From the NCBI GenBank assembly GCA_037015955.1, contig CP143548.1:2660001-2724000 (forward strand): 64,000 bases of DNA, given 5' to 3'. Of the stretch, positions 1-64,000 are shown piece by piece. This DNA is from Lachnospiraceae bacterium JLR.KK008. GTDB lineage: Bacteria > Bacillota > Clostridia > Lachnospirales > Lachnospiraceae. A program made the translations under genes and the position numbers. How positions within the stretch are numbered: the first letter of the stretch is position 1; every line of letters begins with the position of its first letter. Below the pieces are notes generated by a model that ran no database searches, had not been told where the DNA came from, and worked only from the letters and a program-made list of their open reading frames with translations.

Positions 1-406
1 GCAGAAAATACACGATCCCGTTCTCTTTGCTGGAGGTCTTGATTCCACTGACAATCCGGTGCCCGTTCTCCCACTCCTTCACAAATGTGGGAATGAGATC
101 AATTGGGTCCTGAAAGTCACAGCACACCATAATTGTGCAGTCTCCCGTCGTCTGACAGAGTCCATAAAAAGGAGAGTTAAATTGTCCGAAGTTAGTGACA
201 TTGAAGATCGCCTTTACTTTTTTATTTTTTGCACAGATCGTCTCCAACTTGTCCCTCGTCCCATCCGTCGAACAGTTGTCAATGAACAGGATCTCGTAAT
301 CATATTGTGACAGTGCTTCCTGCAACACATTTTCAACTGCCGCCGCCATCAAGTCCACATTCTCAACTTCATTGTAGCAGGGAATCAAAATACTAATTTT
401 TTTCAT
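1..406 (-). CDS. Glycosyltransferase family 2, partial (C-terminus outside window)
   Basis: About 135 residues are visible, reading from an ATG at 406 to the window edge. The N-terminus ISILIPCYNE, the IDNCSTDGT stretch and a DFQDP motif near residue 95 are those of GT-A family 2 transferases of the DPM1/GtrB type, which usually load a sugar onto polyprenyl phosphate. The missing C-terminus would show whether the two membrane helices of GtrB proteins are present. It sits 155 nt downstream of the RfbH-type gene and has a recognisable promoter of its own (454-482), so it may start a separate transcript running out of the window. The family is clear; the donor sugar cannot be told. Confidence 0.82.
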   Translation of the reverse strand, partial: MKKISILIPCYNEVENVDLMAAAVENVLQEALSQYDYEILFIDNCSTDGTRDKLETICAKNKKVKAIFNVTNFGQFNSPFYGLCQTTGDCTIMVCCDFQDPIDLIPTFVKEWENGHRIVSGIKTSSKENGIVYFL

Positions 407-453
407 ATTTTCTTAATATCTCTTCATACTTTCTTAACATCTATACGATTCTT

Positions 454-482
454 ATAGTACCATAGACACAGTAGCTTTACAA
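454..482 (-). promoter_or_regulatory. Putative sigma-A promoter, extended -10
   Basis: On the minus strand TTGTAA (477-482) is followed by a 17 nt spacer and TACTAT (454-459), preceded by TGG, which makes an extended -10. Each hexamer matches consensus at four of six positions. It lies about 50 nt upstream of the partial GT2 start at 406 in the only sizeable gap nearby. It is a prediction from sequence alone. Confidence 0.42.
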
Positions 483-561
483 CTCATAAATTTGCTCTAC
501 TCACAGCACAGGCAGGATAAACAGACTGTGAACAGAATATTGTGGTCCCGATTTTGCCATA

Positions 562-1905
562 TCACTCTACCGCCTGTGCTATCGTCTCACCCATATAGTC
601 TATCATTTCATCTGTCATCCCGGGATATACGCCGACCCAAAAACTGTCTCTCATAATTCTGTCCGTGTTGGACAGATCTCCTACAATGCGGTATCCCGTG
701 CCGGACGAACGCATCGCATCAAAACAGGGATGCTTTGTCAGATTACCGGCAAACAGCATTCTTGTCTGAACCCCCCGGCTTTCGATATATGGCACTGCCT
801 GCGCTCTCTCTGTACCCTCCTGGCATGTCATCAGAAACCCGAACCAGCTGGGCGAAGAATCTTTCTGCGGCTCAGGCAAAATCAGCTTTTCCGCCGCACC
901 GTTTGCCTGTAATACTGCTTTCAGTCTGTCAAAATTGTGCCGTCTGCGCACCACAAACGAGGGAAACTTTTTCAACTGAGCACAGCCGACAGCTGCCTGC
1001 ATGTCCGTGGCCTTTAAATTATATCCGAAATGCGAATACACATATTTGTGGTCATAGCCCCGCGGCAGTTCCCCGTACTGTCCATCAAAGCGGTGACCGC
1101 ACAGGTTGTCTCTGCCTGACGGACACGCACAATCCCGCCCCCAGTCACGCAGCGAACGCATAATTTTATGCAGCAACGGATTTGACGTATATACAGCGCC
1201 GCCCTCTCCCATCGTCATATGATGCGGTGGATAGAAGCTGGACGTTCCCAGGTCACCGATTGTACCTGTCAGCTTTGTCTCTCCGTTTATCACATACTCA
1301 CTGCCAAGCGCATCACAGTTATCTTCCACAAGCCACAGCCCGTGGGCGTCGCAGAAATCTTTCACCGCTTTCAGGTCAAACGGATTGCCGAGCGTATGCG
1401 CAATCATAACCGCTTTGGTCCGCTCCGAGAGCGCCTGCTCTAACCGATTCACATCAATGTTATACTGTGGGATCGTCACATCCACAAATACCGGTACCGC
1501 TCCATATTGAATCATTGGCGATACGGTCGTAGGAAATCCCGCCGCCACCGTGATAACCTCATCGCCCCGTTTGATCTGCCGGTCTTTCAGAAGCGGCGAT
1601 GTCAGCGTCATAAAGGCCAGAAGATTGGCCGAAGAACCGGAATTGACAAGAGAGCAGAATGGTACGCCAAGATAGGACGCAAATTCTTTCTCAAACTGGT
1701 CCGTATATCTGCCCGCCGTCAGCCAGAACTCCAGCGCCGCATCGACAAGGTTCGTCATTTCCTCACTGTCATAAACTCTCGACGCATAGGGAATCCGTTC
1801 TCCTGCCTGATAGGGCGCCTTCTCCTTCCGGTATGTGTCATAATATTCCTTTACGCTGGCAAGAATGCTTTCTTTCGCCTGCTGCTCTGTCATATGCTCA
1901 AACAT
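562..1905 (-). CDS. rfbH: RfbH-type CDP-4-keto-6-deoxyglucose 3-dehydratase (E1)
   Basis: This 447-residue DegT/AspC-fold enzyme belongs to the branch that removes the C3 hydroxyl of CDP-4-keto-6-deoxyglucose on the way to 3,6-dideoxyhexoses. Two marks of that branch are visible: the PLP lysine is replaced by histidine (H228/H229 in YPPHHMTMGEGG), and cysteines at 197, 259, 261 and 269 give the C-x-C-x7-C pattern of the [2Fe-2S] cluster. The start follows GAGGG with good spacing, and the gene is 19 nt downstream of the membrane protein at 1925. The partner reductase and the CDP-glucose enzymes (RfbF, RfbG) are not in this window and may lie beyond position 1. The family call is strong; the final sugar is not known. 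Confidence 0.88.
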   Translation of the reverse strand: MFEHMTEQQAKESILASVKEYYDTYRKEKAPYQAGERIPYASRVYDSEEMTNLVDAALEFWLTAGRYTDQFEKEFASYLGVPFCSLVNSGSSANLLAFMTLTSPLLKDRQIKRGDEVITVAAGFPTTVSPMIQYGAVPVFVDVTIPQYNIDVNRLEQALSERTKAVMIAHTLGNPFDLKAVKDFCDAHGLWLVEDNCDALGSEYVINGETKLTGTIGDLGTSSFYPPHHMTMGEGGAVYTSNPLLHKIMRSLRDWGRDCACPSGRDNLCGHRFDGQYGELPRGYDHKYVYSHFGYNLKATDMQAAVGCAQLKKFPSFVVRRRHNFDRLKAVLQANGAAEKLILPEPQKDSSPSWFGFLMTCQEGTERAQAVPYIESRGVQTRMLFAGNLTKHPCFDAMRSSGTGYRIVGDLSNTDRIMRDSFWVGVYPGMTDEMIDYMGETIAQAVE

Positions 1906-1924
1906 AAACTATCCCTCACTTTCA

Positions 1925-3781
1925 CTACCTCAACTGCATCGTATAATAATATACTTTACCGCCAAATGGTCCGCCGGCTTCCCGTCTCGTCTCATCGATA
2001 TGATAATACTCATCCAGTTCAGAATATAATTCCACCTCATTGTCCTCAAAATGAGGCGTAAAGATCCAGACGGCATTCTCCTTCAGAAGGCCATTCTCAT
2101 ATAGTTCATCCTCAAACGCCTCCTGATAGACCGGATGAATCGGCACAGTGTGCTCATTTTCCCTGATCGTACGCTCCTGCTTTTCCGTGTCCCAGAAGTA
2201 TTGAAGATGCAGCCCATCTATATCCACCGCATCAACCGTCACACCATACAGGCCCCATAGAACCAGATCTACATTGCCATCATAACCAATCTCTTTCAAT
2301 AACTGATCATACGCCTTATCCAAATATGTGTACTGATAATTATATACCGTGGTTTCAGAATGCAACGAAGGAGTTTCCTTCCACTGCGCATTAATCATCG
2401 GAAATGAAGAACTGTTATTCGCTATTGGAAAAACAATTTTAGTAACCGGATCTATCGTTAGATAAGACTGTGCGAACATTAAGATAAATAGCAGGCTTAA
2501 GCCACCTTTGACAGAACGCCGAAATTCTTTTCTGGTTGTCCTAAATAATATCAGAATTCCAAACAATGCCAGACCAAACTCTAAACATAAATTATATCGG
2601 GGAATATTATATGTCACGTACAAAACACTAAATACAATAAATGCAAACAATGCGCCTGCAAAACAAACCAACTCTGTATACTTATGAAATAACACCAGGA
2701 ACAGACTCCGTTTCCTCTCTATAACTAAGTATACAATAATAATCAGCATCCAGATCCAATAAAAGTTTAACAGAAAAAAAGTTTTTAATTTTTGTATGAT
2801 ATAACCTTCCTGAAAAGCAAATTGACTGAAGGGAACACCGTACCACTCCTGTCCGTAACCTACTCCCCATAAAGTGCGGCTGACAAACATAAGGTACATT
2901 AATATCAGTGCACCTGCTACACCGGCAAAAATCATCCCAAAAACAATTTTATTTTTCAACAATTCCTTAATTCTATCCAGTCCCCTTTTATCCGAACTGA
3001 CAAATACGCATGTAATATAACCGAGACAATACCCCGCCACACAGACAATTCCCGTCTCTTTCGTCGTCATGAGAATCACCGCAAAAAAACATAATAAACA
3101 GTACTTTCTACGGATATGAAAATATAAAAGAAAAACCAAAAATAGAAGAATCCCATAATCAGGTACGACCTTATGAAACAACCCCAGATTCATTGGCTGA
3201 CACCATATAATAAATGTTCCAAAAGCTGTCAATCGTCTGTCTATATCAGGCGCATAATATTTAACAATCTTATATGTCAAAAAGAATGCCACAACAGATA
3301 ATAATAAATTTATAAAATAAATTCCAGTAAAGCCATCAGGACATATATAATAGCCGATGGCCAAAAACAAACTATAGCCATACGAAATATGGCCAGCTAA
3401 TTTAAAGTCGTTTAAAAATGAGGAAAATGTAAAATGAAAGTTATCGCAGGCATTTTTAATCTGCGCATAGTAAATATCCGAGTCCCATCTCGGCAATATA
3501 TTGAACTGTAAAAAACGCAATATAACAAACAAAAACAGAAAGAATAAAAAATAGTTATCATATCTCAAAATATTACAGCTATAATATCTAAAACTACGCC
3601 TGAGGTCTATTAACCATCCTGCAAGTAATGCAGTAAATATAATAAGCAGCATGCACAAAACTACAATGTAAAACCAGCCTGGTGTATTAACTGAACAGGG
3701 CACAGCTACAGACAACAGCATAAAACATGATACGATTCCTATTATAATAACAAGTTGACTCTTTAATTCTTTTACATTCAT
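1925..3781 (-). CDS. Polytopic membrane protein, probable GT-C glycosyltransferase
   Basis: This 618-residue protein has roughly ten to twelve hydrophobic segments and a soluble C-terminal part of about 170 residues. An acidic WDSD motif follows the second or third helix, in the first outside loop where GT-C enzymes (PMT/ArnT superfamily) carry their catalytic aspartates. Such enzymes take sugars from polyprenyl-phosphate donors on the outer membrane face. I cannot place it in a narrower family. The start has GGGAG five bases upstream. The gene is strongly AT-rich compared with the block above 9 kb. It lies between the ABC exporter and RfbH-type genes in one run, consistent with glycan side-chain transfer. 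A polymerase or a membrane protein of other function is not excluded. Confidence 0.62.
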   Translation of the reverse strand: MNVKELKSQLVIIIGIVSCFMLLSVAVPCSVNTPGWFYIVVLCMLLIIFTALLAGWLIDLRRSFRYYSCNILRYDNYFLFFLFLFVILRFLQFNILPRWDSDIYYAQIKNACDNFHFTFSSFLNDFKLAGHISYGYSLFLAIGYYICPDGFTGIYFINLLLSVVAFFLTYKIVKYYAPDIDRRLTAFGTFIIWCQPMNLGLFHKVVPDYGILLFLVFLLYFHIRRKYCLLCFFAVILMTTKETGIVCVAGYCLGYITCVFVSSDKRGLDRIKELLKNKIVFGMIFAGVAGALILMYLMFVSRTLWGVGYGQEWYGVPFSQFAFQEGYIIQKLKTFFLLNFYWIWMLIIIVYLVIERKRSLFLVLFHKYTELVCFAGALFAFIVFSVLYVTYNIPRYNLCLEFGLALFGILILFRTTRKEFRRSVKGGLSLLFILMFAQSYLTIDPVTKIVFPIANNSSSFPMINAQWKETPSLHSETTVYNYQYTYLDKAYDQLLKEIGYDGNVDLVLWGLYGVTVDAVDIDGLHLQYFWDTEKQERTIRENEHTVPIHPVYQEAFEDELYENGLLKENAVWIFTPHFEDNEVELYSELDEYYHIDETRREAGGPFGGKVYYYTMQLR

Positions 3782-3814
3782 ACTATCTCCCAGATTGATA
3801 TTGAAAACACGATC

Positions 3815-5623
3815 TTAAGACACCCCGGCATTCTTCAACACCTTCTCCTTGTCCCGTCTGTACACTTTTCCATTTTTGATTTCATAGATAACATCACAAT
3901 TTTTAATTGTTGTCAATCTATGTGCAACAATAATCATCGTAATTTGTCCCTGAAGTGATTCTATCGCATCCATTACTGCTGATTCCGTATCATTGTCTAG
4001 TGCAGCTGTCGCTTCATCCAGTATTAAAATTTCCGGTTTGTTATATAATGCTCTGGCAATCGCGATACGCTGCTTCTGCCCACCCGAAAATCTGATTCCC
4101 CTTTCACCAACAATCGTATCCAATTTGCCCGGCAAAGACTCTACAAAATCCTTTAACTGGGCTTTCCTCAATGCCTCCCATATATGACAATCATCATCTT
4201 CGCTCACCTTCAGGCCAAACGCTACATTGTTGCGAATTGTATCATCGAATAAGAAGACTGACTGCGGCACATAACCGATAATATTCGCCCACGTTTTTGG
4301 CATCGCATAAATGTCAAAACCATCCATTTCCACCGTTCCTTTCATTGGATGAAGAAGACCTAAAATTATATCTGCCAAAGTCGTTTTTCCCGCACCGGAT
4401 GCTCCGATAAAAGCAACAGACTCTCCTTTGTTTATTTTCAGTTCAGCTCTATTTAAAACAAAGTCTTTTTGATTTCTATATTGCCAGAAAACATCTTTTA
4501 GCATCAGACAGTTTTTAAAGCCCAGCTTTTCCGGTTCCTGTATGATTCCACGCGAATGCGCATATCTTTCATTCTCCTTCTCATATTGTTTTGCCTCACA
4601 CATCACCTTATACATATTAGATAATTTGGGACGTTGGTAAATTATTTCAGTCATACGATTGGCAATTTTTCCAATCGACGGCAATATCTTAAATGCTGCC
4701 ATCGCAAAAGCTCCCAGTTTAGGAATAAACATCATCATATCTGCCTGAGTATTCAGCCTGATACATACGATACCGATTAAACCGCTTACACAGATGCCTT
4801 CCACAATTCTCTCCGGGGAGTTTCTAACTACATCATAAACTCTCTGAGTTTTTCTTACTGTTTCCGTAACCTCATCAAAATCATCCAGAAAATGATCTTT
4901 TCTCTGCATGACAAAAATTTCTTTTATCCCCATAACAGATTGATATACTACTTTATTTTTTTCTGTAATTGCCTCCAAATTCCTCCTTCCAGCCCGCTTC
5001 ATAAACGGCTTAAAAATTCCCACAATTCCCAAAAACACAACCGTCATCAGAAACAATACTCCAAACGCAATCAGTGGATCTGTATAGATAATAAACAGAC
5101 CGATCAAGACAACAGATAAACTTTCTGAAGCCATAACCATTAGATAGGAAAGAATACAATAGACTCCATTAATGTCATCATTACATGCTCTCATAATCTC
5201 AGCGCTGTTTATATCCAGAAAATAAGCATATGACCTGCTCATATATGCCTTTAAAAGTTTATTACACAATTCCTTCTGCACTCTTGTTCCATAGTTATAC
5301 TGTACGAAGTAGGAAAAAATCATATAAATATTTTTGAGCAGATAAACGCCCATAAGCATGATGCCCATAGCAACCAACATATTCTGTGACGAATCAATCC
5401 TTAAAAATCTCATAATTTGGATTGCATATGGATTGTTCATAATGATTTCCGGCGATACAACCGCTTGGATAAACGGCAATACGGCTGTTACTCCGATCAA
5501 TTCAAAGCCTGAACTGATAATAACAACGATCAGTACTGCAATTGCTCTTTTTTTCTGTTTGCCATCCAGTATAAAATTTAATTCCTTAAAAATCTCCAAA
5601 GCGGCTTTACAAGTTTTCGCCAT
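3815..5623 (-). CDS. ABC exporter for lipid-linked glycans (PglK/MsbA-like, fused TMD-NBD)
   Basis: The 602-residue protein has an N-terminal transmembrane half (residues about 25-330, six predicted helices) and a nucleotide-binding half. Walker A is GASGAGKT at 407-414, the signature is FSGGQ at 512-516, Walker B is ILILDEA at 532-538, and an H-loop VAHRL follows. The layout matches type IV exporters that flip lipid-linked oligosaccharides or glycolipids. It is a paralogue of the exporter at 58054: both begin with a short basic stretch, KKR/KKQKRQ, then a helix with similar LPxxxAVVxP segments. The start at 5623 has AGAAGGG upstream and overlaps the preceding GT2 gene by 46 nt. Substrate is inferred from context only. 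Confidence 0.86.
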   Translation of the reverse strand: MAKTCKAALEIFKELNFILDGKQKKRAIAVLIVVIISSGFELIGVTAVLPFIQAVVSPEIIMNNPYAIQIMRFLRIDSSQNMLVAMGIMLMGVYLLKNIYMIFSYFVQYNYGTRVQKELCNKLLKAYMSRSYAYFLDINSAEIMRACNDDINGVYCILSYLMVMASESLSVVLIGLFIIYTDPLIAFGVLFLMTVVFLGIVGIFKPFMKRAGRRNLEAITEKNKVVYQSVMGIKEIFVMQRKDHFLDDFDEVTETVRKTQRVYDVVRNSPERIVEGICVSGLIGIVCIRLNTQADMMMFIPKLGAFAMAAFKILPSIGKIANRMTEIIYQRPKLSNMYKVMCEAKQYEKENERYAHSRGIIQEPEKLGFKNCLMLKDVFWQYRNQKDFVLNRAELKINKGESVAFIGASGAGKTTLADIILGLLHPMKGTVEMDGFDIYAMPKTWANIIGYVPQSVFLFDDTIRNNVAFGLKVSEDDDCHIWEALRKAQLKDFVESLPGKLDTIVGERGIRFSGGQKQRIAIARALYNKPEILILDEATAALDNDTESAVMDAIESLQGQITMIIVAHRLTTIKNCDVIYEIKNGKVYRRDKEKVLKNAGVS

Positions 5624-6591
5624 AGGTAGAAATCCCTTCTTTTTATCTTGATATATAATAAGTACAAATTAAAATTAACATTGCAAAACAACCACATATC
5701 TGTACTGTGAAGATATTTTACTTTTGACAACGTTTTTCTCAGGTGTTCCACTTCTTTATACAGAGCATCCTTTTCCTCTTCAGTTGTCCTCAGATAATAT
5801 ATAATAAAATGCCGATAAAACAGGTAAATCTGTTTTTTTAGCTCTCCTTTCACTTTACTGTTCTTATTTTCCAGAAAATGCTCTACCGTAACCAGAAATC
5901 CTCTGGCAGATTTATATTCATTAGGGCTTGTCATTGTGGAACCTTCCCTGACGCGCCTGTAATACAGCGGAATTTCCAAATGTAACGCTCGTTTCGCTGT
6001 CATAAACACTTCTGTAAAAAAAGCATGATCTTCCCGTATGATCCCTTCGATAAAACGATATTGATGTTTCTCTATTTCAGTTCTTCTGATAAAGAGAAAA
6101 GGCATACCCGGCGTCATGGAATGATGGCGTCTCAAATAGGATAACATATCAATGCCCGATATTACATTGGAAACGGAAAAACATTCTTTTGGTGTCAGCA
6201 GATCCGCTTTGCCATCAACAAACTCATTGTAACCGAATCTCAGTACATCCAAATCATACTTCAAAGCCGTTTTATAGCATACCTCTAACGCATCGCTGCA
6301 GAGATAATCGTCACTGTCACAAAAATATACATATCTGCCCTTTGCCAGATCAAGCCCTCTATTTCTGGCAGAACTTTGTCCAAGATTTTCCTGATGAAGT
6401 ATAGTGATTCGATCATCTTTGTCTTTATAGTTTTGCAAAATAGACAACGATTCATCTGTAGAACCATCGTCCACACAGATAATCTCTATCTCGCGAAGCG
6501 TTTGATGTATCAGTGAATCTAAACATGCCCTGAGATAACGCTCCACATTATATACCGGTACAATCACCGACACTTTACACACAAATCCCAC
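5578..6591 (-). CDS. Glycosyltransferase family 2
   Basis: A 337-residue GT-A enzyme starting with GTG at 6591, a few bases after AGAGGAACAG. The N-terminal fold motifs VSVIVPVYNVERYL, ICVDDGSTDES and the metal-binding CDSDDY near residue 95 are intact, and the C-terminal third is typical of capsule-type GT2 enzymes that transfer from nucleotide sugars in the cytoplasm. It overlaps the following exporter gene by 46 nt and is 9 nt from the GT gene before it, so all three are probably co-translated. AT-rich like its neighbours. Donor and acceptor are unknown. Confidence 0.85.
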   Translation of the reverse strand: MGFVCKVSVIVPVYNVERYLRACLDSLIHQTLREIEIICVDDGSTDESLSILQNYKDKDDRITILHQENLGQSSARNRGLDLAKGRYVYFCDSDDYLCSDALEVCYKTALKYDLDVLRFGYNEFVDGKADLLTPKECFSVSNVISGIDMLSYLRRHHSMTPGMPFLFIRRTEIEKHQYRFIEGIIREDHAFFTEVFMTAKRALHLEIPLYYRRVREGSTMTSPNEYKSARGFLVTVEHFLENKNSKVKGELKKQIYLFYRHFIIYYLRTTEEEKDALYKEVEHLRKTLSKVKYLHSTDMWLFCNVNFNLYLLYIKIKRRDFYLWRKLVKPLWRFLRN

Positions 6592-6600
6592 CTGTTCCTC

Positions 6601-7746
6601 TCATCGCCCTACATACTTCTCCCAATATCTTTTTAACGCGTAAATCACTGCCTTTTGCGGATTTACTCCTGCAAAATCATACATGATACGTCCTCTGCTT
6701 TTATAAACTTTATTTTTTTCCTCATACATACGGTCATACAAAAAAATATCATCCCCATATATATCCTGTATAACATTCATATCATGGGGCCGCAAGTCCA
6801 GTGCATATTGTTTTATGATCTTATAATTCATCTTCCTTGTCGTTAAAATATATCTGTTATCTGTCAGGACACGTTTCTTTATCCCATACAGATCAACACA
6901 TATATCTTCTGAGCCGACATAAGTTTTCAGAAACCCGGGTAAATCATCATTTTCAAAAAAAATATTGTAGTGGGAACCCTTCTCGAATGGCACGAACCGG
7001 TACTCTTCCGTTCCCATATTGACACCGGTTTGCGTATCGAGCAGCTTTCTTGATGTATGCACCCCAATCGCACCGACCGTAGTTGACAGCGCTCTATATG
7101 GAACTACATAATAAAGACCATTTTCTACCATGTATTTGATAAAATATTTTCCCCAGGACTTATTCCATCCGTAAATCTGTGACGGCATCCGCCCATCATC
7201 TGTAAATTCATCCGGACAGACATCATACCACTCCCGGAATCTCTTCCATTGTCTGTCATTCCACGATTCTCCCCATGTACAACTAAATTGTCCAAAATAA
7301 ACATCACCATTTTTTTGAATTGGAGAAAACTTTTTCTGTGTGTAGCTGTTCCATTCATGGCTATACAATGAAATACCGGCTATCCTGTCATCGTCTTTGT
7401 AATATTGATGTGCAGCTTTCACATATTCATAATAACAGGGACCCACAAGAAGGTCATCTTCCAGTATGATCACCGCCCCATATTCCAGTGCAAGATCACC
7501 ACACTCCAGTATATGCCTTTTAAGGCCAAGATTTTGTTCATGTGTCCTGACGATCTTTTCTCCATGCTCCCATTGAAACGCCTCCGCACAATCAATCACA
7601 TCTCTATTCGACTCACAAAAATCAATACTGATGATCAACGGTATATTATTTTCTGTATAAATTCCGTTTTTGATCGACTTTAACAAACGTTTTAATGTGT
7701 TAATCCTTTTATAGGCCACTACAACGACCGCAATTTGGTTTTTCAT
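6601..7746 (-). CDS. GT-A glycosyltransferase with LEDD motif
   Basis: The 381-residue protein starts as a nucleotide-sugar transferase (VVVVAYKRINTLKRLL) and carries VIILEDDLLVGPCYYEY near residue 95, a variant of the DxD metal site seen in GT2-related and GNT-I-like enzymes. A conserved central part with many Trp and Tyr residues (FGQFSCTWGESWNDRQW) recurs in bacterial glycan loci. The closest named class I recognise is the GNT-I-like GT-A group, but I would not assign a sugar. It lies between a GT2 gene and a deacetylase gene with gaps of 9 and 14 nt. Confidence 0.72.
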   Translation of the reverse strand: MKNQIAVVVVAYKRINTLKRLLKSIKNGIYTENNIPLIISIDFCESNRDVIDCAEAFQWEHGEKIVRTHEQNLGLKRHILECGDLALEYGAVIILEDDLLVGPCYYEYVKAAHQYYKDDDRIAGISLYSHEWNSYTQKKFSPIQKNGDVYFGQFSCTWGESWNDRQWKRFREWYDVCPDEFTDDGRMPSQIYGWNKSWGKYFIKYMVENGLYYVVPYRALSTTVGAIGVHTSRKLLDTQTGVNMGTEEYRFVPFEKGSHYNIFFENDDLPGFLKTYVGSEDICVDLYGIKKRVLTDNRYILTTRKMNYKIIKQYALDLRPHDMNVIQDIYGDDIFLYDRMYEEKNKVYKSRGRIMYDFAGVNPQKAVIYALKRYWEKYVGR

Positions 7747-7760
7747 GCCCCTTGGCTCCC

Positions 7761-8483
7761 TTAGCCGGTTTCTCTCAATATCGTTTTATAGTTTTTTTCA
7801 TTCACATTGATTCTTGGTATACAATAAGGATCAGTGTCGGGTGTCACACAAGTCTGTAACGTGGAAAACGCATAACGATAGCTTTTTTGAGCCAATTTCA
7901 TCTCGCGTTTTCCGATCTCACGTAATGAACCATATGGATATGCCATAATGTCAACAGGAACTTCAAACAGTGTTTCCAGAATTGTCTTTGCATGTCTCAG
8001 TTCATATTCGCTCTGCTCATCGCTGGCGCTTTTTAAAATACAATGTGAGACAGAATGCGCACCCAGATAAAAACCCGTATACTGCATCATTTCCCTTATC
8101 ATATTTTCATTGAGATAATTTTCTTTTCCTAATAATGACGCAGCCGGAAAGACCGTAAAAGGGATTTTTTCTCTGCGTAAAAGTGGAAATACCCTGTCAT
8201 ACACACCTTGAAACGCATCATCAAAAGTCAGACAGACTCTTTTTCTGTCATCATTGTGCAATATATCATAAGGTGATACAAATAAAAATCCTGATTGTCG
8301 GATGATTGTTATAAGGTGATAAAATCCGTCCACAGAAATAGAATAAGCCGGATCATACCATTGTTCCCTTTCGTTCGAAACTTCATGAAACATCAGCACT
8401 AACCTGCCATCATACTTATGATACGCTCTTTTTTCCACTATCTTTTGCTTTATTTTCCAATAGTATTTCAGTGGTTTTTTCAT
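7761..8483 (-). CDS. NodB-family polysaccharide deacetylase
   Basis: I set the start at 8483, where GAGGAAAATATAATT precedes the ATG. The open frame continues back to 8582 but that stretch has no ribosome site. The resulting 240-residue protein shows the carbohydrate esterase 4 motifs: LTFDDA (85-90) with the metal-binding and catalytic aspartates, HSVSH (143-147) with two metal histidines, and YPYG near 180. Such enzymes remove N- or O-acetyl groups from amino-sugar polymers or lipid-linked precursors. No signal peptide or membrane anchor is visible, so it may act in the cytoplasm on an intermediate, like the small deacetylases in O-antigen loci. It overlaps the end of the preceding GT2 gene by 68 nt. 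Confidence 0.84.
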   Translation of the reverse strand: MKKPLKYYWKIKQKIVEKRAYHKYDGRLVLMFHEVSNEREQWYDPAYSISVDGFYHLITIIRQSGFLFVSPYDILHNDDRKRVCLTFDDAFQGVYDRVFPLLRREKIPFTVFPAASLLGKENYLNENMIREMMQYTGFYLGAHSVSHCILKSASDEQSEYELRHAKTILETLFEVPVDIMAYPYGSLREIGKREMKLAQKSYRYAFSTLQTCVTPDTDPYCIPRINVNEKNYKTILRETG

Positions 8484-9504
8484 AATTATATTTTCCTCTG
8501 CGTCGTAATCGTTTCCAAATCCCCAAACCATGCAGACCAACGTAACATTTGTGCCATACAAACAGGCAGAATAACCTTGCATCTATTTTCAATTTTCTCA
8601 ATGGAACTTTATACCTGGAGCTTAAGACTTCTGAGCGGAAGCACAACTCCTTACTCTGACTGAAAATACGCTTTCTGTCTATTTGTACTCTCATAAATTC
8701 ATTAATATAGGCCTCATATACATTAACAATAACATTCCTGAAAAAGTCTGTATTTCTGTCCCTGATGATATTTGATAGAAGATCATTTAACGCATATGCG
8801 CTGTATAAGTATCCTTCCTTGTATCCTTTCGTCACAGAATTGACGTTGTCCTGCATATACCGATAAAGAGATCTGCCAGTAACCGTGACAGTTTTTGCCG
8901 CCTGCAGATATTCCAGGCAAAACATAATGTCCTCAAAAATTCTCTGTTCCTCCCGAAACCTGATCTTATAATCCATTAAAATACATTTTCTGTATAATTT
9001 CGTACCAATATTATGCAGAATATGCGCATCGTATAATTGCCAGAAAGAAGTCTGCAGCAGTTCTTCTTTCGTCATCACACCAAGACAGACCGGAACATAC
9101 ATTACGGTTTTCTGGCTGAAAACAGTAGCATATCCACACAGACACAAATCCGCATCTTTCTGTTCTATTTCCTCCTGCAAGCAGGCGATCGCATCGTGCT
9201 CCAGACAATCATCCGCATCAAGAAAACAAATAAATTCTCCTTTTGCCTGTTCAATTCCCCGATTTCTTGTAAATCCAACACCTCTGTTATCATGATGCAG
9301 CACTTTGATCCGCCTGTCTTTTTCCTGCCACACCAAACATTTATCCATACTTCCGTCCGCCGATCCGTCGTCAATCAATAGAATTTCAAGGTTTTCATAT
9401 GTCTGGTTGAGCAAAGATGCCAAACATCTGTCTAAAAATCGTTCTGCCTGATATACAGGAATGATTACAGTAACCAGCTCTTCCGTCATTGCCTTCTGTC
9501 CCAT
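8416..9504 (-). CDS. Glycosyltransferase family 2
   Basis: A 362-residue GT-A enzyme: VTVIIPVYQAERFL near the start, LLIDDGSADGSMD, and the metal-binding ICFLDADD around residue 90. Two ATGs (9504, 9489) are possible; the first has GAGG upstream. It begins one base after the stop of the fucosyltransferase-like gene, so translation is probably coupled. The last residues overlap the deacetylase gene. Sugar specificity is unknown. Confidence 0.84.
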   Translation of the reverse strand: MGQKAMTEELVTVIIPVYQAERFLDRCLASLLNQTYENLEILLIDDGSADGSMDKCLVWQEKDRRIKVLHHDNRGVGFTRNRGIEQAKGEFICFLDADDCLEHDAIACLQEEIEQKDADLCLCGYATVFSQKTVMYVPVCLGVMTKEELLQTSFWQLYDAHILHNIGTKLYRKCILMDYKIRFREEQRIFEDIMFCLEYLQAAKTVTVTGRSLYRYMQDNVNSVTKGYKEGYLYSAYALNDLLSNIIRDRNTDFFRNVIVNVYEAYINEFMRVQIDRKRIFSQSKELCFRSEVLSSRYKVPLRKLKIDARLFCLFVWHKCYVGLHGLGIWKRLRRRGKYNYEKTTEILLENKAKDSGKKSVS

Positions 9505-9505
9505 T

Positions 9506-10579
9506 CTACCTCACAAAATTATTTCCCGTATGATTGATCCCTCTGTCGAGAATCACCATATCTTCATACTGCCTGCCGTAGCTCTTTCTGGCGATCCGTG
9601 CGCAGTTGCTCACCTGTGAGATGCCTGCCACCAGACCGTCGCAGGCTGCCAGTGACAGCATATCCCGCAGCACTTCCAGCCCCAGCAGATATTTGTGATT
9701 TTTACGCTGTGAGTTACAAAATGCCACCGACACCTCGCCCTCCGTACGCATCACATCGCCATAATAGACAAGCCTGTCACCGAAAACTTTCGCGAAAGCC
9801 TTTATCGCTCCCACATCATCTGTCGCCAGAAAAACCTGCTCATATCTCCCGTTTTTCATCATGTTGTCCGCTGCCCGCAGAAACTCTTCCACAGGAACAA
9901 ATGTCGGGTGGTTATTATAACCACCCTTAAAATCGCTGCCTCTGACATGTACGCCAATCGTTTTTCTGCCGCCCAGCAGCACGCTGATTTCCCGGCGCAT
10001 ATACGCATCTGTCCAGTCATTTAAACGAATATATTTTTTCATCACGCCAGCCAGTCTGTCGATAAACGGTTCGGATATAAGATAGCCGTCCTCACCTCCC
10101 CGAATCTCCCTGTCCAGGAAAAAATCGGTGACGTGGATCTCTTCCGACTGGAAGACATTATAGCTCGTCCACATCTCTTCCACTGAAACACCAGCAGGCT
10201 GCGAAAAATAGTATTCAAACGGATTGTACGTACCATGAATACTGTCTTGCTCCGCATAAGGAATCTCTCTCGACCACTCCACAACCGGGTAGAAACCGAA
10301 CCGGTCCGCATACGCCAGATATTTCAGCAGCGTCCGAAACTGTGCAAAAAATCCGTGTCTGGCCCCACCAAAACTAATATGATAAATGCACTTATCCCTG
10401 TTATCATTTCCATAAGCATGACATTTTAACACAAGCCCGTCGCGCCCTGCGATCCTGTGCAGCTTTCCTTTGTCTTTGTAGCTGCGCAAGGCATACTGCA
10501 GCGCGTCAAGAAGCGGATGGTTGATCAAAAATTGATAAACTGCTGTCTTTTTTCTGGATAATCGTCCTTTTATACTCAT
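9506..10579 (-). CDS. Fucosyltransferase-superfamily GT-B (NodZ/O-FucT-like)
   Basis: The 357-residue protein carries IGVHVRGSDF (208-217), the H-x-R motif that binds the GDP moiety in alpha-1,6-fucosyltransferases, NodZ and protein O-fucosyltransferases. The C-terminal region (residues 270-320) has the LLGLEVLRDMLSLAACDGLV pattern that places the second nucleotide-binding loop. It may transfer fucose or another 6-deoxyhexose from a GDP donor. A possible promoter (10631-10659) lies in the 114 nt gap upstream, so this may begin a subtranscript with the GT2, deacetylase and later genes. The superfamily call is good; actual fucose use is inference. Confidence 0.68.
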   Translation of the reverse strand: MSIKGRLSRKKTAVYQFLINHPLLDALQYALRSYKDKGKLHRIAGRDGLVLKCHAYGNDNRDKCIYHISFGGARHGFFAQFRTLLKYLAYADRFGFYPVVEWSREIPYAEQDSIHGTYNPFEYYFSQPAGVSVEEMWTSYNVFQSEEIHVTDFFLDREIRGGEDGYLISEPFIDRLAGVMKKYIRLNDWTDAYMRREISVLLGGRKTIGVHVRGSDFKGGYNNHPTFVPVEEFLRAADNMMKNGRYEQVFLATDDVGAIKAFAKVFGDRLVYYGDVMRTEGEVSVAFCNSQRKNHKYLLGLEVLRDMLSLAACDGLVAGISQVSNCARIARKSYGRQYEDMVILDRGINHTGNNFVR

Positions 10580-10630
10580 ACTATCGATCCCATTCTAAAT
10601 AGAAATTTTTTCCAGCTTCATTTACTTTTT

Positions 10631-10659
10631 ATTATACAGGAAACCTCCTGTACACACAA
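10631..10659 (-). promoter_or_regulatory. Putative promoter overlapped by an inverted repeat
   Basis: TTGTGT (10654-10659), a 17 nt spacer and a perfect TATAAT (10631-10636) read toward the gene at 10579. A 7-bp inverted repeat TACAGGA/TCCTGTA (10635-10652) fills most of the spacer and touches the -10. It could be an operator or a short transcript hairpin. The -35 matches only three of six positions. Confidence 0.4.
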
Positions 10660-10693
10660 GAATGTTCTATTTTGTCTTTTCTCCTCCTACGCC

Positions 10694-12367
10694 TTACCGC
10701 TTCATCCGAAACCCTTCTCCAATCCCCTTTTCTATATTTCGCAGTTCGATCATATTTTCCGTAATTCTTTTTCCGTATGGCGTGCTCGGAAAGTGATAAT
10801 AACCTACCTGATCTCCTTCCGCAGGATAATAAAACGTAACGCCTGACAGCTTACAACTTTTTACCTCATAATATGAATACGGCGCAGGTGTAATAACATA
10901 AATCTCTTCTGTCAAAATATATCTCATCATAATAAAAGAGACAAACAGTATCGTCAGAGAAGCAGTTCCCACGGTCACAATCTTCCATTTGCATTGGGCC
11001 AGTAGTTCTCCTGCCAAAGTAAACGGAACCAAGAGTAAAAAGACACCACCAAACCTGAGATCCGGCGCAGATACAAACCAGAGCAATACCAACATAGCCT
11101 CCACGAAATAAAGGTGCACGATTCCAATCTTCTCTTGCTGCACTCGTGATGACAGTCCAACATGTACACAACGAATCAACATCACTGCAAATGAAGGAAA
11201 AAAGAATATAAAGCAAATCTTATTGAAAATACCAAGCGTATCCCACCAAATCGGAAACCACTGTGCAAATGGATAAGCATATTGTTCCTGTCCTCTCAGT
11301 CCTCTCGCCCATCCGGTAATTTCAATCTTATCCGCAATTACTTCTTCTATCGGCATTTTCCAGTCTACGGAAAAAAGGTCAACTGCCGGGAATGGATAAA
11401 GCAGATAACCGGAGAGCAATACATTGCGAATTAAAAAGGGAACCGCGATTGCTAATCCTATAGCAAGCGATATGCAAAGCAACCGATACTCCTTCCTGCG
11501 AATCAGCATATACAATGGATACAGCGACAGTAAAACAATTACAGCCGCCGACAACTTCAATGTTACCGCGTAAACAGCGAAAAAACACAAAAATAAATAC
11601 GGCCGCACATCTTCACAGCGTTCTTCTATCAGCACGAACCATTTGGTCATAACATAAATTGTCAGAGCGATGGCAAAAAAGTCGGTCCCTGGAGAATCGA
11701 TTCTGTTTTTCATAGTAATTAAAAATATAAAAAACAGCAATCTCCCCATGTCTGAAAGAGAAACTGTTTTTTCCTTCCAAAGCTTGAAGGTACTCAAAAC
11801 CCACAGAACCAACAAGAAAGCCAGATACGCATTCAGAGAATACAACTCCTGGCCAAACAAATAACCAAAACTAAATAACGACTGTAACACGAGAAATGCA
11901 CTGTTAAATGCAAACCGGTGATGCAGGCAGCCAAGTCCCTTCACCGCACCGTATTCTTCCGTCCACCTTATCATCTGTGCATGATATAATCCGGTATCAT
12001 ACAAGCTGTCCCCTGATGCTCCGACAAGCAGCATGATAATAAGCACAACGGCCGCACCAAGCAGAAATTGCTTTTTTATCTTTATAAGCTCTTGAAAGAT
12101 CTGCCTGTATTCCTTCCAATTACGCCAACTCATGAACAAACAGAACATAGTCAGCAGTAGAAACGCTTCTATGGCTACCCGATAAAACAGACTGAAAAAT
12201 TCCGCGTATACAGTCAACATACAGATGCCCATCAGTAACGTTTCGTCAAGTGGACTTCTGACATTCCCGCGCTGTCTGCTCACTTTATGCCAGAATTGCA
12301 CGGACACCGTACCCACACAAAAAGCAAACCAGGTGATCAGACACCATGCTATAAAAGTAATCAACAT
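10694..12367 (-). CDS. Polytopic membrane protein, probable GT-C transferase or polymerase
   Basis: I place the start at ATG 12367, five bases after GGAG, rather than GTG 12424, which lacks a ribosome site. The 557-residue protein has about eleven to thirteen hydrophobic segments and a short soluble tail. A loop with DSLYDTGLYHAQMIRW near residue 115 and NRIDSPGTDFFA further on recall the acidic loops of GT-C and Wzy-like proteins. I recognise no specific family. It follows a tandem pair of GT4 genes with a 61 nt gap and precedes a putative promoter. A Wzy-type polymerase is the main alternative. Confidence 0.55.
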   Translation of the reverse strand: MLITFIAWCLITWFAFCVGTVSVQFWHKVSRQRGNVRSPLDETLLMGICMLTVYAEFFSLFYRVAIEAFLLLTMFCLFMSWRNWKEYRQIFQELIKIKKQFLLGAAVVLIIMLLVGASGDSLYDTGLYHAQMIRWTEEYGAVKGLGCLHHRFAFNSAFLVLQSLFSFGYLFGQELYSLNAYLAFLLVLWVLSTFKLWKEKTVSLSDMGRLLFFIFLITMKNRIDSPGTDFFAIALTIYVMTKWFVLIEERCEDVRPYLFLCFFAVYAVTLKLSAAVIVLLSLYPLYMLIRRKEYRLLCISLAIGLAIAVPFLIRNVLLSGYLLYPFPAVDLFSVDWKMPIEEVIADKIEITGWARGLRGQEQYAYPFAQWFPIWWDTLGIFNKICFIFFFPSFAVMLIRCVHVGLSSRVQQEKIGIVHLYFVEAMLVLLWFVSAPDLRFGGVFLLLVPFTLAGELLAQCKWKIVTVGTASLTILFVSFIMMRYILTEEIYVITPAPYSYYEVKSCKLSGVTFYYPAEGDQVGYYHFPSTPYGKRITENMIELRNIEKGIGEGFRMKR

Positions 12368-12428
12368 AAAAGCTCCAGTCCCTTTCCATACCTTGTGCAA
12401 CTGTTCCGTTCGCACAAAACACACCGCT

Positions 12429-13622
12429 TCAGCCTATCGCGCTCTCCCATTTCCCGCCCATTCTCTCCAGCGAAAATTCTTCCAGCCTGTCATTATTATT
12501 GCGCGCGACCTTCCTGCAGTATTCCTCATCCGCGAGCATCGTCCGGATGCAGTCCGCCAGCACATACTCATTATCTGTCAGCGGTCCGTCCGCCACGGAC
12601 AACCCTTCACAGACCGGAACCAACGCGCCGTAGTCCGTGTAGACTGCTTCTGTCACTGACTCTTCCGCTTCTCTCTCGTAGTGCAGGATTTCCCGGGCGC
12701 CGTAGGGAAAGTCAGAAGAGACGCAGGGCGTTCCACAGCAGATCGCTTCTTCCAGTGCATAGCCAAACCCTTCCCAGAGAGAAGGAAATACAAAGAGATC
12801 ACTTCTGGCGATCACAGAAAAGGGATTGTTCTGAAACCCGCAGAAAATGACATGTTCACTGATCTGTAACTGCTCCGCCGTCTTTTTAAGCTGATCTCCC
12901 AGCGGCCCCTCACCAAGCAGGAGCAGACGACTGTCCGGAAAATACGTTACGACTTCCGAGAAGGCTCTGAGCAGATGCCACTGGCCCTTCTGTTCGCAAA
13001 AACGTCCCATCGTTGCGACTGCCTTCCCCTTTCCAAACCACGCCATCTGTGACTCCGACAAAGGTTCCGCAGCCTTTTCCCGGATCAGCTTTATGTCGCT
13101 GCCATTCCAGATGCTGACAATACGCTCCGGTGGAATGTGATAATCACGAATATATTCTCTTCTCACACCTTCACTGACGGCGACCAGCAGATCGGCCCGC
13201 TTATAATAATGTCTGGCAAAAAAGTTCAAAAACACTCTGAATTTACTGCTCTGCATATTGGCTGATTTATTGTGAAGCGTCAGGATGATCTTACTGCCCC
13301 TGTTTCCAGTCATCACATTTAAAATATGCGATACTTTTGAATGGCTGATATAGCAGTCGTACGCCTTTTTCTGCTTGAACTTACGCAGCAGCCGGTATTT
13401 GCAAAAATACGTGGCAAAGGCATTCCATTTTCCGGATGCTTCTTTCCGTCCGGGATTGAGACAGATGATCTCCCCGGAACAGGGATAGCTGATGTCGTCG
13501 TAGTCAACAAGCACATCCATGACATACTTCTCTTTTAACTGCAGCGTCAGATTGGAGACGACCCGCTCCGCGCCCCCACCCGCAAGCCGGGGGATGATCA
13601 TCAATACTTTCCGTTTATTCAT
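12429..13622 (-). CDS. Glycosyltransferase family 4
   Basis: A 397-residue GT-B enzyme. IPRLAGGGAERVV at the N-terminus is the glycine-rich acceptor-side loop, and EGFGYALEE (E-x7-E) near residue 290 binds the nucleotide-sugar donor. It is a close relative of the next gene upstream (13615): both share the LNVMTG/VNVLTG and RADLLVAVSEG/RADAVVSVAES segments. The two genes overlap by 8 nt, which suggests tandem duplication followed by divergence to add successive residues. Cytoplasmic, peripheral to the membrane. Confidence 0.87.
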   Translation of the reverse strand: MNKRKVLMIIPRLAGGGAERVVSNLTLQLKEKYVMDVLVDYDDISYPCSGEIICLNPGRKEASGKWNAFATYFCKYRLLRKFKQKKAYDCYISHSKVSHILNVMTGNRGSKIILTLHNKSANMQSSKFRVFLNFFARHYYKRADLLVAVSEGVRREYIRDYHIPPERIVSIWNGSDIKLIREKAAEPLSESQMAWFGKGKAVATMGRFCEQKGQWHLLRAFSEVVTYFPDSRLLLLGEGPLGDQLKKTAEQLQISEHVIFCGFQNNPFSVIARSDLFVFPSLWEGFGYALEEAICCGTPCVSSDFPYGAREILHYEREAEESVTEAVYTDYGALVPVCEGLSVADGPLTDNEYVLADCIRTMLADEEYCRKVARNNNDRLEEFSLERMGGKWESAIG

Positions 13623-14886
13623 CTATGAGTTCCATCCATTTTCGGACCGACTGCCCGATCGAGAGCTGCCGCGCCCGTATATCACACTGTTTCTGATAAT
13701 ATTTCCAGGCATCTTTATCACGCAGCAGAAAGAGTATGGCCTCTGCCAGCACATCTTCCTCCGCCGTCAGTTCCTCCTGCGCACTTTTGGAACTGCCGTC
13801 ACAGACCGGACAGAGAATGCCGTATTGCGCCTGCTCAAAATCTCCCAGCACTTTCCTCTCTATGTCCGTGCCGGGCGCCAGGATCTCTCTCGCCCCTGAA
13901 TCACAGTCTGCGGAAACAACGGGTACGCCAATGCACAGACTCTCCGCCAGAGTATTGGGAAAGCCTTCAAACAGAGACGGCAATATAAAAAGATCACATC
14001 TTTTTAATATTTTATATGGATTGGCAGCGAAGCCGCACAGCACGACGGCGTCTTCCAGCTGCAGGCCGGCAATCAGCTCCCGCAGCTTTCCCTCCAGTTT
14101 CCCCGTTCCCAGGATCAAAAGTCTTGTTGCCGGACAGAGCCGATGAACCTTGGCAAATGCCCGGATCAAATGCCACTGCCCTTTCTGAATGTCCAGCCGG
14201 CCGACCGTAACCAGATGCCGGCATCCCTCCCGAAACCACGCTTTTTCCTGAGACAGCAACGGTTCCTCCGCCAACGCTCTCATCTGCTCCAAAAGATAAC
14301 CATTATAGATCGTCACTGTCTTGTCCGCTCTTATATGAAAATTTCGCACCAGATCAAGCCGGGCGCTCTCTGCAACAGACACGACGGCATCTGCACGGCC
14401 AGCCAGCGCACGCGTCAGCCAGTATTCTATTTTACCTTTATAGCCTTCGGCAGCGATAATCTTTGACATGTGGACACGAATACTGACGATCGTTTTGCAA
14501 TACCGGCTGCCGGTCAGCACATTGACCACATTGGCGCTCGTGAGCGCACTGATACAGGCGCTGTATCCGCCGCGGCGTTTCAGGTCTTTCAGCTTCCGCA
14601 GCCGCGTCCACAACACAATCAGCTGATACCACAGATTTGTCTTGTCTTTTTGCTGCTTCAGCCCCAGACTGATAATCCGTCCCCGGTGCGGGTAAGTCAC
14701 ATCACAGTCGTCATTTAACAGGAAATCGCACTCCCAGTCATCGGGAAAACCAAGGCTCATATTGGCAAACGCCCGCTGCGCGCCTCCCGTACCAAGCGTG
14801 GAGATCACAAACAATAGTTTCTTTCTCTGACCTGTATTATCACCATTTTCGCGAGCACTCTTTTTGGCTCTTCGTCTGCTTTCCAT
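13615..14886 (-). CDS. Glycosyltransferase family 4
   Basis: The 423-residue protein is a paralogue of the downstream neighbour with a more basic N-terminal extension (about 22 residues before KLLFVISTLGTGGAQRA). The donor site EGFPNTLAE fits E-x7-E. A conserved stretch ending VSADCDSGAREIL, shared with its paralogue, follows the donor site. The ATG lies next to the TAG stop of the amidotransferase gene, so translation is likely coupled. Donor sugar unknown. Confidence 0.87.
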   Translation of the reverse strand: MESRRRAKKSARENGDNTGQRKKLLFVISTLGTGGAQRAFANMSLGFPDDWECDFLLNDDCDVTYPHRGRIISLGLKQQKDKTNLWYQLIVLWTRLRKLKDLKRRGGYSACISALTSANVVNVLTGSRYCKTIVSIRVHMSKIIAAEGYKGKIEYWLTRALAGRADAVVSVAESARLDLVRNFHIRADKTVTIYNGYLLEQMRALAEEPLLSQEKAWFREGCRHLVTVGRLDIQKGQWHLIRAFAKVHRLCPATRLLILGTGKLEGKLRELIAGLQLEDAVVLCGFAANPYKILKRCDLFILPSLFEGFPNTLAESLCIGVPVVSADCDSGAREILAPGTDIERKVLGDFEQAQYGILCPVCDGSSKSAQEELTAEEDVLAEAILFLLRDKDAWKYYQKQCDIRARQLSIGQSVRKWMELIDE

Positions 14887-16761
14887 CTACGCCCCGCCCC
14901 ACAAATCCTCGAGATACTTCTGATACCATCTCTGGAACACATAGAAAGACCAGAGCATTGAACTGTACACAATGCGGTCAGACTTCTCCTGCATACGGAT
15001 CAGCCTTTCCACAGCCTCCGGTACAAAAATATCCTGTCTGCGCAGTATCTCTTTATCCGCATATTTCAGCAGTTCCGGTTTCAGCACCGTGCGCAGCCAC
15101 CGCTTCAGCGGCACGCCAAATCCCTTTTTCGGTCTGTCCAGAAGTTGCTTCGGTACATACCGGTACGTCAACGCTTTGAGAATATGTTTTTTGTCCCCTT
15201 TAGCATATTTGTATTCATGTGGAATCGTAAAAGAATGTTCCACAATGCGATAATCCAAAAGCGGACAGCGTACTTCCAGAGAGTATTTCATCGACGCTCT
15301 GTCCGTCTTCGCCAGCACTTCATCCGGCAAATATGTCATCATATCGAGCATCATCCGCCGTTCCTGCCAGTCCTCGTAGTTCAGCCGCCGTTCCTGCTCA
15401 AATTTGACAGACGTCCCCCGGATACCGAGCAGCCGGTCTGCCTCCTCAACCATCACCTCGATAAACAGCTGGGTCTTATAATTGTCATCCCTGTTATTGA
15501 CAAACGCCCGCAGCTCCGCCGGAAATGATTTTTTAAGCATTCCCATCCCGGGTATGCAGGACGCCGTCCGCCCCATCCAATCGGCCCTCTGAGCGATCCG
15601 CGTCCAGTCATACATTTTATACCCACAGTAGAGCTCATCACCGCCGTCTCCGGAGAGCGCCACCGTAATCTCCTCCGATGCCATTTTGGAGACAAGCATC
15701 GTCGGGAGCTGGGAGGAATCTGAAAACGGTTCATCGTAATAATAGGGAAGGTCTTTGAGCATCTCCAGGATTTCCGGTTCCCCGATATACAACTCTCTGT
15801 GCTGCGTGCCAATCTCTCCGGCGATCGCAGCCGCATATTGCGCCTCGTCTCTCTCCTTGTCATAAAAGCCGATCGAAAAGCTCTTTACCTGCTCCCCGCA
15901 AACATTCTGTGCGACGGCAGTCACAAGCGTGGAGTCAATGCCTCCGCTTAAAAATGTGCCGACAGGCACATCTGCCTCCAGCCTGCTGCGCACCGAATCA
16001 TGGAGCAGGGCATCCAGCTGCTCCACCGCCGCATCCATACTGCCCGCCGGGTGAGCGTCCCCCCATGCCTTCTTTTCCACAATATCCCAGTATGTCTCTG
16101 TCGCTGTTTCTGTTTTTCCCGGCCTATAGACGACATACGTCCCCGGTATCACTTTATAAGTGTTTTGAAAAATACTGTAGGGCGCTTCGATATATTTGTT
16201 GCAGAGGAACTTTTCGATCATCGTTTTCTCGATCCGTCTTACAAAACGCGGAAACTTCATGATCGGTTTCAGCTCGGAGGCAAACACAAAGTCATTGCCA
16301 TTGTGATAATAATAGAGCGGTTTTTTGCCCATACGGTCTCTCGCCAGGACAAGTCTGCCCTGCTCTCTGTCATACAGGGCAATGGCAAACATCCCATTGA
16401 ACCGCTCAAAACAGTCACAGCCCCAGGTCTCATAGGCTGCCAGCATCACTTCCGTATCACAGGAAGAGCAAAACACATGTCCTGCCAGCTCCAGTTCTGT
16501 TCGCAGCTCCTGAAAATTATAGATTTCCCCATTATAGACAGTGATAACCTGTCCATGATGGGAAACCATCGGCTGATGCCCAAGCGGCGACAGATCAAAG
16601 ATCGAAAGCCGCCTTTGGGCAAGTCCAACCGCTCCATAATCCGGGCTCTCCTGCCAGATGCCACAGTCGTTGGGTCCTCTATGGTACATCGTATCATTCA
16701 TCTGGCGCAGTTGTTCGTCCGATATGCTGTTGTCCGAAATATAGCCACAGATTCCACACAT
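14887..16761 (-). CDS. asnB: Asparagine-synthase-type glutamine amidotransferase
   Basis: I choose ATG 16761, behind AAAGGAGCGGCT, because it gives MCGICGY, where Cys2 becomes the N-terminal nucleophile of class II glutaminases. The resulting 624-residue protein has the glutaminase domain (about 1-200, with HRGPND and YNGEIYN) and the ATP-pyrophosphatase domain (SGGIDS at 272-277, SGDGGDELYCGY near 360). The family makes asparagine from aspartate, but in glycan loci relatives amidate sugar carboxylates, as proposed for WbpS-like proteins. It sits between a polyprenyl-type GT2 and two GT4 genes, and a uronate-forming dehydrogenase is 20 kb upstream, so a sugar-amidating role is plausible but unproven. 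Confidence 0.85.
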   Translation of the reverse strand: MCGICGYISDNSISDEQLRQMNDTMYHRGPNDCGIWQESPDYGAVGLAQRRLSIFDLSPLGHQPMVSHHGQVITVYNGEIYNFQELRTELELAGHVFCSSCDTEVMLAAYETWGCDCFERFNGMFAIALYDREQGRLVLARDRMGKKPLYYYHNGNDFVFASELKPIMKFPRFVRRIEKTMIEKFLCNKYIEAPYSIFQNTYKVIPGTYVVYRPGKTETATETYWDIVEKKAWGDAHPAGSMDAAVEQLDALLHDSVRSRLEADVPVGTFLSGGIDSTLVTAVAQNVCGEQVKSFSIGFYDKERDEAQYAAAIAGEIGTQHRELYIGEPEILEMLKDLPYYYDEPFSDSSQLPTMLVSKMASEEITVALSGDGGDELYCGYKMYDWTRIAQRADWMGRTASCIPGMGMLKKSFPAELRAFVNNRDDNYKTQLFIEVMVEEADRLLGIRGTSVKFEQERRLNYEDWQERRMMLDMMTYLPDEVLAKTDRASMKYSLEVRCPLLDYRIVEHSFTIPHEYKYAKGDKKHILKALTYRYVPKQLLDRPKKGFGVPLKRWLRTVLKPELLKYADKEILRRQDIFVPEAVERLIRMQEKSDRIVYSSMLWSFYVFQRWYQKYLEDLWGGA

Positions 16762-16771
16762 AGCCGCTCCT

Positions 16772-17725
16772 TTATGCGCCCTCGTTCTCCCACGTCTCCG
16801 CAATGCTGTAGGAGGTGTCCACATGAACGCCATAATAGATCTTCATCAGGATCTCGCTCATCAGTCCGAAGACAAACATTAACACACCCATCAGAATGAA
16901 AAAGACAGTCAGGATGGGCGGAATGATGTTTCTCGACATTTTAAATCCCATGCAAAACAGCGCAACCGACCAGACGCCGCAGCCCATGCCAATCATTAAA
17001 AACAAAAGCCCGAGTCCGCCAAGCAAATGCAGCGGTCTGGTGGCATATTTATTCCAGAACCAGACGGAAATCATATCGAGAAATCCCTTGAATGTCCGCT
17101 TCCAGTTGTATTTTGTCCTTCCGGAAGTCCTCGGTCTGTGATGCACGACTACTTCTCCGATTGTATATCCTTTGATTTTCAATATCGCCGGAATAAAACG
17201 GTGCTGCTCTCCATATAGATTGACGTCCTGAAAACACTCCCGTCTGTATACTTTCAGTGAGCATCCACTGTCATGTATCCCGTCATGGACGAGAAAATAC
17301 CGCAGCAGATTAGCGCCTCTCGATACAAAGCGCTTCATGAAAGTATCCTTTCGATCTTTTCGCCAGCCGGACACCACGTCCAGATCATTCTCTGTCAGAT
17401 AACACAGCATACCCGGAATATCGGCCGGATCGTTCTGCCTGTCTCCGTCCATCGTCACGATATAATCATACTGCGCCGCCTTGATCCCGGCATCCATTGC
17501 CGCAGTTTGTCCGGAATTTCTCCGCAGACGGATATATTTTAATGGCTTCAGATCTTTACAGATTTTTTTCGTGCCATCCGAAGAACCGTCATCGATAAAA
17601 ATTATCTCATAAATGTAATGATTGGCTTCACAGACTTCTTTAATCTCTCTGTGGAGCTCGGCTACATTTCCTTCTTCATTGTAGATCGGTACTATCACCG
17701 ATATTGTGTACTTATTCTCTTTCAT
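16772..17725 (-). CDS. GtrB/DPM1-like polyprenyl-phosphate glycosyltransferase
   Basis: The 317-residue protein has a GT2 domain (ISVIVPIYNEEGNV, IFIDDGSSDGT, MDGDRQNDP as the metal site) followed by a conserved RTSGRTKYNWKRT linker and two hydrophobic helices (about 230-255 and 268-292). That is the layout of enzymes that transfer a sugar from a nucleotide to undecaprenyl phosphate at the inner face. The product could feed the GT-C proteins at 17795 and 19678 directly upstream. The gap to the amidotransferase gene is 10 nt. Confidence 0.86.
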   Translation of the reverse strand: MKENKYTISVIVPIYNEEGNVAELHREIKEVCEANHYIYEIIFIDDGSSDGTKKICKDLKPLKYIRLRRNSGQTAAMDAGIKAAQYDYIVTMDGDRQNDPADIPGMLCYLTENDLDVVSGWRKDRKDTFMKRFVSRGANLLRYFLVHDGIHDSGCSLKVYRRECFQDVNLYGEQHRFIPAILKIKGYTIGEVVVHHRPRTSGRTKYNWKRTFKGFLDMISVWFWNKYATRPLHLLGGLGLLFLMIGMGCGVWSVALFCMGFKMSRNIIPPILTVFFILMGVLMFVFGLMSEILMKIYYGVHVDTSYSIAETWENEGA

Positions 17726-17794
17726 CCTTTTTCGCTTTCTGTTTTCTGGCTATATCGCTTCCATATCCGCTTTCTCCGGATGCCCCTCTGTCCT

Positions 17795-19645
17795 CTAAGA
17801 ATCTGACGCCTTCACCGGCAACATACTTATGTCATATATCCTGATCTCCGGCCCCAGATTAGCACCCGCCCGGACCTTACTTATCTCCTGAAAGTTCCTG
17901 TAACAAGTCACAAACTCCGGGACCTGCCAACTTCCCAAGCCAATATCCGCATGAAACAGATCATGCACTTCCGCATCCAGCGATACAAGCAACTGCGCGT
18001 TTTCATCCAGCATAGCATGTCCATTACCCCAGTTGCGATAAGAACTTGTGACCGCGTACAGCACATCCGGTTCTGTCACATACACCTGTCCGTTTTCACT
18101 GATCAGATACTCATTCATTGTTTTGCTTTTCTGTCCTTCTCCTTCCTCCACGGCCCGTATCCCACCGGGCGAAAAAGGCGTATAATATTCATAAATACTG
18201 TTATTCTGCTTGATTCCCAGCTCCCACAACACCTGTTCGCCGATAATACGGGTGTCCTGGATGCTGTGCGTCGCCAGATACACATAACGCATACTGCCAA
18301 CTGCGAAGGTAACAAGGACGATCGCAGCCATAGCTCCCCCCGCTATCGTTATGGCTCTCTTTCCGTCATAAAGAAGCAGACAAATGCCCAAAGACAATAG
18401 AATCAGCAGCGTATAGTAAGAGGCCATCCCCCACCGTTCAAAATTCCGGTTCATGACATTGCACATAATGAGCCAGTTCATCAGCCCCAGAAGTAATACC
18501 AGATATTTTCTCTCTCTGCGGCGAAAAACATAGAAAAGGCCAAGAATCACCAGCACAGCCGTGATGATACCGCCATAAGAGAAAAAGCAGTTAATATAGA
18601 AGACAGCCATATCGTCCGGCATATAAACGCTGCCCTCGCTGATAAAGATAAAAATGACTTCATCGATCGTATTACGAATGTCCCAAATGATATTGGGTGC
18701 GATTACAAAGATCCAGAAGAGCCAGCTTACGAATGCCAAAGTGCTCTCACGGAGCAGACGCTTCCAGTCAGTTTTGCAGCAGAAAATGATCACTGCTGCA
18801 ATATACAGACAAATGATCCCTCCGTGCCATTTCTCCATCGTCACCATAGCCGCAAATAAAGTCATGGCACAGATGTCCCGCTTTCTCTGCTTCTCCAGAT
18901 AATAAAAACTGCACAGCAGTACGAGAATGGAGAAGAACAATACATTGATGTCTCCCGTCACCTGCTTTGCATAATTGACGAAAGGTGGAAATACCGTAAC
19001 AAACCCGGCGAAAACCAACCCCATACCCTTTCTGAAATAATTTCCGACACAGTAGGACAGCGGAATGATCATCGTACTGAGAAATGCCACACATCCTCTG
19101 AAAATAAAATAGCAGACAATGGTATTTCCCCGCAGTTTGACATCAAACAGCTTGGAATAAACCAACATACACAATGCCGCAAACTTGGATACAAACTGAT
19201 TCGGATAACCGACGTAGATGTTATACGGATTCAGTTCCGCCGCCATCCCCAGCGCATATCGCACAAGTTTCTTTTCATCCGGCTGAAAGATATGATCGAT
19301 CCCCCAGTCCAGACCGGAAAAGCGTAAATATGCGCCCGCCATTACAAACAGCGCCAGAACAAGCAATTCTTTTTTATTGATATGAAACCGCGCGCCGAAT
19401 TCCATACAGGCCTGTTTGATCTGCAGGTTTTCCAGCCAGTTATACACATATCTTCGAAGCAAAAACATAACCGCCGTAACAATCACAAATACGATCGCCA
19501 TATACACTCCAATATGGCTCTTTTCCCTCTCCACAAGAAATGTTTTGATTCCAGGCGCCGGTCCCATCACATACATGGCAGCCAACGACAGCAAAATATC
19601 CAACACCCAATATAACACATAAGTCGATTTTTTATTGCCTGACAT
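17795..19645 (-). CDS. GT-C membrane glycosyltransferase (ArnT/PMT-like)
   Basis: This 616-residue protein has about twelve hydrophobic segments. FSGLDWGIDHIFQPDEKKLVR follows the third segment, and its QPDE motif is the aspartate-glutamate site expected in the first large loop of ArnT/PMT-type enzymes. A soluble C-terminal region of about 140 residues is probably outside. GGAGG with good spacing supports the start. It likely uses a polyprenyl-phosphate sugar, possibly made by the GtrB-like product encoded 69 nt downstream. Acceptor unknown. Confidence 0.74.
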   Translation of the reverse strand: MSGNKKSTYVLYWVLDILLSLAAMYVMGPAPGIKTFLVEREKSHIGVYMAIVFVIVTAVMFLLRRYVYNWLENLQIKQACMEFGARFHINKKELLVLALFVMAGAYLRFSGLDWGIDHIFQPDEKKLVRYALGMAAELNPYNIYVGYPNQFVSKFAALCMLVYSKLFDVKLRGNTIVCYFIFRGCVAFLSTMIIPLSYCVGNYFRKGMGLVFAGFVTVFPPFVNYAKQVTGDINVLFFSILVLLCSFYYLEKQRKRDICAMTLFAAMVTMEKWHGGIICLYIAAVIIFCCKTDWKRLLRESTLAFVSWLFWIFVIAPNIIWDIRNTIDEVIFIFISEGSVYMPDDMAVFYINCFFSYGGIITAVLVILGLFYVFRRRERKYLVLLLGLMNWLIMCNVMNRNFERWGMASYYTLLILLSLGICLLLYDGKRAITIAGGAMAAIVLVTFAVGSMRYVYLATHSIQDTRIIGEQVLWELGIKQNNSIYEYYTPFSPGGIRAVEEGEGQKSKTMNEYLISENGQVYVTEPDVLYAVTSSYRNWGNGHAMLDENAQLLVSLDAEVHDLFHADIGLGSWQVPEFVTCYRNFQEISKVRAGANLGPEIRIYDISMLPVKASDS

Positions 19646-19677
19646 CCGTTTTCCTCCACATTATTACCCGCGTTCTG

Positions 19678-21585
19678 TCATTCCGACAATGTAAAGCAGT
19701 CCTCAAAGCTCTCCGGGGCATCTCCGCTATGATAAATTGTATAACTGTCATCAAGGACACTCCTGACCGGCATCCCGTCATTTTCCAGAATGATCCGGTA
19801 ATACTGCACGGGCCGTCCATTCGGCTCCAGAACGAGCTGTATATACCGCTGCTCTTTCTCTCCGCCGGGAAAATACTGGTTCACCTTAAGACACAGCAGC
19901 AGCAATTCTGACACACTGCCGTTTAACTCCAGCTCCAGTACGGTCTGATCAGTCTCTTCCGTCAGCCGGCTGATCCCTCCTAAATTATATCCAAACAATG
20001 TCGTATCACCAACTCCGCTCGGAATATAGCCCTCCGCCGAATAAGCCAGATGATACGCCCAGTTCCCTACATTCGTCTCATCCACACCGTCTCCGGTAAT
20101 TTTCTGAAAAGCGTCCTCGTTGAGAAGCTGCCAAAAGCTGTTGCGGAAATGATACCATCTGCTGTCCTCACACGTAATGATCCCCTGCGGATACTCTCTC
20201 CCAATCTCACAAAGCTCTGCAAGATGATTGATTTCCTCTCCGGACACCTTGTTCGTCATCGGCTTCCATGTATATTGCGGTATCATGTCTTTCGCATAAT
20301 AACCGCGCAGATTAATGCCCGTGATCAATACCGGCTCGCCGCCCGTATACTCTGCCACCGCCTTATACGCGTCGCTGAAACACTCTCTGTCCTCTCCCGT
20401 CTCAAACAATGCCGGCAGATTGGCTGACAGACAGAGAAAAAGCGTCAGATACAAAAACCCTTTATCTTTCCAGCCTTTTTCTTTAACCGCAAGGTAAAAT
20501 CCGCCGGACACTGCAACAGCCGCCGGAGGATAGACTGCCAAAAGGTATCTGACATTATGTGCCCAATTTACAAACACCGTAAATACAACTATAATCGACA
20601 GTGCAACGGACAACTCATAGAGCAGTGCATACTTCTGTGTGCGCTCCCCTTCTCTTCTACAGAGATAATACACTACAAGGCCTGTACCGAGTATTGTCAA
20701 CGGCACAAATGGAAAAACCTGTGCCGCTTCCCGCCAGTATTCCAGATTGCGCAGCCCCAGTGAACCAAATTTGCGAAGACGACTCGAAATCATTGTTAGT
20801 AAGCGAATATGGTCGTCAAGGTGAACGCCGGTCGCCAACAGGCAAAATCCGATCACTCCCCAGAACAGGCTACTGACCATAATAAACTTTTTTTCCCTTG
20901 TCCAGACTGCCCGGATCAGAATATATACACCGATACCGAGAACATAGAGTACAGCAAACGGTCGGATTCGATAGGCGAGATACAGAAGGAGCATAACGGC
21001 AAACACATACCGGTAATCAAAATCCAGCCATTTGCAGATCAGTTGCCCTGTTTTTGTCTTCAGTTCCTTTCTGAACTTACCATGCAATGCCCGATAAGAA
21101 AAATAATAAATCCAGACCATTGACAGCAAAAGCAGTGAGTATCCCCGCACAGAAGTAGACGCAGTCAGCAGCTCCTGATTTACGCAGAGCAAAAGTCCGG
21201 CCATGCAGGCCCATTCCGGACTTCCCGTCATTCTTCTCACCGTATAATAAAAAGAGGCGATCGCTGCGATGCCGATCACAGCAGCCAGACTTCTCAGCAA
21301 GAAAGCATCTGTGCCAGCCAGCCTGATCCACCATGACAGCATATAAAAATAAGGATTGAGCTTGACAGCTTTTCCATTCACTGTCTCCGTGTGAAAATCC
21401 CACTCCAGTTTCTTTCCTGTATGAACATATCCAAGTGTATCTTCCAGAGAATAAAATTCATCTCCGCTGTACTCTCCGCCCTGTATCAGTCTGTACAGGC
21501 AAAGCCCCCCAAATATCAGGCAAAGTACCACTGCTGCCAGAATATCTGTCCGATATTTGTTCCAACCTTCTCTCACTTTCTCCAT
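19678..21585 (-). CDS. GT-C membrane glycosyltransferase (PMT_2-like)
   Basis: The 635-residue protein has about eleven membrane segments after a short basic N-terminus. The first outside loop has GGEYSGDEFYSLEDT, with the GDE motif of the PMT_2 superfamily, followed by NPYFYMLSWW in the usual position. The last 200 residues are soluble and strand-rich and may form an extracytoplasmic sugar-binding module. Its start is one base from the preceding gene's stop and it is followed within 33 nt by another GT-C gene, so the two may act in series. Confidence 0.74.
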   Translation of the reverse strand: MEKVREGWNKYRTDILAAVVLCLIFGGLCLYRLIQGGEYSGDEFYSLEDTLGYVHTGKKLEWDFHTETVNGKAVKLNPYFYMLSWWIRLAGTDAFLLRSLAAVIGIAAIASFYYTVRRMTGSPEWACMAGLLLCVNQELLTASTSVRGYSLLLLSMVWIYYFSYRALHGKFRKELKTKTGQLICKWLDFDYRYVFAVMLLLYLAYRIRPFAVLYVLGIGVYILIRAVWTREKKFIMVSSLFWGVIGFCLLATGVHLDDHIRLLTMISSRLRKFGSLGLRNLEYWREAAQVFPFVPLTILGTGLVVYYLCRREGERTQKYALLYELSVALSIIVVFTVFVNWAHNVRYLLAVYPPAAVAVSGGFYLAVKEKGWKDKGFLYLTLFLCLSANLPALFETGEDRECFSDAYKAVAEYTGGEPVLITGINLRGYYAKDMIPQYTWKPMTNKVSGEEINHLAELCEIGREYPQGIITCEDSRWYHFRNSFWQLLNEDAFQKITGDGVDETNVGNWAYHLAYSAEGYIPSGVGDTTLFGYNLGGISRLTEETDQTVLELELNGSVSELLLLCLKVNQYFPGGEKEQRYIQLVLEPNGRPVQYYRIILENDGMPVRSVLDDSYTIYHSGDAPESFEDCFTLSE

Positions 21586-21586
21586 C

Positions 21587-22747
21587 TCATTCTCCTGTCA
21601 GACGTGCAGCCTCTGCTCTGCATTTCATGATCGCCTCATAATAGCTGTCGAAACTGTAGTTCTCCTTTGTCAGCCGGAAGCTCTCACTCCCCATCCGCAG
21701 TAAACCTTCGCGGTCACGGACAAGCGTTTCCATCACATTTTTCAAATCCTTTTCATCACCATCGCGGAAAAGTCTGCCGTTTCTGCCATCCTCCACATAG
21801 CAGGCAGAACCGTTCGTATCGCTGCAGATTACCGGCAGCGAACAGCTCATTGCCTCAAGCTGGGCGATTGACGCTCTCTCTCTCGTACTCGGCAGAACAA
21901 ACAGATCCGCGCTCCGGTATTCCTCATACATCTGTTCCCGATTAAAATTCCGATGCAGTGTGACAGCCTGATCCAATCCGCTCTCCGACACCTTCCGGCG
22001 CAGCCTTCCATAATAATCAATCTGGCTTTCATCCAGAGCCTCACCCACGATCGTCAGGTGCAGACTGTATTCTTTTGACAATCCTCCGAAAGCATCAAGC
22101 AACAGAAACAGATTTTTTCGCTCCTCATACCGTCCCACACATAATATCTGAATCCGACCGTCTGAAAAATGAGGCTTTTCCTCCGGCGCGACCCGCGGTT
22201 CCATCACAAAGGGAACGAAGACCGAATTCGGCGTCATTTCCTTACCAGGCGCTTTCTGCCCCATGACCGGCGTCATCCGTACCCTGGGCAACAACTTGAG
22301 AAACAGACGCCGCCCCAAGCCTCTGTCCCTGTCTCTCCGGTCCCAGAGGGGGCTTTGATTATACAGGATGCAGGGAATTTTTTTCCTCCGGCAAGCAAAC
22401 CAAAAGGGAATATTATAGACGGAACGCTCTCTGACGATCACCAGCTCCGGCTGAAATTTCCGGATATATGTCTCAGCTTTCGTCACAGGCGGAAATCCTA
22501 TCTTCGTCCGCAGGTCAAATTCCTTTTTCAGACTCTTCTGACCTCTGCACAATAGACAGGCATATCCTTTCATAAAACATTCAAAAATTCGGGAATATCC
22601 CAGGATAATCGGTTTCAGCACTGTATAGTCTTCCGGCGTTCCGGCGAACTGACTGATAAAAAGTACCTCATGTCCCCCTGCCTGCCAGCCTTTCATCACA
22701 GGAATCTGATTGGTATGGTATCTTGGAGCAACATATAATACCCGCAT
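21587..22747 (-). CDS. Glycosyltransferase family 4
   Basis: A 386-residue GT-B protein with the donor-site motif ERASIAQLE (E-x7-E) near residue 280 and the preceding FVLPSTRE segment. The N-terminal half (VLYVAPRYHTNQIPVMKGW) is less typical, suggesting an acceptor unlike those of the other GT4 proteins here. GGAGGGGATGAG precedes the start. It lies between the 3-ketoreductase gene and a GT-C gene, so it may use a deoxysugar made by that block; this is a guess from order. Confidence 0.82.
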   Translation of the reverse strand: MRVLYVAPRYHTNQIPVMKGWQAGGHEVLFISQFAGTPEDYTVLKPIILGYSRIFECFMKGYACLLCRGQKSLKKEFDLRTKIGFPPVTKAETYIRKFQPELVIVRERSVYNIPFWFACRRKKIPCILYNQSPLWDRRDRDRGLGRRLFLKLLPRVRMTPVMGQKAPGKEMTPNSVFVPFVMEPRVAPEEKPHFSDGRIQILCVGRYEERKNLFLLLDAFGGLSKEYSLHLTIVGEALDESQIDYYGRLRRKVSESGLDQAVTLHRNFNREQMYEEYRSADLFVLPSTRERASIAQLEAMSCSLPVICSDTNGSACYVEDGRNGRLFRDGDEKDLKNVMETLVRDREGLLRMGSESFRLTKENYSFDSYYEAIMKCRAEAARLTGE

Positions 22748-22771
22748 CTCATCCCCTCCGCTTCCTGACGC

Positions 22772-23746
22772 TTACCGCCTCTCTGCCTGAATCTCATCAA
22801 CGAGCTTCATCTGACGCAACATAGCCGCAGCAGCCCGCTGTGCCTCCTGCGGATCTTTGATACAATCTGCAAACACTTCTATTAAATGGCAGAACTGGTC
22901 ATCGGCTCCTGCCTGCAGCGTCTCATCGCCGTCTCCGGTCTTAACCATAATCGTAGTCTCCAGATCCGCAGGCGGTGTGAAAAACCGCGGCGCCAGTACA
23001 TAACCTTTGCTGCCCCACACTTCCAGTTCACATTTGTAACAGTTGTCCATGCCAAACGATACCTGAGCTGTCAGACCATCAATGTTTTCCAGCGTGGCAC
23101 TGCCAAACAAATCCACCTCATGACTGTTCGTAAAATTTAACTTCGAGGTTTTCACACAAATATCGTCTCCCAGGAAAAGCTGCGCCGCCTTTAACGTATA
23201 GCCGCCGCAGTCAAACAGGGCGCCGCCGCCAAGGGAAGCCTCATATCGGAAATCACGGCTGTCACGATGGGGAAATCCGAACGCCGCCCGGATCAGACGC
23301 AGTTCCCCCAGCTGTCCGCTCTCTATCACAGACCGTATCGCCGCAACCTGTCTGTGATAGCAGAACGCATAGTTCTCCGCAATGGCAGTTCCTGCCTCCC
23401 GGGCAAGTCTGACCAGCTCCTGCGCATGCTCCAAACTGATCGTCGCCGGTTTTTCCAGAAGCACATGTTTGCCACAGGCAATGGCCTGTTTCGCCCACTG
23501 ATAATGGAGCGCGGGCGGCTGTGGAATATATACCGCATCGACGGCCGCGTCGCATAGCAATGCTTCATAGCCGATATAAACTTTTCCACCATAGGCGGCG
23601 GTAAACTTTTCCGCTTTTTCCTGTCTTGCTGCACTTGATACCGCTACGCCTGCCAGGGTAAACCTGTCCGATTTTTTCAGGGCAGGCAAAAACCGCCTCT
23701 CCGCAATGTCTGCCGCACCCAATATCCCGATCGTGATCTTTCTCAT
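22772..23746 (-). CDS. NDP-hexose 3-ketoreductase (Gfo/Idh/MocA family)
   Basis: The 324-residue protein has the Rossmann start GILGAADIAERRFLPAL and the catalytic lysine motif LLEKPAT (K99). Its C-terminal features (GGGALFDCGGYTLKAA, then WGSKGYVLAPRFFTPP) match what I remember of the KijD10/TylC1 group, which reduces the C3 ketone left by NDP-hexose 2,3-dehydratases to give a 4-keto-2,6-dideoxy sugar. The 2,3-dehydratase gene is only one gene upstream, which strongly supports this role. NADPH use is expected from the family. It could also act on another 3-keto sugar. Confidence 0.78.
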   Translation of the reverse strand: MRKITIGILGAADIAERRFLPALKKSDRFTLAGVAVSSAARQEKAEKFTAAYGGKVYIGYEALLCDAAVDAVYIPQPPALHYQWAKQAIACGKHVLLEKPATISLEHAQELVRLAREAGTAIAENYAFCYHRQVAAIRSVIESGQLGELRLIRAAFGFPHRDSRDFRYEASLGGGALFDCGGYTLKAAQLFLGDDICVKTSKLNFTNSHEVDLFGSATLENIDGLTAQVSFGMDNCYKCELEVWGSKGYVLAPRFFTPPADLETTIMVKTGDGDETLQAGADDQFCHLIEVFADCIKDPQEAQRAAAAMLRQMKLVDEIQAERR

Positions 23747-23752
23747 AATTCC

Positions 23753-25618
23753 TCACTTTAACTCATAAAAAACTGCCATCTTTTCCGCCTTATAGGCACC
23801 GATCTCCTCATAGTCCATCTCACTGCCCTGCACAAATTCCTCCACTGACAGATAACCGTTCTCTTCCAAAAAGCAGACCGTTCTCCCTGCTCTTACCCAT
23901 TGCTCGACCTCATGCAGGGAACTGCCGCCTTTCAGATTGTCACCGTAAACAGAGGCACTCAACGCATCTACTTCTTTTCCCCAAAGATATGCTTCCGCTC
24001 CCTTTTCCACCAACACGGCCTGTGTAAATGCTGTACTTGTAATAAATATCGTCTCACCATTTTCTGCCAACATCTCTTCCAGACGATCTGCCTGCACCTT
24101 TCCGATCCATTCATTTCTTGCAAACTCTCCCATATTCGCCAGACATACGACAAGAAAGAGAACGGTAACCATCACTTTTGCCCTTTTATTTTTCAGCAAG
24201 GCCAGGCCAATTATCATGCCAAACCACAAACTGCCAAATCCGGGCACCAGATAACGGGGAATAAATACCGGACGTACGAGCAGTGAAGCTCCCAAGCCGA
24301 TCAGCGCCGTAATGATCGGAACACCAATCCCCATTAATGCCAGCATTTCTCCTGTTCCGTCTGTCGACCTGAAACGCAGTGCAGACAAGAGCCGGCTCAC
24401 AACCAGTATACACAAGACAAACAAAACACCATTGCCAAATGCAAAATAAACATAACCGGCAACTGTACCTGAGGTTATCTGCGGAATCCAGTAGTCTCCA
24501 CCTACTGTCCGCAACTGCCTGATAAATATCAGCAGCCACGGCAGATACCCTGCCGCCACCGTCAGTCCGGAGAGAACTGTCCATACAACTTGTTTTGTCT
24601 GTCTTCCTGTCAGAAAATGGAGCAATAACATGAAATATAATGCCCCTGCCGCAACGAGTGCAAAATAATGCGTATATGCCGCCGCCAAGGCCATCGCCGT
24701 AAACAATATCCACGTTCTGATGTTGTCGGCCCTCATCAGTTCATCCGTACAGAAATATGCAATCGTTACAAATAGCAGCGCATAGCTGTACATTCTGATT
24801 TCCACGCCATAGACGATCATACGCGGCATGGCTACAATGCAGACCGCCCATAGCCCCATCACCTCAAGTCCCCATCTCCGACGTACTTTAGTGACACAAA
24901 AAATCAACAGCAAGCCATACGGAAGAAAAGAAATCATTTTCGCAAGATACACTGCCGGAGCAGCCGGCCATATCAACTGCACTGCCTCTACGCCGGATTT
25001 TAAAATGATGTAATAGAGCGGTGGATGGACATCTCTGGCCGTAAGTTCGATCATTTCAGCATAATCATGACGAATCATAGCAAGCGAAAACGCTTCATCA
25101 ACCCACGTCTCTTTGCTGAAAATGCTGACAATCTGTAATAAAACACCGACTGCCGCAGTCAGCAGACAAAGCAGCCACAGCCTTTCAGAAAAGGTCTGCA
25201 TCCATCGGTTCTTTTCGCCTGTTATCTCCATTCTATCAGACATCCATCTGCCGGCTGACATGAGAAATGGCAGCGAAAGTACTGCGCCAATGATCGTCAA
25301 ACACAAGAACGCACGATCATGCTGTGCCCCCAGCAGCTTTTGCAGTATCTGCTGTCCTTTTTCCGAATCCCTCCATAAAAAATAGAAAGAAGCCCATAGT
25401 ACAATGCTCACCACAATACCGGAAACGATCTGTCTATTCTGATAATTTTTCCAATCAAAACAATCTTTATCCGGCCACAGGTTCGCTGATAACATGGCAT
25501 AAAATAAAAGAAGCAGTAATAATTGGAGGCCGATCCCGGTGATGCTCACATAGGTCCCCAAAAGAATAAAAGCAGTTCCTGAAACAATAAACAATATTTT
25601 CCGCAAACTTATTTTCAA
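23753..25618 (-). CDS. GT-C membrane glycosyltransferase (PMT_2-like), TTG start
   Basis: This 621-residue protein with about thirteen hydrophobic segments carries KETWVDEAFSLAMIRHDYAE followed by ARDVHPPLYYIILK, a PMT_2-type first loop with the acidic pair. The same loop pattern appears in the gene at 47913 (GDETFSMKLAEKSYAD, QDVHPPLYYWILK), so these are paralogues about 22 kb apart. The start codon is TTG with GGAGG nine bases upstream, just past the stop of the dehydratase gene. It is embedded between the two 2-deoxysugar genes and may transfer that sugar from a lipid carrier. Confidence 0.75.
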   Translation of the reverse strand: MKISLRKILFIVSGTAFILLGTYVSITGIGLQLLLLLLFYAMLSANLWPDKDCFDWKNYQNRQIVSGIVVSIVLWASFYFLWRDSEKGQQILQKLLGAQHDRAFLCLTIIGAVLSLPFLMSAGRWMSDRMEITGEKNRWMQTFSERLWLLCLLTAAVGVLLQIVSIFSKETWVDEAFSLAMIRHDYAEMIELTARDVHPPLYYIILKSGVEAVQLIWPAAPAVYLAKMISFLPYGLLLIFCVTKVRRRWGLEVMGLWAVCIVAMPRMIVYGVEIRMYSYALLFVTIAYFCTDELMRADNIRTWILFTAMALAAAYTHYFALVAAGALYFMLLLHFLTGRQTKQVVWTVLSGLTVAAGYLPWLLIFIRQLRTVGGDYWIPQITSGTVAGYVYFAFGNGVLFVLCILVVSRLLSALRFRSTDGTGEMLALMGIGVPIITALIGLGASLLVRPVFIPRYLVPGFGSLWFGMIIGLALLKNKRAKVMVTVLFLVVCLANMGEFARNEWIGKVQADRLEEMLAENGETIFITSTAFTQAVLVEKGAEAYLWGKEVDALSASVYGDNLKGGSSLHEVEQWVRAGRTVCFLEENGYLSVEEFVQGSEMDYEEIGAYKAEKMAVFYELK

Positions 25619-25622
25619 CCGC

Positions 25623-27017
25623 TCATACCTCCAGCAGCGACAACAGATTTCTCAACTGAATATTCAGACAGTTATTAACCTGTGTGAGAATATTCAATGT
25701 ACCGTAATCGCTCCATACATATCCCGGCGGCAGCTCTCCCAATTCCTTTTTGTCGATATAGAGGATCGCATTTCTGTTCTCCTCCTGGTAAAAGCGCCCG
25801 CCTTCCTCCGAGAGGATCGTATCCACGATCACTTCTCTGCCGCTTCTCAGCCGCTGCGTAAACAGCGCTTCGACGCTGTCCGGCTCCTGCTCTGCAAACG
25901 CTTCTCTCTGCACGGTAGGGCCGATCTCTGCGCCGTCAAAACAGCCCACTTCCGGTGCAATTTTTACGAGAAATTTCATCACGCCATCGTCATCACAGCA
26001 AAACAGCCCGAACAGGGCGTTGCCGCCCGCGGCAAAGAGCGGCTGTCTCCAGTGTGTCACTTCCCGTCCTTCGATATTGATGTCACAGAAAACGATGTGA
26101 AAAGGATACGGCCTCTCACAGCAAAACGCATTTCCTTTCATGGACCAGCCGGCCAGCTCAAATAAAGGGACACGCTCCGTCGTCTGCTCCATAAACATTT
26201 TATAATTATTGATCTGATGGTAGATATCCGCGATCGTCCTGCGGTCCATGCTCCATGCGGTTTTATAAAAATAAGGCTTATTCCGGAAAGGCACATCTCC
26301 GTCCTGCCCCATGAGCACATAAGGAATGCAGGACAGAACCGTTCGCGTGTCCATATTGACGAGATTATCATGGCGCATCATCTCTTTGATCTGCGCCAGC
26401 GTCATCCACCGATGGCTGTCCGGCTCTGCCAGCGCGTCATCCACCATGAGAATGACATTGCGGTTCCTTTTTTTCAGAAACCGGGAAGACTGTTCCGACT
26501 GGATCTGATCGACAATAATATCCGCCGTATCCATCTCCGTAAAATAATCAAGGAAAGCCGGCAGCTTCCCGCCATGCCTCCCTGTAAAATTGCTTTTCGT
26601 CGCCTGCAGAGTCGGTGAGAGCTGCACAACATTGACGTTGCCGGGCTCGATCTTGGCCTGCATCAGATAATGCCAGAGACCGCCGATCTTGCAGCAGAGA
26701 ATACCGAGAAAGCCGATCTCATTCTGCTCGATAATCGGCTGCTGAAGACGGATCTTCCCATTGTACGTCTGCCGGATGCCGGATATTTTGAAAAAGCTCC
26801 CTGACTCATTGCGAATACAGCCCTCGTCCGTATCATAATACCAGGGTGCGCATTCATCCAGAGTGATTCTCGTCAGAGATACCCGCAGCCTTGCCTTCCG
26901 CTCCTCCAGCCACTTATGAAGCGACTCTGTGGAATGCAGCGCCTCCCGCTCCTCTTCGGACGGTTCTGATATTTCCGTGATCTGATCAAAAATCCTGCTG
27001 CCTTTTCTATCTTCCAT
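25623..27017 (-). CDS. NDP-hexose 2,3-dehydratase
   Basis: The 464-residue protein matches the EvaA/TylX3-type family that removes the C2 hydroxyl of dTDP-4-keto-6-deoxyglucose to give a 3,4-diketo-2,6-dideoxy intermediate. It shows the family's two internally similar halves: the first contains QLSPTLQATKSNF near residue 165, the second EIGPTVQREAF near 390, each preceded by a strand with a conserved GCF/GLWHY element. Length fits the family. It overlaps the cupin gene start region by 11 nt and is 5 nt from the next gene. The 4,6-dehydratase that would supply substrate (RmlB) is not in this window. Confidence 0.86.
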   Translation of the reverse strand: MEDRKGSRIFDQITEISEPSEEEREALHSTESLHKWLEERKARLRVSLTRITLDECAPWYYDTDEGCIRNESGSFFKISGIRQTYNGKIRLQQPIIEQNEIGFLGILCCKIGGLWHYLMQAKIEPGNVNVVQLSPTLQATKSNFTGRHGGKLPAFLDYFTEMDTADIIVDQIQSEQSSRFLKKRNRNVILMVDDALAEPDSHRWMTLAQIKEMMRHDNLVNMDTRTVLSCIPYVLMGQDGDVPFRNKPYFYKTAWSMDRRTIADIYHQINNYKMFMEQTTERVPLFELAGWSMKGNAFCCERPYPFHIVFCDINIEGREVTHWRQPLFAAGGNALFGLFCCDDDGVMKFLVKIAPEVGCFDGAEIGPTVQREAFAEQEPDSVEALFTQRLRSGREVIVDTILSEEGGRFYQEENRNAILYIDKKELGELPPGYVWSDYGTLNILTQVNNCLNIQLRNLLSLLEV

Positions 27018-27438
27018 CGAATGCCTCTAAAGCCTCCAGAAATTCCTGATAATCGTCATAAGTCTCCCCGCCCGGCTCAAATACCCGGTCACACACCGCC
27101 ATCATTACACAGTCCGCAGTAAAATTTTTCATTGTGCGCCAGATCATGGCATCAATATAAAGTCCTTTCGTCGGGTCATCCATATGATAAGTCTTTTTCT
27201 CTGTGCCGTCATCCACTTCCACGTCACAGCTCCCGGTGACAGGAATGAGCACCAGTCTTGTCTTTTTGGTCGCATGTTCGCCCCTGGCCGCCCCGGGAAT
27301 CACATCTCTCACCCAGAAAATGCGCCTGATGTCAAACGGCAGGGGATTGTTATTGTGCTCCACAACGAGCAGCCTGCCGTCATGCTCCTGAACGGCTTTT
27401 ATATCAATCAGATAACTCTTTCTATCCTTCATATGCAT
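27007..27438 (-). CDS. FdtA/WxcM-like sugar 3,4-ketoisomerase (divergent)
   Basis: A 143-residue cupin. The order RGEHATKK (52-59), then GSCDVEVDDG and DPTKGLYID, then DCVMMAVC matches TDP-4-oxo-6-deoxyglucose 3,4-ketoisomerases. However, the HAH pair normally present in FdtA is HAT here (H55, T57), and the later Trp-His is Trp-Arg (IWRT), so two expected active-site histidines are missing. It may be a ketoisomerase with altered chemistry, or have lost that activity. It overlaps the FdtB-like gene by 17 nt, the usual partner of FdtA in making 3-amino-3,6-dideoxyhexoses. Confidence 0.72.
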   Translation of the reverse strand: MHMKDRKSYLIDIKAVQEHDGRLLVVEHNNNPLPFDIRRIFWVRDVIPGAARGEHATKKTRLVLIPVTGSCDVEVDDGTEKKTYHMDDPTKGLYIDAMIWRTMKNFTADCVMMAVCDRVFEPGGETYDDYQEFLEALEAFDGR

Positions 27439-28519
27439 TGACCGCCTTTATCACTTTTTCGATCTCCTCATCCGACAGATAATCCATCATCGGCAGCGAG
27501 ACGACCGTCTGGCAATCCCGCTCAGCGATCGGGAAGGAACCGGCTCCATGGCCCAGATACGAGAGCGCCGGCTGTAAATGCGGCGGCGTGGGAAAATGCA
27601 CATCGGTCTGAATCTCATGATCCTGCATATATTTTCGGAATCCCGCCTGATCCTCCACATTGATGACAAACAGATACCAGATCGGCACCGCGCCCTCCGC
27701 CACTTTGGGCAGTCTGATCCGGGGATTCGTAATCCCCTTCAGATAAGCCTCGGCAATCTTCCTCCGGCTGGCCAGCAATTCTTCCATGTGGCTCAGCTTC
27801 ACCCTCAGCAGTCCCGCCTGCATCTCGTCCAGACGGGAATTAAACCCAAGAACAATATTATGATACTTATAGTCGCTTCCATAATTCCTGAGAGTCTTGA
27901 TCCGTTCAATCAATTCCTGATTACGGGATACGATACCGCCGCCGTCCCCGAAACAGCCAAGATTTTTCGTCGGATAAAAACTGAAAAAGCCGGCATCCCC
28001 GAACAGTCCGGTGTTGACACCCCGGTACGAAGCAAAATGGGACTGCGCACAGTCTTCAAAGAGCATCAGGCCATGCTTTTTACAGATCTCCACGATCCGC
28101 TCCATCCGTGTGGCCTGACCATACAGATGTGTGACGAGCACTGCCTTTGTCCGCTCCGTGATCGCTGCCCCGACCTTGTCCGGGTCCATGTTGTGATATT
28201 CATCCGGTTCCACAAACACCGGAATACCGCCGTTTTGGGTGATGCCCAGCATCGTGGCAATGTAGCCGTTGGACTGTACGATCACTTCGTCGCCATCCGT
28301 TATACCGCAGGCATGAAGGCCAAGCCGGATGGCATTCAGCCCATTGTCCACCCCCGCACAATAACAGTCTCCGCCGAGTGCCTGTGCAAACTCCTCCTCG
28401 AATGCTTCCACTTCTTTTCCGAGAATATACCACCCGCTCTGCAAGACAGAGATTGCTTTCCTGTTATATTCCTCTTCATACAGACGATAACCTCTGATCA
28501 GTTCATTTACCGGTATCAT
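27422..28519 (-). CDS. FdtB-like dTDP-3-keto-sugar aminotransferase (DegT family)
   Basis: This 365-residue PLP enzyme has a lysine (K185) in FFSFYPTKNLGCFGDGG to hold the cofactor, EDCAQSHFASYRG before it, and NSRLDEMQAGLLRVKL after it, as in DegT/DnrJ/EryC1 sugar aminotransferases. Its best-fitting subgroup from memory is FdtB/QdtB, which aminates C3 of dTDP-3-keto-6-deoxyhexoses. The overlap with the FdtA-like gene supports C3. Because a 2,3-dehydratase lies in the same run, the product could also be a 3-amino-2,3,6-trideoxy sugar. The start has AAGGAGG at ideal spacing. Confidence 0.84.
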   Translation of the reverse strand: MIPVNELIRGYRLYEEEYNRKAISVLQSGWYILGKEVEAFEEEFAQALGGDCYCAGVDNGLNAIRLGLHACGITDGDEVIVQSNGYIATMLGITQNGGIPVFVEPDEYHNMDPDKVGAAITERTKAVLVTHLYGQATRMERIVEICKKHGLMLFEDCAQSHFASYRGVNTGLFGDAGFFSFYPTKNLGCFGDGGGIVSRNQELIERIKTLRNYGSDYKYHNIVLGFNSRLDEMQAGLLRVKLSHMEELLASRRKIAEAYLKGITNPRIRLPKVAEGAVPIWYLFVINVEDQAGFRKYMQDHEIQTDVHFPTPPHLQPALSYLGHGAGSFPIAERDCQTVVSLPMMDYLSDEEIEKVIKAVNAYEG

Positions 28520-28531
28520 AATCTGCCTCCT

Positions 28532-29632
28532 TTATCTCACCGACTCTGCGCCCTCTCTGTCAGCGCCTTTCCACACATCCAGGTATTGAGCCGCAATTTT
28601 CTTATAGTCATGAAACGTTTCCACGAACTGCCTCGACTCAAAGCCCCACTGTTCGATCTTGTTTCTGTTTTCGATCACATATTCGATCTGTCTTACGATT
28701 TGTTCCGTATCGGGTTTAATATGGATGACCGGACTTTTTTCCAGTCCAAATTCCTTCAGCGAATTGTGCGAAGCGCCGCCAAGCACGACCTTTCCCTGCG
28801 CCATCCCATAGCAGGCATTCATCCCCCAGCAGTGCTCCTTACACTGATCGACAAGCACATTGGTCTTCCCAAGCACTTCCAGATATTCCTGAAAGGGAAG
28901 ACTGCCACAGACCATCATCTCCACATCATGCGGATATTTCTTTTGCACGATGTCAAACGCCTGCCTGATATAGGCCGTCCCTTTATCCTTTTCCCGCAAA
29001 ATACCATGGTAAAATACGAGCTTCCCGCCCGGCCTGTTCGTCTGATATGGCGTCTTCTCCGCATGAAACGGCAGCGGTATTGTCTTCCTGCAGTTGGGAA
29101 GATGCCGGACTCCTACCGCATACTCATACATAACCGGAATAATGCCGTCCGCAATCCGGTCCACATAACGTTCCGTCCGTCTCGTCATCTCCCGCCGAAG
29201 GCCGCCGCCGGTATACATCTCATGTTTGTCCGGATTATCATCAAACGTATAATATCCCAGCTTACCGTCTCGCCACGCCTCATATAAGGAATAACAGTTT
29301 CCCGCCACATTCACATACAGACTGCCGTTGCGCTCCTTCAGCGTCCTCACCATATAGCTGTTGATATAGGGCCGGTATATACTTTCATGTACCATCTGCA
29401 CGACATCATAGCCTTCCAGCTTCTTCCTGTCAAGCACCGGTTCTATCAGTTTATAATAGATTTTTTTCAGTTTCTTCGTATCACCGGTCCGATAGAGCGG
29501 CAGATCCGCTCCCGGAATCTGTTTCCATCCATCCCCATTGGCCGCCAGAGTGACATCTATGCCAAGCTCCTGCAGCCCCTGCTTCAGGTTCAGATAGAAT
29601 CCGCTGAATTCTCCTGCCAAAAGTACTTTCAT
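28532..29632 (-). CDS. GT-B fold glycosyltransferase, atypical GT4
   Basis: The 366-residue protein looks like a two-domain GT-B enzyme (KVLLAGEFSGFYLNLKQGL at the N-terminus, LVFYHGILREKDKGT at the start of the donor domain). In the donor loop KEHCWGMNACYGMAQGK the first glutamate is present, but the residue eight places later, normally the second Glu of E-x7-E, is Cys. That suggests an altered nucleotide-sugar site. It overlaps the preceding GT4 gene by 4 nt (ATGA) and is 12 nt from the aminotransferase gene. It may use the aminosugar made next door. Confidence 0.7.
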   Translation of the reverse strand: MKVLLAGEFSGFYLNLKQGLQELGIDVTLAANGDGWKQIPGADLPLYRTGDTKKLKKIYYKLIEPVLDRKKLEGYDVVQMVHESIYRPYINSYMVRTLKERNGSLYVNVAGNCYSLYEAWRDGKLGYYTFDDNPDKHEMYTGGGLRREMTRRTERYVDRIADGIIPVMYEYAVGVRHLPNCRKTIPLPFHAEKTPYQTNRPGGKLVFYHGILREKDKGTAYIRQAFDIVQKKYPHDVEMMVCGSLPFQEYLEVLGKTNVLVDQCKEHCWGMNACYGMAQGKVVLGGASHNSLKEFGLEKSPVIHIKPDTEQIVRQIEYVIENRNKIEQWGFESRQFVETFHDYKKIAAQYLDVWKGADREGAESVR

Positions 29633-30693
29633 TCCATCATACCGCTTCCGTCTATATAATCCCGCCAGCTACTCGCCACCGCTTCCTCCGCAAACCGTTC
29701 TCTGATCCGCGCCGCATTCTCTCCCATATGGGCTGCAAAACCGGCATCCTCCGCCATCTGTTCCATCGCCGCCTGCAGACGGGCCGCATCACCGACCGGC
29801 ACGAGTAGTCCATCCTCTCTGTCCCGGATGCACATCGCACTGCCGCCGATCGGACAATCCGTGGAAATGCAGGGCAGTCCCATCGCCATCGCCTCCATCA
29901 GCGAGTTAGATATTCCTTCATAATCAGATGAGAGCACATACATGCCATATGTCTTTATCTTTTCCAGAATGTCACTGCGAAATCCCTCAAAAATAACCTG
30001 ATCTTCTATTTTTAATGCCGCCGCTCTCTCCCGAAGCATCTGCTCCAGCGATCCTTTCCCGAACAGATGAAGCGTATAATCCGGAAAACGCCGCCGGAAA
30101 CCGGCAAACGCTTCCAGCAAAAGCATATGATTTTTCTGCGGCTCCAGTCTGCCCACAGCAGCGATCTTCTTTTCCCTCTGTCCGCTGCTGGGCTCCGGCA
30201 GATCCTTTCTGACCGGATTGGGGATCACAATCCCCCTGCTGCGGATCTTCTCCGGAAAACAATCCCTCGCCTGCTCTGTCTGGAAAACAAATCCCTGGCA
30301 TAAACGGTAAATCAGGTTGCGCAGCTTCGGATAAGAACATCTCTGTGGATCGTTGCGTTCTGATACGATCACCCGGTTTTTCAGTCCAAGGGCCGCCACG
30401 ATCGTAAACAGATTAATCGAAGTGCTGAACGATACGATCCTGCTGTCTCTGTGCCTCCTGAAATAGCGGCGCATCCGCAGGAGCCGCCGGATCTGTACGA
30501 GCGGATTGCCCTGTGAGGGCTGCCCGATCGAGAGCAGCCGCACATCGGGGTGCAGCGCATAGACACTCTCTTCCCCCGCCGTCATCAATATCGTCACTTC
30601 ATCGTCCAGCCGTGCAAAGTGGTTGGCAAGGGTAACGATCACCCGCTCTGCCCCGCCTCCGTGGAGCGCCGACACGACAAAAATTATTTTCAT
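29629..30693 (-). CDS. Glycosyltransferase family 4
   Basis: A 354-residue GT-B enzyme with VSALHGGGAERVI at the N-terminus and EGISNSLMEAMAMGLP as donor site. Together with the proteins at 61518 and 62683 it shares the STDCPxGG and DGLLVPVGD segments, so these three are a paralogous family within the locus. A promoter-like sequence with an extended -10 lies 25-53 nt upstream, so this gene probably begins a transcript carrying the deoxysugar block. Confidence 0.86.
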   Translation of the reverse strand: MKIIFVVSALHGGGAERVIVTLANHFARLDDEVTILMTAGEESVYALHPDVRLLSIGQPSQGNPLVQIRRLLRMRRYFRRHRDSRIVSFSTSINLFTIVAALGLKNRVIVSERNDPQRCSYPKLRNLIYRLCQGFVFQTEQARDCFPEKIRSRGIVIPNPVRKDLPEPSSGQREKKIAAVGRLEPQKNHMLLLEAFAGFRRRFPDYTLHLFGKGSLEQMLRERAAALKIEDQVIFEGFRSDILEKIKTYGMYVLSSDYEGISNSLMEAMAMGLPCISTDCPIGGSAMCIRDREDGLLVPVGDAARLQAAMEQMAEDAGFAAHMGENAARIRERFAEEAVASSWRDYIDGSGMME

Positions 30694-30717
30694 AGGAATT
30701 TTTCTCCATATTTGTCT

Positions 30718-30746
30718 ATTTTAGCATTATCTTCCCTAAAATACAA
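30718..30746 (-). promoter_or_regulatory. Putative sigma-A promoter, extended -10
   Basis: TTGTAT (30741-30746), 17 nt spacer and TAAAAT (30718-30723) preceded by TGC, reading toward the GT4 gene at 30693. The -10 matches five of six positions and is extended; the -35 matches three of six. It lies in a 122 nt gap, the only large break between 38.3 and 10.7 kb. Confidence 0.5.
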
Positions 30747-30815
30747 CAACCGCTGCCGACAAACGCCTGAATGAACAGACCGTAAACGCTCATCCGCCAC
30801 CCTCACGCCATTCAT

Positions 30816-31859
30816 TTACTGAGCCCGGTAAATGTCCAGAATCTTGTCTATATTATTGTCTATATTAAAATCCTGCCGTATTTTTTCCATACCGCATGTC
30901 CCAAGGCGGCGGCGCAGCGTTTCCGATGCCAGCATTTTCTCCAGCGCCTTTTTCAGTCCCGCCACATCGCCCGCCTCGCATAGCAGACCGTTCTCCCCGT
31001 CCGAAATAATATGGGGAATCCCGCCGACATAAGTGGAAATGACCGCCAGACCATATGACATCGCTTCCAGCACGGACATCGGCATCCCCTCATGATACGT
31101 AGGCAGTACATAGACGCTGTATTCCTGCAAAAGCGCATCCTTCTCCTTATCTCTGACCCAGCCGGCAAAAGTGACATGATCGGCGATCCCTGCTTCCCTG
31201 CATAGCCGCTCGGCCTGCTCCCGCTCTCCGTCGCCCCCGAAGCAGACATGGACATCGGGATATTTTTGCAGAATCTCCGGCAGCGCCGAGATCAGATCAT
31301 AAGTACCTTTGCGTTGCCCCAAAATACCGAGAAACAGCAGTTTCCTGCTGCCATAGTCTTTTTCATAAGGCGGCGGCAGCTTCACCGCATTATAGATCAC
31401 ACGAATCTTCCTCTCCTCGCAGATAAATTCTGACAGAAATGCTTTCCAGTCCTGCGAAAGGGCAATGACTGTGTCAGCCAGGGCAAAGATCTCTCTCACT
31501 TCCCGCTTTTGTCTCTCATTACACCGCTCTTTGTAAAACAAGTCAAACGTGCTCCCGTGCATATGGATGATGATCTTCTTCTTTTCCTTACTGGCTCTTC
31601 TGATAAAGACCTCTTTCCGGTAAAAGCTGTTGTCCGCCGACATATGCACATGCAAAATCTCATTCTCTCTGATCAGGCGCTCAAAACGAAGGCGGGCCCT
31701 GACCGCCACATACAGCTTTTTCAGTTTGGAACCATCCTCCATCGTCGGCAGATAGGTCAGATCGCACAGTCTGTCCAGTCCCGCGTCATAATAACTGTTG
31801 ACGACGCTCGACACCCCGCCGCGCACTGTCCTCCCCGCACCTATCATCAATACCTTCAT
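30816..31859 (-). CDS. Glycosyltransferase family 4
   Basis: I use ATG 31859, preceded by GAGGAGAGAAGAA; the frame extends to 31919 but would then overlap the neighbour and lacks a ribosome site. The 347-residue protein has IGAGRTVRGGVSSVV at the N-terminus and HEGMPMSVLEAMSYG as donor site. It is the last gene of the acetylation/uronate block, 56 nt from the SGNH gene, and may add a residue to that polymer. Confidence 0.86.
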   Translation of the reverse strand: MKVLMIGAGRTVRGGVSSVVNSYYDAGLDRLCDLTYLPTMEDGSKLKKLYVAVRARLRFERLIRENEILHVHMSADNSFYRKEVFIRRASKEKKKIIIHMHGSTFDLFYKERCNERQKREVREIFALADTVIALSQDWKAFLSEFICEERKIRVIYNAVKLPPPYEKDYGSRKLLFLGILGQRKGTYDLISALPEILQKYPDVHVCFGGDGEREQAERLCREAGIADHVTFAGWVRDKEKDALLQEYSVYVLPTYHEGMPMSVLEAMSYGLAVISTYVGGIPHIISDGENGLLCEAGDVAGLKKALEKMLASETLRRRLGTCGMEKIRQDFNIDNNIDKILDIYRAQ

Positions 31860-31915
31860 TTCTTCTCTCCTCATAGTCAGGCCAGAGCAACTCGTCTCGC
31901 CGAATCTGTTCTCTC

Positions 31916-33220
31916 TCATTCTTTTTCCGCAAAATCCGTCTCCCGGATAAAGACTTTCTCATGTAACAGTTCCCCGGTCCCGCTGTCCCTCACCTGTATG
32001 TGAATCCCCTCTGTCTCCTGCGCGGCCCCTACAGTTTCCAATCCCTGCAGAAGCATTTCAATGACAATCATGTCAGTTTCTTCCGACCCGCCGGGATTTT
32101 CTGACAGGAACTCCTGGGCAGCAGCGACAGTGACGGTAAAATCCTCGTCGTTACACAGCATCAGATATACTTTCAGATCGTCCTCATCGGCCAGCGCAGC
32201 CAGTTTTTCCTCATAATAGCTGTCATAATCTGTTTTCCATGCTGCAAAAGAAGCATCTGTCCTGCGGTCTGTCAGCTCATAGTGATCGCAGAGATACCTG
32301 CCAAGATATTTCGTCATCTTCTGCGCGCCCAGCGCGTTCATATGTTCCTTATCCGCAAAATCGGTGTAGGGGTTCCAGAGCTGCGTTTCGATCAGGTCCA
32401 GAAACGGCAGACTGTGTTTCTCCGCAAAATCCGCCGCCAGCTCTCTGTCCACCGCACGGTCCGCCATCAGCACTTCGTCCGTATTGCCTAGAGGAAACGG
32501 GAGGTAGACGAGCACAACCGCAATCCCCCGCTCCTGGCACATGGACGTTATTTTCTCCAGATATTGCACCCCTGTGTCAGAACTTTCCCCATTATTCACA
32601 CTGCCATTGTCCGCCTCCACAGCCGCCGTTTCCTCATAGGCAGCCACCCGGCGGTTGGTGATCGCTCCTTTTTCCGTGGAATATTCCACCCGGAAATCAC
32701 CGGCGCCCAGCTCGTCCCAGCGGTTGTGATAGACCGAGTAGGGAAACAGCAATTCCTTCCGATACATTCTGTCCTGCTGGAGGTCCAGCACCGCCCGAAT
32801 CTTACGCAGAGAAAAGGGTATGGAATCCATCGTCGTATGAGAAAAATTGATCCCTGTCTGATCGCTGCGCATTTTTTCACTTCTGCCCAGCATAAACACA
32901 TCGATAACCACAACTTTCGGCGTCGTATAATTCAGGGCATCTTCCAGCGCGTAATAAGACTCCGGAATATAGTGCCCGTATCTTCCCATATTATAAGACG
33001 CGATGCCATACTGCGCATACAATTCCATCGGCAGTATGCCGTTTACCATATGACTGTTGCCGACGAACAAAATATCATACTCTCCGCCTCTCTCGTACAA
33101 CTCGGTATTTCTGGCGGCCGCCTCCTTGCGCATCGTCAGCCGTTCCAGCCAGTAAAACCCCGTCGCCAGCAACAGCAGCACCATGCTTATATGAATTAGA
33201 CAAATCCATCGTTTTCTCAT
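31916..33220 (-). CDS. AlgJ/AlgX-like SGNH-fold protein, membrane anchored
   Basis: The 434-residue protein has one N-terminal membrane helix (about 6-25) and an outside domain with the SGNH elements: nucleophile Ser56 in VGNSH, and Asp290/His293 in DKEHMNALG. Proteins of this kind work with MBOAT acyltransferases: the MBOAT moves an acetyl group through the membrane and the SGNH protein places it on the polymer, as AlgI and AlgX/AlgJ do for alginate. The MBOAT gene is next door, 20 nt upstream. The residues 195-215 are low-complexity acidic. No lipobox. Confidence 0.74.
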   Translation of the reverse strand: MRKRWICLIHISMVLLLLATGFYWLERLTMRKEAAARNTELYERGGEYDILFVGNSHMVNGILPMELYAQYGIASYNMGRYGHYIPESYYALEDALNYTTPKVVVIDVFMLGRSEKMRSDQTGINFSHTTMDSIPFSLRKIRAVLDLQQDRMYRKELLFPYSVYHNRWDELGAGDFRVEYSTEKGAITNRRVAAYEETAAVEADNGSVNNGESSDTGVQYLEKITSMCQERGIAVVLVYLPFPLGNTDEVLMADRAVDRELAADFAEKHSLPFLDLIETQLWNPYTDFADKEHMNALGAQKMTKYLGRYLCDHYELTDRRTDASFAAWKTDYDSYYEEKLAALADEDDLKVYLMLCNDEDFTVTVAAAQEFLSENPGGSEETDMIVIEMLLQGLETVGAAQETEGIHIQVRDSGTGELLHEKVFIRETDFAEKE

Positions 33221-33240
33221 TTTCCCGTCTCGTTCTCTCT

Positions 33241-34734
33241 TTAAAACTGAAAATAAATAAAGCCCGACTCCTCAAAGCCCACACCCCAGACTCCGACAAG
33301 TGTGATTAACAAAATAGAACCGGCAAACACCAGATAACGGAACCAATAATCCTGTTCCAGCAAAATCTTTCTGATACAGATGCCCTTATATTTCATGACA
33401 TCGGCGGCCATCAGGAGTACGAGCGATACAACCATCACCTGAAAACTTTTCATCGACAGGCCAAGCTCGTACAGGGAACCGTCGAATAAGATCCAGGGAT
33501 TGTGCACGGTACAGATACTTTTGACGATCGCCAGAGCATGTCCGATCGTTTCCGCCCGGAAAAAGAGCCATGAGACATCGACAAGGAAAAAGGTGAAGAG
33601 CGCCGACGCCATCCGGTTGGCAAGGCTGTGCGGATGAAGATGGAAGAGTTTTACGAGTCGTTCCCGCAGAGGCCGGCACAGTGCGCCAACGATCTGATAG
33701 AGACCGTTCAGACCGCCCCAGATCACGAAAGTCCAGCCGGCCCCATGCCACAGACCGCTGACACAGAAAACAATCAGCACATTGATATATTTTCTCACCT
33801 GCCCTTTCCGGCTGCCGCCAAGCGGAATATACAGATAATCCTTAAACCATGAGGACAGAGAGATGTGCCATCTCCGCCAGAATTCGGCCACACTGCACGA
33901 AAGATAAGGGGCATCGAAATTCTCCATCAGTGTAAAGCCCATAATTTTAGCCGCGCCCAGCGCTATGATGGAATATCCGGCAAAGTCACAATAGATCTGA
34001 AATGCAAACAGGACTGTAGCCACGACCAGATACATGCCTGTATATGTCTCGTAAGCGCCATACACCGTATTGACAATAATCGCAATCCGGTCCGCCAGCA
34101 CCAGCTTCAGAAAGTAGCCCCATATCATGATCAGCAGACCTTCTCTCGCCCTCGCATAGTCAAACCGGTGTGCTTCCCGCAGCTGGGAGAGCAGATTACC
34201 CGCCCTCTCGATTGGTCCCGCCACCAACTGGGGAAAGAATGAGACAAACAGCGCATATTGTATGAAGTTTTTCTCCGCCGCAATCCGCTCCCGATATACG
34301 TCGATCGTATAGCCCAGGGCCTGAAACGTATAAAAGGAAATGCCTACCGGCAGCAGCAGATCGACTGCCGGCAGTTTTATCGAGATACCGGTATACTGCA
34401 ACAGCGACTGCACATTGGCAGCCGCGAAGCTATAATATTTGAATAAAAACAAAATGGACAGGTTGATCACCAGACTGCCTGCCACACAACATTTTCTGTA
34501 AAGTATCTTCCTGTGCTCATCCGGCAGCCGCCCTGCCCGTTCGAGCAGACAGCCACATCCATAAGTAACAATCGTGGAAAACAGGATCAGAAGCAGATAA
34601 CCGGCATTCCAGCACATGTAAAAATAATAGCTGGCGCCAAGCAGCCACAGACTCTTCAGACGCCTGGGCATTACAAAATACAGAAATGCCACGACCGGAA
34701 AAAAGAGGATAAAATCTATCGAGTTAAAAAGCAT
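33241..34734 (-). CDS. MBOAT-family O-acyltransferase (AlgI/DltB-like)
   Basis: A 497-residue membrane protein with about ten to twelve helices. The two expected histidines are present: H290 in FWRRWHISLSSWF and H330 in SGLWHGAGWTF, the latter being the catalytic one in AlgI. YLYIPLGGSRKG between them is a family hallmark. It should move acetyl groups to the outside for O-acetylation of a glycan. Its neighbours are an AlgJ/X-like SGNH protein and a heparinase/alginate-lyase-like protein, so acetylation of a uronate polymer is more likely than D-alanylation. GGAGG precedes the start. Confidence 0.9.
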   Translation of the reverse strand: MLFNSIDFILFFPVVAFLYFVMPRRLKSLWLLGASYYFYMCWNAGYLLLILFSTIVTYGCGCLLERAGRLPDEHRKILYRKCCVAGSLVINLSILFLFKYYSFAAANVQSLLQYTGISIKLPAVDLLLPVGISFYTFQALGYTIDVYRERIAAEKNFIQYALFVSFFPQLVAGPIERAGNLLSQLREAHRFDYARAREGLLIMIWGYFLKLVLADRIAIIVNTVYGAYETYTGMYLVVATVLFAFQIYCDFAGYSIIALGAAKIMGFTLMENFDAPYLSCSVAEFWRRWHISLSSWFKDYLYIPLGGSRKGQVRKYINVLIVFCVSGLWHGAGWTFVIWGGLNGLYQIVGALCRPLRERLVKLFHLHPHSLANRMASALFTFFLVDVSWLFFRAETIGHALAIVKSICTVHNPWILFDGSLYELGLSMKSFQVMVVSLVLLMAADVMKYKGICIRKILLEQDYWFRYLVFAGSILLITLVGVWGVGFEESGFIYFQF

Positions 34735-34737
34735 CTT

Positions 34738-36918
34738 CTATCCCTCCCACTGTATCGTCGTCACGATCGTCAGCTCATGCGCTGTCTTTCCACTGATCTG
34801 AATCCTCCGGGTACGCTCCCTGCACCCATAGCGCGCCGACACCCAGCCGTCACTCCACCGAAACGCTGCCGGAGTCAGATCGTCCCCCTGCCGCCCGGCC
34901 TGAAACGTCATACGAATCCGCTGCGGCGGCTTCGCACACTGCACTTCCCCGCAAGGCGCAAGCACGACGCAGGACCCACTCTCTTCCACCGGTCTATAAC
35001 AGTCGGAAAGCAGATAATTCACTGTATAAGCCGTCTCCCTTTCCACGTGAAGCAGCCTGTCGCAGATCGTAAGACTGCCCTGTCCGTCAAAGATAACTTT
35101 GCGCCTGTGAATGACCGGTCTGTATCCGTCGTGCTCCGCTTCCACATATTGTGCGTCTGTGCTTTTCCGTGCATTTTCTGAGCCCATCGCACATGCTGTG
35201 CGCGCGTCTTCTTCCGCCCCGTCGTCTCTTTCTTTACTGCCGCCGCTTCCCTGTTCCCAGCAGTTTCCGACCGGCAGATTATGGCTCAGGAGCGTCGTCT
35301 GCGCCCGTTTTCCCCACAGGAAAGCGCCGCGCATCTCCGACTGGTCTTTCTCATCCACCGTAACAGTATTGTGCATCTGCGTACTGCGGAAAAGATTTCT
35401 GCTCTCCAGATCCGTGTGATACAGACAGGTCCCGGCGTCTGCAAATACCGGTTTTCCGTCCAGATACATCTGGAAGCTGAGCGCGTCCGCATGTCCGTGA
35501 GCTGCGATACTGCCAAATCCGAGCGCACCATGGTCGATGCCGATCAGCGCTCTGCCATCCCCGCTCTTAAGCAGACTGACGCCGCCCTCCGCATAACAGA
35601 CACTCTTTTCATTTCCGTAATATGGCTTCCCGGCCACCTTACCGATCAGCGATTCCGGTACGATCCGAAGCAATGTCGTGTCTGTAATCTCCGGCACATA
35701 CCGCTGCGGCAGTACGATGCTCATGAGCTGTAGCACATATTGATAATGGCTGCGGCCGGAACCGCCGCCGCGGCCCGCCTCTTCCCTGTCCTGTATTCCC
35801 TGCAGGTCGAGAATCTTTCCCTCATCATCGTCGCCAAACACCACGGTCTCGCCATGTCTGCCCTGACAATCCGACAGATAACGGCTCATCCTGCCGAGCG
35901 TATTGCGCCAGCTCTGAGGAATGGATCTGTTATTGACTTTCATAGTCAACAACAGCAGGCCTACCGCCTCCATAAAAAACGACTGATAGTGCAGCGACAC
36001 TTCTTTGTTTACACCGTCCCGGTAATTCTGCCTGTCGATCTCACACTGCAAAATCGCCACGGACAGCTCGTACCATGCTTCCTCCCCCATCACAAGCCCG
36101 GCAATGCCAATCGCAGCCGCCTCCACAATCACATGATTATTCGCCGAGGAGTACCGGGAATAATGGCCGCAAAGGTACATCGTCATATTGATGATCCCAT
36201 TGCAAAGCTCTTCCCGCAGGGCTCTGGTTTTTTCCACCGCCCCTGTCCGCGCGCTTTCGCTTTCTGCCTGTTCCCTGAAACAGGCCTGCTCGAGAAATCC
36301 GAGCGTATAAATCCAGTTAATATCGCGTATGGCGGTCTCCATGACGCTCGTCCAGGATATACCGTGCAGAAAAGGATTCTCCCGGTTCCAGTCCCTGAAT
36401 AAATCTGACAGTTCTGTCAAAAATTTGTCATTTCCCGTCCAAAAATAATGGCCCGCAAGCAGGGCAAATTGAAAATGCCGGTTCAGCTCCCAGTTCGTCC
36501 TTGCATCACCGATGTCATCCCGCTGTTTGTACTGCAAATCATAAGAAAATGTCAGTGGCCACCGATTCTCTGTCTGAAAGCCACTGTGCCAGTCTTTTTT
36601 ATGTGTACAATAATCATAGCCGCCGAGCAGTGGTATCGCTCCGGGCTGCGGCTCTGACCGTTTTGACAGGTCCGCCTGTCTGTGCTGATCGTCATTGTGG
36701 CTGTCCTCTCCGCCCGGTCCCCATGCCATCGGCAGTCTGTCTCTGTGAAAGGTCAGCGCCTCTGCGCCACGGTAAAACAGACTTTGCGTAACCGGTATAT
36801 GTTGTTTTCCAAACGTCTTCTTTTCCGCCCGTTCCAGCCTTTTCTGACCAATACGCCAGAAAATTTCTTTTCCGCTCATCGCCCGCAGCCGGTTCAGATA
36901 CCATCTGACATCCGCCAT
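34738..36918 (-). CDS. Heparinase II/III (alginate lyase-like) family protein
   Basis: The 726-residue protein has the N-terminal alpha-barrel opening seen in polysaccharide-locus members (VRWYLNRLRAMSGKEIFWRI) and a central heparinase II/III region with YSSANNHVIVEAAA near 255 and HGALGFGSIAAHGHADALSF near 465, containing the catalytic-type His and Tyr positions. The C-terminal part is strand-rich. These enzymes cleave uronate linkages by beta-elimination; in synthetic loci they may trim or release the polymer. No signal peptide is visible, so export or a cytoplasmic role is unclear. Residues 570-600 form a hydrophilic insert rich in Glu and Gly. It is separated by 1 nt from the GDP-mannose dehydrogenase gene. 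Confidence 0.82.
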   Translation of the reverse strand: MADVRWYLNRLRAMSGKEIFWRIGQKRLERAEKKTFGKQHIPVTQSLFYRGAEALTFHRDRLPMAWGPGGEDSHNDDQHRQADLSKRSEPQPGAIPLLGGYDYCTHKKDWHSGFQTENRWPLTFSYDLQYKQRDDIGDARTNWELNRHFQFALLAGHYFWTGNDKFLTELSDLFRDWNRENPFLHGISWTSVMETAIRDINWIYTLGFLEQACFREQAESESARTGAVEKTRALREELCNGIINMTMYLCGHYSRYSSANNHVIVEAAAIGIAGLVMGEEAWYELSVAILQCEIDRQNYRDGVNKEVSLHYQSFFMEAVGLLLLTMKVNNRSIPQSWRNTLGRMSRYLSDCQGRHGETVVFGDDDEGKILDLQGIQDREEAGRGGGSGRSHYQYVLQLMSIVLPQRYVPEITDTTLLRIVPESLIGKVAGKPYYGNEKSVCYAEGGVSLLKSGDGRALIGIDHGALGFGSIAAHGHADALSFQMYLDGKPVFADAGTCLYHTDLESRNLFRSTQMHNTVTVDEKDQSEMRGAFLWGKRAQTTLLSHNLPVGNCWEQGSGGSKERDDGAEEDARTACAMGSENARKSTDAQYVEAEHDGYRPVIHRRKVIFDGQGSLTICDRLLHVERETAYTVNYLLSDCYRPVEESGSCVVLAPCGEVQCAKPPQRIRMTFQAGRQGDDLTPAAFRWSDGWVSARYGCRERTRRIQISGKTAHELTIVTTIQWEG

Positions 36919-36919
36919 G

Positions 36920-38293
36920 CTAAAACTCCGTCCCCGCCATATCTTTCTCTATTTTCTGACTCTGTTTCTCATTGGTATTGATATTGCCCCAGGAAATCCC
37001 CTCGTAATTGCCGGCATAGTCCACTTCTTTCCACGCCCGCACAAGATCCACGATGATCTTGCCTGGATACCGTTCCAGCAGATCGGCAAATTCCGCCTCC
37101 TTGTTCGTGACGACAAGCACATCGGACGCCGACACCACACTGTCCAGATCGTCACAGACAAAGTGCTGCAGGTGAGGGATTTTCGCCATGATGAAGTCCC
37201 GGTTCGTGCCCGTAATCTGAGAAAGTTTGACATTTTTATCATAAATATGCAGCTCAAACCCTTTGCCGAGCAGAGACTCCACCACATCCACGATCGGACT
37301 GCATCGCAGGTCGTCCGTACCCGCCTTGAAACTGAGCCCGAGAATGCCAACGCTGCGCCTGCCCTTCTCCATAATGAGTTCAACCGCACGTTTTTTCTGT
37401 ATCTCGTTGCTCTCCTCGATTGCATTAATCACCGGTACATCCACATAGTAGTCCCGCGCCAGTGTCCGCAGCGCCTTCGAGTCCTTCGGCAGACAGGACC
37501 CGCCATAGGCAAAGCCTGGCTTGAAATAATAGGGAGAGATATTGAGCTGTGTGTCCTTGCAGAAGATCTCCATCACTTTGTGACTGTCCACATCCAGTGC
37601 CTTACAAATATTGCCAACTTCATTGCCAAAGACAATCTTCAGCGCATGATACGTATTGTTGATGTATTTCATCATCTCTGCCACTTTAATATCCGTAGCG
37701 ATAAATTCCCCGGGAATGTCCTGATACAGCATACGCATTTTCTCTACGGCTGTCTCATTGTCAGCTCCCACCAAAGTTAAGGGAGGATTTAAGTAATCAT
37801 GAACCGCCGTCCCTTCCCGCAAAAACTCCGGATTCGAAACAATGGCAAAATCCCGGTTGCGCTCCCGTCCGGAAGCCTCCGCAATGATCTCGCCGATTCT
37901 CCGGTTCGTTCCCGGCAGAACCGTACTGCGTATGGCCACGATATGAAACCCTTCTTTCTGCCGCAGCGCCTCTCCGATCTGACCGGCTACTTTATAGATA
38001 TAGTCAAGATTCAGATGCCCCTCCTTGCTGCTCGGCGTGCCGACCGCAATAAAAGAGATCTCGGAATGTTTCACCGCATATGCCGCGTCGGTGGTGGCCT
38101 CCACCATACCCGCCTCCCGCGCCTGCTTTATGAGCGCGTCAATATCTTTCTCGATAATAGTGGGACGGCCCTCATTGATCAGAGCCACTTTATGTTCCGA
38201 CACATCGACGCCCACGACATGATGTCCCAGTTTCGCGCAGCAGGCGGCGCCCACACAGCCAACATAACCCATTCCAAAAATACTGATCTTCAA
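36920..38293 (-). CDS. algD: AlgD-like GDP-mannose 6-dehydrogenase, TTG start
   Basis: The 457-residue protein is a nucleotide-sugar 6-dehydrogenase: FGMGYVGCVGAACC is the NAD loop, and Cys267 in AYGGSCLPKD is catalytic. Within the UDP-glucose/GDP-mannose superfamily it fits AlgD best: GSCLPKD instead of GSCFPKD, the LGLSFKAGTDDLR segment, LLGKGFELHIYDKNV, and KIPH before DLDSVV all match AlgD as I remember it. The product would be GDP-mannuronate. The start is TTG behind AAGGAG, with no in-frame ATG upstream. The frame runs on about 15-20 residues past the usual end, with a charged tail. UDP-glucose use is the alternative. Confidence 0.83.
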   Translation of the reverse strand: MKISIFGMGYVGCVGAACCAKLGHHVVGVDVSEHKVALINEGRPTIIEKDIDALIKQAREAGMVEATTDAAYAVKHSEISFIAVGTPSSKEGHLNLDYIYKVAGQIGEALRQKEGFHIVAIRSTVLPGTNRRIGEIIAEASGRERNRDFAIVSNPEFLREGTAVHDYLNPPLTLVGADNETAVEKMRMLYQDIPGEFIATDIKVAEMMKYINNTYHALKIVFGNEVGNICKALDVDSHKVMEIFCKDTQLNISPYYFKPGFAYGGSCLPKDSKALRTLARDYYVDVPVINAIEESNEIQKKRAVELIMEKGRRSVGILGLSFKAGTDDLRCSPIVDVVESLLGKGFELHIYDKNVKLSQITGTNRDFIMAKIPHLQHFVCDDLDSVVSASDVLVVTNKEAEFADLLERYPGKIIVDLVRAWKEVDYAGNYEGISWGNINTNEKQSQKIEKDMAGTEF

Positions 38294-38395
38294 TGTTTTT
38301 CTCCTTTTATAAAACTCTCGTCATCAAACAACGACAAAAAACTCGTCCGGTCAACTCTGATAAAGACGATCTTCTCATCCTTTTCCCCACTTTCT

Positions 38396-39601
38396 TCACC
38401 GCTGTCGTTTCAGCGACGCAAAAAAGTCCTCATACCCTTTCAGCAGCGCCTTACTCGTATGCTCCCATGAAAGTTCTTCCACCACACGTCTGCGTCCAAA
38501 CTCTGACATTTCCTGTCTCTTTTTCTCGTCGTCCAAAAGAGCGACAATCTTTTCCGCCATATCTTTTGCGTCATTTGGTTTCGCATACAGCGAAGCCGCC
38601 CCGGCGGAATACCGCCCTTCCGTGAGGTCGAACTGTACGATCGGCTTGCCAAGCGCCATATATTCCAACACTTTATTCATCGTGGATTTATCGTTCATCG
38701 GATTGTACTCGTCCGGATTGACACAGATGTCCGCCGTATTCAGATAATCCAGCATCACATCATCCGGGACCCTTCCGGTAAAGGTCACAATATCGTCGAT
38801 CCCCATCCGCACAGACAGGGCCTTCAGCTCTTCCAGCGAGGTACCGCCGCCGACAATACCATAACAGATGTCGTCCCGCTTCCATTTCCTGCGGATATAC
38901 CGGGCCGCTTTCAGCAGATAGGGAATCCCCTCCTGCTTACCGATCACCCCGAGATAACCGACCATATATTTCCTGCCGCCCTTGAGCTCCGGCCTTGGCG
39001 GCTGAATCCTCAGCCGTTCGAGCCGGGGACCGCTGCGCAGCACGTACACTTTTTCCGGGTCCATCCCGCCCCGCTCGATCGCGATCTTTTTATAGGACTC
39101 ATTCGTCACAAAGGCAAATGCGCAGTGCCGGTATGTCTGTCGTTCGAGCCATGTCTGACTCCTGTACAGCAGACCTTTCCTGCCGAACTTGGCTTCGAAC
39201 AGCTCCGGACAGATGTCATGATGGTCGAACACGTATTTGACACCATATTTTCGGAATCTGCCGGCTACCATGTATATGTCATCCGGCGGATTACATCCAT
39301 GGATCACATCAAAACCGACCTCTTGATAGATTTTCTTCGCCAGTCGATATTCCGACCATAAGGCACAGCCGTATTCCTTCGCATAACCTACAGGGCCGCT
39401 GCCCTCAGCGGGCAGATCGTGCCGGTAAATGTGCACCCCTGAGAGCTTCTCGTATTCTTTTTCATAGCCCTTTCCTTTCGGACAGATGACCGATACCGTA
39501 TAGCCGTTTTCCACAAGGGTCGTGGCCTCCTGCCACACACGCGTGTCAAAAGGCACCGGCAGGTTTTCCACAATAATCAGTATTTTTCTGTTATTTTTCA
39601 T
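38396..39601 (-). CDS. Glycosyltransferase family 4
   Basis: The 401-residue GT-B protein has a less common N-terminus (IVENLPVPFDTRVWQEA) and a long donor loop with DEYNPMNDKSTMNKVLEYMALGKP. The same type of GT4 often lies beside polyprenyl sugar-phosphate transferases and uronate dehydrogenases in capsule loci. Here it overlaps the initiating transferase gene by 4 nt (ATGA), so it probably adds the second sugar to the lipid-linked unit. The 102 nt gap below it before the dehydrogenase holds no convincing promoter or terminator. Confidence 0.84.
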   Translation of the reverse strand: MKNNRKILIIVENLPVPFDTRVWQEATTLVENGYTVSVICPKGKGYEKEYEKLSGVHIYRHDLPAEGSGPVGYAKEYGCALWSEYRLAKKIYQEVGFDVIHGCNPPDDIYMVAGRFRKYGVKYVFDHHDICPELFEAKFGRKGLLYRSQTWLERQTYRHCAFAFVTNESYKKIAIERGGMDPEKVYVLRSGPRLERLRIQPPRPELKGGRKYMVGYLGVIGKQEGIPYLLKAARYIRRKWKRDDICYGIVGGGTSLEELKALSVRMGIDDIVTFTGRVPDDVMLDYLNTADICVNPDEYNPMNDKSTMNKVLEYMALGKPIVQFDLTEGRYSAGAASLYAKPNDAKDMAEKIVALLDDEKKRQEMSEFGRRRVVEELSWEHTSKALLKGYEDFFASLKRQR

Positions 39602-41016
39602 CTTGCTCCCTTTCCAAACAGTACGACAAATACTGTCTGAAACAATATTTTTATGTCCAGACTCAGCGACCAGTGGTCGATATAGTGAAGATCATATTTC
39701 ACCACATCATCAAAATTATCAATATTACTCCTGCCGCTGACCTGCCACAGACCGGTCAGCCCCGGTGTCATACAGAGCCGTCGCCGGTAATAAGGCGTAT
39801 ACCTGGAAAATTCGTCCTCGGTGGGGGGTCTTGTCCCCACAAGGCTCATATCTCCTCTGAGCACATTGAGAAACTGCGGAAGCTCATCAATGCTTGTCTT
39901 GCGCAGAAACTTTCCGACTTTTGTCACACGGGGATCATCTTCCATCTTGAACATCAGCCCCTGCATTTCATTCTTCGCCTCCAGCTCTTTCTTCCGCTCT
40001 TCTGCGTCGATGTACATCGAACGGAATTTATAGATCCGAAAACGGCGGCCGTTCTTGCCGATACGCACCTGCGAAAACACGACCGGCCCCGGAGAATCCA
40101 ATTTGACCGCCGCAGCCACAAACGGATACAGAACACCTGTTATTAAAAGGCCGGCCAGACTGCCGCAGATGTCGATCAGCCGTTTGATCATTCCCCGCCT
40201 GTTATCAATCTGCTGAATCGCATAGGTGACAACGGTGAAACCTGCGAACTCTCCGACGCTGCGTGCCCGCACATCAAGCTCCGACACATCGATATTATAA
40301 TGACAGCTCACACCCATGGCTTCCAGATCCATGATGAGCCGCTTCCGTACACTTTTTCCGGCCTCCGGCAAATGGATGAACACTTCATCCATCGGCATAT
40401 TTTTCAAAACGGCGATCACATTATTACCGTCCGCGACAACCGGCACACCGTCGATCTCTGTCATCTCCCTGCCTCCGTCCCACACGACGGCCGCACAGAT
40501 CTCACAGTCATACTCCGTGCCGGATACGAGCGCAGGCACGATCCTCTGCGCACTGGCCGCGTCCGTGATCACCATCACCTTCGTCCTTCCTCTCTCCGAC
40601 CGGCACCGCACCCGCAGCAGCTTTTTCAGTCCCTCATGGGCAGCCAGCATCAGGACCGTATTTCCGATCAGAAAATAGCCATAGACAAGTCTGGAAAAAT
40701 TCTCAGCCTCCTTGAACAGAAACAGGCTGCATCCAAGAAAAATCACTAGACAGACGATCTGCTTGGTGATCGATTTGGCCTCCACATAATATCCCCTGCG
40801 CAGAAAGTTCCTGCCGCTGCCGATCAGTGTGTCATATAATACGGTAAAGAGCAGAATCCACACACAGACGAGCACATACGTATCGGGATGGTCTGTCTGC
40901 GCAAAGGAGCCGTAGCGCAGCAGCAGCGCAAGCAAATAAGACAGAATGACGCATAGACAGTCTGTCAGTAAGATTCCGTATATTTCAATGATTTTGCTCC
41001 TTCGCTCCGTCTGCAT
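39598..41016 (-). CDS. Polyprenyl glycosylphosphotransferase (WbaP/CpsE-like)
   Basis: This is the initiating enzyme that moves a sugar 1-phosphate from a nucleotide donor to undecaprenyl phosphate. The 472-residue protein has four or five N-terminal helices, a CoA-binding-like Rossmann middle (VMVITDAASAQRIVP), one more helix near 280 and the C-terminal bacterial transferase domain: KFRSMYIDAEERKKE, TKVGKFLRKTSIDELPQFLN, GTRPPTEDEF and PGLTGLWQVSGRS. The start at 41016 has GAGGAAGAGG upstream; a GTG at 41046 has none. It is the first gene after a strong promoter, so it should head the block that ends near 30.8 kb or beyond. Donor sugar unknown. Confidence 0.9.
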   Translation of the reverse strand: MQTERRSKIIEIYGILLTDCLCVILSYLLALLLRYGSFAQTDHPDTYVLVCVWILLFTVLYDTLIGSGRNFLRRGYYVEAKSITKQIVCLVIFLGCSLFLFKEAENFSRLVYGYFLIGNTVLMLAAHEGLKKLLRVRCRSERGRTKVMVITDAASAQRIVPALVSGTEYDCEICAAVVWDGGREMTEIDGVPVVADGNNVIAVLKNMPMDEVFIHLPEAGKSVRKRLIMDLEAMGVSCHYNIDVSELDVRARSVGEFAGFTVVTYAIQQIDNRRGMIKRLIDICGSLAGLLITGVLYPFVAAAVKLDSPGPVVFSQVRIGKNGRRFRIYKFRSMYIDAEERKKELEAKNEMQGLMFKMEDDPRVTKVGKFLRKTSIDELPQFLNVLRGDMSLVGTRPPTEDEFSRYTPYYRRRLCMTPGLTGLWQVSGRSNIDNFDDVVKYDLHYIDHWSLSLDIKILFQTVFVVLFGKGAR

Positions 41017-41058
41017 ATGCCTCTTCCTCAATATATATTGATGCACGTAATTATTAGA

Positions 41059-41087
41059 ATTATACTACATTCGAAAATAATTGACAA
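41059..41087 (-). promoter_or_regulatory. Sigma-A promoter of the polyprenyl transferase operon
   Basis: On the minus strand TTGTCA (41082-41087), an exact 17 nt spacer and TATAAT (41059-41064). Eleven of twelve consensus bases match. Transcription should begin near 41052, leaving a leader of about 36 nt before the start at 41016. It is the best promoter in the window and sits in the divergent 262 nt intergenic region. Confidence 0.78.
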
Positions 41088-41144
41088 CTTTTACCACAAA
41101 GAGCATATGTCGGACACATCGCTAAGCAAAAGTTGAACGGAATT

Positions 41145-41173
41145 TTCCCTTGTGCCTTTCTCCATGATATACT
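41145..41173 (+). promoter_or_regulatory. Putative extended -10 promoter of the plus-strand GtrII-like gene
   Basis: TGATATACT (41165-41173) is an extended -10 with five of six matches. The -35 at 41145 (TTCCCT, 17 nt spacer) is weak, as tolerated by extended -10 promoters. A start point near 41180 would place a GC-rich hairpin (41190-41208) at the very 5-prime end of the message. Confidence 0.5.
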
Positions 41174-41189
41174 ATATTAAGATATATGT

Positions 41190-41208
41190 CCGCCGATCAG
41201 GCCGGCGG
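41190..41208 (+). repeat. Leader hairpin upstream of the plus-strand gene
   Basis: CCGCCG and CGGCGG form a 6 bp GC stem around a 7 nt loop, with AT-rich flanks (ATATA/TATAT) that can extend the pairing. It begins about ten bases after the predicted transcript start and 70 nt before the start codon. There is no T-run, so it is not a terminator; it may stabilise the transcript or be regulatory. Confidence 0.45.
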
Positions 41209-41278
41209 TGTATATTTCCGTTTCATTGTAATCAGAATATGTCATAATTGTAAACCACACTCTCTGAAGGAGTCTTGT

Positions 41279-42871
41279 ATGTATCCGGAACATTTTTTTC
41301 CACTGATCAGACAGAAAATAAAAAAAGACTGGCGGTTCGCTTTCCGCTCTGCATTTTGCATGGGGTTATTATTCCATCTGTACCGGCTGACGAATCATCT
41401 GCTCACCTGGGATTCCGTCTATAATTTTTACAACAGCCAGAACACGATCCACTTAGGCCGCTGTTTCCTCACAATCAGCTGCGGGATCGGCTCCTACTAT
41501 GATCTGCAGTGGATCAATGGCCTGCTCTCCCTGTTCTACCTCAGTCTGACCTGTGTCTGCCTGACGGAGCTCTTCGCGCTCCGCAGACGGACAAGCATCT
41601 TCCTCGTCTGTGGCCTGACCGTCTCTTTTCCGAGTGTGGCCAGTACCTTTGCCTACATGTACACGGCTGACGGTTACTTTCTCGCACAGTTGTGCGCCAC
41701 ACTCGCCGTACTTGTGACATTAAAATACAAAAAAGGCTTTCTGCCGGGACTGCTGCTGCTTGCTTTTTCCTATGGCTCCTATCAGGCTTATGTCTCCTTC
41801 GCCGTCATGCTCATACTGACATGGACCCTTTTACAACTGATGCAGAGCGAACGTTCCGTCAGAGAACTGCTGCCCATATGGATCCGTTTTCTGCTGATGG
41901 GCGGTCTGGGCACGCTTCTCTATTTCTTATGCAACAGACTGCTGACCGCCGTCCAGGGCATTGCAGCCAGCGACTACAACGGTATTTCCGCCATGTCTCT
42001 GCCGGACGGCCCCGGGTTTGTGCTGGCCGTAAAAAATTGTCTGATCGACTTTGCCTATTTCTTTTTTGGCCCTCTCGGCCGCGTGAATTTTTATAAAATG
42101 CTCAACGGCGTCCTGTTTCTGCTGCTGCTATTTCTCATCGTGCGCATCGTCCGCAAGCAGACACTTTACCGAAAGCCTGCGTCTCTGCTGATGATTGCGC
42201 TCTGCTTTGCCGCCATGCCCTTTGTCTGCTCGATGATCTATTTCCTGTCCGCAGATGTTCGCTACTATATGCTTATGTACGCCGGATTCAGCCTGATCTA
42301 TCTGCTGCCTGTACTGCTCTATGACAGATTCTTTCCCGGCGAAGAGGCGCAGGATCAGCGCTTTGATGTGCACCGGCAGTCAACGATAGCCGCCGCTTTT
42401 CAGGCTCCTGATTTCCCCGGCCTTGTGCTGGCCTGGGGTTGTGTGCTCATAACCGGACTGCACATTTTCAGTTTCGCACTGACAGACAATATCAGTTACC
42501 TCTATCTGACTACAAGCAACGAAAAGACATTCGCTCTCGTATCCCGCATGACCGACCGCATCGAACAGTTGGATGATTTTCCGTCTGCAAGAAAGCTGTG
42601 CGTCATCGGTCACTTTGACGACTATGACACGATCTCCCTGATGCTTCCGCCGGCGATGGCCGGCGTCCGGGACAGTTATCTCATCTCCGAACAGGCACAT
42701 TTTGCGGCGATGATGGACACTTATTTTGGGTTAAAGCTGGAAAATTGTACGAAAGAAGAACAGCGCAGGATACGAGATTCCGAGACATTCCGCAATATGG
42801 ACTGCTGGCCTGCGGCTTCCGGCGTGACACAGATCGGGGATACGGTCGTGATCAAAATTGGAGAATCCTGA
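41279..42871 (+). CDS. GtrII-like membrane glucosyltransferase-domain protein
   Basis: The only plus-strand gene. ATG 41279 has AAGGAG six bases upstream; the frame runs back to 41186 without a ribosome site. The 530-residue protein has about ten to twelve helices and a soluble C-terminal part. The HLGRCFLTISCGIGSYYDLQ loop after the first helix, then WINGLLSLFYLSLT, and the CTFAYMYTADGYFLA-like acidic loop fit the glucosyltransferase II family (serotype-converting GtrII of Shigella phages). The protein at 46238 is a paralogue with GLGRWFMPIATNL and CDEITLALL in the same places. It likely transfers a sugar from undecaprenyl phosphate, possibly supplied by the GtrB-like enzyme at 43893. Confidence 0.76.
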   Translation: MYPEHFFPLIRQKIKKDWRFAFRSAFCMGLLFHLYRLTNHLLTWDSVYNFYNSQNTIHLGRCFLTISCGIGSYYDLQWINGLLSLFYLSLTCVCLTELFALRRRTSIFLVCGLTVSFPSVASTFAYMYTADGYFLAQLCATLAVLVTLKYKKGFLPGLLLLAFSYGSYQAYVSFAVMLILTWTLLQLMQSERSVRELLPIWIRFLLMGGLGTLLYFLCNRLLTAVQGIAASDYNGISAMSLPDGPGFVLAVKNCLIDFAYFFFGPLGRVNFYKMLNGVLFLLLLFLIVRIVRKQTLYRKPASLLMIALCFAAMPFVCSMIYFLSADVRYYMLMYAGFSLIYLLPVLLYDRFFPGEEAQDQRFDVHRQSTIAAAFQAPDFPGLVLAWGCVLITGLHIFSFALTDNISYLYLTTSNEKTFALVSRMTDRIEQLDDFPSARKLCVIGHFDDYDTISLMLPPAMAGVRDSYLISEQAHFAAMMDTYFGLKLENCTKEEQRRIRDSETFRNMDCWPAASGVTQIGDTVVIKIGES

Positions 42872-42926
42872 AAACACAATACCATTTCACCACTTATCCG
42901 GAGCTTTTGCACCGTTTCAGACAGGC

Positions 42927-42992
42927 TGAGGAAGAGGAAAGCGGACTGTAATCAGTATCAGTCCGCTTTCACCTTCCTCATCATATTTTTTT
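42927..42992 (+). terminator. Terminator-like inverted repeat between convergent genes
   Basis: Arms 42927-42948 and 42959-42980 pair over 22 bp with two mismatches; the inner 12 bp (GAAAGCGGACTG/CAGTCCGCTTTC) are perfect. Loop 10 nt. On the plus strand a run of seven T follows at 42986-42992, which fits intrinsic termination of the GtrII-like gene. On the minus strand the repeat covers the last codons of the deacetylase gene but is followed by no T-run. Confidence 0.62.
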
Positions 42993-43896
42993 CGATCTTT
43001 CTGCCGTCAGAAGTATAGAACTCCACACAATCTTTATTTTCCATATCCATCAGCCGTTCTGCCTTCCTGACCCCGCCGGGATGACAGAGCACTTCGAGCG
43101 GCAGTCCCTTCCGCTCCGCGATCTTCCGAAACTCCGGCAGCAGCGCCGATACGCGGCGAAGGTCCATCTTTCCGCTGAGCAGAATGCCAAAAAATACGGC
43201 GCTCTTACTCCGGTAAGGCGCAAGCAGTCTCCTGTCCATCTGATTCAATACATGTAAAACAATATGTTTGATCAGATTGATCGGCCTGTATGTGGCATAA
43301 AACTCCGGATGCCTTACAAACGGCGCCAGAGGCTCCGCCGGAATCCGCACATAGTCCACCGGCAGCGGTTCTTGTGGATATTCTCTGCGCACTTCTTCCA
43401 CCGCCTCCAGTATGCCCGACAATACGAGCGGTATCATATGATAATGCTGGTGACTGTCAATCCGCAAGGTATCGACGTGGGGGAGCATCCGTTCCAGCTG
43501 GGCATGCATCTCCGCTTTGATCTGCCGTTTCAGCTCTCCGCGCCTCCCGGTATAAGAAAGCAGCAAAACTTTAAAAAAAGAAATATGGAACATGCCCCTT
43601 TCATCCACCAGCAGCGGCACCTGTGACGGATCAGACAGACAATGCCCCTCCGCCAGATTAAAATGAATGCTCACAGCAATTTCTTTCCGATATGGCGCCA
43701 GCATTTCCATGCAGGGCTCCAGATATGCGCTATTGGCCAGTACGCTTAAAGATGTGAGCGCTCCTTTTGTGTGACAGTCGAGAATATGCCGAGAAATCTC
43801 CTCATTAGCCGCGAAATCATCCGCATGAAATATAATATTTTTTTCATGACCCGCCTTTACCAGCTTGTCTTTCTGTTTGATTCCGGTTCTCTTCAT
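42958..43896 (-). CDS. ChbG/HpnK (YdjC) family carbohydrate deacetylase
   Basis: The 312-residue protein has FHADDFA (H24, D26, D27), SIHFNLAEG and RIDSHQHYHMIP, the metal-binding and catalytic motifs of YdjC-fold deacetylases. Family members remove acetyl from chitooligosaccharides (ChbG), hopanoids (HpnK) or undecaprenyl-phosphate GalNAc (NaxD of Francisella). Because this gene overlaps by 4 nt a GtrB-like gene that makes polyprenyl-linked sugars, the NaxD-like role, deacetylating an undecaprenyl-linked amino sugar, is the best inference. It is the last gene of the upper transcript and converges on the plus-strand gene. Confidence 0.83.
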   Translation of the reverse strand: MKRTGIKQKDKLVKAGHEKNIIFHADDFAANEEISRHILDCHTKGALTSLSVLANSAYLEPCMEMLAPYRKEIAVSIHFNLAEGHCLSDPSQVPLLVDERGMFHISFFKVLLLSYTGRRGELKRQIKAEMHAQLERMLPHVDTLRIDSHQHYHMIPLVLSGILEAVEEVRREYPQEPLPVDYVRIPAEPLAPFVRHPEFYATYRPINLIKHIVLHVLNQMDRRLLAPYRSKSAVFFGILLSGKMDLRRVSALLPEFRKIAERKGLPLEVLCHPGGVRKAERLMDMENKDCVEFYTSDGRKIEKNMMRKVKAD

Positions 43897-44882
43897 TCCT
43901 GATTCGTCCTTTTTTGTTCACCTTCCTGCTGGCCGCCGCGCCACAGATACGACTCCACATGGTATCTCGGTCTCTGTTTCGTCTCCATGTAAATCTTCCC
44001 GATATATTCACCGATGATGCCAAGTGAGAGAAGCTGCACACTGCCAATAAACCAGGTGGAACAATAACTCGACGCCCACCCCGGCACCGTGCGACCGGTG
44101 TAATAGTCAAACAATGTCGTGACAATCATCACAACACTCACGAGCAGCATCAAAAACCCAAGCAGCGTAATCAACTGCAGCGGTTTGATGCTGAACGACG
44201 TGATCCCATCGACCGCAAAAGAAAGCATCTTTTTCATCGTATACTTGGACTCACCCGCCTGCCGCTCACGCACATCAAAATAGACAATGTCCGACGGATA
44301 GCCGATCGTCGGGATCAACCCCCGCAGAAAGAGATTCACTTCCCCATACTCGGCCAGACTGTCAATGACTCTCTTCGACATCAGACGGTAGTCCGCATGG
44401 TTGGTTATGACTTCGCAGCCCATAAACTGCATGATCTTATAAAAACCGAGGGCGGTATTTTTCTTGACAAAGCCATCGGTGTTTCTCGTATTGCGCACGC
44501 CGTATACGACATCGCAGCCCTGCTCATACTTTTCCAGCATCAGATCGACGGCCTCGATGTCCTGCTGCAGATCCGCGTCAATGGAGATCACGACATCCGC
44601 TTTCTCTCTGGCCGTCAACAGTCCCGCCAGCACCGCGTTCTGATGCCCGCGGTTGCGAGACAGATTGACACCGCAAAAGATCGGATTTCTGTGAAACAGC
44701 TCCGTGATCATCTCCCATGTCCTGTCCCCGGAGCCGTCGTTGACAAACATGATTCTGCTCTCACCGCTGATCTTACCCTCATCCAGCAATCTATGATATT
44801 TTTGTTCCAGCGCCTCTGCCGTGGCGGGAAGCACAGCTTCCTCGTTATAGCAGGGCAGCACCAGATACAGGATACTGCTCAT
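43893..44882 (-). CDS. GtrB/ArnC-like polyprenyl-phosphate glycosyltransferase
   Basis: The 329-residue protein has a GT2 domain (YLVLPCYNEEAVL, MFVNDGSGDRTWE, SIDADLQQD as metal site), the RERQAGESKYTMKKM linker, two helices (about 225-250 and 268-290), and the IGEYIGKIYMETKQRPRY tail typical of GtrB. It should charge undecaprenyl phosphate with a hexose or N-acetylhexosamine at the inner face. ATGA overlap with the ChbG-type deacetylase suggests the two act in sequence. Two GtrII-like proteins and a GT-C protein nearby are candidates to use the product outside. GtrA, the usual small flippase, is not visible. Confidence 0.88.
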   Translation of the reverse strand: MSSILYLVLPCYNEEAVLPATAEALEQKYHRLLDEGKISGESRIMFVNDGSGDRTWEMITELFHRNPIFCGVNLSRNRGHQNAVLAGLLTAREKADVVISIDADLQQDIEAVDLMLEKYEQGCDVVYGVRNTRNTDGFVKKNTALGFYKIMQFMGCEVITNHADYRLMSKRVIDSLAEYGEVNLFLRGLIPTIGYPSDIVYFDVRERQAGESKYTMKKMLSFAVDGITSFSIKPLQLITLLGFLMLLVSVVMIVTTLFDYYTGRTVPGWASSYCSTWFIGSVQLLSLGIIGEYIGKIYMETKQRPRYHVESYLWRGGQQEGEQKRTNQE

Positions 44883-44899
44883 ATGTTAAAGTCCCCTTT

Positions 44900-45814
44900 T
44901 TATCTGTTGTCAAAATGGAAGTTATAAAAGGAAAAGTACGGCTTCATGCCAAGAGAATTCCACGTTCCCTGCACAATATAATTGTCAAACTGCGTACTCG
45001 CCGTAAAGCTCTTGCCGTTTTTATAGGCATAATTGATGAGCGAAGAGATCAACGTCCGGTAGCCTCCCAGTTTCCGGTGTACGGAAGAGATCGCCGAGAG
45101 CTGTCCCTCCACGACGTGCTCGTCTTCCCCGATCGTGCAAAAGCCGATTGGTTCTCCCTCATATTCGACTACAAAAATACGGTTATCCTCAAAGTTTTCA
45201 AAATAGCTCTCGATCCAGTTTTCATAGATCACTCCCGCTTTTTCATCGGTTACGGAAGAGATATGATACTGTCCCTGATAAGAGGCAAACGAAGAATACG
45301 TCATCTGCAAAAGCTGTTCTCTGTGCTCTTTCAGATAGGCACGCTCCGCAAAGAATACGCGGATTCCTTCCCGTCTCGGAATTTCCACTTCCCTGCCGCT
45401 CACGACCTGCTCGACCGTTCCCCCGCAGAAGATACCGCCTGACAGATATTTGTTAAAGCCTTTGAGCACATCTACGACATGCGCCGGCAGACGCAGATTA
45501 TAATACCCTTTGCACATCTGCATTTCCCGTTTCAGTGCCACGAACACTTTCTCCATGATCTGTTCCTGATGTTCGTTGTGCAGCGTATCGATCTTCGTAA
45601 AATAAAATCTCACCACATAAGCGTCAAAGCCATACAGCCCGGAGACCGGTATATTTTTGGAAATCTGGTAGCCCCACACTTCCCCGCCCTCCTCATATCT
45701 GTAATTGAGCTCTTCCTTCATTGACAGAATCTCTTCTCTGATGCCGCTGTAATCTCTGTTGACAAAACAATGACTCAGCTTGAAGATATTGTCCATATAT
45801 GATAATACTGGCAT
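44900..45814 (-). CDS. WecD-like GNAT acyltransferase
   Basis: The 304-residue protein has an N-terminal domain of about 140 residues without a name I can give, and a C-terminal GNAT domain (about 145-304). In the latter, NRIFVVEYEGEPIGFCTIGED is strand 4, then VEGQLSAISSVHRKLGGYRTL is the acyl-CoA loop, and the end WNSLGMKPYFSFYNFHFD resembles the LGF...yHyW end of WecD/RffC sugar N-acetyltransferases. Likely substrate: an amino group on a nucleotide sugar. Its start is 3 nt after the MaoC gene stop, so the acyl group might come from that enzyme. Confidence 0.7.
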   Translation of the reverse strand: MPVLSYMDNIFKLSHCFVNRDYSGIREEILSMKEELNYRYEEGGEVWGYQISKNIPVSGLYGFDAYVVRFYFTKIDTLHNEHQEQIMEKVFVALKREMQMCKGYYNLRLPAHVVDVLKGFNKYLSGGIFCGGTVEQVVSGREVEIPRREGIRVFFAERAYLKEHREQLLQMTYSSFASYQGQYHISSVTDEKAGVIYENWIESYFENFEDNRIFVVEYEGEPIGFCTIGEDEHVVEGQLSAISSVHRKLGGYRTLISSLINYAYKNGKSFTASTQFDNYIVQGTWNSLGMKPYFSFYNFHFDNR

Positions 45815-45817
45815 TTC

Positions 45818-46237
45818 TCATTCCTCCTTCGGTTTCACCAGAGCAGTTCCGGCAATGACCTGTTCTCCGTTTTGATTATAGCAGTTTGTAGACAGCACTG
45901 CACGCTTTTTTTCCGTCTGCAGCTGCGACACCACGATCTCCACCCGCACAACATCGCCGGCATAAACAGGCCGCAGAAACGTCAGCTCCTGTTTCATATA
46001 GATACAGCCCTCTCCCGGGAGCTCTGTGCCGATCATCGCAGAGATAAAACTGCCGGTCAGCATCCCATGAGCAATTCTCCTTCCGAATCTTGTCTTACTC
46101 GCGTAAGTTTCATCCAGATGAAGCGGATTGCTGTCCTGTGAGACTTCTGCAAACGCCGCCACGCTCTCCTGCGTCACAGGAAATTCCCGCTCTGCCTTCT
46201 GACCGACAGACAACTGTTTCATTGATAAACTCTGCAT
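45818..46237 (-). CDS. MaoC-like (R)-specific enoyl-CoA hydratase
   Basis: A 139-residue hot-dog protein with QDSNPLHLDE (D35, N37, P38, H40), the hydratase motif of PhaJ/MaoC enzymes, and FGRRIAHGMLTGSFIS after it. These make (R)-3-hydroxyacyl-CoA from trans-2-enoyl-CoA. The length matches single-domain PhaJ. The motif's usual Gly before Asp is Gln. It is unexpected in a polysaccharide locus and lies between a GtrII-like gene and a GNAT gene, with almost no gaps. A role in supplying a hydroxyacyl group for sugar N-acylation is inferred. GGGGAAG upstream supports the start. Confidence 0.85.
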   Translation of the reverse strand: MQSLSMKQLSVGQKAEREFPVTQESVAAFAEVSQDSNPLHLDETYASKTRFGRRIAHGMLTGSFISAMIGTELPGEGCIYMKQELTFLRPVYAGDVVRVEIVVSQLQTEKKRAVLSTNCYNQNGEQVIAGTALVKPKEE

Positions 46238-47911
46238 TTAGTATTCTTCCCCTTCACTGATTTTAACCACCATCACACCGTCGATCACCTGCACCGCGCT
46301 CTCTGCCGGAAAACTCTTCATCTGCGAGAATGCCGGATTTTTCTCCACGCGTTCGCGCTGCTCCTGTGTCGCCTCCTGCACCGGAAAATGCAGATACACT
46401 TCCAGATAATTCACAACCGCCTCCTCACTGTAGGAGGATCTCAGATAGGTGCCCGGCATATTTCTGATTGCCTCATATTCCGGAATCTCCACCTCATAAT
46501 TTTGATTGACAAGCGCCCGGCAGTTGACAAAATAGACCGGAATCTCCCTGTTCCACTCCGGCTGCTCTTCCATCCGGGCCACAATCCGGTTCAGCAGTGC
46601 GCCTGTCGTCTCTGTCATCGCCTCCATCCGGTGATAAGCCTGGTTGCTGATCACAAATCCCGACAGGACAGAAGCCGAAACCGCCAGCACCCCTGCCCAT
46701 TGTATCAGATTTTTCGCTTTAAATGACGCAAATGTCGTTTTCTCTCCTCTGCACACATCCAGCATCGCCAGAAGCAGCGCCCAGAGAAACATCATCGAAA
46801 ATATCATATACCGGTCAACGCCTGCGCCTACCCGGTCCGCCATCAGAAAAGGAGCCGCGTTGACACCGAGTGGCAGACAGCAAAAGAGAATCGTCAACAA
46901 AACATTGGAACAGCGGTCACTTCTTTTATTTCCGCAGTCCCCTGCCGCGTCCGCCGCGGTTCGCCTGACAGTTTCATCAGCCTCCGCACTCAGGCGCGCC
47001 GTCCGCAGCCTCGAAAACAGCAGCGCAAAAAACGCTGCGGCGCCCACCACGTTACATACAATCCGGTCTACAGTGTACGTATAAGCCGTCGTGAAGAAAT
47101 AAGACAGAAAATAACCATACGTATATACCAGTCCTTTGGCGATCCCTTTCGGCGTAAAGGACGTCATGTCATCCACCCCGTGATAATCGCTGAGAACCGC
47201 TCCCGTCACTTTGATCGCCAGCTGTAAGATCATATAATACAGGATAAATCCCGCCGCCAGCATCGCCACAGCCTTTATCGTCATCAGAAAGAACGAACGC
47301 CAGTCACAGGTTTCCCGGTAGGCTTTCAGAAAAAGCATCATATAGATCACACCGATCGTCGCCGACATATAAGGCTGATACGCGCCGAGAGACAGACACA
47401 GAAATAAAGCGCCCCAGAACATGCCGAACTTCCATTTGTAAAACGTATAGGCCGAGACAATGGACAATAACAGCGCCAGCGTGATCTCATCGCAGTTGAC
47501 CCCGAACGAAAGGACACAGGTCAGACCCGGAAAGGTGACAAATACAAGACCGAACAGCACGCCATACGCTCTTGAGCGGATCTCAAGCAGATCTACGATC
47601 AGCGCCGAAGCCAGCGACATGTAAAAGAGTGAAATCAGCGTGTTAAACACCGGCATACTGAAACTCGTAAACAGATTGGTGGCGATGGGCATAAACCAGC
47701 GTCCCAGTCCCACCGTATCCTCCTGTAAAAAAGGCATATAAGAAAAAATATTGCCCATCTCAAAATAATTAAAAAACTTATGGCTCATACAGTAAAAGTG
47801 GACAAGGATACCCGATAAGAAGGTAAGAGCAAACGTCCAGCGGACACTCGGCGCGATCCGTTTCATTTTTCCCCATATCCAGTCGATCGGATCTGATGTA
47901 ACAATAAACAT
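46238..47911 (-). CDS. GtrII-like membrane glucosyltransferase-domain protein
   Basis: The 557-residue protein has about ten to twelve hydrophobic segments and a soluble C-terminus ending in a predicted strand-rich region. TVGLGRWFMPIATNLFTSF follows the first helix and NTLISLFYMSL the next, aligned with the plus-strand paralogue at 41279. NCDEITLALLLS keeps the acidic loop. The two paralogues share the C-terminal order QVIDGVMVVKI / QIGDTVVIKI. It probably transfers a sugar from a polyprenyl carrier to the glycan outside the cell. AAAGGAG precedes the start. Confidence 0.76.
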   Translation of the reverse strand: MFIVTSDPIDWIWGKMKRIAPSVRWTFALTFLSGILVHFYCMSHKFFNYFEMGNIFSYMPFLQEDTVGLGRWFMPIATNLFTSFSMPVFNTLISLFYMSLASALIVDLLEIRSRAYGVLFGLVFVTFPGLTCVLSFGVNCDEITLALLLSIVSAYTFYKWKFGMFWGALFLCLSLGAYQPYMSATIGVIYMMLFLKAYRETCDWRSFFLMTIKAVAMLAAGFILYYMILQLAIKVTGAVLSDYHGVDDMTSFTPKGIAKGLVYTYGYFLSYFFTTAYTYTVDRIVCNVVGAAAFFALLFSRLRTARLSAEADETVRRTAADAAGDCGNKRSDRCSNVLLTILFCCLPLGVNAAPFLMADRVGAGVDRYMIFSMMFLWALLLAMLDVCRGEKTTFASFKAKNLIQWAGVLAVSASVLSGFVISNQAYHRMEAMTETTGALLNRIVARMEEQPEWNREIPVYFVNCRALVNQNYEVEIPEYEAIRNMPGTYLRSSYSEEAVVNYLEVYLHFPVQEATQEQRERVEKNPAFSQMKSFPAESAVQVIDGVMVVKISEGEEY

Positions 47912-47912
47912 G

Positions 47913-49436
47913 CTATTCTCCTTTTTCTATTATGTACACCTGCACTCTCACATCTTCAATGCAATGGATTCCCGCATCTGTGAAAAATACATTCCGGTCA
48001 GAGCAGTCCTCTTTGAAATGAAATTCGTCATTGTCAAGCGTATCAAAAAAATAAATACGGTTTTCGTCCGTCAGGTAAGAGAGAATCATGGCTTCATCTC
48101 TCGTATCTGTCAGATTGCCAAACATCTCCTTGAATAATTCTTCCGTCTGCTGCCTCCAGTAGTAGCAGACCTGCGTCTCCGGCATCGCATAACTGAGCGC
48201 AAGCCGTGTCTGTCCGAGATTGGCAAGAATCACGTCGCCTTCCCGTATCGTCCCCAAAAGGGCTTCTATCTGCTGCCAGCCCTCCCGACTCTCCCGCTCC
48301 ACTCTCATAAAATGTGTCAGATTCATCGTCGTCACACAGAGCAGAAACACGAGGACTCCGGTCTTCAGCAGAGGATTCTTCCGTTTGGAAATGGAAATGG
48401 CAAAGCCGAGCCAGAGTGTGCCCAGTCCAAAAAACAGATACCGCTGTACAAGTACTGGCTTCATACAGATGGAAGCCGCCACACCGACCGCAATGATAAA
48501 AAAGGGGACGCCCACCCCCGTGGTCGCACAAAACGCAGTCTCTCTGCCTGCTTCCCCACTGCACCGCCATAGCAGAACGATTGTACCTGCTAACAGTAAA
48601 AAGGTGAGAAACCCCAATATCGTTCCGCTGTGCCAGCGATACACCTTCGGATTGAATAAAAACTGGAAAAATGAAAACAGTGTGGAAAGAGAAATCTTCT
48701 CAATCCAATAGTCAGCCTTCACCGCACCCATCTGACGGCGGATAACCGGCAGCCATGGCAGATAGCCAATTACCGCGATCGCCGCGCTCAGCAGCCATTT
48801 TTTCAGACTTTTCCGCCGATACAGAAACAGATACAGACCGAGACTCAGATATAAAAACGCCGCGGCCACGCAGGAAAAATAATGCGTATAGGCTGCCAGC
48901 AGGCCAAACAGACCAAACCATACATACTGCCGCCATTCCTCCGCTCCCCGGATAATTTTACAAAGTGCCAGATAGGCAAGCACCAGAAAGCACATTCCCC
49001 AGCCATACATTCTGATCTCCACCGCATACCGCATCATCTGCGGCATCCCTGTCAGACATAAGAAGAAGATGCCAAAGGTACCCGGAAACTCCCTTCTGAT
49101 CCGAAACCAGGCTACGGCAGTCAGTAAAATCCATGGTATGACGGAAGCCAGCTTACCCGAGATCACCGGATTTATGGAAAAAAGATTTCCAATCGAAAGA
49201 ACCGTCTTCAGGATCCAATAATAAAGCGGCGGGTGTACGTCCTGTGCCGTATACCGCACAATGTCCGCATAACTTTTCTCCGCCAGTTTCATGGAAAACG
49301 TCTCGTCACCCAAAATAGCCGGATGAAGGGCCTCCAGAAAGATACAGAGCAGAAAAAAACACCCTGCGCCCACTGCGATTCCGTCAACAATCTTTAATAT
49401 CCGCTCGTACTTCCTGTAATCTTTCGTATGATTCAT
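47913..49436 (-). CDS. GT-C membrane glycosyltransferase (PMT_2-like)
   Basis: I take ATG 49436 (GGGGAT six bases upstream); the frame reaches 49496. The 507-residue protein has about thirteen helices and the loop HPAILGDETFSMKLAEKSYAD followed by QDVHPPLYYWILK, paralogous to the gene at 23753. RYAVEIRMYGWGM and the later MKPVLVQRYLFFGLG are also shared in outline with that protein. It overlaps the WbqC gene by 53 nt. A polyprenyl-phosphate sugar is the expected donor. Confidence 0.75.
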   Translation of the reverse strand: MNHTKDYRKYERILKIVDGIAVGAGCFFLLCIFLEALHPAILGDETFSMKLAEKSYADIVRYTAQDVHPPLYYWILKTVLSIGNLFSINPVISGKLASVIPWILLTAVAWFRIRREFPGTFGIFFLCLTGMPQMMRYAVEIRMYGWGMCFLVLAYLALCKIIRGAEEWRQYVWFGLFGLLAAYTHYFSCVAAAFLYLSLGLYLFLYRRKSLKKWLLSAAIAVIGYLPWLPVIRRQMGAVKADYWIEKISLSTLFSFFQFLFNPKVYRWHSGTILGFLTFLLLAGTIVLLWRCSGEAGRETAFCATTGVGVPFFIIAVGVAASICMKPVLVQRYLFFGLGTLWLGFAISISKRKNPLLKTGVLVFLLCVTTMNLTHFMRVERESREGWQQIEALLGTIREGDVILANLGQTRLALSYAMPETQVCYYWRQQTEELFKEMFGNLTDTRDEAMILSYLTDENRIYFFDTLDNDEFHFKEDCSDRNVFFTDAGIHCIEDVRVQVYIIEKGE

Positions 49437-50145
49437 CAGATGATCCCCGTAGTATCTTTCTCGATCTCTCAATTCCGCAGTTAAACAACAGATCAATGCT
49501 GCTCAGATATGGAATAAATGTCCCGAACTGCTGTGGATAGACCGGATGCCGGAAGTCCTGCCACAAAACCCGTATTCCAGCCTGCTCATAGACAGCCGGA
49601 TCATAATAGTCCGCCGCCCCTGTACCGGACAGATACGTCTTCGCCCCCAGCTTATTCATAATATCCACGATCATCTCATTGTTCTTCCCCTGCGGCTGCA
49701 AATCGGAAGAAAACACAATGTCGACCGTAATATCAAACAACTCCAGAAGCATTTTAATCGAGGCAAAACTGAAGTCCCAGAAATAAACATAATCTTCTCC
49801 ATACAGTTTTTCGACATAGGGCATGATCTCTTTATAGTATGCCGCTTTCCGGTAGTTCTGATGAAGCAGACCAAGATTATTTTTCTGCCATTTTCCATCA
49901 TCCAGCAGGAGAATCTCTTTGATCGGCGTCTCTCTCGGCGCTTTCTTTACGCAGACCGTGATCCACTGCTCCCCCTTCTCCGTCTTGATCTTATCCCGGT
50001 TCATCCAGCTGCGGCTTGTGCCGTTTACATACTGCGCCGTCTCCAGCACGACATACGTATCCGCATGGAGCAGCCTGTCAAAAAACCCCAGATACGGCAT
50101 AAAATCCGGCTGATGAATGACGACTGTCTTCTCTTCCTCTCTCAT
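49384..50145 (-). CDS. wbqC: WbqC-like family protein
   Basis: The 253-residue protein matches the WbqC family of O-antigen and capsule loci: VVIHQPDFMPYLGFFDRLLHAD at the start, then QYVNGTSRSWMNRDKI, TYLSGTGAADYYDP and FRHPVYPQQFGTFIPYLSSIDLLFNCG toward the end. The biochemical activity of the family is not established as far as I know. It frequently accompanies rare amino sugars. Here it ends a nonulosonate block, 75 nt from the SpsG-like gene, with AAGGAG before the start. No membrane segments. Confidence 0.85.
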   Translation of the reverse strand: MREEEKTVVIHQPDFMPYLGFFDRLLHADTYVVLETAQYVNGTSRSWMNRDKIKTEKGEQWITVCVKKAPRETPIKEILLLDDGKWQKNNLGLLHQNYRKAAYYKEIMPYVEKLYGEDYVYFWDFSFASIKMLLELFDITVDIVFSSDLQPQGKNNEMIVDIMNKLGAKTYLSGTGAADYYDPAVYEQAGIRVLWQDFRHPVYPQQFGTFIPYLSSIDLLFNCGIERSRKILRGSSDESYERLQEVRADIKDC

Positions 50146-50220
50146 GAAAACTCCTTTTTTGTCAGATTTTACAGGGACTTGCGAATCGCAATGACTGCAA
50201 ACGCTTCATGCACAGTTACC

Positions 50221-51192
50221 TTAAATTCCCATCCCGCCAATACCCATAATCCCGCAGATACGCGCTGCACCGGACAGGCTCACCGTCTCCATTCCCCGTC
50301 TGCTCATGGCGCCGATGTCTCTGATCTCTGTGATTCTCTCCAGGTCCATCTCTTTATAATAGCCCGCAAACAGCGCACAGCCCTGCCGCTCCAGATAGCG
50401 TCCGATCTGGATCTCATGAATCTCATTAGCCACGACCACACAGGGCAGCCCGGAGGCCGCCGCCTCCAGCGCCGTCACACCGCCTCCTGTGACGGCAAGA
50501 TCAAATTCCGCCAGAAAGCAAATGAGCGACGGCACGGCAGAGACGACCGTAAACCCGGTCCCCTCCGCTGCTCTCCTGACTTCGCTCTCAATCACGGCGT
50601 CCGGCCCCAGAAGAATCGTGATTTTTTTATGTAATTCTTTATGCCGGCGGAAAAATTCCATCACGCGCAGTGTCACTCCGTATGTGTCACTTCCGCCCAG
50701 CGTTACCAGTATATTTTCTACTTTACTTCTCTCTCGGCGGTATGTCTCAATCTGTGGATTGAGAATCAGGTAGTCGCACCCCGCATATACTTTCCTGCCC
50801 GGCACCCGTTCCACATCTTCAAAGATCAGACTGGCAAAATTTCCATCTGCCAGGGCCGCCCCCTCCCCCATATCATCGATCGTATACAGGGGAATCCCGG
50901 TGTCTGTCACATGCCTGGCCGTCACATAAGACGTATCCAGCCTGTCATTCAGCCAGACTGTGATCTGATACTCTCTGATCAGAGCGCCTTCCCAGTCGCT
51001 TGTCAGGTCACGCAGGTCTGCGGTCACCGCCGCGATACACCACTGCTCCAGAATACGCAGCGCCCCCGCATCCTCATTGACGATGAGCACATACGGTTCC
51101 TGCAGATGCTCCAGCATATGAATCAGATTGAGGGCACGGAACAGATGCCCCATCCCTCTCTGATGAGAACATTCTACGCATATTGCGAGCAT
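50221..51192 (-). CDS. spsG: SpsG/PseG-like GT-B protein (UDP-sugar hydrolase or transferase)
   Basis: The 323-residue protein has the CSHQRGMGHLFRALNL loop (G-x-GH-x-x-R) and a C-terminal NILVTLGGSDTYGVT, then DLAVTGGGVTALEAAASGLP motif, as in PseG (which hydrolyses a UDP-diacetamido-sugar in pseudaminate synthesis) and the Bacillus spore-coat protein SpsG. Overlap of 19 nt with the SpsF-like gene and proximity to SpsE/NeuB repeat the spsEFG order of Bacillus. It could free the 6-carbon sugar used by the NeuB-type synthase. A transferase role cannot be excluded. Confidence 0.8.
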   Translation of the reverse strand: MLAICVECSHQRGMGHLFRALNLIHMLEHLQEPYVLIVNEDAGALRILEQWCIAAVTADLRDLTSDWEGALIREYQITVWLNDRLDTSYVTARHVTDTGIPLYTIDDMGEGAALADGNFASLIFEDVERVPGRKVYAGCDYLILNPQIETYRRERSKVENILVTLGGSDTYGVTLRVMEFFRRHKELHKKITILLGPDAVIESEVRRAAEGTGFTVVSAVPSLICFLAEFDLAVTGGGVTALEAAASGLPCVVVANEIHEIQIGRYLERQGCALFAGYYKEMDLERITEIRDIGAMSRRGMETVSLSGAARICGIMGIGGMGI

Positions 51193-51848
51193 AAAGCGAT
51201 CGCCTCCTCCGTCGTCGCCAGACCGGTCTTACTGTGGGACGCGATATAACAGGCTTTCTCATAGTCCTCCTGCGTATCTACCGTCAGCCTGACCTGCGGC
51301 GCATTTTTCTCCGGCGCCACCTGCAGTGTCCCTGTCTTAAATTTGTCCATATTCTCTAAAATATATTCGTCCACATGCTCGAAGTGATGGGGCATACTTG
51401 CCTTTTCCATATCTTCCTCAAGCGCCGCGAAGCTGAATATCTCCGCTCCCACACCGATCGGAAGCTGCGAAAACGATTCCGTAAACCCATTGTCACACTG
51501 TTTGTGATAAGCAATCAGCCTGTCCACTTCCTCCACATCCACAAAGGGATTGTCCGCTGTCAGACGCACGATATGGTCAAATCCCTGCTCTCTGGCGCAG
51601 TTGTAGTAGCGGCTGAGCACATTCGACTCACTGCCCCGGAAACAGAGCACATCCTTTTCCCGGCAAAACTGTTCCACCCGGTCATCACCCGTCAGCGTAC
51701 TTGTGGCAATGACAATCACTGCATCCTCTTTCAGCGATTTCAGCCTGTCTATGATATGATCGAGCAGCGTCCGGTCATGAATGACTTTTAAAATCTTTCC
51801 CGGAAGTCTCGTCGACCCGGTTCTTGCCTGTATTATGATTCCTGTCAT
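51174..51848 (-). CDS. spsF: SpsF-like cytidylyltransferase family protein
   Basis: A 224-residue protein: IIIQARTGSTRLPGKIL is the nucleotide-binding start of the CMP-sialate/CMP-Kdo synthetase superfamily in its SpsF form, and RLTADNPFVDVEEVDRL matches the later Asp-containing motif. In this block it should activate the nonulosonic acid with CTP, although the activity of SpsF proteins has been little studied. AAGGAGG precedes the start and the PIG-L gene lies 43 nt upstream. Confidence 0.84.
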   Translation of the reverse strand: MTGIIIQARTGSTRLPGKILKVIHDRTLLDHIIDRLKSLKEDAVIVIATSTLTGDDRVEQFCREKDVLCFRGSESNVLSRYYNCAREQGFDHIVRLTADNPFVDVEEVDRLIAYHKQCDNGFTESFSQLPIGVGAEIFSFAALEEDMEKASMPHHFEHVDEYILENMDKFKTGTLQVAPEKNAPQVRLTVDTQEDYEKACYIASHSKTGLATTEEAIALCSQYA

Positions 51849-51891
51849 GGTTCCTCCTTCTGTGATGATCGTCTGTCAGCGGTCCTGACGT

Positions 51892-52518
51892 CTACGCGAG
51901 CCATTTGGCACAGCGGAATCCTTCCGCCAGTTTCACGCCGCAGACATAACCATGATTCTCGGCCTCTTTTCTGAAATAATTGATCCACGTGTCTCCAACC
52001 CGCTCGTACTCCGACCGGTGCGCCCGGATCACCGCCTCTTTCGTCTCCCACGTATCACTGATGTCACTGTAAAAGTTCGGCGTAAACCGCACGTCGGACT
52101 GATACCAGTTGCTGTGATAGGTTAGAATCCTTGTCACATGCCGGCCCGCATGAAAGCTGGCTCTTGCGAGCGCCGCGTGATCGTGATGCACGTCCTCCCT
52201 GTCATGCGTATAGATCAGATCGATTTTTTCCTGTTCGATCAGTTTTACAAGCTGTGCATTGAGATTATCCTCAAACTCCAGCTTCAGCGTCTCAAATCCG
52301 CCGCAGATCAGTTTGCCGCCGATCAGCGCCGCCGCTGCCGCACCCTCGGCCATCGCCGCTTCATCGCTGCGCACCGTCACCTGATCCGGACTGACAAAGC
52401 CGGAAGTTGTCGCCACATAAATAATTACCTTGTCCCCTCTGTCCACATGCTTTTTCAGACTGCCGCTGCAGCCAAGCTCAATATCGTCAAAATGTGCCCC
52501 GATCGCTAATACATTCAT
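51892..52518 (-). CDS. PIG-L (LmbE) family deacetylase
   Basis: The 208-residue protein has AHFDDIELGCSGSL (H9, D11, D12) and YTHDREDVHHDHAAL near residue 110, the zinc-binding and catalytic motifs of PIG-L deacetylases, which act on GlcNAc-type groups in glycolipids and sugar intermediates. It lies between NeuB and SpsF, so an N-deacetylation of a sugar precursor or nonulosonate before re-acylation is plausible. The enzyme is cytoplasmic. No unusual features. Confidence 0.87.
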   Translation of the reverse strand: MNVLAIGAHFDDIELGCSGSLKKHVDRGDKVIIYVATTSGFVSPDQVTVRSDEAAMAEGAAAAALIGGKLICGGFETLKLEFEDNLNAQLVKLIEQEKIDLIYTHDREDVHHDHAALARASFHAGRHVTRILTYHSNWYQSDVRFTPNFYSDISDTWETKEAVIRAHRSEYERVGDTWINYFRKEAENHGYVCGVKLAEGFRCAKWLA

Positions 52519-52533
52519 CCTGCCGCCTCCTTG

Positions 52534-53544
52534 TTACGCCAAATCCTCCCATGTAAGAACATCCTCTTTCTCCAGATCACGGGCTGCCCGCCTGCCGATC
52601 ACCTGTTCCAGAAACTTCGGTGCAATGCCGTATCCCGGTCGTTTGATGTCCACCGCCTGTGGCCTGATCGGCTCACCGGCCCCGACATTTTCACAGAGCA
52701 CGATGCTCTTTCTGTTATTCCTTCTCGTCACCGCCTCCGCTTTCGCCGGCATCTTGATCCCGCTGCCCCGCATGACTTCAAACATACGCACAGCGTCCAC
52801 GATTGCCCGCATCTCCTGCGGATCTGCAGAGTGCATATGATCCGGCCCTTCGGCCTGTTTGTCACATGTAAAATGTTTTTCCAGCATCTTTGCCCCCATC
52901 GCCGCCGCACAGATGCAGGCCGTCGTTCCAAGCGTATGATCGGAATAGCCGACTGCGAGTCCCGGAAAAGCCTCCTGCAGCGTCCGGACTGCCCGCAGGT
53001 TCACGTCCTCCGGGTGCGTCGGATAAGCGGTGATCGCATGAAGTATTGTGATCCGGCTGTTTCCCTCCGCCAGCATCGCATCGACGGATTCTCTCACTTC
53101 CTCCAGCGTACACATACCGGTGGCGTAAATTATCGGCTTGCCAAGCCTGGCAATATAGCGCAGCAGCGGCAGATTCACCGCGTCGTCCGAGCCGATCTTG
53201 TAGGCGTCGCATCCGAGCCGCTCCAGCATGTCGACATCACTCTTATGAGACGGGGAAGAGAAGATGTCCAGTCCCCGTTCCCTGGCATAGGCAAACACCT
53301 TCCGGTGCAGCTCTTCTCCGACCGCATACTCGTCAAACAATTCATACTGCGAGGTGACGCCTGTGTTTTCCATATCAAAAACCGCTTTTTTGCTGGACAG
53401 AGTCTCCGCCCGGTAGCTTTGCAGCTTAACTGCATCGACGCCGCTCTCCTTTGCGGCATCGATCAGCGCCGCCGCCTGTTCATACGTCGTAAAATTACCG
53501 CCGATCTCCGCAATGATATAAATCTTATGTCTGTTCCAGTTCAT
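52534..53544 (-). CDS. spsE: NeuB/SpsE-like nonulosonic acid synthase
   Basis: I use ATG 53544, six bases after GGGAGG, over 53562. The 336-residue protein condenses an N-acylated 6-carbon sugar with phosphoenolpyruvate to a nine-carbon acid. Visible signs: YIIAEIGGNF at the start, AVKLQSYRAETL, DIFSSPSHKSDVDML, then YKIGSDD, GYSDHTLG and KMLEKHFTCDK with metal and substrate residues, and the C-terminal SAF antifreeze-like domain (about 280-336, with GAGEPI and GYGI). The family covers sialate, legionaminate and pseudaminate synthases; which one cannot be read off. Cofactor Mn2+ expected. Confidence 0.9.
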   Translation of the reverse strand: MNWNRHKIYIIAEIGGNFTTYEQAAALIDAAKESGVDAVKLQSYRAETLSSKKAVFDMENTGVTSQYELFDEYAVGEELHRKVFAYARERGLDIFSSPSHKSDVDMLERLGCDAYKIGSDDAVNLPLLRYIARLGKPIIYATGMCTLEEVRESVDAMLAEGNSRITILHAITAYPTHPEDVNLRAVRTLQEAFPGLAVGYSDHTLGTTACICAAAMGAKMLEKHFTCDKQAEGPDHMHSADPQEMRAIVDAVRMFEVMRGSGIKMPAKAEAVTRRNNRKSIVLCENVGAGEPIRPQAVDIKRPGYGIAPKFLEQVIGRRAARDLEKEDVLTWEDLA

Positions 53545-53575
53545 GTCCGCCCTCCCTGCCATTATGACACATATG

Positions 53576-54445
53576 TCATTTCACTGTTTTCACCGCCGCC
53601 CTGATGATCTCTGTCAATCCCTGCTCCAGTGTATGGCGGGGCCTCCAGCCAAGAACCTCCCCGGCATGGGTAATATCCGCGACCACGTCGTTCAGTTCAT
53701 TTTTACGTGTCTCATTCTTAGATTCCACAGGCTTATGACTGCCGGCAATCTTCTGCACAAGGTCAATGACTTCCGCCACCGAATATGAAATACCGGAGCC
53801 AATATTAAAGACATCATATTCCCGCACATTTTTTATTGTCAGGGCAATGGCCTCCAGCAGATCGTCCAGATAAATATAGTCGCGTCTCGGTGAAAGATCC
53901 ATCACGCGGACACTGTCTTCCCGCATCGCCTGCCGGATGATCTGCGGAATCAGGAAATGGTCTTTCTGACCTTTGCCGTATACATTAAAAGGCCGGATGA
54001 CACTCACCTTTACGCCAAACTGCCCGGCATAAAATTCACAGAGTTCTTCCGCCATATATTTCGACTTCGCATAAGGATTGTTCGGACAGATCCGGTCGGT
54101 CTCCCGGATGGGATTGTACTGCGGCTGCCCGTAAATGTACGCGCTGATATATGTCATCGAGATCTCATATCTGCGGCACAGCTCCAGCATATGCAGCGTG
54201 CCGAACGTGTTTGTCTCGAGAAACTCCGCCGGCGCCTCCCAGCTTCGCGGCACGAATGTCCTGCCTGCCAGATGCACGATATGTCTGATCTGCTTCACCG
54301 GCAGCGCTTCCACCGCCCGCTTGTCCGTTATGTCCAGCTCTGCGGAAGTAAGCGCCATCACCTGTACGCCCCGCTCCCGCAAATAATCTGCCAGCGCCGT
54401 ACCGATGAACCCCCCGGCGCCCGTAATCAAAATTTTTCTGTTCAT
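53576..54445 (-). CDS. NAD(P)-dependent sugar epimerase/dehydratase/reductase (SDR)
   Basis: ATG 54445 begins MNRKILITGAGGFIG, the nucleotide-binding loop; sequence upstream to 54583 overlaps the nucleotidyltransferase gene and does not look real. The 289-residue extended SDR has Y125-x-x-x-K129 (NPYAKSK) and SAYIYG. The short sequence and RDYIYLDDL resemble GDP-4-keto-6-deoxyhexose reductases (Rmd-type). In the nonulosonate block it could reduce the 4-ketone produced by LegB in place of an aminotransferase. Epimerase activity is the alternative. Confidence 0.76.
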   Translation of the reverse strand: MNRKILITGAGGFIGTALADYLRERGVQVMALTSAELDITDKRAVEALPVKQIRHIVHLAGRTFVPRSWEAPAEFLETNTFGTLHMLELCRRYEISMTYISAYIYGQPQYNPIRETDRICPNNPYAKSKYMAEELCEFYAGQFGVKVSVIRPFNVYGKGQKDHFLIPQIIRQAMREDSVRVMDLSPRRDYIYLDDLLEAIALTIKNVREYDVFNIGSGISYSVAEVIDLVQKIAGSHKPVESKNETRKNELNDVVADITHAGEVLGWRPRHTLEQGLTEIIRAAVKTVK

Positions 54446-54473
54446 ATTCCTGTATCCATACCCTCCGCGCATG

Positions 54474-55559
54474 TTACCTGTCTGACTGCTCGCGGATCTC
54501 CCGTGTGCGCAGCATCTCTTCCATTGAGGAGAACTCTCCCATATCCTCCCATGCCTTCTCTGTGATCGGGTAGACGCCCACATGCTCGCCTCTGTCCAGA
54601 CAGACCTGGATCAGATCGGTAATGTGCATAAACCCTTCTTTCGGTATGAGCTGAAGTACCTGCGGATCAAGGACATAGACACCCGTGTTGACGAGGAAAC
54701 TCATCTCCGGTTTCTCCGACAGACTTTCCATCTGTCCGCCTCTGCCGATATTAACAACGCCATAGGGTATCGTGTAATTTTTCAGCGAAGTGATCAGCGT
54801 GATCACATTGCCATGAGAGCGATGAAACTTCATGACCTTGCCATAATCCACATCCAGTAATATATCGCAGTTGCTGACAAAAAACGGTTCCTGGATTTCC
54901 TCTTTGACGAGATAGAGACTGCCCGCAGTGCCAAGGAAATCTTCTTCCTCCAGATATGTGACCGCATAGGCCGGATGCAGATCCTGCATATACGCCTTGA
55001 TCAGATTCTTTCTGTAATTGACAGACAGATAAAACCGGCTGCATCCCGCCTCACGGAACGAATCGATCACCTGCTCCAGTATCGTCGTCTTGCCGATCGG
55101 AATGAGCGGCTTTGGAAGCACCTGTGTATAAGGATAAAGGCGGGTCCCCTTGCCTCCCGCCATGATGACGACCGGCGCCTGCGTCTTCTCTTCACAGCGC
55201 CGCTTTCTCCCCGGCGTCTCATAACGGAACAGAAGATCCAGCAGCATACCGCTCCGGTCGATCACCGGGATCGCATCGATGCCATAGCGTTCCATCAGGC
55301 TGACCGCCCGGTGCGCGTCTTCCTCTGTGACACAGACTGGTTTTTTTGTCATCGCCGCCGTCACGGTTTCCGTCATATCCTGGCTTTTGAGGATCAGTTT
55401 TCTGACATCACTGTCAGTCAAAACGCCGAGAAGTTTGCGGTCTTCCACGATGAGCACAATCCGCTCATGCGTCTCATCCAGCACTTTGATTGCTTCCAGA
55501 ATGGAACACTCCGGCGAGATACAGAGTGTTTCTAATTTATCATACCTCTTCTCATACAT
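54474..55559 (-). CDS. CBS-domain sugar-1-phosphate nucleotidyltransferase (PtmE-like)
   Basis: I start at ATG 55559, 8 nt inside the end of the preceding gene. The 361-residue protein has two CBS domains (about 8-60 and 66-112) and a nucleotidyltransferase domain from residue 129 with VIMAGGKGTRLYPYT and PKPLIPIG, ending in EDMGEFSSMEEML. This two-part layout is that of PtmE, the GlcN-1-phosphate guanylyltransferase of the Campylobacter legionaminate pathway. Adjacent LegB-like gene supports it. CBS domains may bind a nucleotide and tune activity. The base used (GTP, UTP or CTP) is not certain. Confidence 0.83.
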   Translation of the reverse strand: MYEKRYDKLETLCISPECSILEAIKVLDETHERIVLIVEDRKLLGVLTDSDVRKLILKSQDMTETVTAAMTKKPVCVTEEDAHRAVSLMERYGIDAIPVIDRSGMLLDLLFRYETPGRKRRCEEKTQAPVVIMAGGKGTRLYPYTQVLPKPLIPIGKTTILEQVIDSFREAGCSRFYLSVNYRKNLIKAYMQDLHPAYAVTYLEEEDFLGTAGSLYLVKEEIQEPFFVSNCDILLDVDYGKVMKFHRSHGNVITLITSLKNYTIPYGVVNIGRGGQMESLSEKPEMSFLVNTGVYVLDPQVLQLIPKEGFMHITDLIQVCLDRGEHVGVYPITEKAWEDMGEFSSMEEMLRTREIREQSDR

Positions 55560-56532
55560 TATAAATATCTGCCTTATAAATATTCGTGTTCTGTCTGATC
55601 CATTCGACCGTCTCCGCCAGTCCCTGTTCAAACGTATAGCGGGGCTGCCACTTCGTGAGCCGTCTGATTTTTTCATTAGAGCCGAGCAGCCGGTTGACTT
55701 CACTCTTTTCCGGACGGGTGCGCTGCTCATCGCAGACAATCTGTGCCTGCGGATTGATCTGACGGATCAGTTCCTCTGCGAGATCGCCGATGCTGATCTC
55801 TCTCTGCGTGGCGATGTTGATCTCCTCGCCGACCGTCCGTTCTGATCTGGCGATCTCGTAAAAGCCGCTGGCTGTGTCTTTCACATAATTAAAGTCTCTT
55901 GTCGGTGTCAGCGAACCGAGTCTGATCTGCTCCTTTCCCGCCAAAAGCTGGGAGACGATCGTCGGAATGACCGCCCTTGCCGACTGCCTCGGTCCGAATG
56001 TGTTGAACGGCCTGACGATTGTCACCGGCAGTTCAAAGCTCCGGTAAAAGCTCTCTGCCAGCCGGTCAGCCCCGATCTTCGTCGCCGAATACGGTGACTG
56101 CCCCTGATACGGATGCTTTTCGTCGATCGGCACATACTGCGCCGTGCCGTATACTTCCGAAGTGGATGTTATCAATACCCGCTCCAGATCCAGATCCCTC
56201 GCTGCCTGCAGGACGTTTAACGTTCCTTTGATATTCGTATCCACATAGGAATCCGGGGAGTGATAACTGAATGGGATGGCGATCAGCGCCGCCAGATGGA
56301 ACACACCGTCTGTCCCTCTCATTGCCTCCCGCACACCGTTCGGGTCCCGGATGTCTCCCTGAAAGATCTCCAGTTCATCCAGTTTCTCTTTGGGGAAGCT
56401 ATCCAGCCATCCCCAGGAATTAAAAGAATTATAATAAGTAAAGGCCTTCACTTCCAGACCCTGTTCCATCAGATATTCCGTCAGGTGGCTGCCGATAAAT
56501 CCGTCCGCCCCTGTCACCAACACTTTTTTCAT
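55552..56532 (-). CDS. legB: LegB-like NDP-GlcNAc 4,6-dehydratase
   Basis: ATG 56532 overlaps the preceding gene by 4 nt. The 326-residue SDR starts KKVLVTGADGFIGSHLTEYL and has TSTSEVYGT (122-130), Y148-x-x-x-K152 in SPYSATK, and RPFNTFGPRQSARAVIP. The run FYNSFNSWGWLDSFP-type segment (residues 33-47) and GDIRDPNGVREAM are hallmarks of LegB as I remember it. The enzyme forms a 4-keto-6-deoxy-GlcNAc nucleotide, first step toward legionaminate-type acids. In Campylobacter the carrier is GDP, which fits the PtmE-like neighbour. LegC is not seen next to it. Confidence 0.86.
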   Translation of the reverse strand: MKKVLVTGADGFIGSHLTEYLMEQGLEVKAFTYYNSFNSWGWLDSFPKEKLDELEIFQGDIRDPNGVREAMRGTDGVFHLAALIAIPFSYHSPDSYVDTNIKGTLNVLQAARDLDLERVLITSTSEVYGTAQYVPIDEKHPYQGQSPYSATKIGADRLAESFYRSFELPVTIVRPFNTFGPRQSARAVIPTIVSQLLAGKEQIRLGSLTPTRDFNYVKDTASGFYEIARSERTVGEEINIATQREISIGDLAEELIRQINPQAQIVCDEQRTRPEKSEVNRLLGSNEKIRRLTKWQPRYTFEQGLAETVEWIRQNTNIYKADIYNV

Positions 56533-58064
56533 ACTCCCAGTCCTTTCCGTATCTCTTCCACTGCCAGCTTTACAACCTCTTTTCTGCTCTGTTCCACTAA
56601 GTCCGGATCGGCGCCTTCGATCGGGGAATAGATGCAGATACCGCTGTCCGCAAAGGCCCGGAAATAGTTTCTCACGGACAGGGCCGATATTTCTCCGCCT
56701 CTCAGGATTTCTTCGATGGCTGCTCTGCACTGCGCCTCATTACCGACCTGATAGATGCCCGGTCCATGTTCAAATCCGCCGTGTCCGAATACCAGAACCG
56801 GTCTGCCGTTGGCGATGGCCTCGATCGATACGGTTCCTGCCGGCGTCGCCGCCGCCACACAGTGCTCCAGCAGATCGACCGACTCCGCCTCACTGCTCAC
56901 AAGCGTGACATTGTCCGTATCCCGCAGATCTTCATAAAAACGCTGCATCCGATACGGCTGTACAAAATGTTCTTTTACATAGAGCCGGATGCCATATTTT
57001 TTCAGAACCGGTGCAAGCAGCTGCACGCAAAGCTCCTGCTCTGCGAATACCCCTGCCTGCGGCAGTGTCGTCGCCTCCGGCTGCAGATGCAGCAGGAATA
57101 ATACATACTTTTCATGTTCCATCTCCGGCATTACGGCCATTTTCTCATAATCATCGATCGTAGCACAGTGTCTCAGCTTATGCCGCACCTTTTGAATGCA
57201 GTAGGCATCTTTTCTCATCCATGCCAGACTTTCCTTCCAGGGCGCGGCCGATCTCTCCCGCAGCGCGCCTGCAAGCCCATGCTTTACCCGGGAGAGCTGA
57301 CGCTTCCATATCTTATCCCGCATCACATATCCCATGATTTGCCGTTTTTCTTTTTTGGCATGTTCTTTCCGGCTGCCGGAACCGAGCATCACTTTCATCT
57401 TCTGCAACTTATTTTCTTTCAGCAACGCCTGATAGTAAGCCTCCACATCCTCTGGCAGCGTTACCTGCTTATCTCCGCCTCTCTTCCCCTGACGCTCGTA
57501 GTCCTCATAAGTCTTATCCAGCCGTTCATACAAACGGTACAGATCATTGCCAACAAAGCACCAGTGCGGCAGATGGGTCGGCGCCAGAATGCACATGGGA
57601 ATCTGTCTCGCCCTGGTCAACGCATAGATGATATAGTCGTGCGTATGATGTGGAATCCCGGTGAGAAAGACAAAATTGATTTCATTTCTCATAAATACGT
57701 CATTCCAAAACCGCAGATGATGAAGGTAAAACCGCTTGGCCTCATCATACGTGAATATATCAAAATCGGTAATGCGGCAGAGCATCTTTACTGCCACAGG
57801 CTCATATGGCTCCATTGCTGACAGAATCTCCCGGTCAAGGGGAAGCAGACCATTCATATCCATTTTCTGCTCATATCTGGCATTGGCGCACATATCATAG
57901 TCGACTGTTTCATATTTTGCGGGATCGTAACTGTCATTGCCATCGTTGTCCCGGCTCGTCAGCACACATCTGTGAAAATGAACCTGTTCGTCGATCTCTT
58001 TCAGAATAGAAGTCTGATACCCGTTTACGGAATCATACCCCTGAAAAAATAAGTTAATGTTCAT
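56529..58064 (-). CDS. KpsC/KpsS-like GT-B protein, candidate nonulosonate transferase
   Basis: ATG 58064 follows AGGAGA at six bases. The 511-residue soluble protein has an N-terminal half I do not recognise and a basic middle (about 210-290). From about residue 325, LHLQPEATTLPQAGVFAEQ, LYVKEHF, then DLLEHCVAAATPAGTVSIEAIANGRPVLVFG resemble the donor domain of capsule-synthesis proteins (KpsC/KpsS type, some of which are Kdo transferases using CMP-Kdo). Directly upstream of LegB in the nonulosonate block, it is a candidate to transfer the CMP-activated acid. It overlaps the exporter gene by 11 nt. Family placement is tentative. Confidence 0.62.
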   Translation of the reverse strand: MNINLFFQGYDSVNGYQTSILKEIDEQVHFHRCVLTSRDNDGNDSYDPAKYETVDYDMCANARYEQKMDMNGLLPLDREILSAMEPYEPVAVKMLCRITDFDIFTYDEAKRFYLHHLRFWNDVFMRNEINFVFLTGIPHHTHDYIIYALTRARQIPMCILAPTHLPHWCFVGNDLYRLYERLDKTYEDYERQGKRGGDKQVTLPEDVEAYYQALLKENKLQKMKVMLGSGSRKEHAKKEKRQIMGYVMRDKIWKRQLSRVKHGLAGALRERSAAPWKESLAWMRKDAYCIQKVRHKLRHCATIDDYEKMAVMPEMEHEKYVLFLLHLQPEATTLPQAGVFAEQELCVQLLAPVLKKYGIRLYVKEHFVQPYRMQRFYEDLRDTDNVTLVSSEAESVDLLEHCVAAATPAGTVSIEAIANGRPVLVFGHGGFEHGPGIYQVGNEAQCRAAIEEILRGGEISALSVRNYFRAFADSGICIYSPIEGADPDLVEQSRKEVVKLAVEEIRKGLGV

Positions 58065-59853
58065 TCTGATTCTCCTGAACGATCTTGCCGTCTCGCACCG
58101 CAAAAATCATATCGCAGTTCTCGATCGTCTTCAGCCTGTGAGCAATGATCAGCATCGTCTTTCGTCCGTGGAAATGATTGATTGCTTCCATAATCGCCGC
58201 CTCTGTGTCATTGTCCAGAGCAGAAGTCGCTTCGTCGAGAATAAGCAGCTCCGGATTATGGTAGAGCGCTCTGGCTATACCCAGACGCTGTCTCTGCCCG
58301 CCGGACATGCGGATGCCGCGCTCTCCGATCTCTGTGTCCAGCCCTTGTGGCTGTTCCTGTACGAATGAGGTGAGCTGCGCCTCCTCCAGCACTTCCCACA
58401 CCCGTTTCTCACTGACTTTTTCCCGCGGAATACCGAACGCCACATTTGCCCGTATTGTATCGTCAATCAGATTGATCGTCTGCGGAATATAACCGATATT
58501 ATGCAGCCAGCCCGCATAATCAGCGTTCACATCCACCCCGTCGCATAATACCCGGCCGGACTGTGCATCGAGCAGTCCGAGCATAATATCGACGAGCGTC
58601 GTCTTCCCTGCACCCGATTTCCCGACAATACCGACCGATTTCCCGACCGGAATCCGCATAGAAGCATTGTCAAATATTTTTTTATCGGAATTCGGATACT
58701 GATAGCTGATCCCTTCGATCGTCACCTCACTGCAAAGCGGCAGTTTCCCCTCACTGTCTCTGCCTCCGGCATGTCCGTCCCTGGCCACTGATCCACAGTC
58801 TTCACAAGTTTCAGAACCCTTGCGAGCGCTTGCTTTTACATGCTGCGGCATCTCCACATTCTCATATACGAAATCAAGCGTCGGCTTATAATAGGCGATA
58901 TTGGCGAGGTACGTACTCATCCGGTTGGCACAGGGCATGAGACGCACCGCCGCCAGTGCAAAGGCGGAGAGCTGGGGTAGCATACTCGTCACACTCTGAC
59001 CGAGCGCAATCATCACACCAAGATAGGCGAGAATCCCGCCGATACAAACACTTTCAATAATCAGACGCGGCGCAGAGCCAAGCACCTTCTGACTTCTGGA
59101 AAGGTCATAAAACAGTTTGCCATTGTTCTCATATTCCTCCAGGAAAGAGTCCTCCTTGGCAAAGATTTTGACATCCTTGATACTCATGATCGACTGGATG
59201 ATACTGTTATACATACGGCTCTGCCGCACTCTGGCCTCCTGCCCGATCCGTCCCAGCTTCGGTTTGAAGATCAGTGCAATCAGCCCGGTGACGCCAAAAA
59301 GTACGACGCACATGACAACCATCATCTGAAAATCAATGACGAGCAGCACCAGTCCGAGACAGATCGCAATGACAAACTCAGACATGAACTGGATACACTC
59401 AAGCAGCAGAGAGAAGACTCCCGTCGTATCGCTGTATACCGTTCGCAGCACGTCCGAAGTGTTGGCATTCAGATAAAACTCATAAGGCTTATTAAAATAG
59501 ATGCGGAGCAGGTCTCTGGAGATCAGAAACTGACTGTTGCAGATAAACGTATGCTGTACATGATACATAAACAGCAGATACATGTTTTTCAACACAAAGA
59601 TAACGATCAGGGCTATAATCATCGTGATCACAAACTCTTCCAGACTCTCCAGACCGAGCAGATTACTGATCAGGATGACCAGTTTGTTGCCCGTAAAGGC
59701 ATCCGGCTCGACGACCGCCGTGACAATCGGCAGTATCATAGAGACACCGACCGTCTCCAGAATTGCCCCGATGATAATGAGAACAAGCAGGACCGCCACC
59801 TGTCTCTTCTGCTTTTTATTCAGTACCACATTCAGTTTATTGATAATATCCAT
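58054..59853 (-). CDS. ABC exporter for lipid-linked glycans (PglK/MsbA-like, fused TMD-NBD)
   Basis: The 599-residue protein has six N-terminal helices (to about 320) and a nucleotide-binding domain with Walker A GKSGAGKT near 405, signature MSGGQRQR, Walker B LLILDEATSALD and IIAHRL. A Cys-containing hydrophilic insert (about 345-375) separates the halves and is absent from the paralogue at 3815. Probably flips a polyprenyl-linked saccharide. The start is unusual: AAAGGA lies 24 nt from the ATG with a 17 nt hairpin between them (59861-59877), so the folded leader would bring them to 7 nt. A 10 bp dyad lies further upstream. Confidence 0.87.
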   Translation of the reverse strand: MDIINKLNVVLNKKQKRQVAVLLVLIIIGAILETVGVSMILPIVTAVVEPDAFTGNKLVILISNLLGLESLEEFVITMIIALIVIFVLKNMYLLFMYHVQHTFICNSQFLISRDLLRIYFNKPYEFYLNANTSDVLRTVYSDTTGVFSLLLECIQFMSEFVIAICLGLVLLVIDFQMMVVMCVVLFGVTGLIALIFKPKLGRIGQEARVRQSRMYNSIIQSIMSIKDVKIFAKEDSFLEEYENNGKLFYDLSRSQKVLGSAPRLIIESVCIGGILAYLGVMIALGQSVTSMLPQLSAFALAAVRLMPCANRMSTYLANIAYYKPTLDFVYENVEMPQHVKASARKGSETCEDCGSVARDGHAGGRDSEGKLPLCSEVTIEGISYQYPNSDKKIFDNASMRIPVGKSVGIVGKSGAGKTTLVDIMLGLLDAQSGRVLCDGVDVNADYAGWLHNIGYIPQTINLIDDTIRANVAFGIPREKVSEKRVWEVLEEAQLTSFVQEQPQGLDTEIGERGIRMSGGQRQRLGIARALYHNPELLILDEATSALDNDTEAAIMEAINHFHGRKTMLIIAHRLKTIENCDMIFAVRDGKIVQENQNEH

Positions 59854-59860
59854 GTTATAT

Positions 59861-59877
59861 CATGTGCTTCGCACATG
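59861..59877 (-). promoter_or_regulatory. Hairpin between Shine-Dalgarno and start codon of the ABC gene
   Basis: CATGTGC-GAA-GCACATG, seven perfect base pairs with a 3 nt loop. AAAGGA (59878-59883) lies just upstream and the ATG (59853) seven nt downstream. The linear gap is too long for normal initiation, but the fold would restore it. An ATG inside the stem opens a 14-codon frame that overlaps the start of the exporter in another frame. Confidence 0.6.
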
Positions 59878-59897
59878 TCCTTTCATGCCATACGGCA

Positions 59898-59921
59898 GTA
59901 TAATATCTGTCGATATTATAC
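59898..59921 (-). repeat. 10-bp-arm inverted repeat (possible operator) upstream of ABC gene
   Basis: GTATAATATC and GATATTATAC flank a 4 nt spacer, perfect over 10 bp. It contains TATAAT-like sequence on both strands, but no good -35 lies 16-18 nt upstream, so I do not call a promoter. It is symmetrical enough to be a protein-binding site. Confidence 0.45.
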
Positions 59922-59946
59922 CCCGTCTATCCTTTTTGGTCTCCGG

Positions 59947-60801
59947 TCAGCCGCCATGCTTTCTCCTGCTAAACAGAAGCTTCAGAAGTCCGAGCAGCCG
60001 TTTCTTTTTCTTTTTCCCCGGATTTTCATCATACGTATCCTGCAGATAACGCTGGACTTTCTGGCTCTGCGACACCCGCACTTTCAGGCGATGCAGCAGC
60101 AGATTGCGCTTTTCCTGCACTGCGACCATCAGTGTCCGCCTCGAATACCAAAGCTGGTCGAGCACTTCGGAAAACGGGATGACCTGACTGCCATGCGTTT
60201 CCAGGAAATTTTCCAGCTCCCGGTAATCACTTTCGCGCAGTTCATTACAGTGCAGACATACCGTGTCCACGCCCCGGGAAATCCTCGGTCTTGCGCTCTT
60301 ACATGGCACAAAGAGCAGGCCCTTCGTGAAATAAGGGATGTCCGCAAAGCCGTCCGTCACACAGGTAAATCCAAGATTTTTCAGCGCTTTCAGCGTCCTT
60401 TTGTCATACGTATGACCCGGGGCCATAAATATTGTAACATTAAGTCCCTTTTTTTGCAAAATTTCCCTGCCGGCCCGTATCTTTTCATACTGGACATCAT
60501 AGGGAAGCCCGGCAAATTCACTCGCTTTTTTCAGCCCCAGCAGGCCGGCGTTTTTCGTCTCATAGACATGACGGTAGCCATGCTGCGCAATCTGCCACCC
60601 ACTCTTTTCCAGACATCTGATATATTCCCAGAAATCCTCGTGCCGCTCCCCACGCTTTAAATTCTCGTCCGCATTGTCCGGTACGACGCCGATCAGCGGT
60701 CTGACTCTGTATTTGTCGAAGATCGCCTTGACTCTGTAAAATCGATTCCAATCCATATCCGGTGTGATGTCGTCCAACCGGAAAATACACACATTAGTCA
60801 T
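59947..60801 (-). CDS. DUF2334-type polysaccharide deacetylase-like protein
   Basis: I use ATG 60801, which overlaps the preceding gene by 8 nt; a TTG at 60816 is less likely. The 284-residue protein opens TNVCIFRLDDITPDMDW with the metal-binding Asp pair, then QIAQHGYRHVYE (H-x-x-x-H) and MAPGHTYDKRTLKAL, the order of DUF2334/polysaccharide deacetylase proteins. VCLHCNELRESDYREL near 205 is the final histidine motif. The C-terminal 60 residues are strongly basic. It probably deacetylates a sugar on a glycan or intermediate. No signal peptide, so cytoplasmic. Confidence 0.77.
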   Translation of the reverse strand: MTNVCIFRLDDITPDMDWNRFYRVKAIFDKYRVRPLIGVVPDNADENLKRGERHEDFWEYIRCLEKSGWQIAQHGYRHVYETKNAGLLGLKKASEFAGLPYDVQYEKIRAGREILQKKGLNVTIFMAPGHTYDKRTLKALKNLGFTCVTDGFADIPYFTKGLLFVPCKSARPRISRGVDTVCLHCNELRESDYRELENFLETHGSQVIPFSEVLDQLWYSRRTLMVAVQEKRNLLLHRLKVRVSQSQKVQRYLQDTYDENPGKKKKKRLLGLLKLLFSRRKHGG

Positions 60802-61555
60802 CCGTAAGTACCCCAATCAGATTGATAATGCCCTTCACTGCTTCCGCCCTCAGTCCCACCACATCTTCACAGTCATAATAATAAAGCTCGTCTCCGCCAA
60901 AAGACTCCTTAAATTCCGTGATGTTCCTCACTTCTTCGCGCAGGCCCGCGCCGCCCCAGTCATATATAGTCTTCCCCATTTCTTTGAAATACATCATATC
61001 AGCCTTGTGCAAATATCGATTGGCGATACCGACAATGCGTGCACTCACATGTTCACTGCGAAACTGTGAGGCAGACTGGTAAGAGCGGACAAACGTGTCC
61101 CCGACAATATACGTATGATAGACCAGAACCTGATCACCCTGCTTCGCACAGGTGATGGCAAACACCCCTTCCGCGGCGTATGTCTCGATCTCTTCTTTAT
61201 ATTTCTCATACGCTTCATCGGTAATCCCCTTGGTCTTCCAGAAGTCAATAAAAAATTCACAGAATCGGGCAATGTCTTCCTGCGTGATCTCCTGTCCTGT
61301 CTTAAACTCCGCAGTAATACCCTCTCTTGCCGCCCGGCGGATCTGATACCGGCAGTCTTTCTGACATCTGGCCACAATCTCTTCCTCGCTCAATGTCAGA
61401 TCCGTGATCAGCGTTCGCACTTCCCGCAGTACTTTGCCGATCGGCTTTTTGGCGCCCCGGTATAAGAGGATACCGTCCAGCCCGCATTTTTCCTCGGCAT
61501 ACCATATTTCCCGAAAGTCAACGCCGTGTTTTTTTCTGCGATTTACTACCAACAT
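60794..61555 (-). CDS. FemAB/GNAT-like acyl- or aminoacyltransferase
   Basis: The 253-residue protein resembles the single-domain FemAB-related (acetyltransferase_6) group. CRYQIRRAAREG near 70 is the N-RR motif, and DWGGAGLREEVRNITEFKESFGG near 205 has the FK-x2-FGG element that ends the FemAB fold. FemX/FemA enzymes pass amino acids to lipid II, whereas shorter relatives acylate amino sugars. It overlaps the GT4 gene by 38 nt and the deacetylase gene by 8 nt, so a role in re-acylating the sugar that the deacetylase frees is possible. Confidence 0.7.
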   Translation of the reverse strand: MLVVNRRKKHGVDFREIWYAEEKCGLDGILLYRGAKKPIGKVLREVRTLITDLTLSEEEIVARCQKDCRYQIRRAAREGITAEFKTGQEITQEDIARFCEFFIDFWKTKGITDEAYEKYKEEIETYAAEGVFAITCAKQGDQVLVYHTYIVGDTFVRSYQSASQFRSEHVSARIVGIANRYLHKADMMYFKEMGKTIYDWGGAGLREEVRNITEFKESFGGDELYYYDCEDVVGLRAEAVKGIINLIGVLTDD

Positions 61556-62690
61556 ACTCGTCTGCCCTGCTTTCTATCTCTATCTGCCATTTGTTACATA
61601 CTTTCTCCGGCGAGAGTTCCTGCGCCAGTCCTGCCGCTGCCCGGCCAAGCCGCTCTTCCAGCGCCGGGTCATCGAGAATCTGTCGCAGAGACCGCTCCAG
61701 CGCCTCCCCGTCCCCCACCGGGATCAAAATGCCATTTTCCCCGTTCCGGATCACGCTGCGCGGACCCCCGCATGGACAGTCCGTAGAGACGACCGCCAGC
61801 CCGGCCGCCATTGCTTCCAGCAGCGCATTGGGCATTCCTTCATAATCTGAGGCAAGGACAAAGACTCTCGCACGTTCTATCTTTTCGCGGATATTCGTCT
61901 GCCGCCCTCTGAACTCCACGTTATGATCTATCCCCAGTTCCATGGATAGCTGTCGCAGCATCGGCTGCGTATCGCTCCCCGGCAGTCCTCCGCCATAGAT
62001 GACGACCTTCATCTGCGGATAGTCATGATGCAGTCTCGCAAACGACCGCAGCAGCATCTCATGATTTTTGTTGGCATCGAGCCTTCCCACCATCACGATC
62101 TCATTTGCTCTCGCACCTTCCCAGCGCGCCTTCATAAAACTCTCATCCAGCACATTGGGCAGCACTGAGGAATGCGCCCGTACCGGAGCCGGGAACGATT
62201 CCATGGCATCTTCTGTCTGAAAGATCACTCCCGCCGCTCTGGCAAACAATCTGTCCGCCAGTCTCTTCTGAAACCGGGACGGATATTCATGAGCCGGGTC
62301 ACTGCGCACCGAGAGAATGACCGGAGTCCGTTTTCCCCGGACGGAACACATCGTATACAAATTCATTTTTCCAATAAAGGAGACGATGATGTCCGGCTCC
62401 TCCCGTTCCCAAATCGCCCGTAACGTTCTGACTCTGGCGGGGACTTTCCCCAGTCTGCCAAATGGCGCGCCTTTGATCTCCTCTTCCAGCAGCAGCCGTC
62501 TGGCAGGAAACGTGATCTCATATTCTTCCGGCACTTTTCTCGAAGTGACAAGCAAAATCTGATAGCCGTTTTTCCAGAAATGTTCCGCCACATTGACGGC
62601 TACATGCTCCGCGCCGCCTTTGCCAAAGCTATTGATCACAAATGCGATTTTCTTTTTTACTGCCTGCGGCGTCTCTGCTGCTTTACTCAT
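61518..62690 (-). CDS. Glycosyltransferase family 4
   Basis: A 390-residue GT-B enzyme with INSFGKGGAEHVAVNVA at the N-terminus, FIGKMNLY and SVRSDPAHEYPSR in the acceptor half and EGMPNALLEAMAAGLAVVST in the donor half. It is closely related to the neighbour at 62683 and to the protein at 29629 (shared STDCPxGG and DGxLVPVGD). It overlaps its neighbour by 8 nt, which suggests tandem duplication. Confidence 0.87.
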   Translation of the reverse strand: MSKAAETPQAVKKKIAFVINSFGKGGAEHVAVNVAEHFWKNGYQILLVTSRKVPEEYEITFPARRLLLEEEIKGAPFGRLGKVPARVRTLRAIWEREEPDIIVSFIGKMNLYTMCSVRGKRTPVILSVRSDPAHEYPSRFQKRLADRLFARAAGVIFQTEDAMESFPAPVRAHSSVLPNVLDESFMKARWEGARANEIVMVGRLDANKNHEMLLRSFARLHHDYPQMKVVIYGGGLPGSDTQPMLRQLSMELGIDHNVEFRGRQTNIREKIERARVFVLASDYEGMPNALLEAMAAGLAVVSTDCPCGGPRSVIRNGENGILIPVGDGEALERSLRQILDDPALEERLGRAAAGLAQELSPEKVCNKWQIEIESRADEYVGSKSQKKTRR

Positions 62691-63789
62691 TGTTCCGGCC
62701 CTTTATGATGTCCTCCACATATGCTTTCCACTCACCGTTGATCCGGTCAGGATGAAGCGTCTGACTAAATGCAAGCGCGCCCTGGCGCAGCCGCTCTTCC
62801 AGCTCTCTGTCATTTAAAATCCGCAGGATCGCCGCCGCCATCTTCTCCGCATCACGGACCGGCACGAGCAGTCCCGTCTCTTTGTCGCGCACAAGCGCCG
62901 CCGCGCCGCCGCTCGGACAATCTGTCGATACGACCGGTATCCCAAGGGCAAACGCCTCCGCGATCGCATTGGGCATTCCCTCAAAGTCAGAAGACAGCAC
63001 GAACAGTCTCGCTGTCTCCATATCTCCGGCGATGTCCCGGCTGTCTCCAGGCAGATTTACCTTATCCGAAAGACCTAGCTTCTTCACCCGCTTTTTCACC
63101 GTCTCCATGCAGTCTCCATCGCCATAGATCGTCAGGCGCATCTCCGGTCTCTCTTTTACTACCAGCGCAAACGCCTCCACAAGCAGTTTATGATTCTTCA
63201 CCGGGTCCATCCGCCCGGCCGTGACAATTTCATTCCTGCGTTCGCCGGCAAACGGCTCCCTCAAAAATTCCGGCGACAGCGGATTTAACAGAATACGGGA
63301 TTTTTTCCGTACCGGTTTCGGGAAAAAGGCACGTGCGCCCTCCGACTGAAAGGCGATGCCGTCCGCCAGACAAAACAGGAATCTGGCCAGCGTCCCCCGC
63401 AGCTTCCCTGCGTATTCCCGCTCCGGCGCGCTGCGCACCGATACGATCACCTTTGTCTTCAGGCCAAGCGACGCGAGAATCGCCCGCAGATTCGTCTTAC
63501 CGATAAACGAGACGATTGCCTCCGCGTTCGTCTTTTTCAGAAGTTTCCGCAGCATCGTCACTCTTCTGACGACGTTTGTCACACGCCCGGCAATGCTTCT
63601 GCACTCCCCCGTCCGCAGCACAACTTTATGAATGCCTTTCGCCAGCGGATACAATCCTTCCTCCGGCTCTAGCGTCACCATATAGACCCGGTAGCCCTGC
63701 GTATGAAAATAGTTGGCCAGATTGGCGATCACGCGCTCTGCTCCGCCCCGGGTCAGAGTGGCAATATAAAATACGATCGTTTTTTTCAT
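62683..63789 (-). CDS. Glycosyltransferase family 4
   Basis: I start at ATG 63789 (GAGGA upstream); the frame extends to 63846 but would overlap the upstream gene. The 368-residue protein opens with TIVFYIATLTRGGAERVI and has EGMPNAIAEAFALG as donor site. Paralogue of the next gene. It overlaps the partial gene at 63786 by 4 nt (ATGA), so translation is coupled with it. Confidence 0.87.
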   Translation of the reverse strand: MKKTIVFYIATLTRGGAERVIANLANYFHTQGYRVYMVTLEPEEGLYPLAKGIHKVVLRTGECRSIAGRVTNVVRRVTMLRKLLKKTNAEAIVSFIGKTNLRAILASLGLKTKVIVSVRSAPEREYAGKLRGTLARFLFCLADGIAFQSEGARAFFPKPVRKKSRILLNPLSPEFLREPFAGERRNEIVTAGRMDPVKNHKLLVEAFALVVKERPEMRLTIYGDGDCMETVKKRVKKLGLSDKVNLPGDSRDIAGDMETARLFVLSSDFEGMPNAIAEAFALGIPVVSTDCPSGGAAALVRDKETGLLVPVRDAEKMAAAILRILNDRELEERLRQGALAFSQTLHPDRINGEWKAYVEDIIKGRNNE

Positions 63790-64000
63790 CCTTCGCTTCC
63801 TCTGATCTTCCACCATAGCTTTTTCCCTATCGTCCAAAGGCTGCACTCCCGGTGCAGAATATCAATCACCTCATAGCGCTCACTGCAGTTGTAAGTATGA
63901 ATGCCAACCGCATGGACTCCATCGATATGAATCTGCTGTGGAGACAATCTTGTATACACATGTTCCGCAAATCCGCTCCCATCCAGCCGTTCAACCTGAT
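63786..64000 (-). CDS. C-terminal end of an unrecognised protein (partial)
   Basis: About 70 residues are read from the window edge to a TGA that overlaps the next ATG by 4 nt, an arrangement that supports a real gene. The end contains HIDGVHAVGIHTYNCSERYEV and the tail LWTIGKKLWWKIRGSEG. I cannot assign a family; the histidine-rich end recalls the tails of some capsule GT32 proteins, but not clearly. Confidence 0.6.
   Translation of the reverse strand, partial: QVERLDGSGFAEHVYTRLSPQQIHIDGVHAVGIHTYNCSERYEVIDILHRECSLWTIGKKLWWKIRGSEG

Follow-up and report, generated by a model that had tools for sequence, protein, structure and literature searches.

An eight-gene bacterial cassette with a predicted route to a CMP-activated nonulosonate distinct from Leg, Pse and Neu

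Nine genes in one apparent operon

The window, by which we mean the whole stretch of 64,000 nucleotides analysed here, contains nine minus-strand genes at 49384-58064, which by their look form a single tight operon with spacing of -19 to +75 bases. All nine frames are complete, each running from an ATG to a single stop, which confirms the block of nine closely spaced genes that had been described from the sequence before. The set begins with a KpsC-like putative glycosyltransferase (56529..58064, 511 aa), followed by LegB, a nucleotide-GlcNAc 4,6-dehydratase (55552..56532, 326 aa; TIGR04180 at 517.3 bits, NCBIfam cut-off 475), a CBS-domain sugar-1-phosphate nucleotidyltransferase of the PtmE type (54474..55559, 361 aa; two PF00571 domains and PF00483, NTP_transferase, E 1.8e-36) and an Rmd-like SDR, the proposed 4-keto reductase (53576..54445, 289 aa; Epimerase, E 1.4e-51). 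Next come a NeuB/SpsE-type nonulosonate synthase of a divergent clade (52534..53562, 342 aa; PF03102, E 1.7e-82, plus SAF), a PIG-L/LmbE de-N-acetylase (51892..52518, 208 aa; PF02585, E 1.9e-17) and an SpsF-type CMP-nonulosonate synthetase (51174..51848, 224 aa; CTP_transf_3, PF02348, E 1.3e-28). The last two are an SpsG/PseG-like nucleotide-sugar hydrolase (50221..51192, 323 aa; TIGR03590 at 61.4 against a cut-off of 153.55, E 1e-16), which has no Pfam match at 1e-3 and whose His16 is invariant in 10 of 10 aligned sequences, and WbqC, a proposed N-acyltransferase or amide ligase (49384..50145, 253 aa; PF08889, E 1.7e-69). By Pfam, none of the nine proteins has an aminotransferase or acetyltransferase domain.

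The name "KpsC-like" holds weakly, as the protein has no Pfam match, its best KpsC chain is at E 0.11 and its predicted model is poor (pLDDT 51). The gene is a lineage-specific neighbour: it also adjoins LegB in loci L032, L035 and L037, and was not found in L033, L038, L039, L041, L042, L119 and L120. Its product is a candidate CMP-nonulosonate transferase.

Recurrence of eight genes in distant bacteria

The other eight genes co-occur, with shuffled gene order, in eight further distinct loci, or nine with the Sporofaciens locus (L038). The complete cassette is thus present in nine distinct loci (the window, L032, which equals L036, L033, which equals L040, L037, L039, L041, L042, L119 and L120), while in the tenth, L038, the nucleotidyltransferase is split and reads as two frames. 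Three loci cut by contig ends (L034, L035 and L043) carry the rest of the cassette. In L041 the counterpart of the CBS-nucleotidyltransferase is shorter and comes nearest to guanylyltransferase models, below their cut-offs. The cassette was found in Lachnospiraceae, in unplaced gut bacteria, in one MAG each of Desulfuromonadales and Planctomycetia and on two rhizobial megaplasmids, and several of the loci are from MAGs. L115-L117 proved to be the same DNA as L035, L043 and L037, so that L119 and L120 are the only held-out loci. The "LegB" rows of L034 and L043 were left out as mis-scored SDRs.

Among 72,556 plasmid records, independent searches with the SDR and with WbqC gave two matches each, and the two records were the same. 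Among viral contigs there was a single match, at 24%. Counting the own genome each time, the SDR was found in 5 of 10 genomes of the genus and 3 of 200 of the family, and WbqC in 8 of 196 genomes of the class. With the 6-8 best candidates per genome scored, the SDR occurred in 1 of 398 genomes of the phylum, which is the own genome alone, and in 1 of 294 genomes of the phylum of the Planctomycetia genome, again that genome itself.

For comparison, we took 20 ordinary NeuB loci of the same class, chosen mainly as the best-scoring of 35 NeuB matches (26 genomes) and coming from 17 genomes; in this sample, which is neither random nor independent and includes some near-identical loci, no orthologue of the SDR, WbqC or PIG-L was found. 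Weak PIG-L matches (49-74 bits) occurred in 3 of the 20, a DegT gene in 17, and the LegB and CBS-nucleotidyltransferase front end in 8, which look like Leg clusters. Chance clustering was rejected on these control loci together with the recurrence in distant taxa.

Enzymes that set the cassette apart

The catalytic Ser101, Tyr125 and Lys129 of the SDR do not vary among the 11 aligned loci. When a profile of three SDRs was run against solved structures, the best match was 4zrm (153.4 bits), deposited as UDP-glucose 4-epimerase, the second was the GDP-6-deoxy-D-mannose reductase 6x3b (150.9 bits), and the fifth was 2pk3, also a GDP-6-deoxy-D-mannose reductase. The label "Rmd-like" therefore stands in so far as reductases are among the top solved matches, and an epimerase is still compatible. 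Indeed, the SDR might be a 4-epimerase or second-step dehydratase that leaves the sugar with a different C4 state or configuration, as the best solved match and a score of 152.6 bits on the LegB model would allow. We regard this as very unlikely, since two of the top five solved matches are GDP-sugar reductases and the SDR reads Ser-Ala-Tyr, without the acidic residue after Ser that has a role in dehydratases, whereas the block LegB has Ser-Glu there.

None of the loci scanned yielded a DegT aminotransferase within the cassette; in L039, L042 and L119 a DegT gene lies 1-3 kb outside the cassette, and the L038 locus ends in a stretch with a DegT fragment. The original prediction held that LegC and LegH were absent and that an SDR and a deacetylase stood in their place. 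The SDR in place of the aminotransferase is supported, every cassette containing one, and so is the deacetylase as a fixed member. The absence is upheld for the block, and at the genome level no LegC above the cut-off was found in the own genome or in the 10 other cassette genomes (completeness is not stated for 8 of the 11). It does not extend to related enzymes, as six genes of the DegT family score above 200 bits in the own genome, one of them a LegC-like gene (374 bits against a cut-off of 420) at 2735393, 11 kb past the window end. This gene has a PseB/CapD-type dehydratase and, by eye, a sugar-phosphate transferase as neighbours, and its surroundings resemble a diacetylbacillosamine arrangement. 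Some DegT-type gene is present in 9 of the 10 other cassette genomes, and a DegT enzyme may act in trans. The FdtB-like enzyme at 27422, once suggested as the alternative aminotransferase, was rejected for its distance (21 kb, beside an FdtA-like gene by eye) and for the lack of DegT inside the scanned cassettes.

The cassette could accordingly hide a Leg-type route, in which the LegC-like gene or another DegT gene elsewhere supplies the aminotransferase and the SDR does something else. The DegT genes just listed favour this reading, as does the front end common to the Leg-looking controls. We consider it quite unlikely: besides the missing LegC, none of the 11 cassette genomes has a NeuC/LegG above the TIGR03568 cut-off (235.9; the own genome reaches 91.7), with the same proviso on completeness; the own LegC-like gene adjoins a dehydratase of another type; all cassettes but none of the 20 controls contain the SDR; and the L033 cassette is flanked, by eye, by housekeeping genes and three glycan-type genes. 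A PseC elsewhere giving ordinary Pse had also been named in advance as counter-evidence. This is borne out in part, by a separate Pse operon outside the window with PseB, PseC, PseF, PseI and PseG above cut-off. Having a PseI, PseF and PseG of its own, that operon leaves the block unexplained.

The block NeuB scores below the equivalog cut-offs (PseI, 285.8 against 340.25; NeuB_NnaB, 327.6 against 399.65), and the cassette NeuB proteins form a clade of their own with support of 100/99 in a tree from which rows L004 and L070 were left out. Glu25, Lys53, Lys129, His215, His236, Asp247 and Arg314 (Nm numbering), which we take to be catalytic residues, are kept in 11 of 11 block rows. Fixed pocket changes include an Asp at the C2-reading position, Nm 133 and residue 126 of the block NeuB, in 11 of 11 block rows against 0 of 35 others, and it recurs in both rhizobial loci, which were not part of the discovery set. 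The resulting signature is Asn-Phe at Nm 29-30, Ser-His at 112-113 (Ala at 112 in one row) and Lys-Ile/Val-Gly-Ser/Ala-Asp at 129-133. For the pruned count of pocket residues, L003, L004 and L070 were dropped and 32 other rows kept; in the unpruned table Phe at Nm 30 also occurs in L004, so that this residue is not unique, and Asp at 133 is. Arg314 contacts the N-acyl group in meningococcal NeuB, and its retention in 11 of 11 block rows disfavours a simple free amine. The C2-reading position was taken from section 7 of PMC7371886, a passage that calls it "mostly but not strictly conserved", and it is loose in known enzymes, being Tyr in B. subtilis SpsE and Ser in some sampled rows.

His9-Asp11-Asp12 and His112-Asp113-His114 of PIG-L are invariant in 11 of 11 sequences, and all cassette loci unbroken by contig ends contain WbqC (that of L039 is only 29% identical). 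The acid had been predicted to be de-N-acetylated. The fixed deacetylase agrees with this; an N-acylation with a non-acetyl group is more likely than a free amine, because WbqC is a core member. The class search also gave 10 non-block WbqC matches in 8 loci, all of which also hold a DegT or PIG-L gene. The nearness of DegT says little, as glycan loci often have a DegT gene, 17 of the 20 controls among them, and only the two loci in which PIG-L directly adjoins WbqC (L106 and L112) are telling. These pairs outside nonulosonate clusters suggest another reading, in which the 7-hydroxyl is right and PIG-L and WbqC modify a different sugar of the same glycan. We think this unlikely, given that both genes accompany the other six in every uncut locus of four phyla and that the C2 pocket of NeuB is altered.

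No solved relative of WbqC was found, and its predicted model, which is good (pLDDT 85.3), finds its best PDB match at E 0.017, short of the 0.001 threshold. Nucleotidylyltransferase and class I tRNA-synthetase folds recur among the matches of this model and may hint at adenylate or amide chemistry. Titles and abstract beginnings in the open-access literature contain no description of a WbqC activity or of the cassette.

Predicted product and comparison with known routes

The cassette has a NeuB-family synthase with kept residues and a CMP-synthetase domain, as expected of nonulosonate synthesis in the broad sense. Campylobacter makes CMP-legionaminate with PtmE, LegB, LegC, LegH, LegG, LegI and LegF, as outlined in PMC13317340. 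Compared with that outline, the cassette shares the CBS-nucleotidyltransferase and LegB start and the NeuB-family synthase and CMP-synthetase end, but is without LegC, LegH (sought among the block proteins) and LegG/NeuC and has the Rmd-like SDR, PIG-L, WbqC and SpsG instead. Its LegB is above cut-off and its PtmE-type domains are present, with activity and nucleotide predicted. Similarly, the back end is of the SpsE/SpsF/SpsG type known from the B. subtilis sps pathway (SpsM, C, D, G, E and F in the account of PMC7439481), whereas the SpsC aminotransferase and SpsD acetyltransferase of that account are missing and the dehydratase is of the LegB type, not the UDP-type SpsM. With the pseudaminic pathway (PseB, C, H, G, I and F) the cassette shares a PseG-like hydrolase and the NeuB family; it differs in having LegB, not PseB, no aminotransferase, and a NeuB and an SpsG that score short of the PseI and PseG cut-offs. 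As for Neu5Ac, neither NeuC nor the NeuB equivalog is above cut-off. An ordinary Leg, Pse or Neu product was rejected in view of the lack of LegC, LegG and NeuC above cut-off and the sub-cut-off PseI, PseG and NeuB scores of the block.

We therefore favour, with a probability of roughly 0.6, a dedicated eight-gene pathway to a CMP-activated nonulosonate that is neither Leg, Pse nor Neu. This keeps the core of the original prediction, a route distinct from Leg and Pse, with the deacetylase fixed and a 7-hydroxyl expected because the SDR stands where the aminotransferase would. From the gene identities, their co-occurrence and the NeuB clade and residues, which are observed, we infer the reactions and the order in which they occur, as well as the stereochemistry and the nature of the acyl group. 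The CBS-nucleotidyltransferase would form GDP-GlcNAc, GDP rather than UDP being suggested by the kinship of LegB and PtmE, and LegB would convert it to the 4-keto-6-deoxy sugar. At C4, which in the Leg route is transaminated by LegC with acetylation by LegH, the SDR would then reduce the keto group to a hydroxyl. PIG-L would remove the 2-N-acetyl group and WbqC would probably place another acyl group on the amine, likeliest before condensation. SpsG would hydrolyse off the nucleotide, NeuB/SpsE would condense the sugar with phosphoenolpyruvate to a 3,5,9-trideoxy nonulosonate bearing a hydroxyl at C7 and a group other than acetyl on N5, and SpsF would give the CMP-sugar (7-hydroxy-9-deoxy nonulosonate), which in some Lachnospiraceae the KpsC-like protein could transfer to a surface glycan. 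The C5 configuration may differ as well, because a PseG-like SpsG is used and no LegG is above cut-off.

More tentatively, and with considerable doubt, the cassette might define a class of 7-hydroxy-9-deoxy nonulosonates in at least four phyla, in which deacetylase and WbqC swap the N5 acetyl, C5 is perhaps of gluco rather than manno descent (a PseG-like hydrolase replacing the 2-epimerase), and WbqC forms amides on amines made by PIG-L or DegT enzymes. Hosts, phages and lectins recognise the nonulosonates of bacterial surfaces. Genome predictions tend towards Neu, Leg or Pse, and annotation would wrongly assign the cassette to Leg or "spore coat" synthesis. Where ordinary bacterial nonulosonates have a pair of acetylated amines, the predicted sialic-acid-like surface sugar would have a hydroxyl and an unusual nitrogen group. 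The cassette, whose genes stay linked both in gut Lachnospiraceae and in bacteria as remote from them as rhizobia, would offer a concrete and portable set of genes for a further acid, together with a NeuB signature to find it and a first testable function for WbqC.

A natural 3,5,9-trideoxy nonulosonate with an N5 acetimidoyl group, fusaminic acid, is described from Fusobacterium nucleatum 25586 in parts of PMC13014188 and PMC5595891. The predicted product would resemble it in the non-acetyl N5 and, going by the fusaminic name, in the 7-hydroxyl; fusaminic acid is tentatively assigned there as L-glycero-L-gluco, whereas the cassette LegB predicts a D-sugar. In a passage of PMC7371886 the name is also applied to a 5,7-diamino acid.

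A radical-SAM gene was rejected as a core member, since the window, L032, L033 and L037 showed none in their cassettes. Radical-SAM genes do lie in or beside some cassettes, and the products may accordingly differ between lineages.

Nonulosonate genes of the block and its genome

The nine genes named in the original prediction (KpsC-like, LegB, CBS-nucleotidyltransferase, Rmd-like SDR, NeuB, PIG-L, SpsF, SpsG and WbqC; window 49384-58064) turned out to be real, complete, closely packed and all on the minus strand, and, as proposed there, the block probably encodes a route distinct from Leg and Pse. Since defining features of each of the Leg, Pse and Neu pathways were looked for and not found, the cassette is best classed as a variant of nonulosonate biosynthesis outside these pathways.

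The host genome (G000, a single contig C1 of 3.19 Mb, 99.17% complete, with the window at 2660001-2724000) contains three more NeuB-family genes outside the block. The first is part of a pseudaminate operon (2749728-2756994), in which five of six genes (PseB, PseC, PseF, PseI and PseG) exceed the cut-offs, and nothing in NCBIfam matched the PseH position under the strict limit applied. The second, near 2640000 (L006:102-2041, genome 2640102-2642041), has, as read by eye, a cytidylyltransferase and a HAD-phosphatase/SIS fusion as neighbours and a radical-SAM gene not far off, and may serve to make yet another acidic sugar. The third is at 434866. In addition, a LegC-like aminotransferase at 2735393 adjoins a PseB/CapD-type dehydratase and what by eye is a PglC-type transferase. 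Ordinary Pse could thus be made elsewhere, through the PseC-bearing operon, but that operon comes with a synthase of its own, and the block adds a route besides it. The FdtB-like enzyme at window 27422, suggested as an alternative aminotransferase for the block, forms a pair with an FdtA-like gene (by eye; window 27007-28525), likely for a dTDP-3-amino-sugar route unrelated to the block. A MaoC-type hydratase gene also lies within the glycan island (window 45818-46237), and a similar frame stands beside the cassette of locus L037 (16709-17125, by eye).

Spread of the cassette and control NeuB loci

Using the SDR alignment as query against GTDB genomes, we obtained ten cassette loci, two of them from genomes already in the set. 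LegB, nucleotidyltransferase, SDR, NeuB, PIG-L, SpsF, SpsG and WbqC occur together in every locus uncut by a contig end, while gene order varies. The nucleotidyltransferase is split into two frames in Sporofaciens (L038) and has about 240-260 residues, too short for the CBS part, in L041, L042, L119 and L120. The WbqC of L039 is distant (29% identical), so this place in the set may need to be filled even where the gene itself has been replaced. By record taxonomy the set reaches Bacillota, Thermodesulfobacteriota, Planctomycetota and Pseudomonadota (L037 and L039 are placed no lower than Bacteria); L036 comes from the window genome's own genus (G080, Lachnospiraceae MAG isolate SIG339), and the complete set is also present on two rhizobial megaplasmids, the same two records being returned by a separate WbqC search. 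This patchy distribution fits horizontal spread. Radical-SAM genes, of SPASM type where tested, stand within or directly after the cassette in six loci (L038:10855-11919, L039:10851-11915, L119:12878-13903, L120:10875-11903, and after PIG-L in L041 and L042), a possible extra tailoring step; none was found in or beside the cassettes of the window, L032, L033 and L037.

For comparison, 20 same-class NeuB loci, picked from 35 NeuB matches, were scanned with the same profiles. Their maxima were 58 bits for SDR and 74 bits for PIG-L, with no WbqC match in any of the 20, versus 319-345 (SDR), 331-333 (PIG-L) and 290-307 bits (WbqC) for the two rhizobial loci held out of the profiles. Eight of the 20 controls are Leg-like clusters, with LegB above 500 bits and a CBS-nucleotidyltransferase; in one of them, L075, a NeuC-like and an acyltransferase-like gene were also seen by eye. 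Within the open-access literature searched, neither the gene set and its distribution nor the proposed acyl exchange by PIG-L and WbqC appears to have been described.

NeuB synthase and proposed pathway

In a tree of 44 rows, the block NeuB proteins form a single clade (support 100/99). They keep the residues which we take to be catalytic, and their sugar pocket is altered (meningococcal numbering, Nm): His to Phe at Nm30, Phe to Ser (once Ala) at Nm112, His at Nm113, and Asp at Nm116 and Nm133. C2 specificity has been assigned to one position, Gly in Neu/Leg and Phe in Pse (PMC7371886, section 7), which by counting along the chain is Nm133. That this residue is an invariant Asp in the block suggests something other than a plain acetamide at C2: the amine may be free or carry a charged acyl group, or the configuration may differ. 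PIG-L would then act before condensation; the retained Arg314 leans towards a new acyl group over a bare amine.

In the pathway proposed from these enzyme families, C4 would be reduced by the SDR, because it stands in for LegC, is kin to Rmd and has no acid after the catalytic Ser. The nucleotide link would be GDP, given the LegB/PtmE kinship and the sub-cut-off guanylyltransferase matches of the L041 enzyme. No NeuC or LegG exceeded the cut-off in the 11 cassette genomes, so either SpsG would epimerise or the acid would have a different C5. Epimerisation by SpsG would likewise have to be assumed in B. subtilis, provided that true Leg is what it makes; the evidence for this product in PMC7439481, whose main text has no mention of "NMR", comes from mass and HPLC. 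Fusaminic acid (PMC13014188, PMC5595891) is a natural 9-deoxy and, by name, 7-hydroxy nonulosonate with a non-acetyl N5 group, the same kind of product as predicted for the cassette.

PIG-L and WbqC

The His-Asp-Asp and His-Asp-His motifs of PIG-L are kept in all 11 aligned loci. WbqC occurs in 8 of 196 genomes of the class sample, and no description of its activity was found in the open-access literature searched. Outside the block there are 10 WbqC matches, spread over 8 stretches from as many genomes, the window's own among them, and each stretch has a DegT or PIG-L gene. The pairs in which PIG-L directly adjoins WbqC (L106 and L112) weigh most, because DegT genes are frequent in loci of this kind (17 of 20 control stretches) and L108-L110 all derive from a single family. 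The simplest role that WbqC could have in all these settings would be to acylate the amine that the neighbouring gene's enzyme produces; within the cassette, no gene other than PIG-L visibly provides such an amine.

The L112 pair (L112:5629-7023, at about 1518628-1520022 in the window's genome) lies in a stretch that is prophage-like by eye, with ParB-like and terminase-like frames, and perhaps serves to acylate amines when phage DNA or a glycan is modified. Another PIG-L-like gene, whose product shares 56% identity with that of the block, is found 4 kb past the window end (L007:4287-4916, genome 2728287-2728916); its metal motif reads Asn-Asn instead of Asp-Asp, and this paralogue seems to have lost catalysis or been put to another use.
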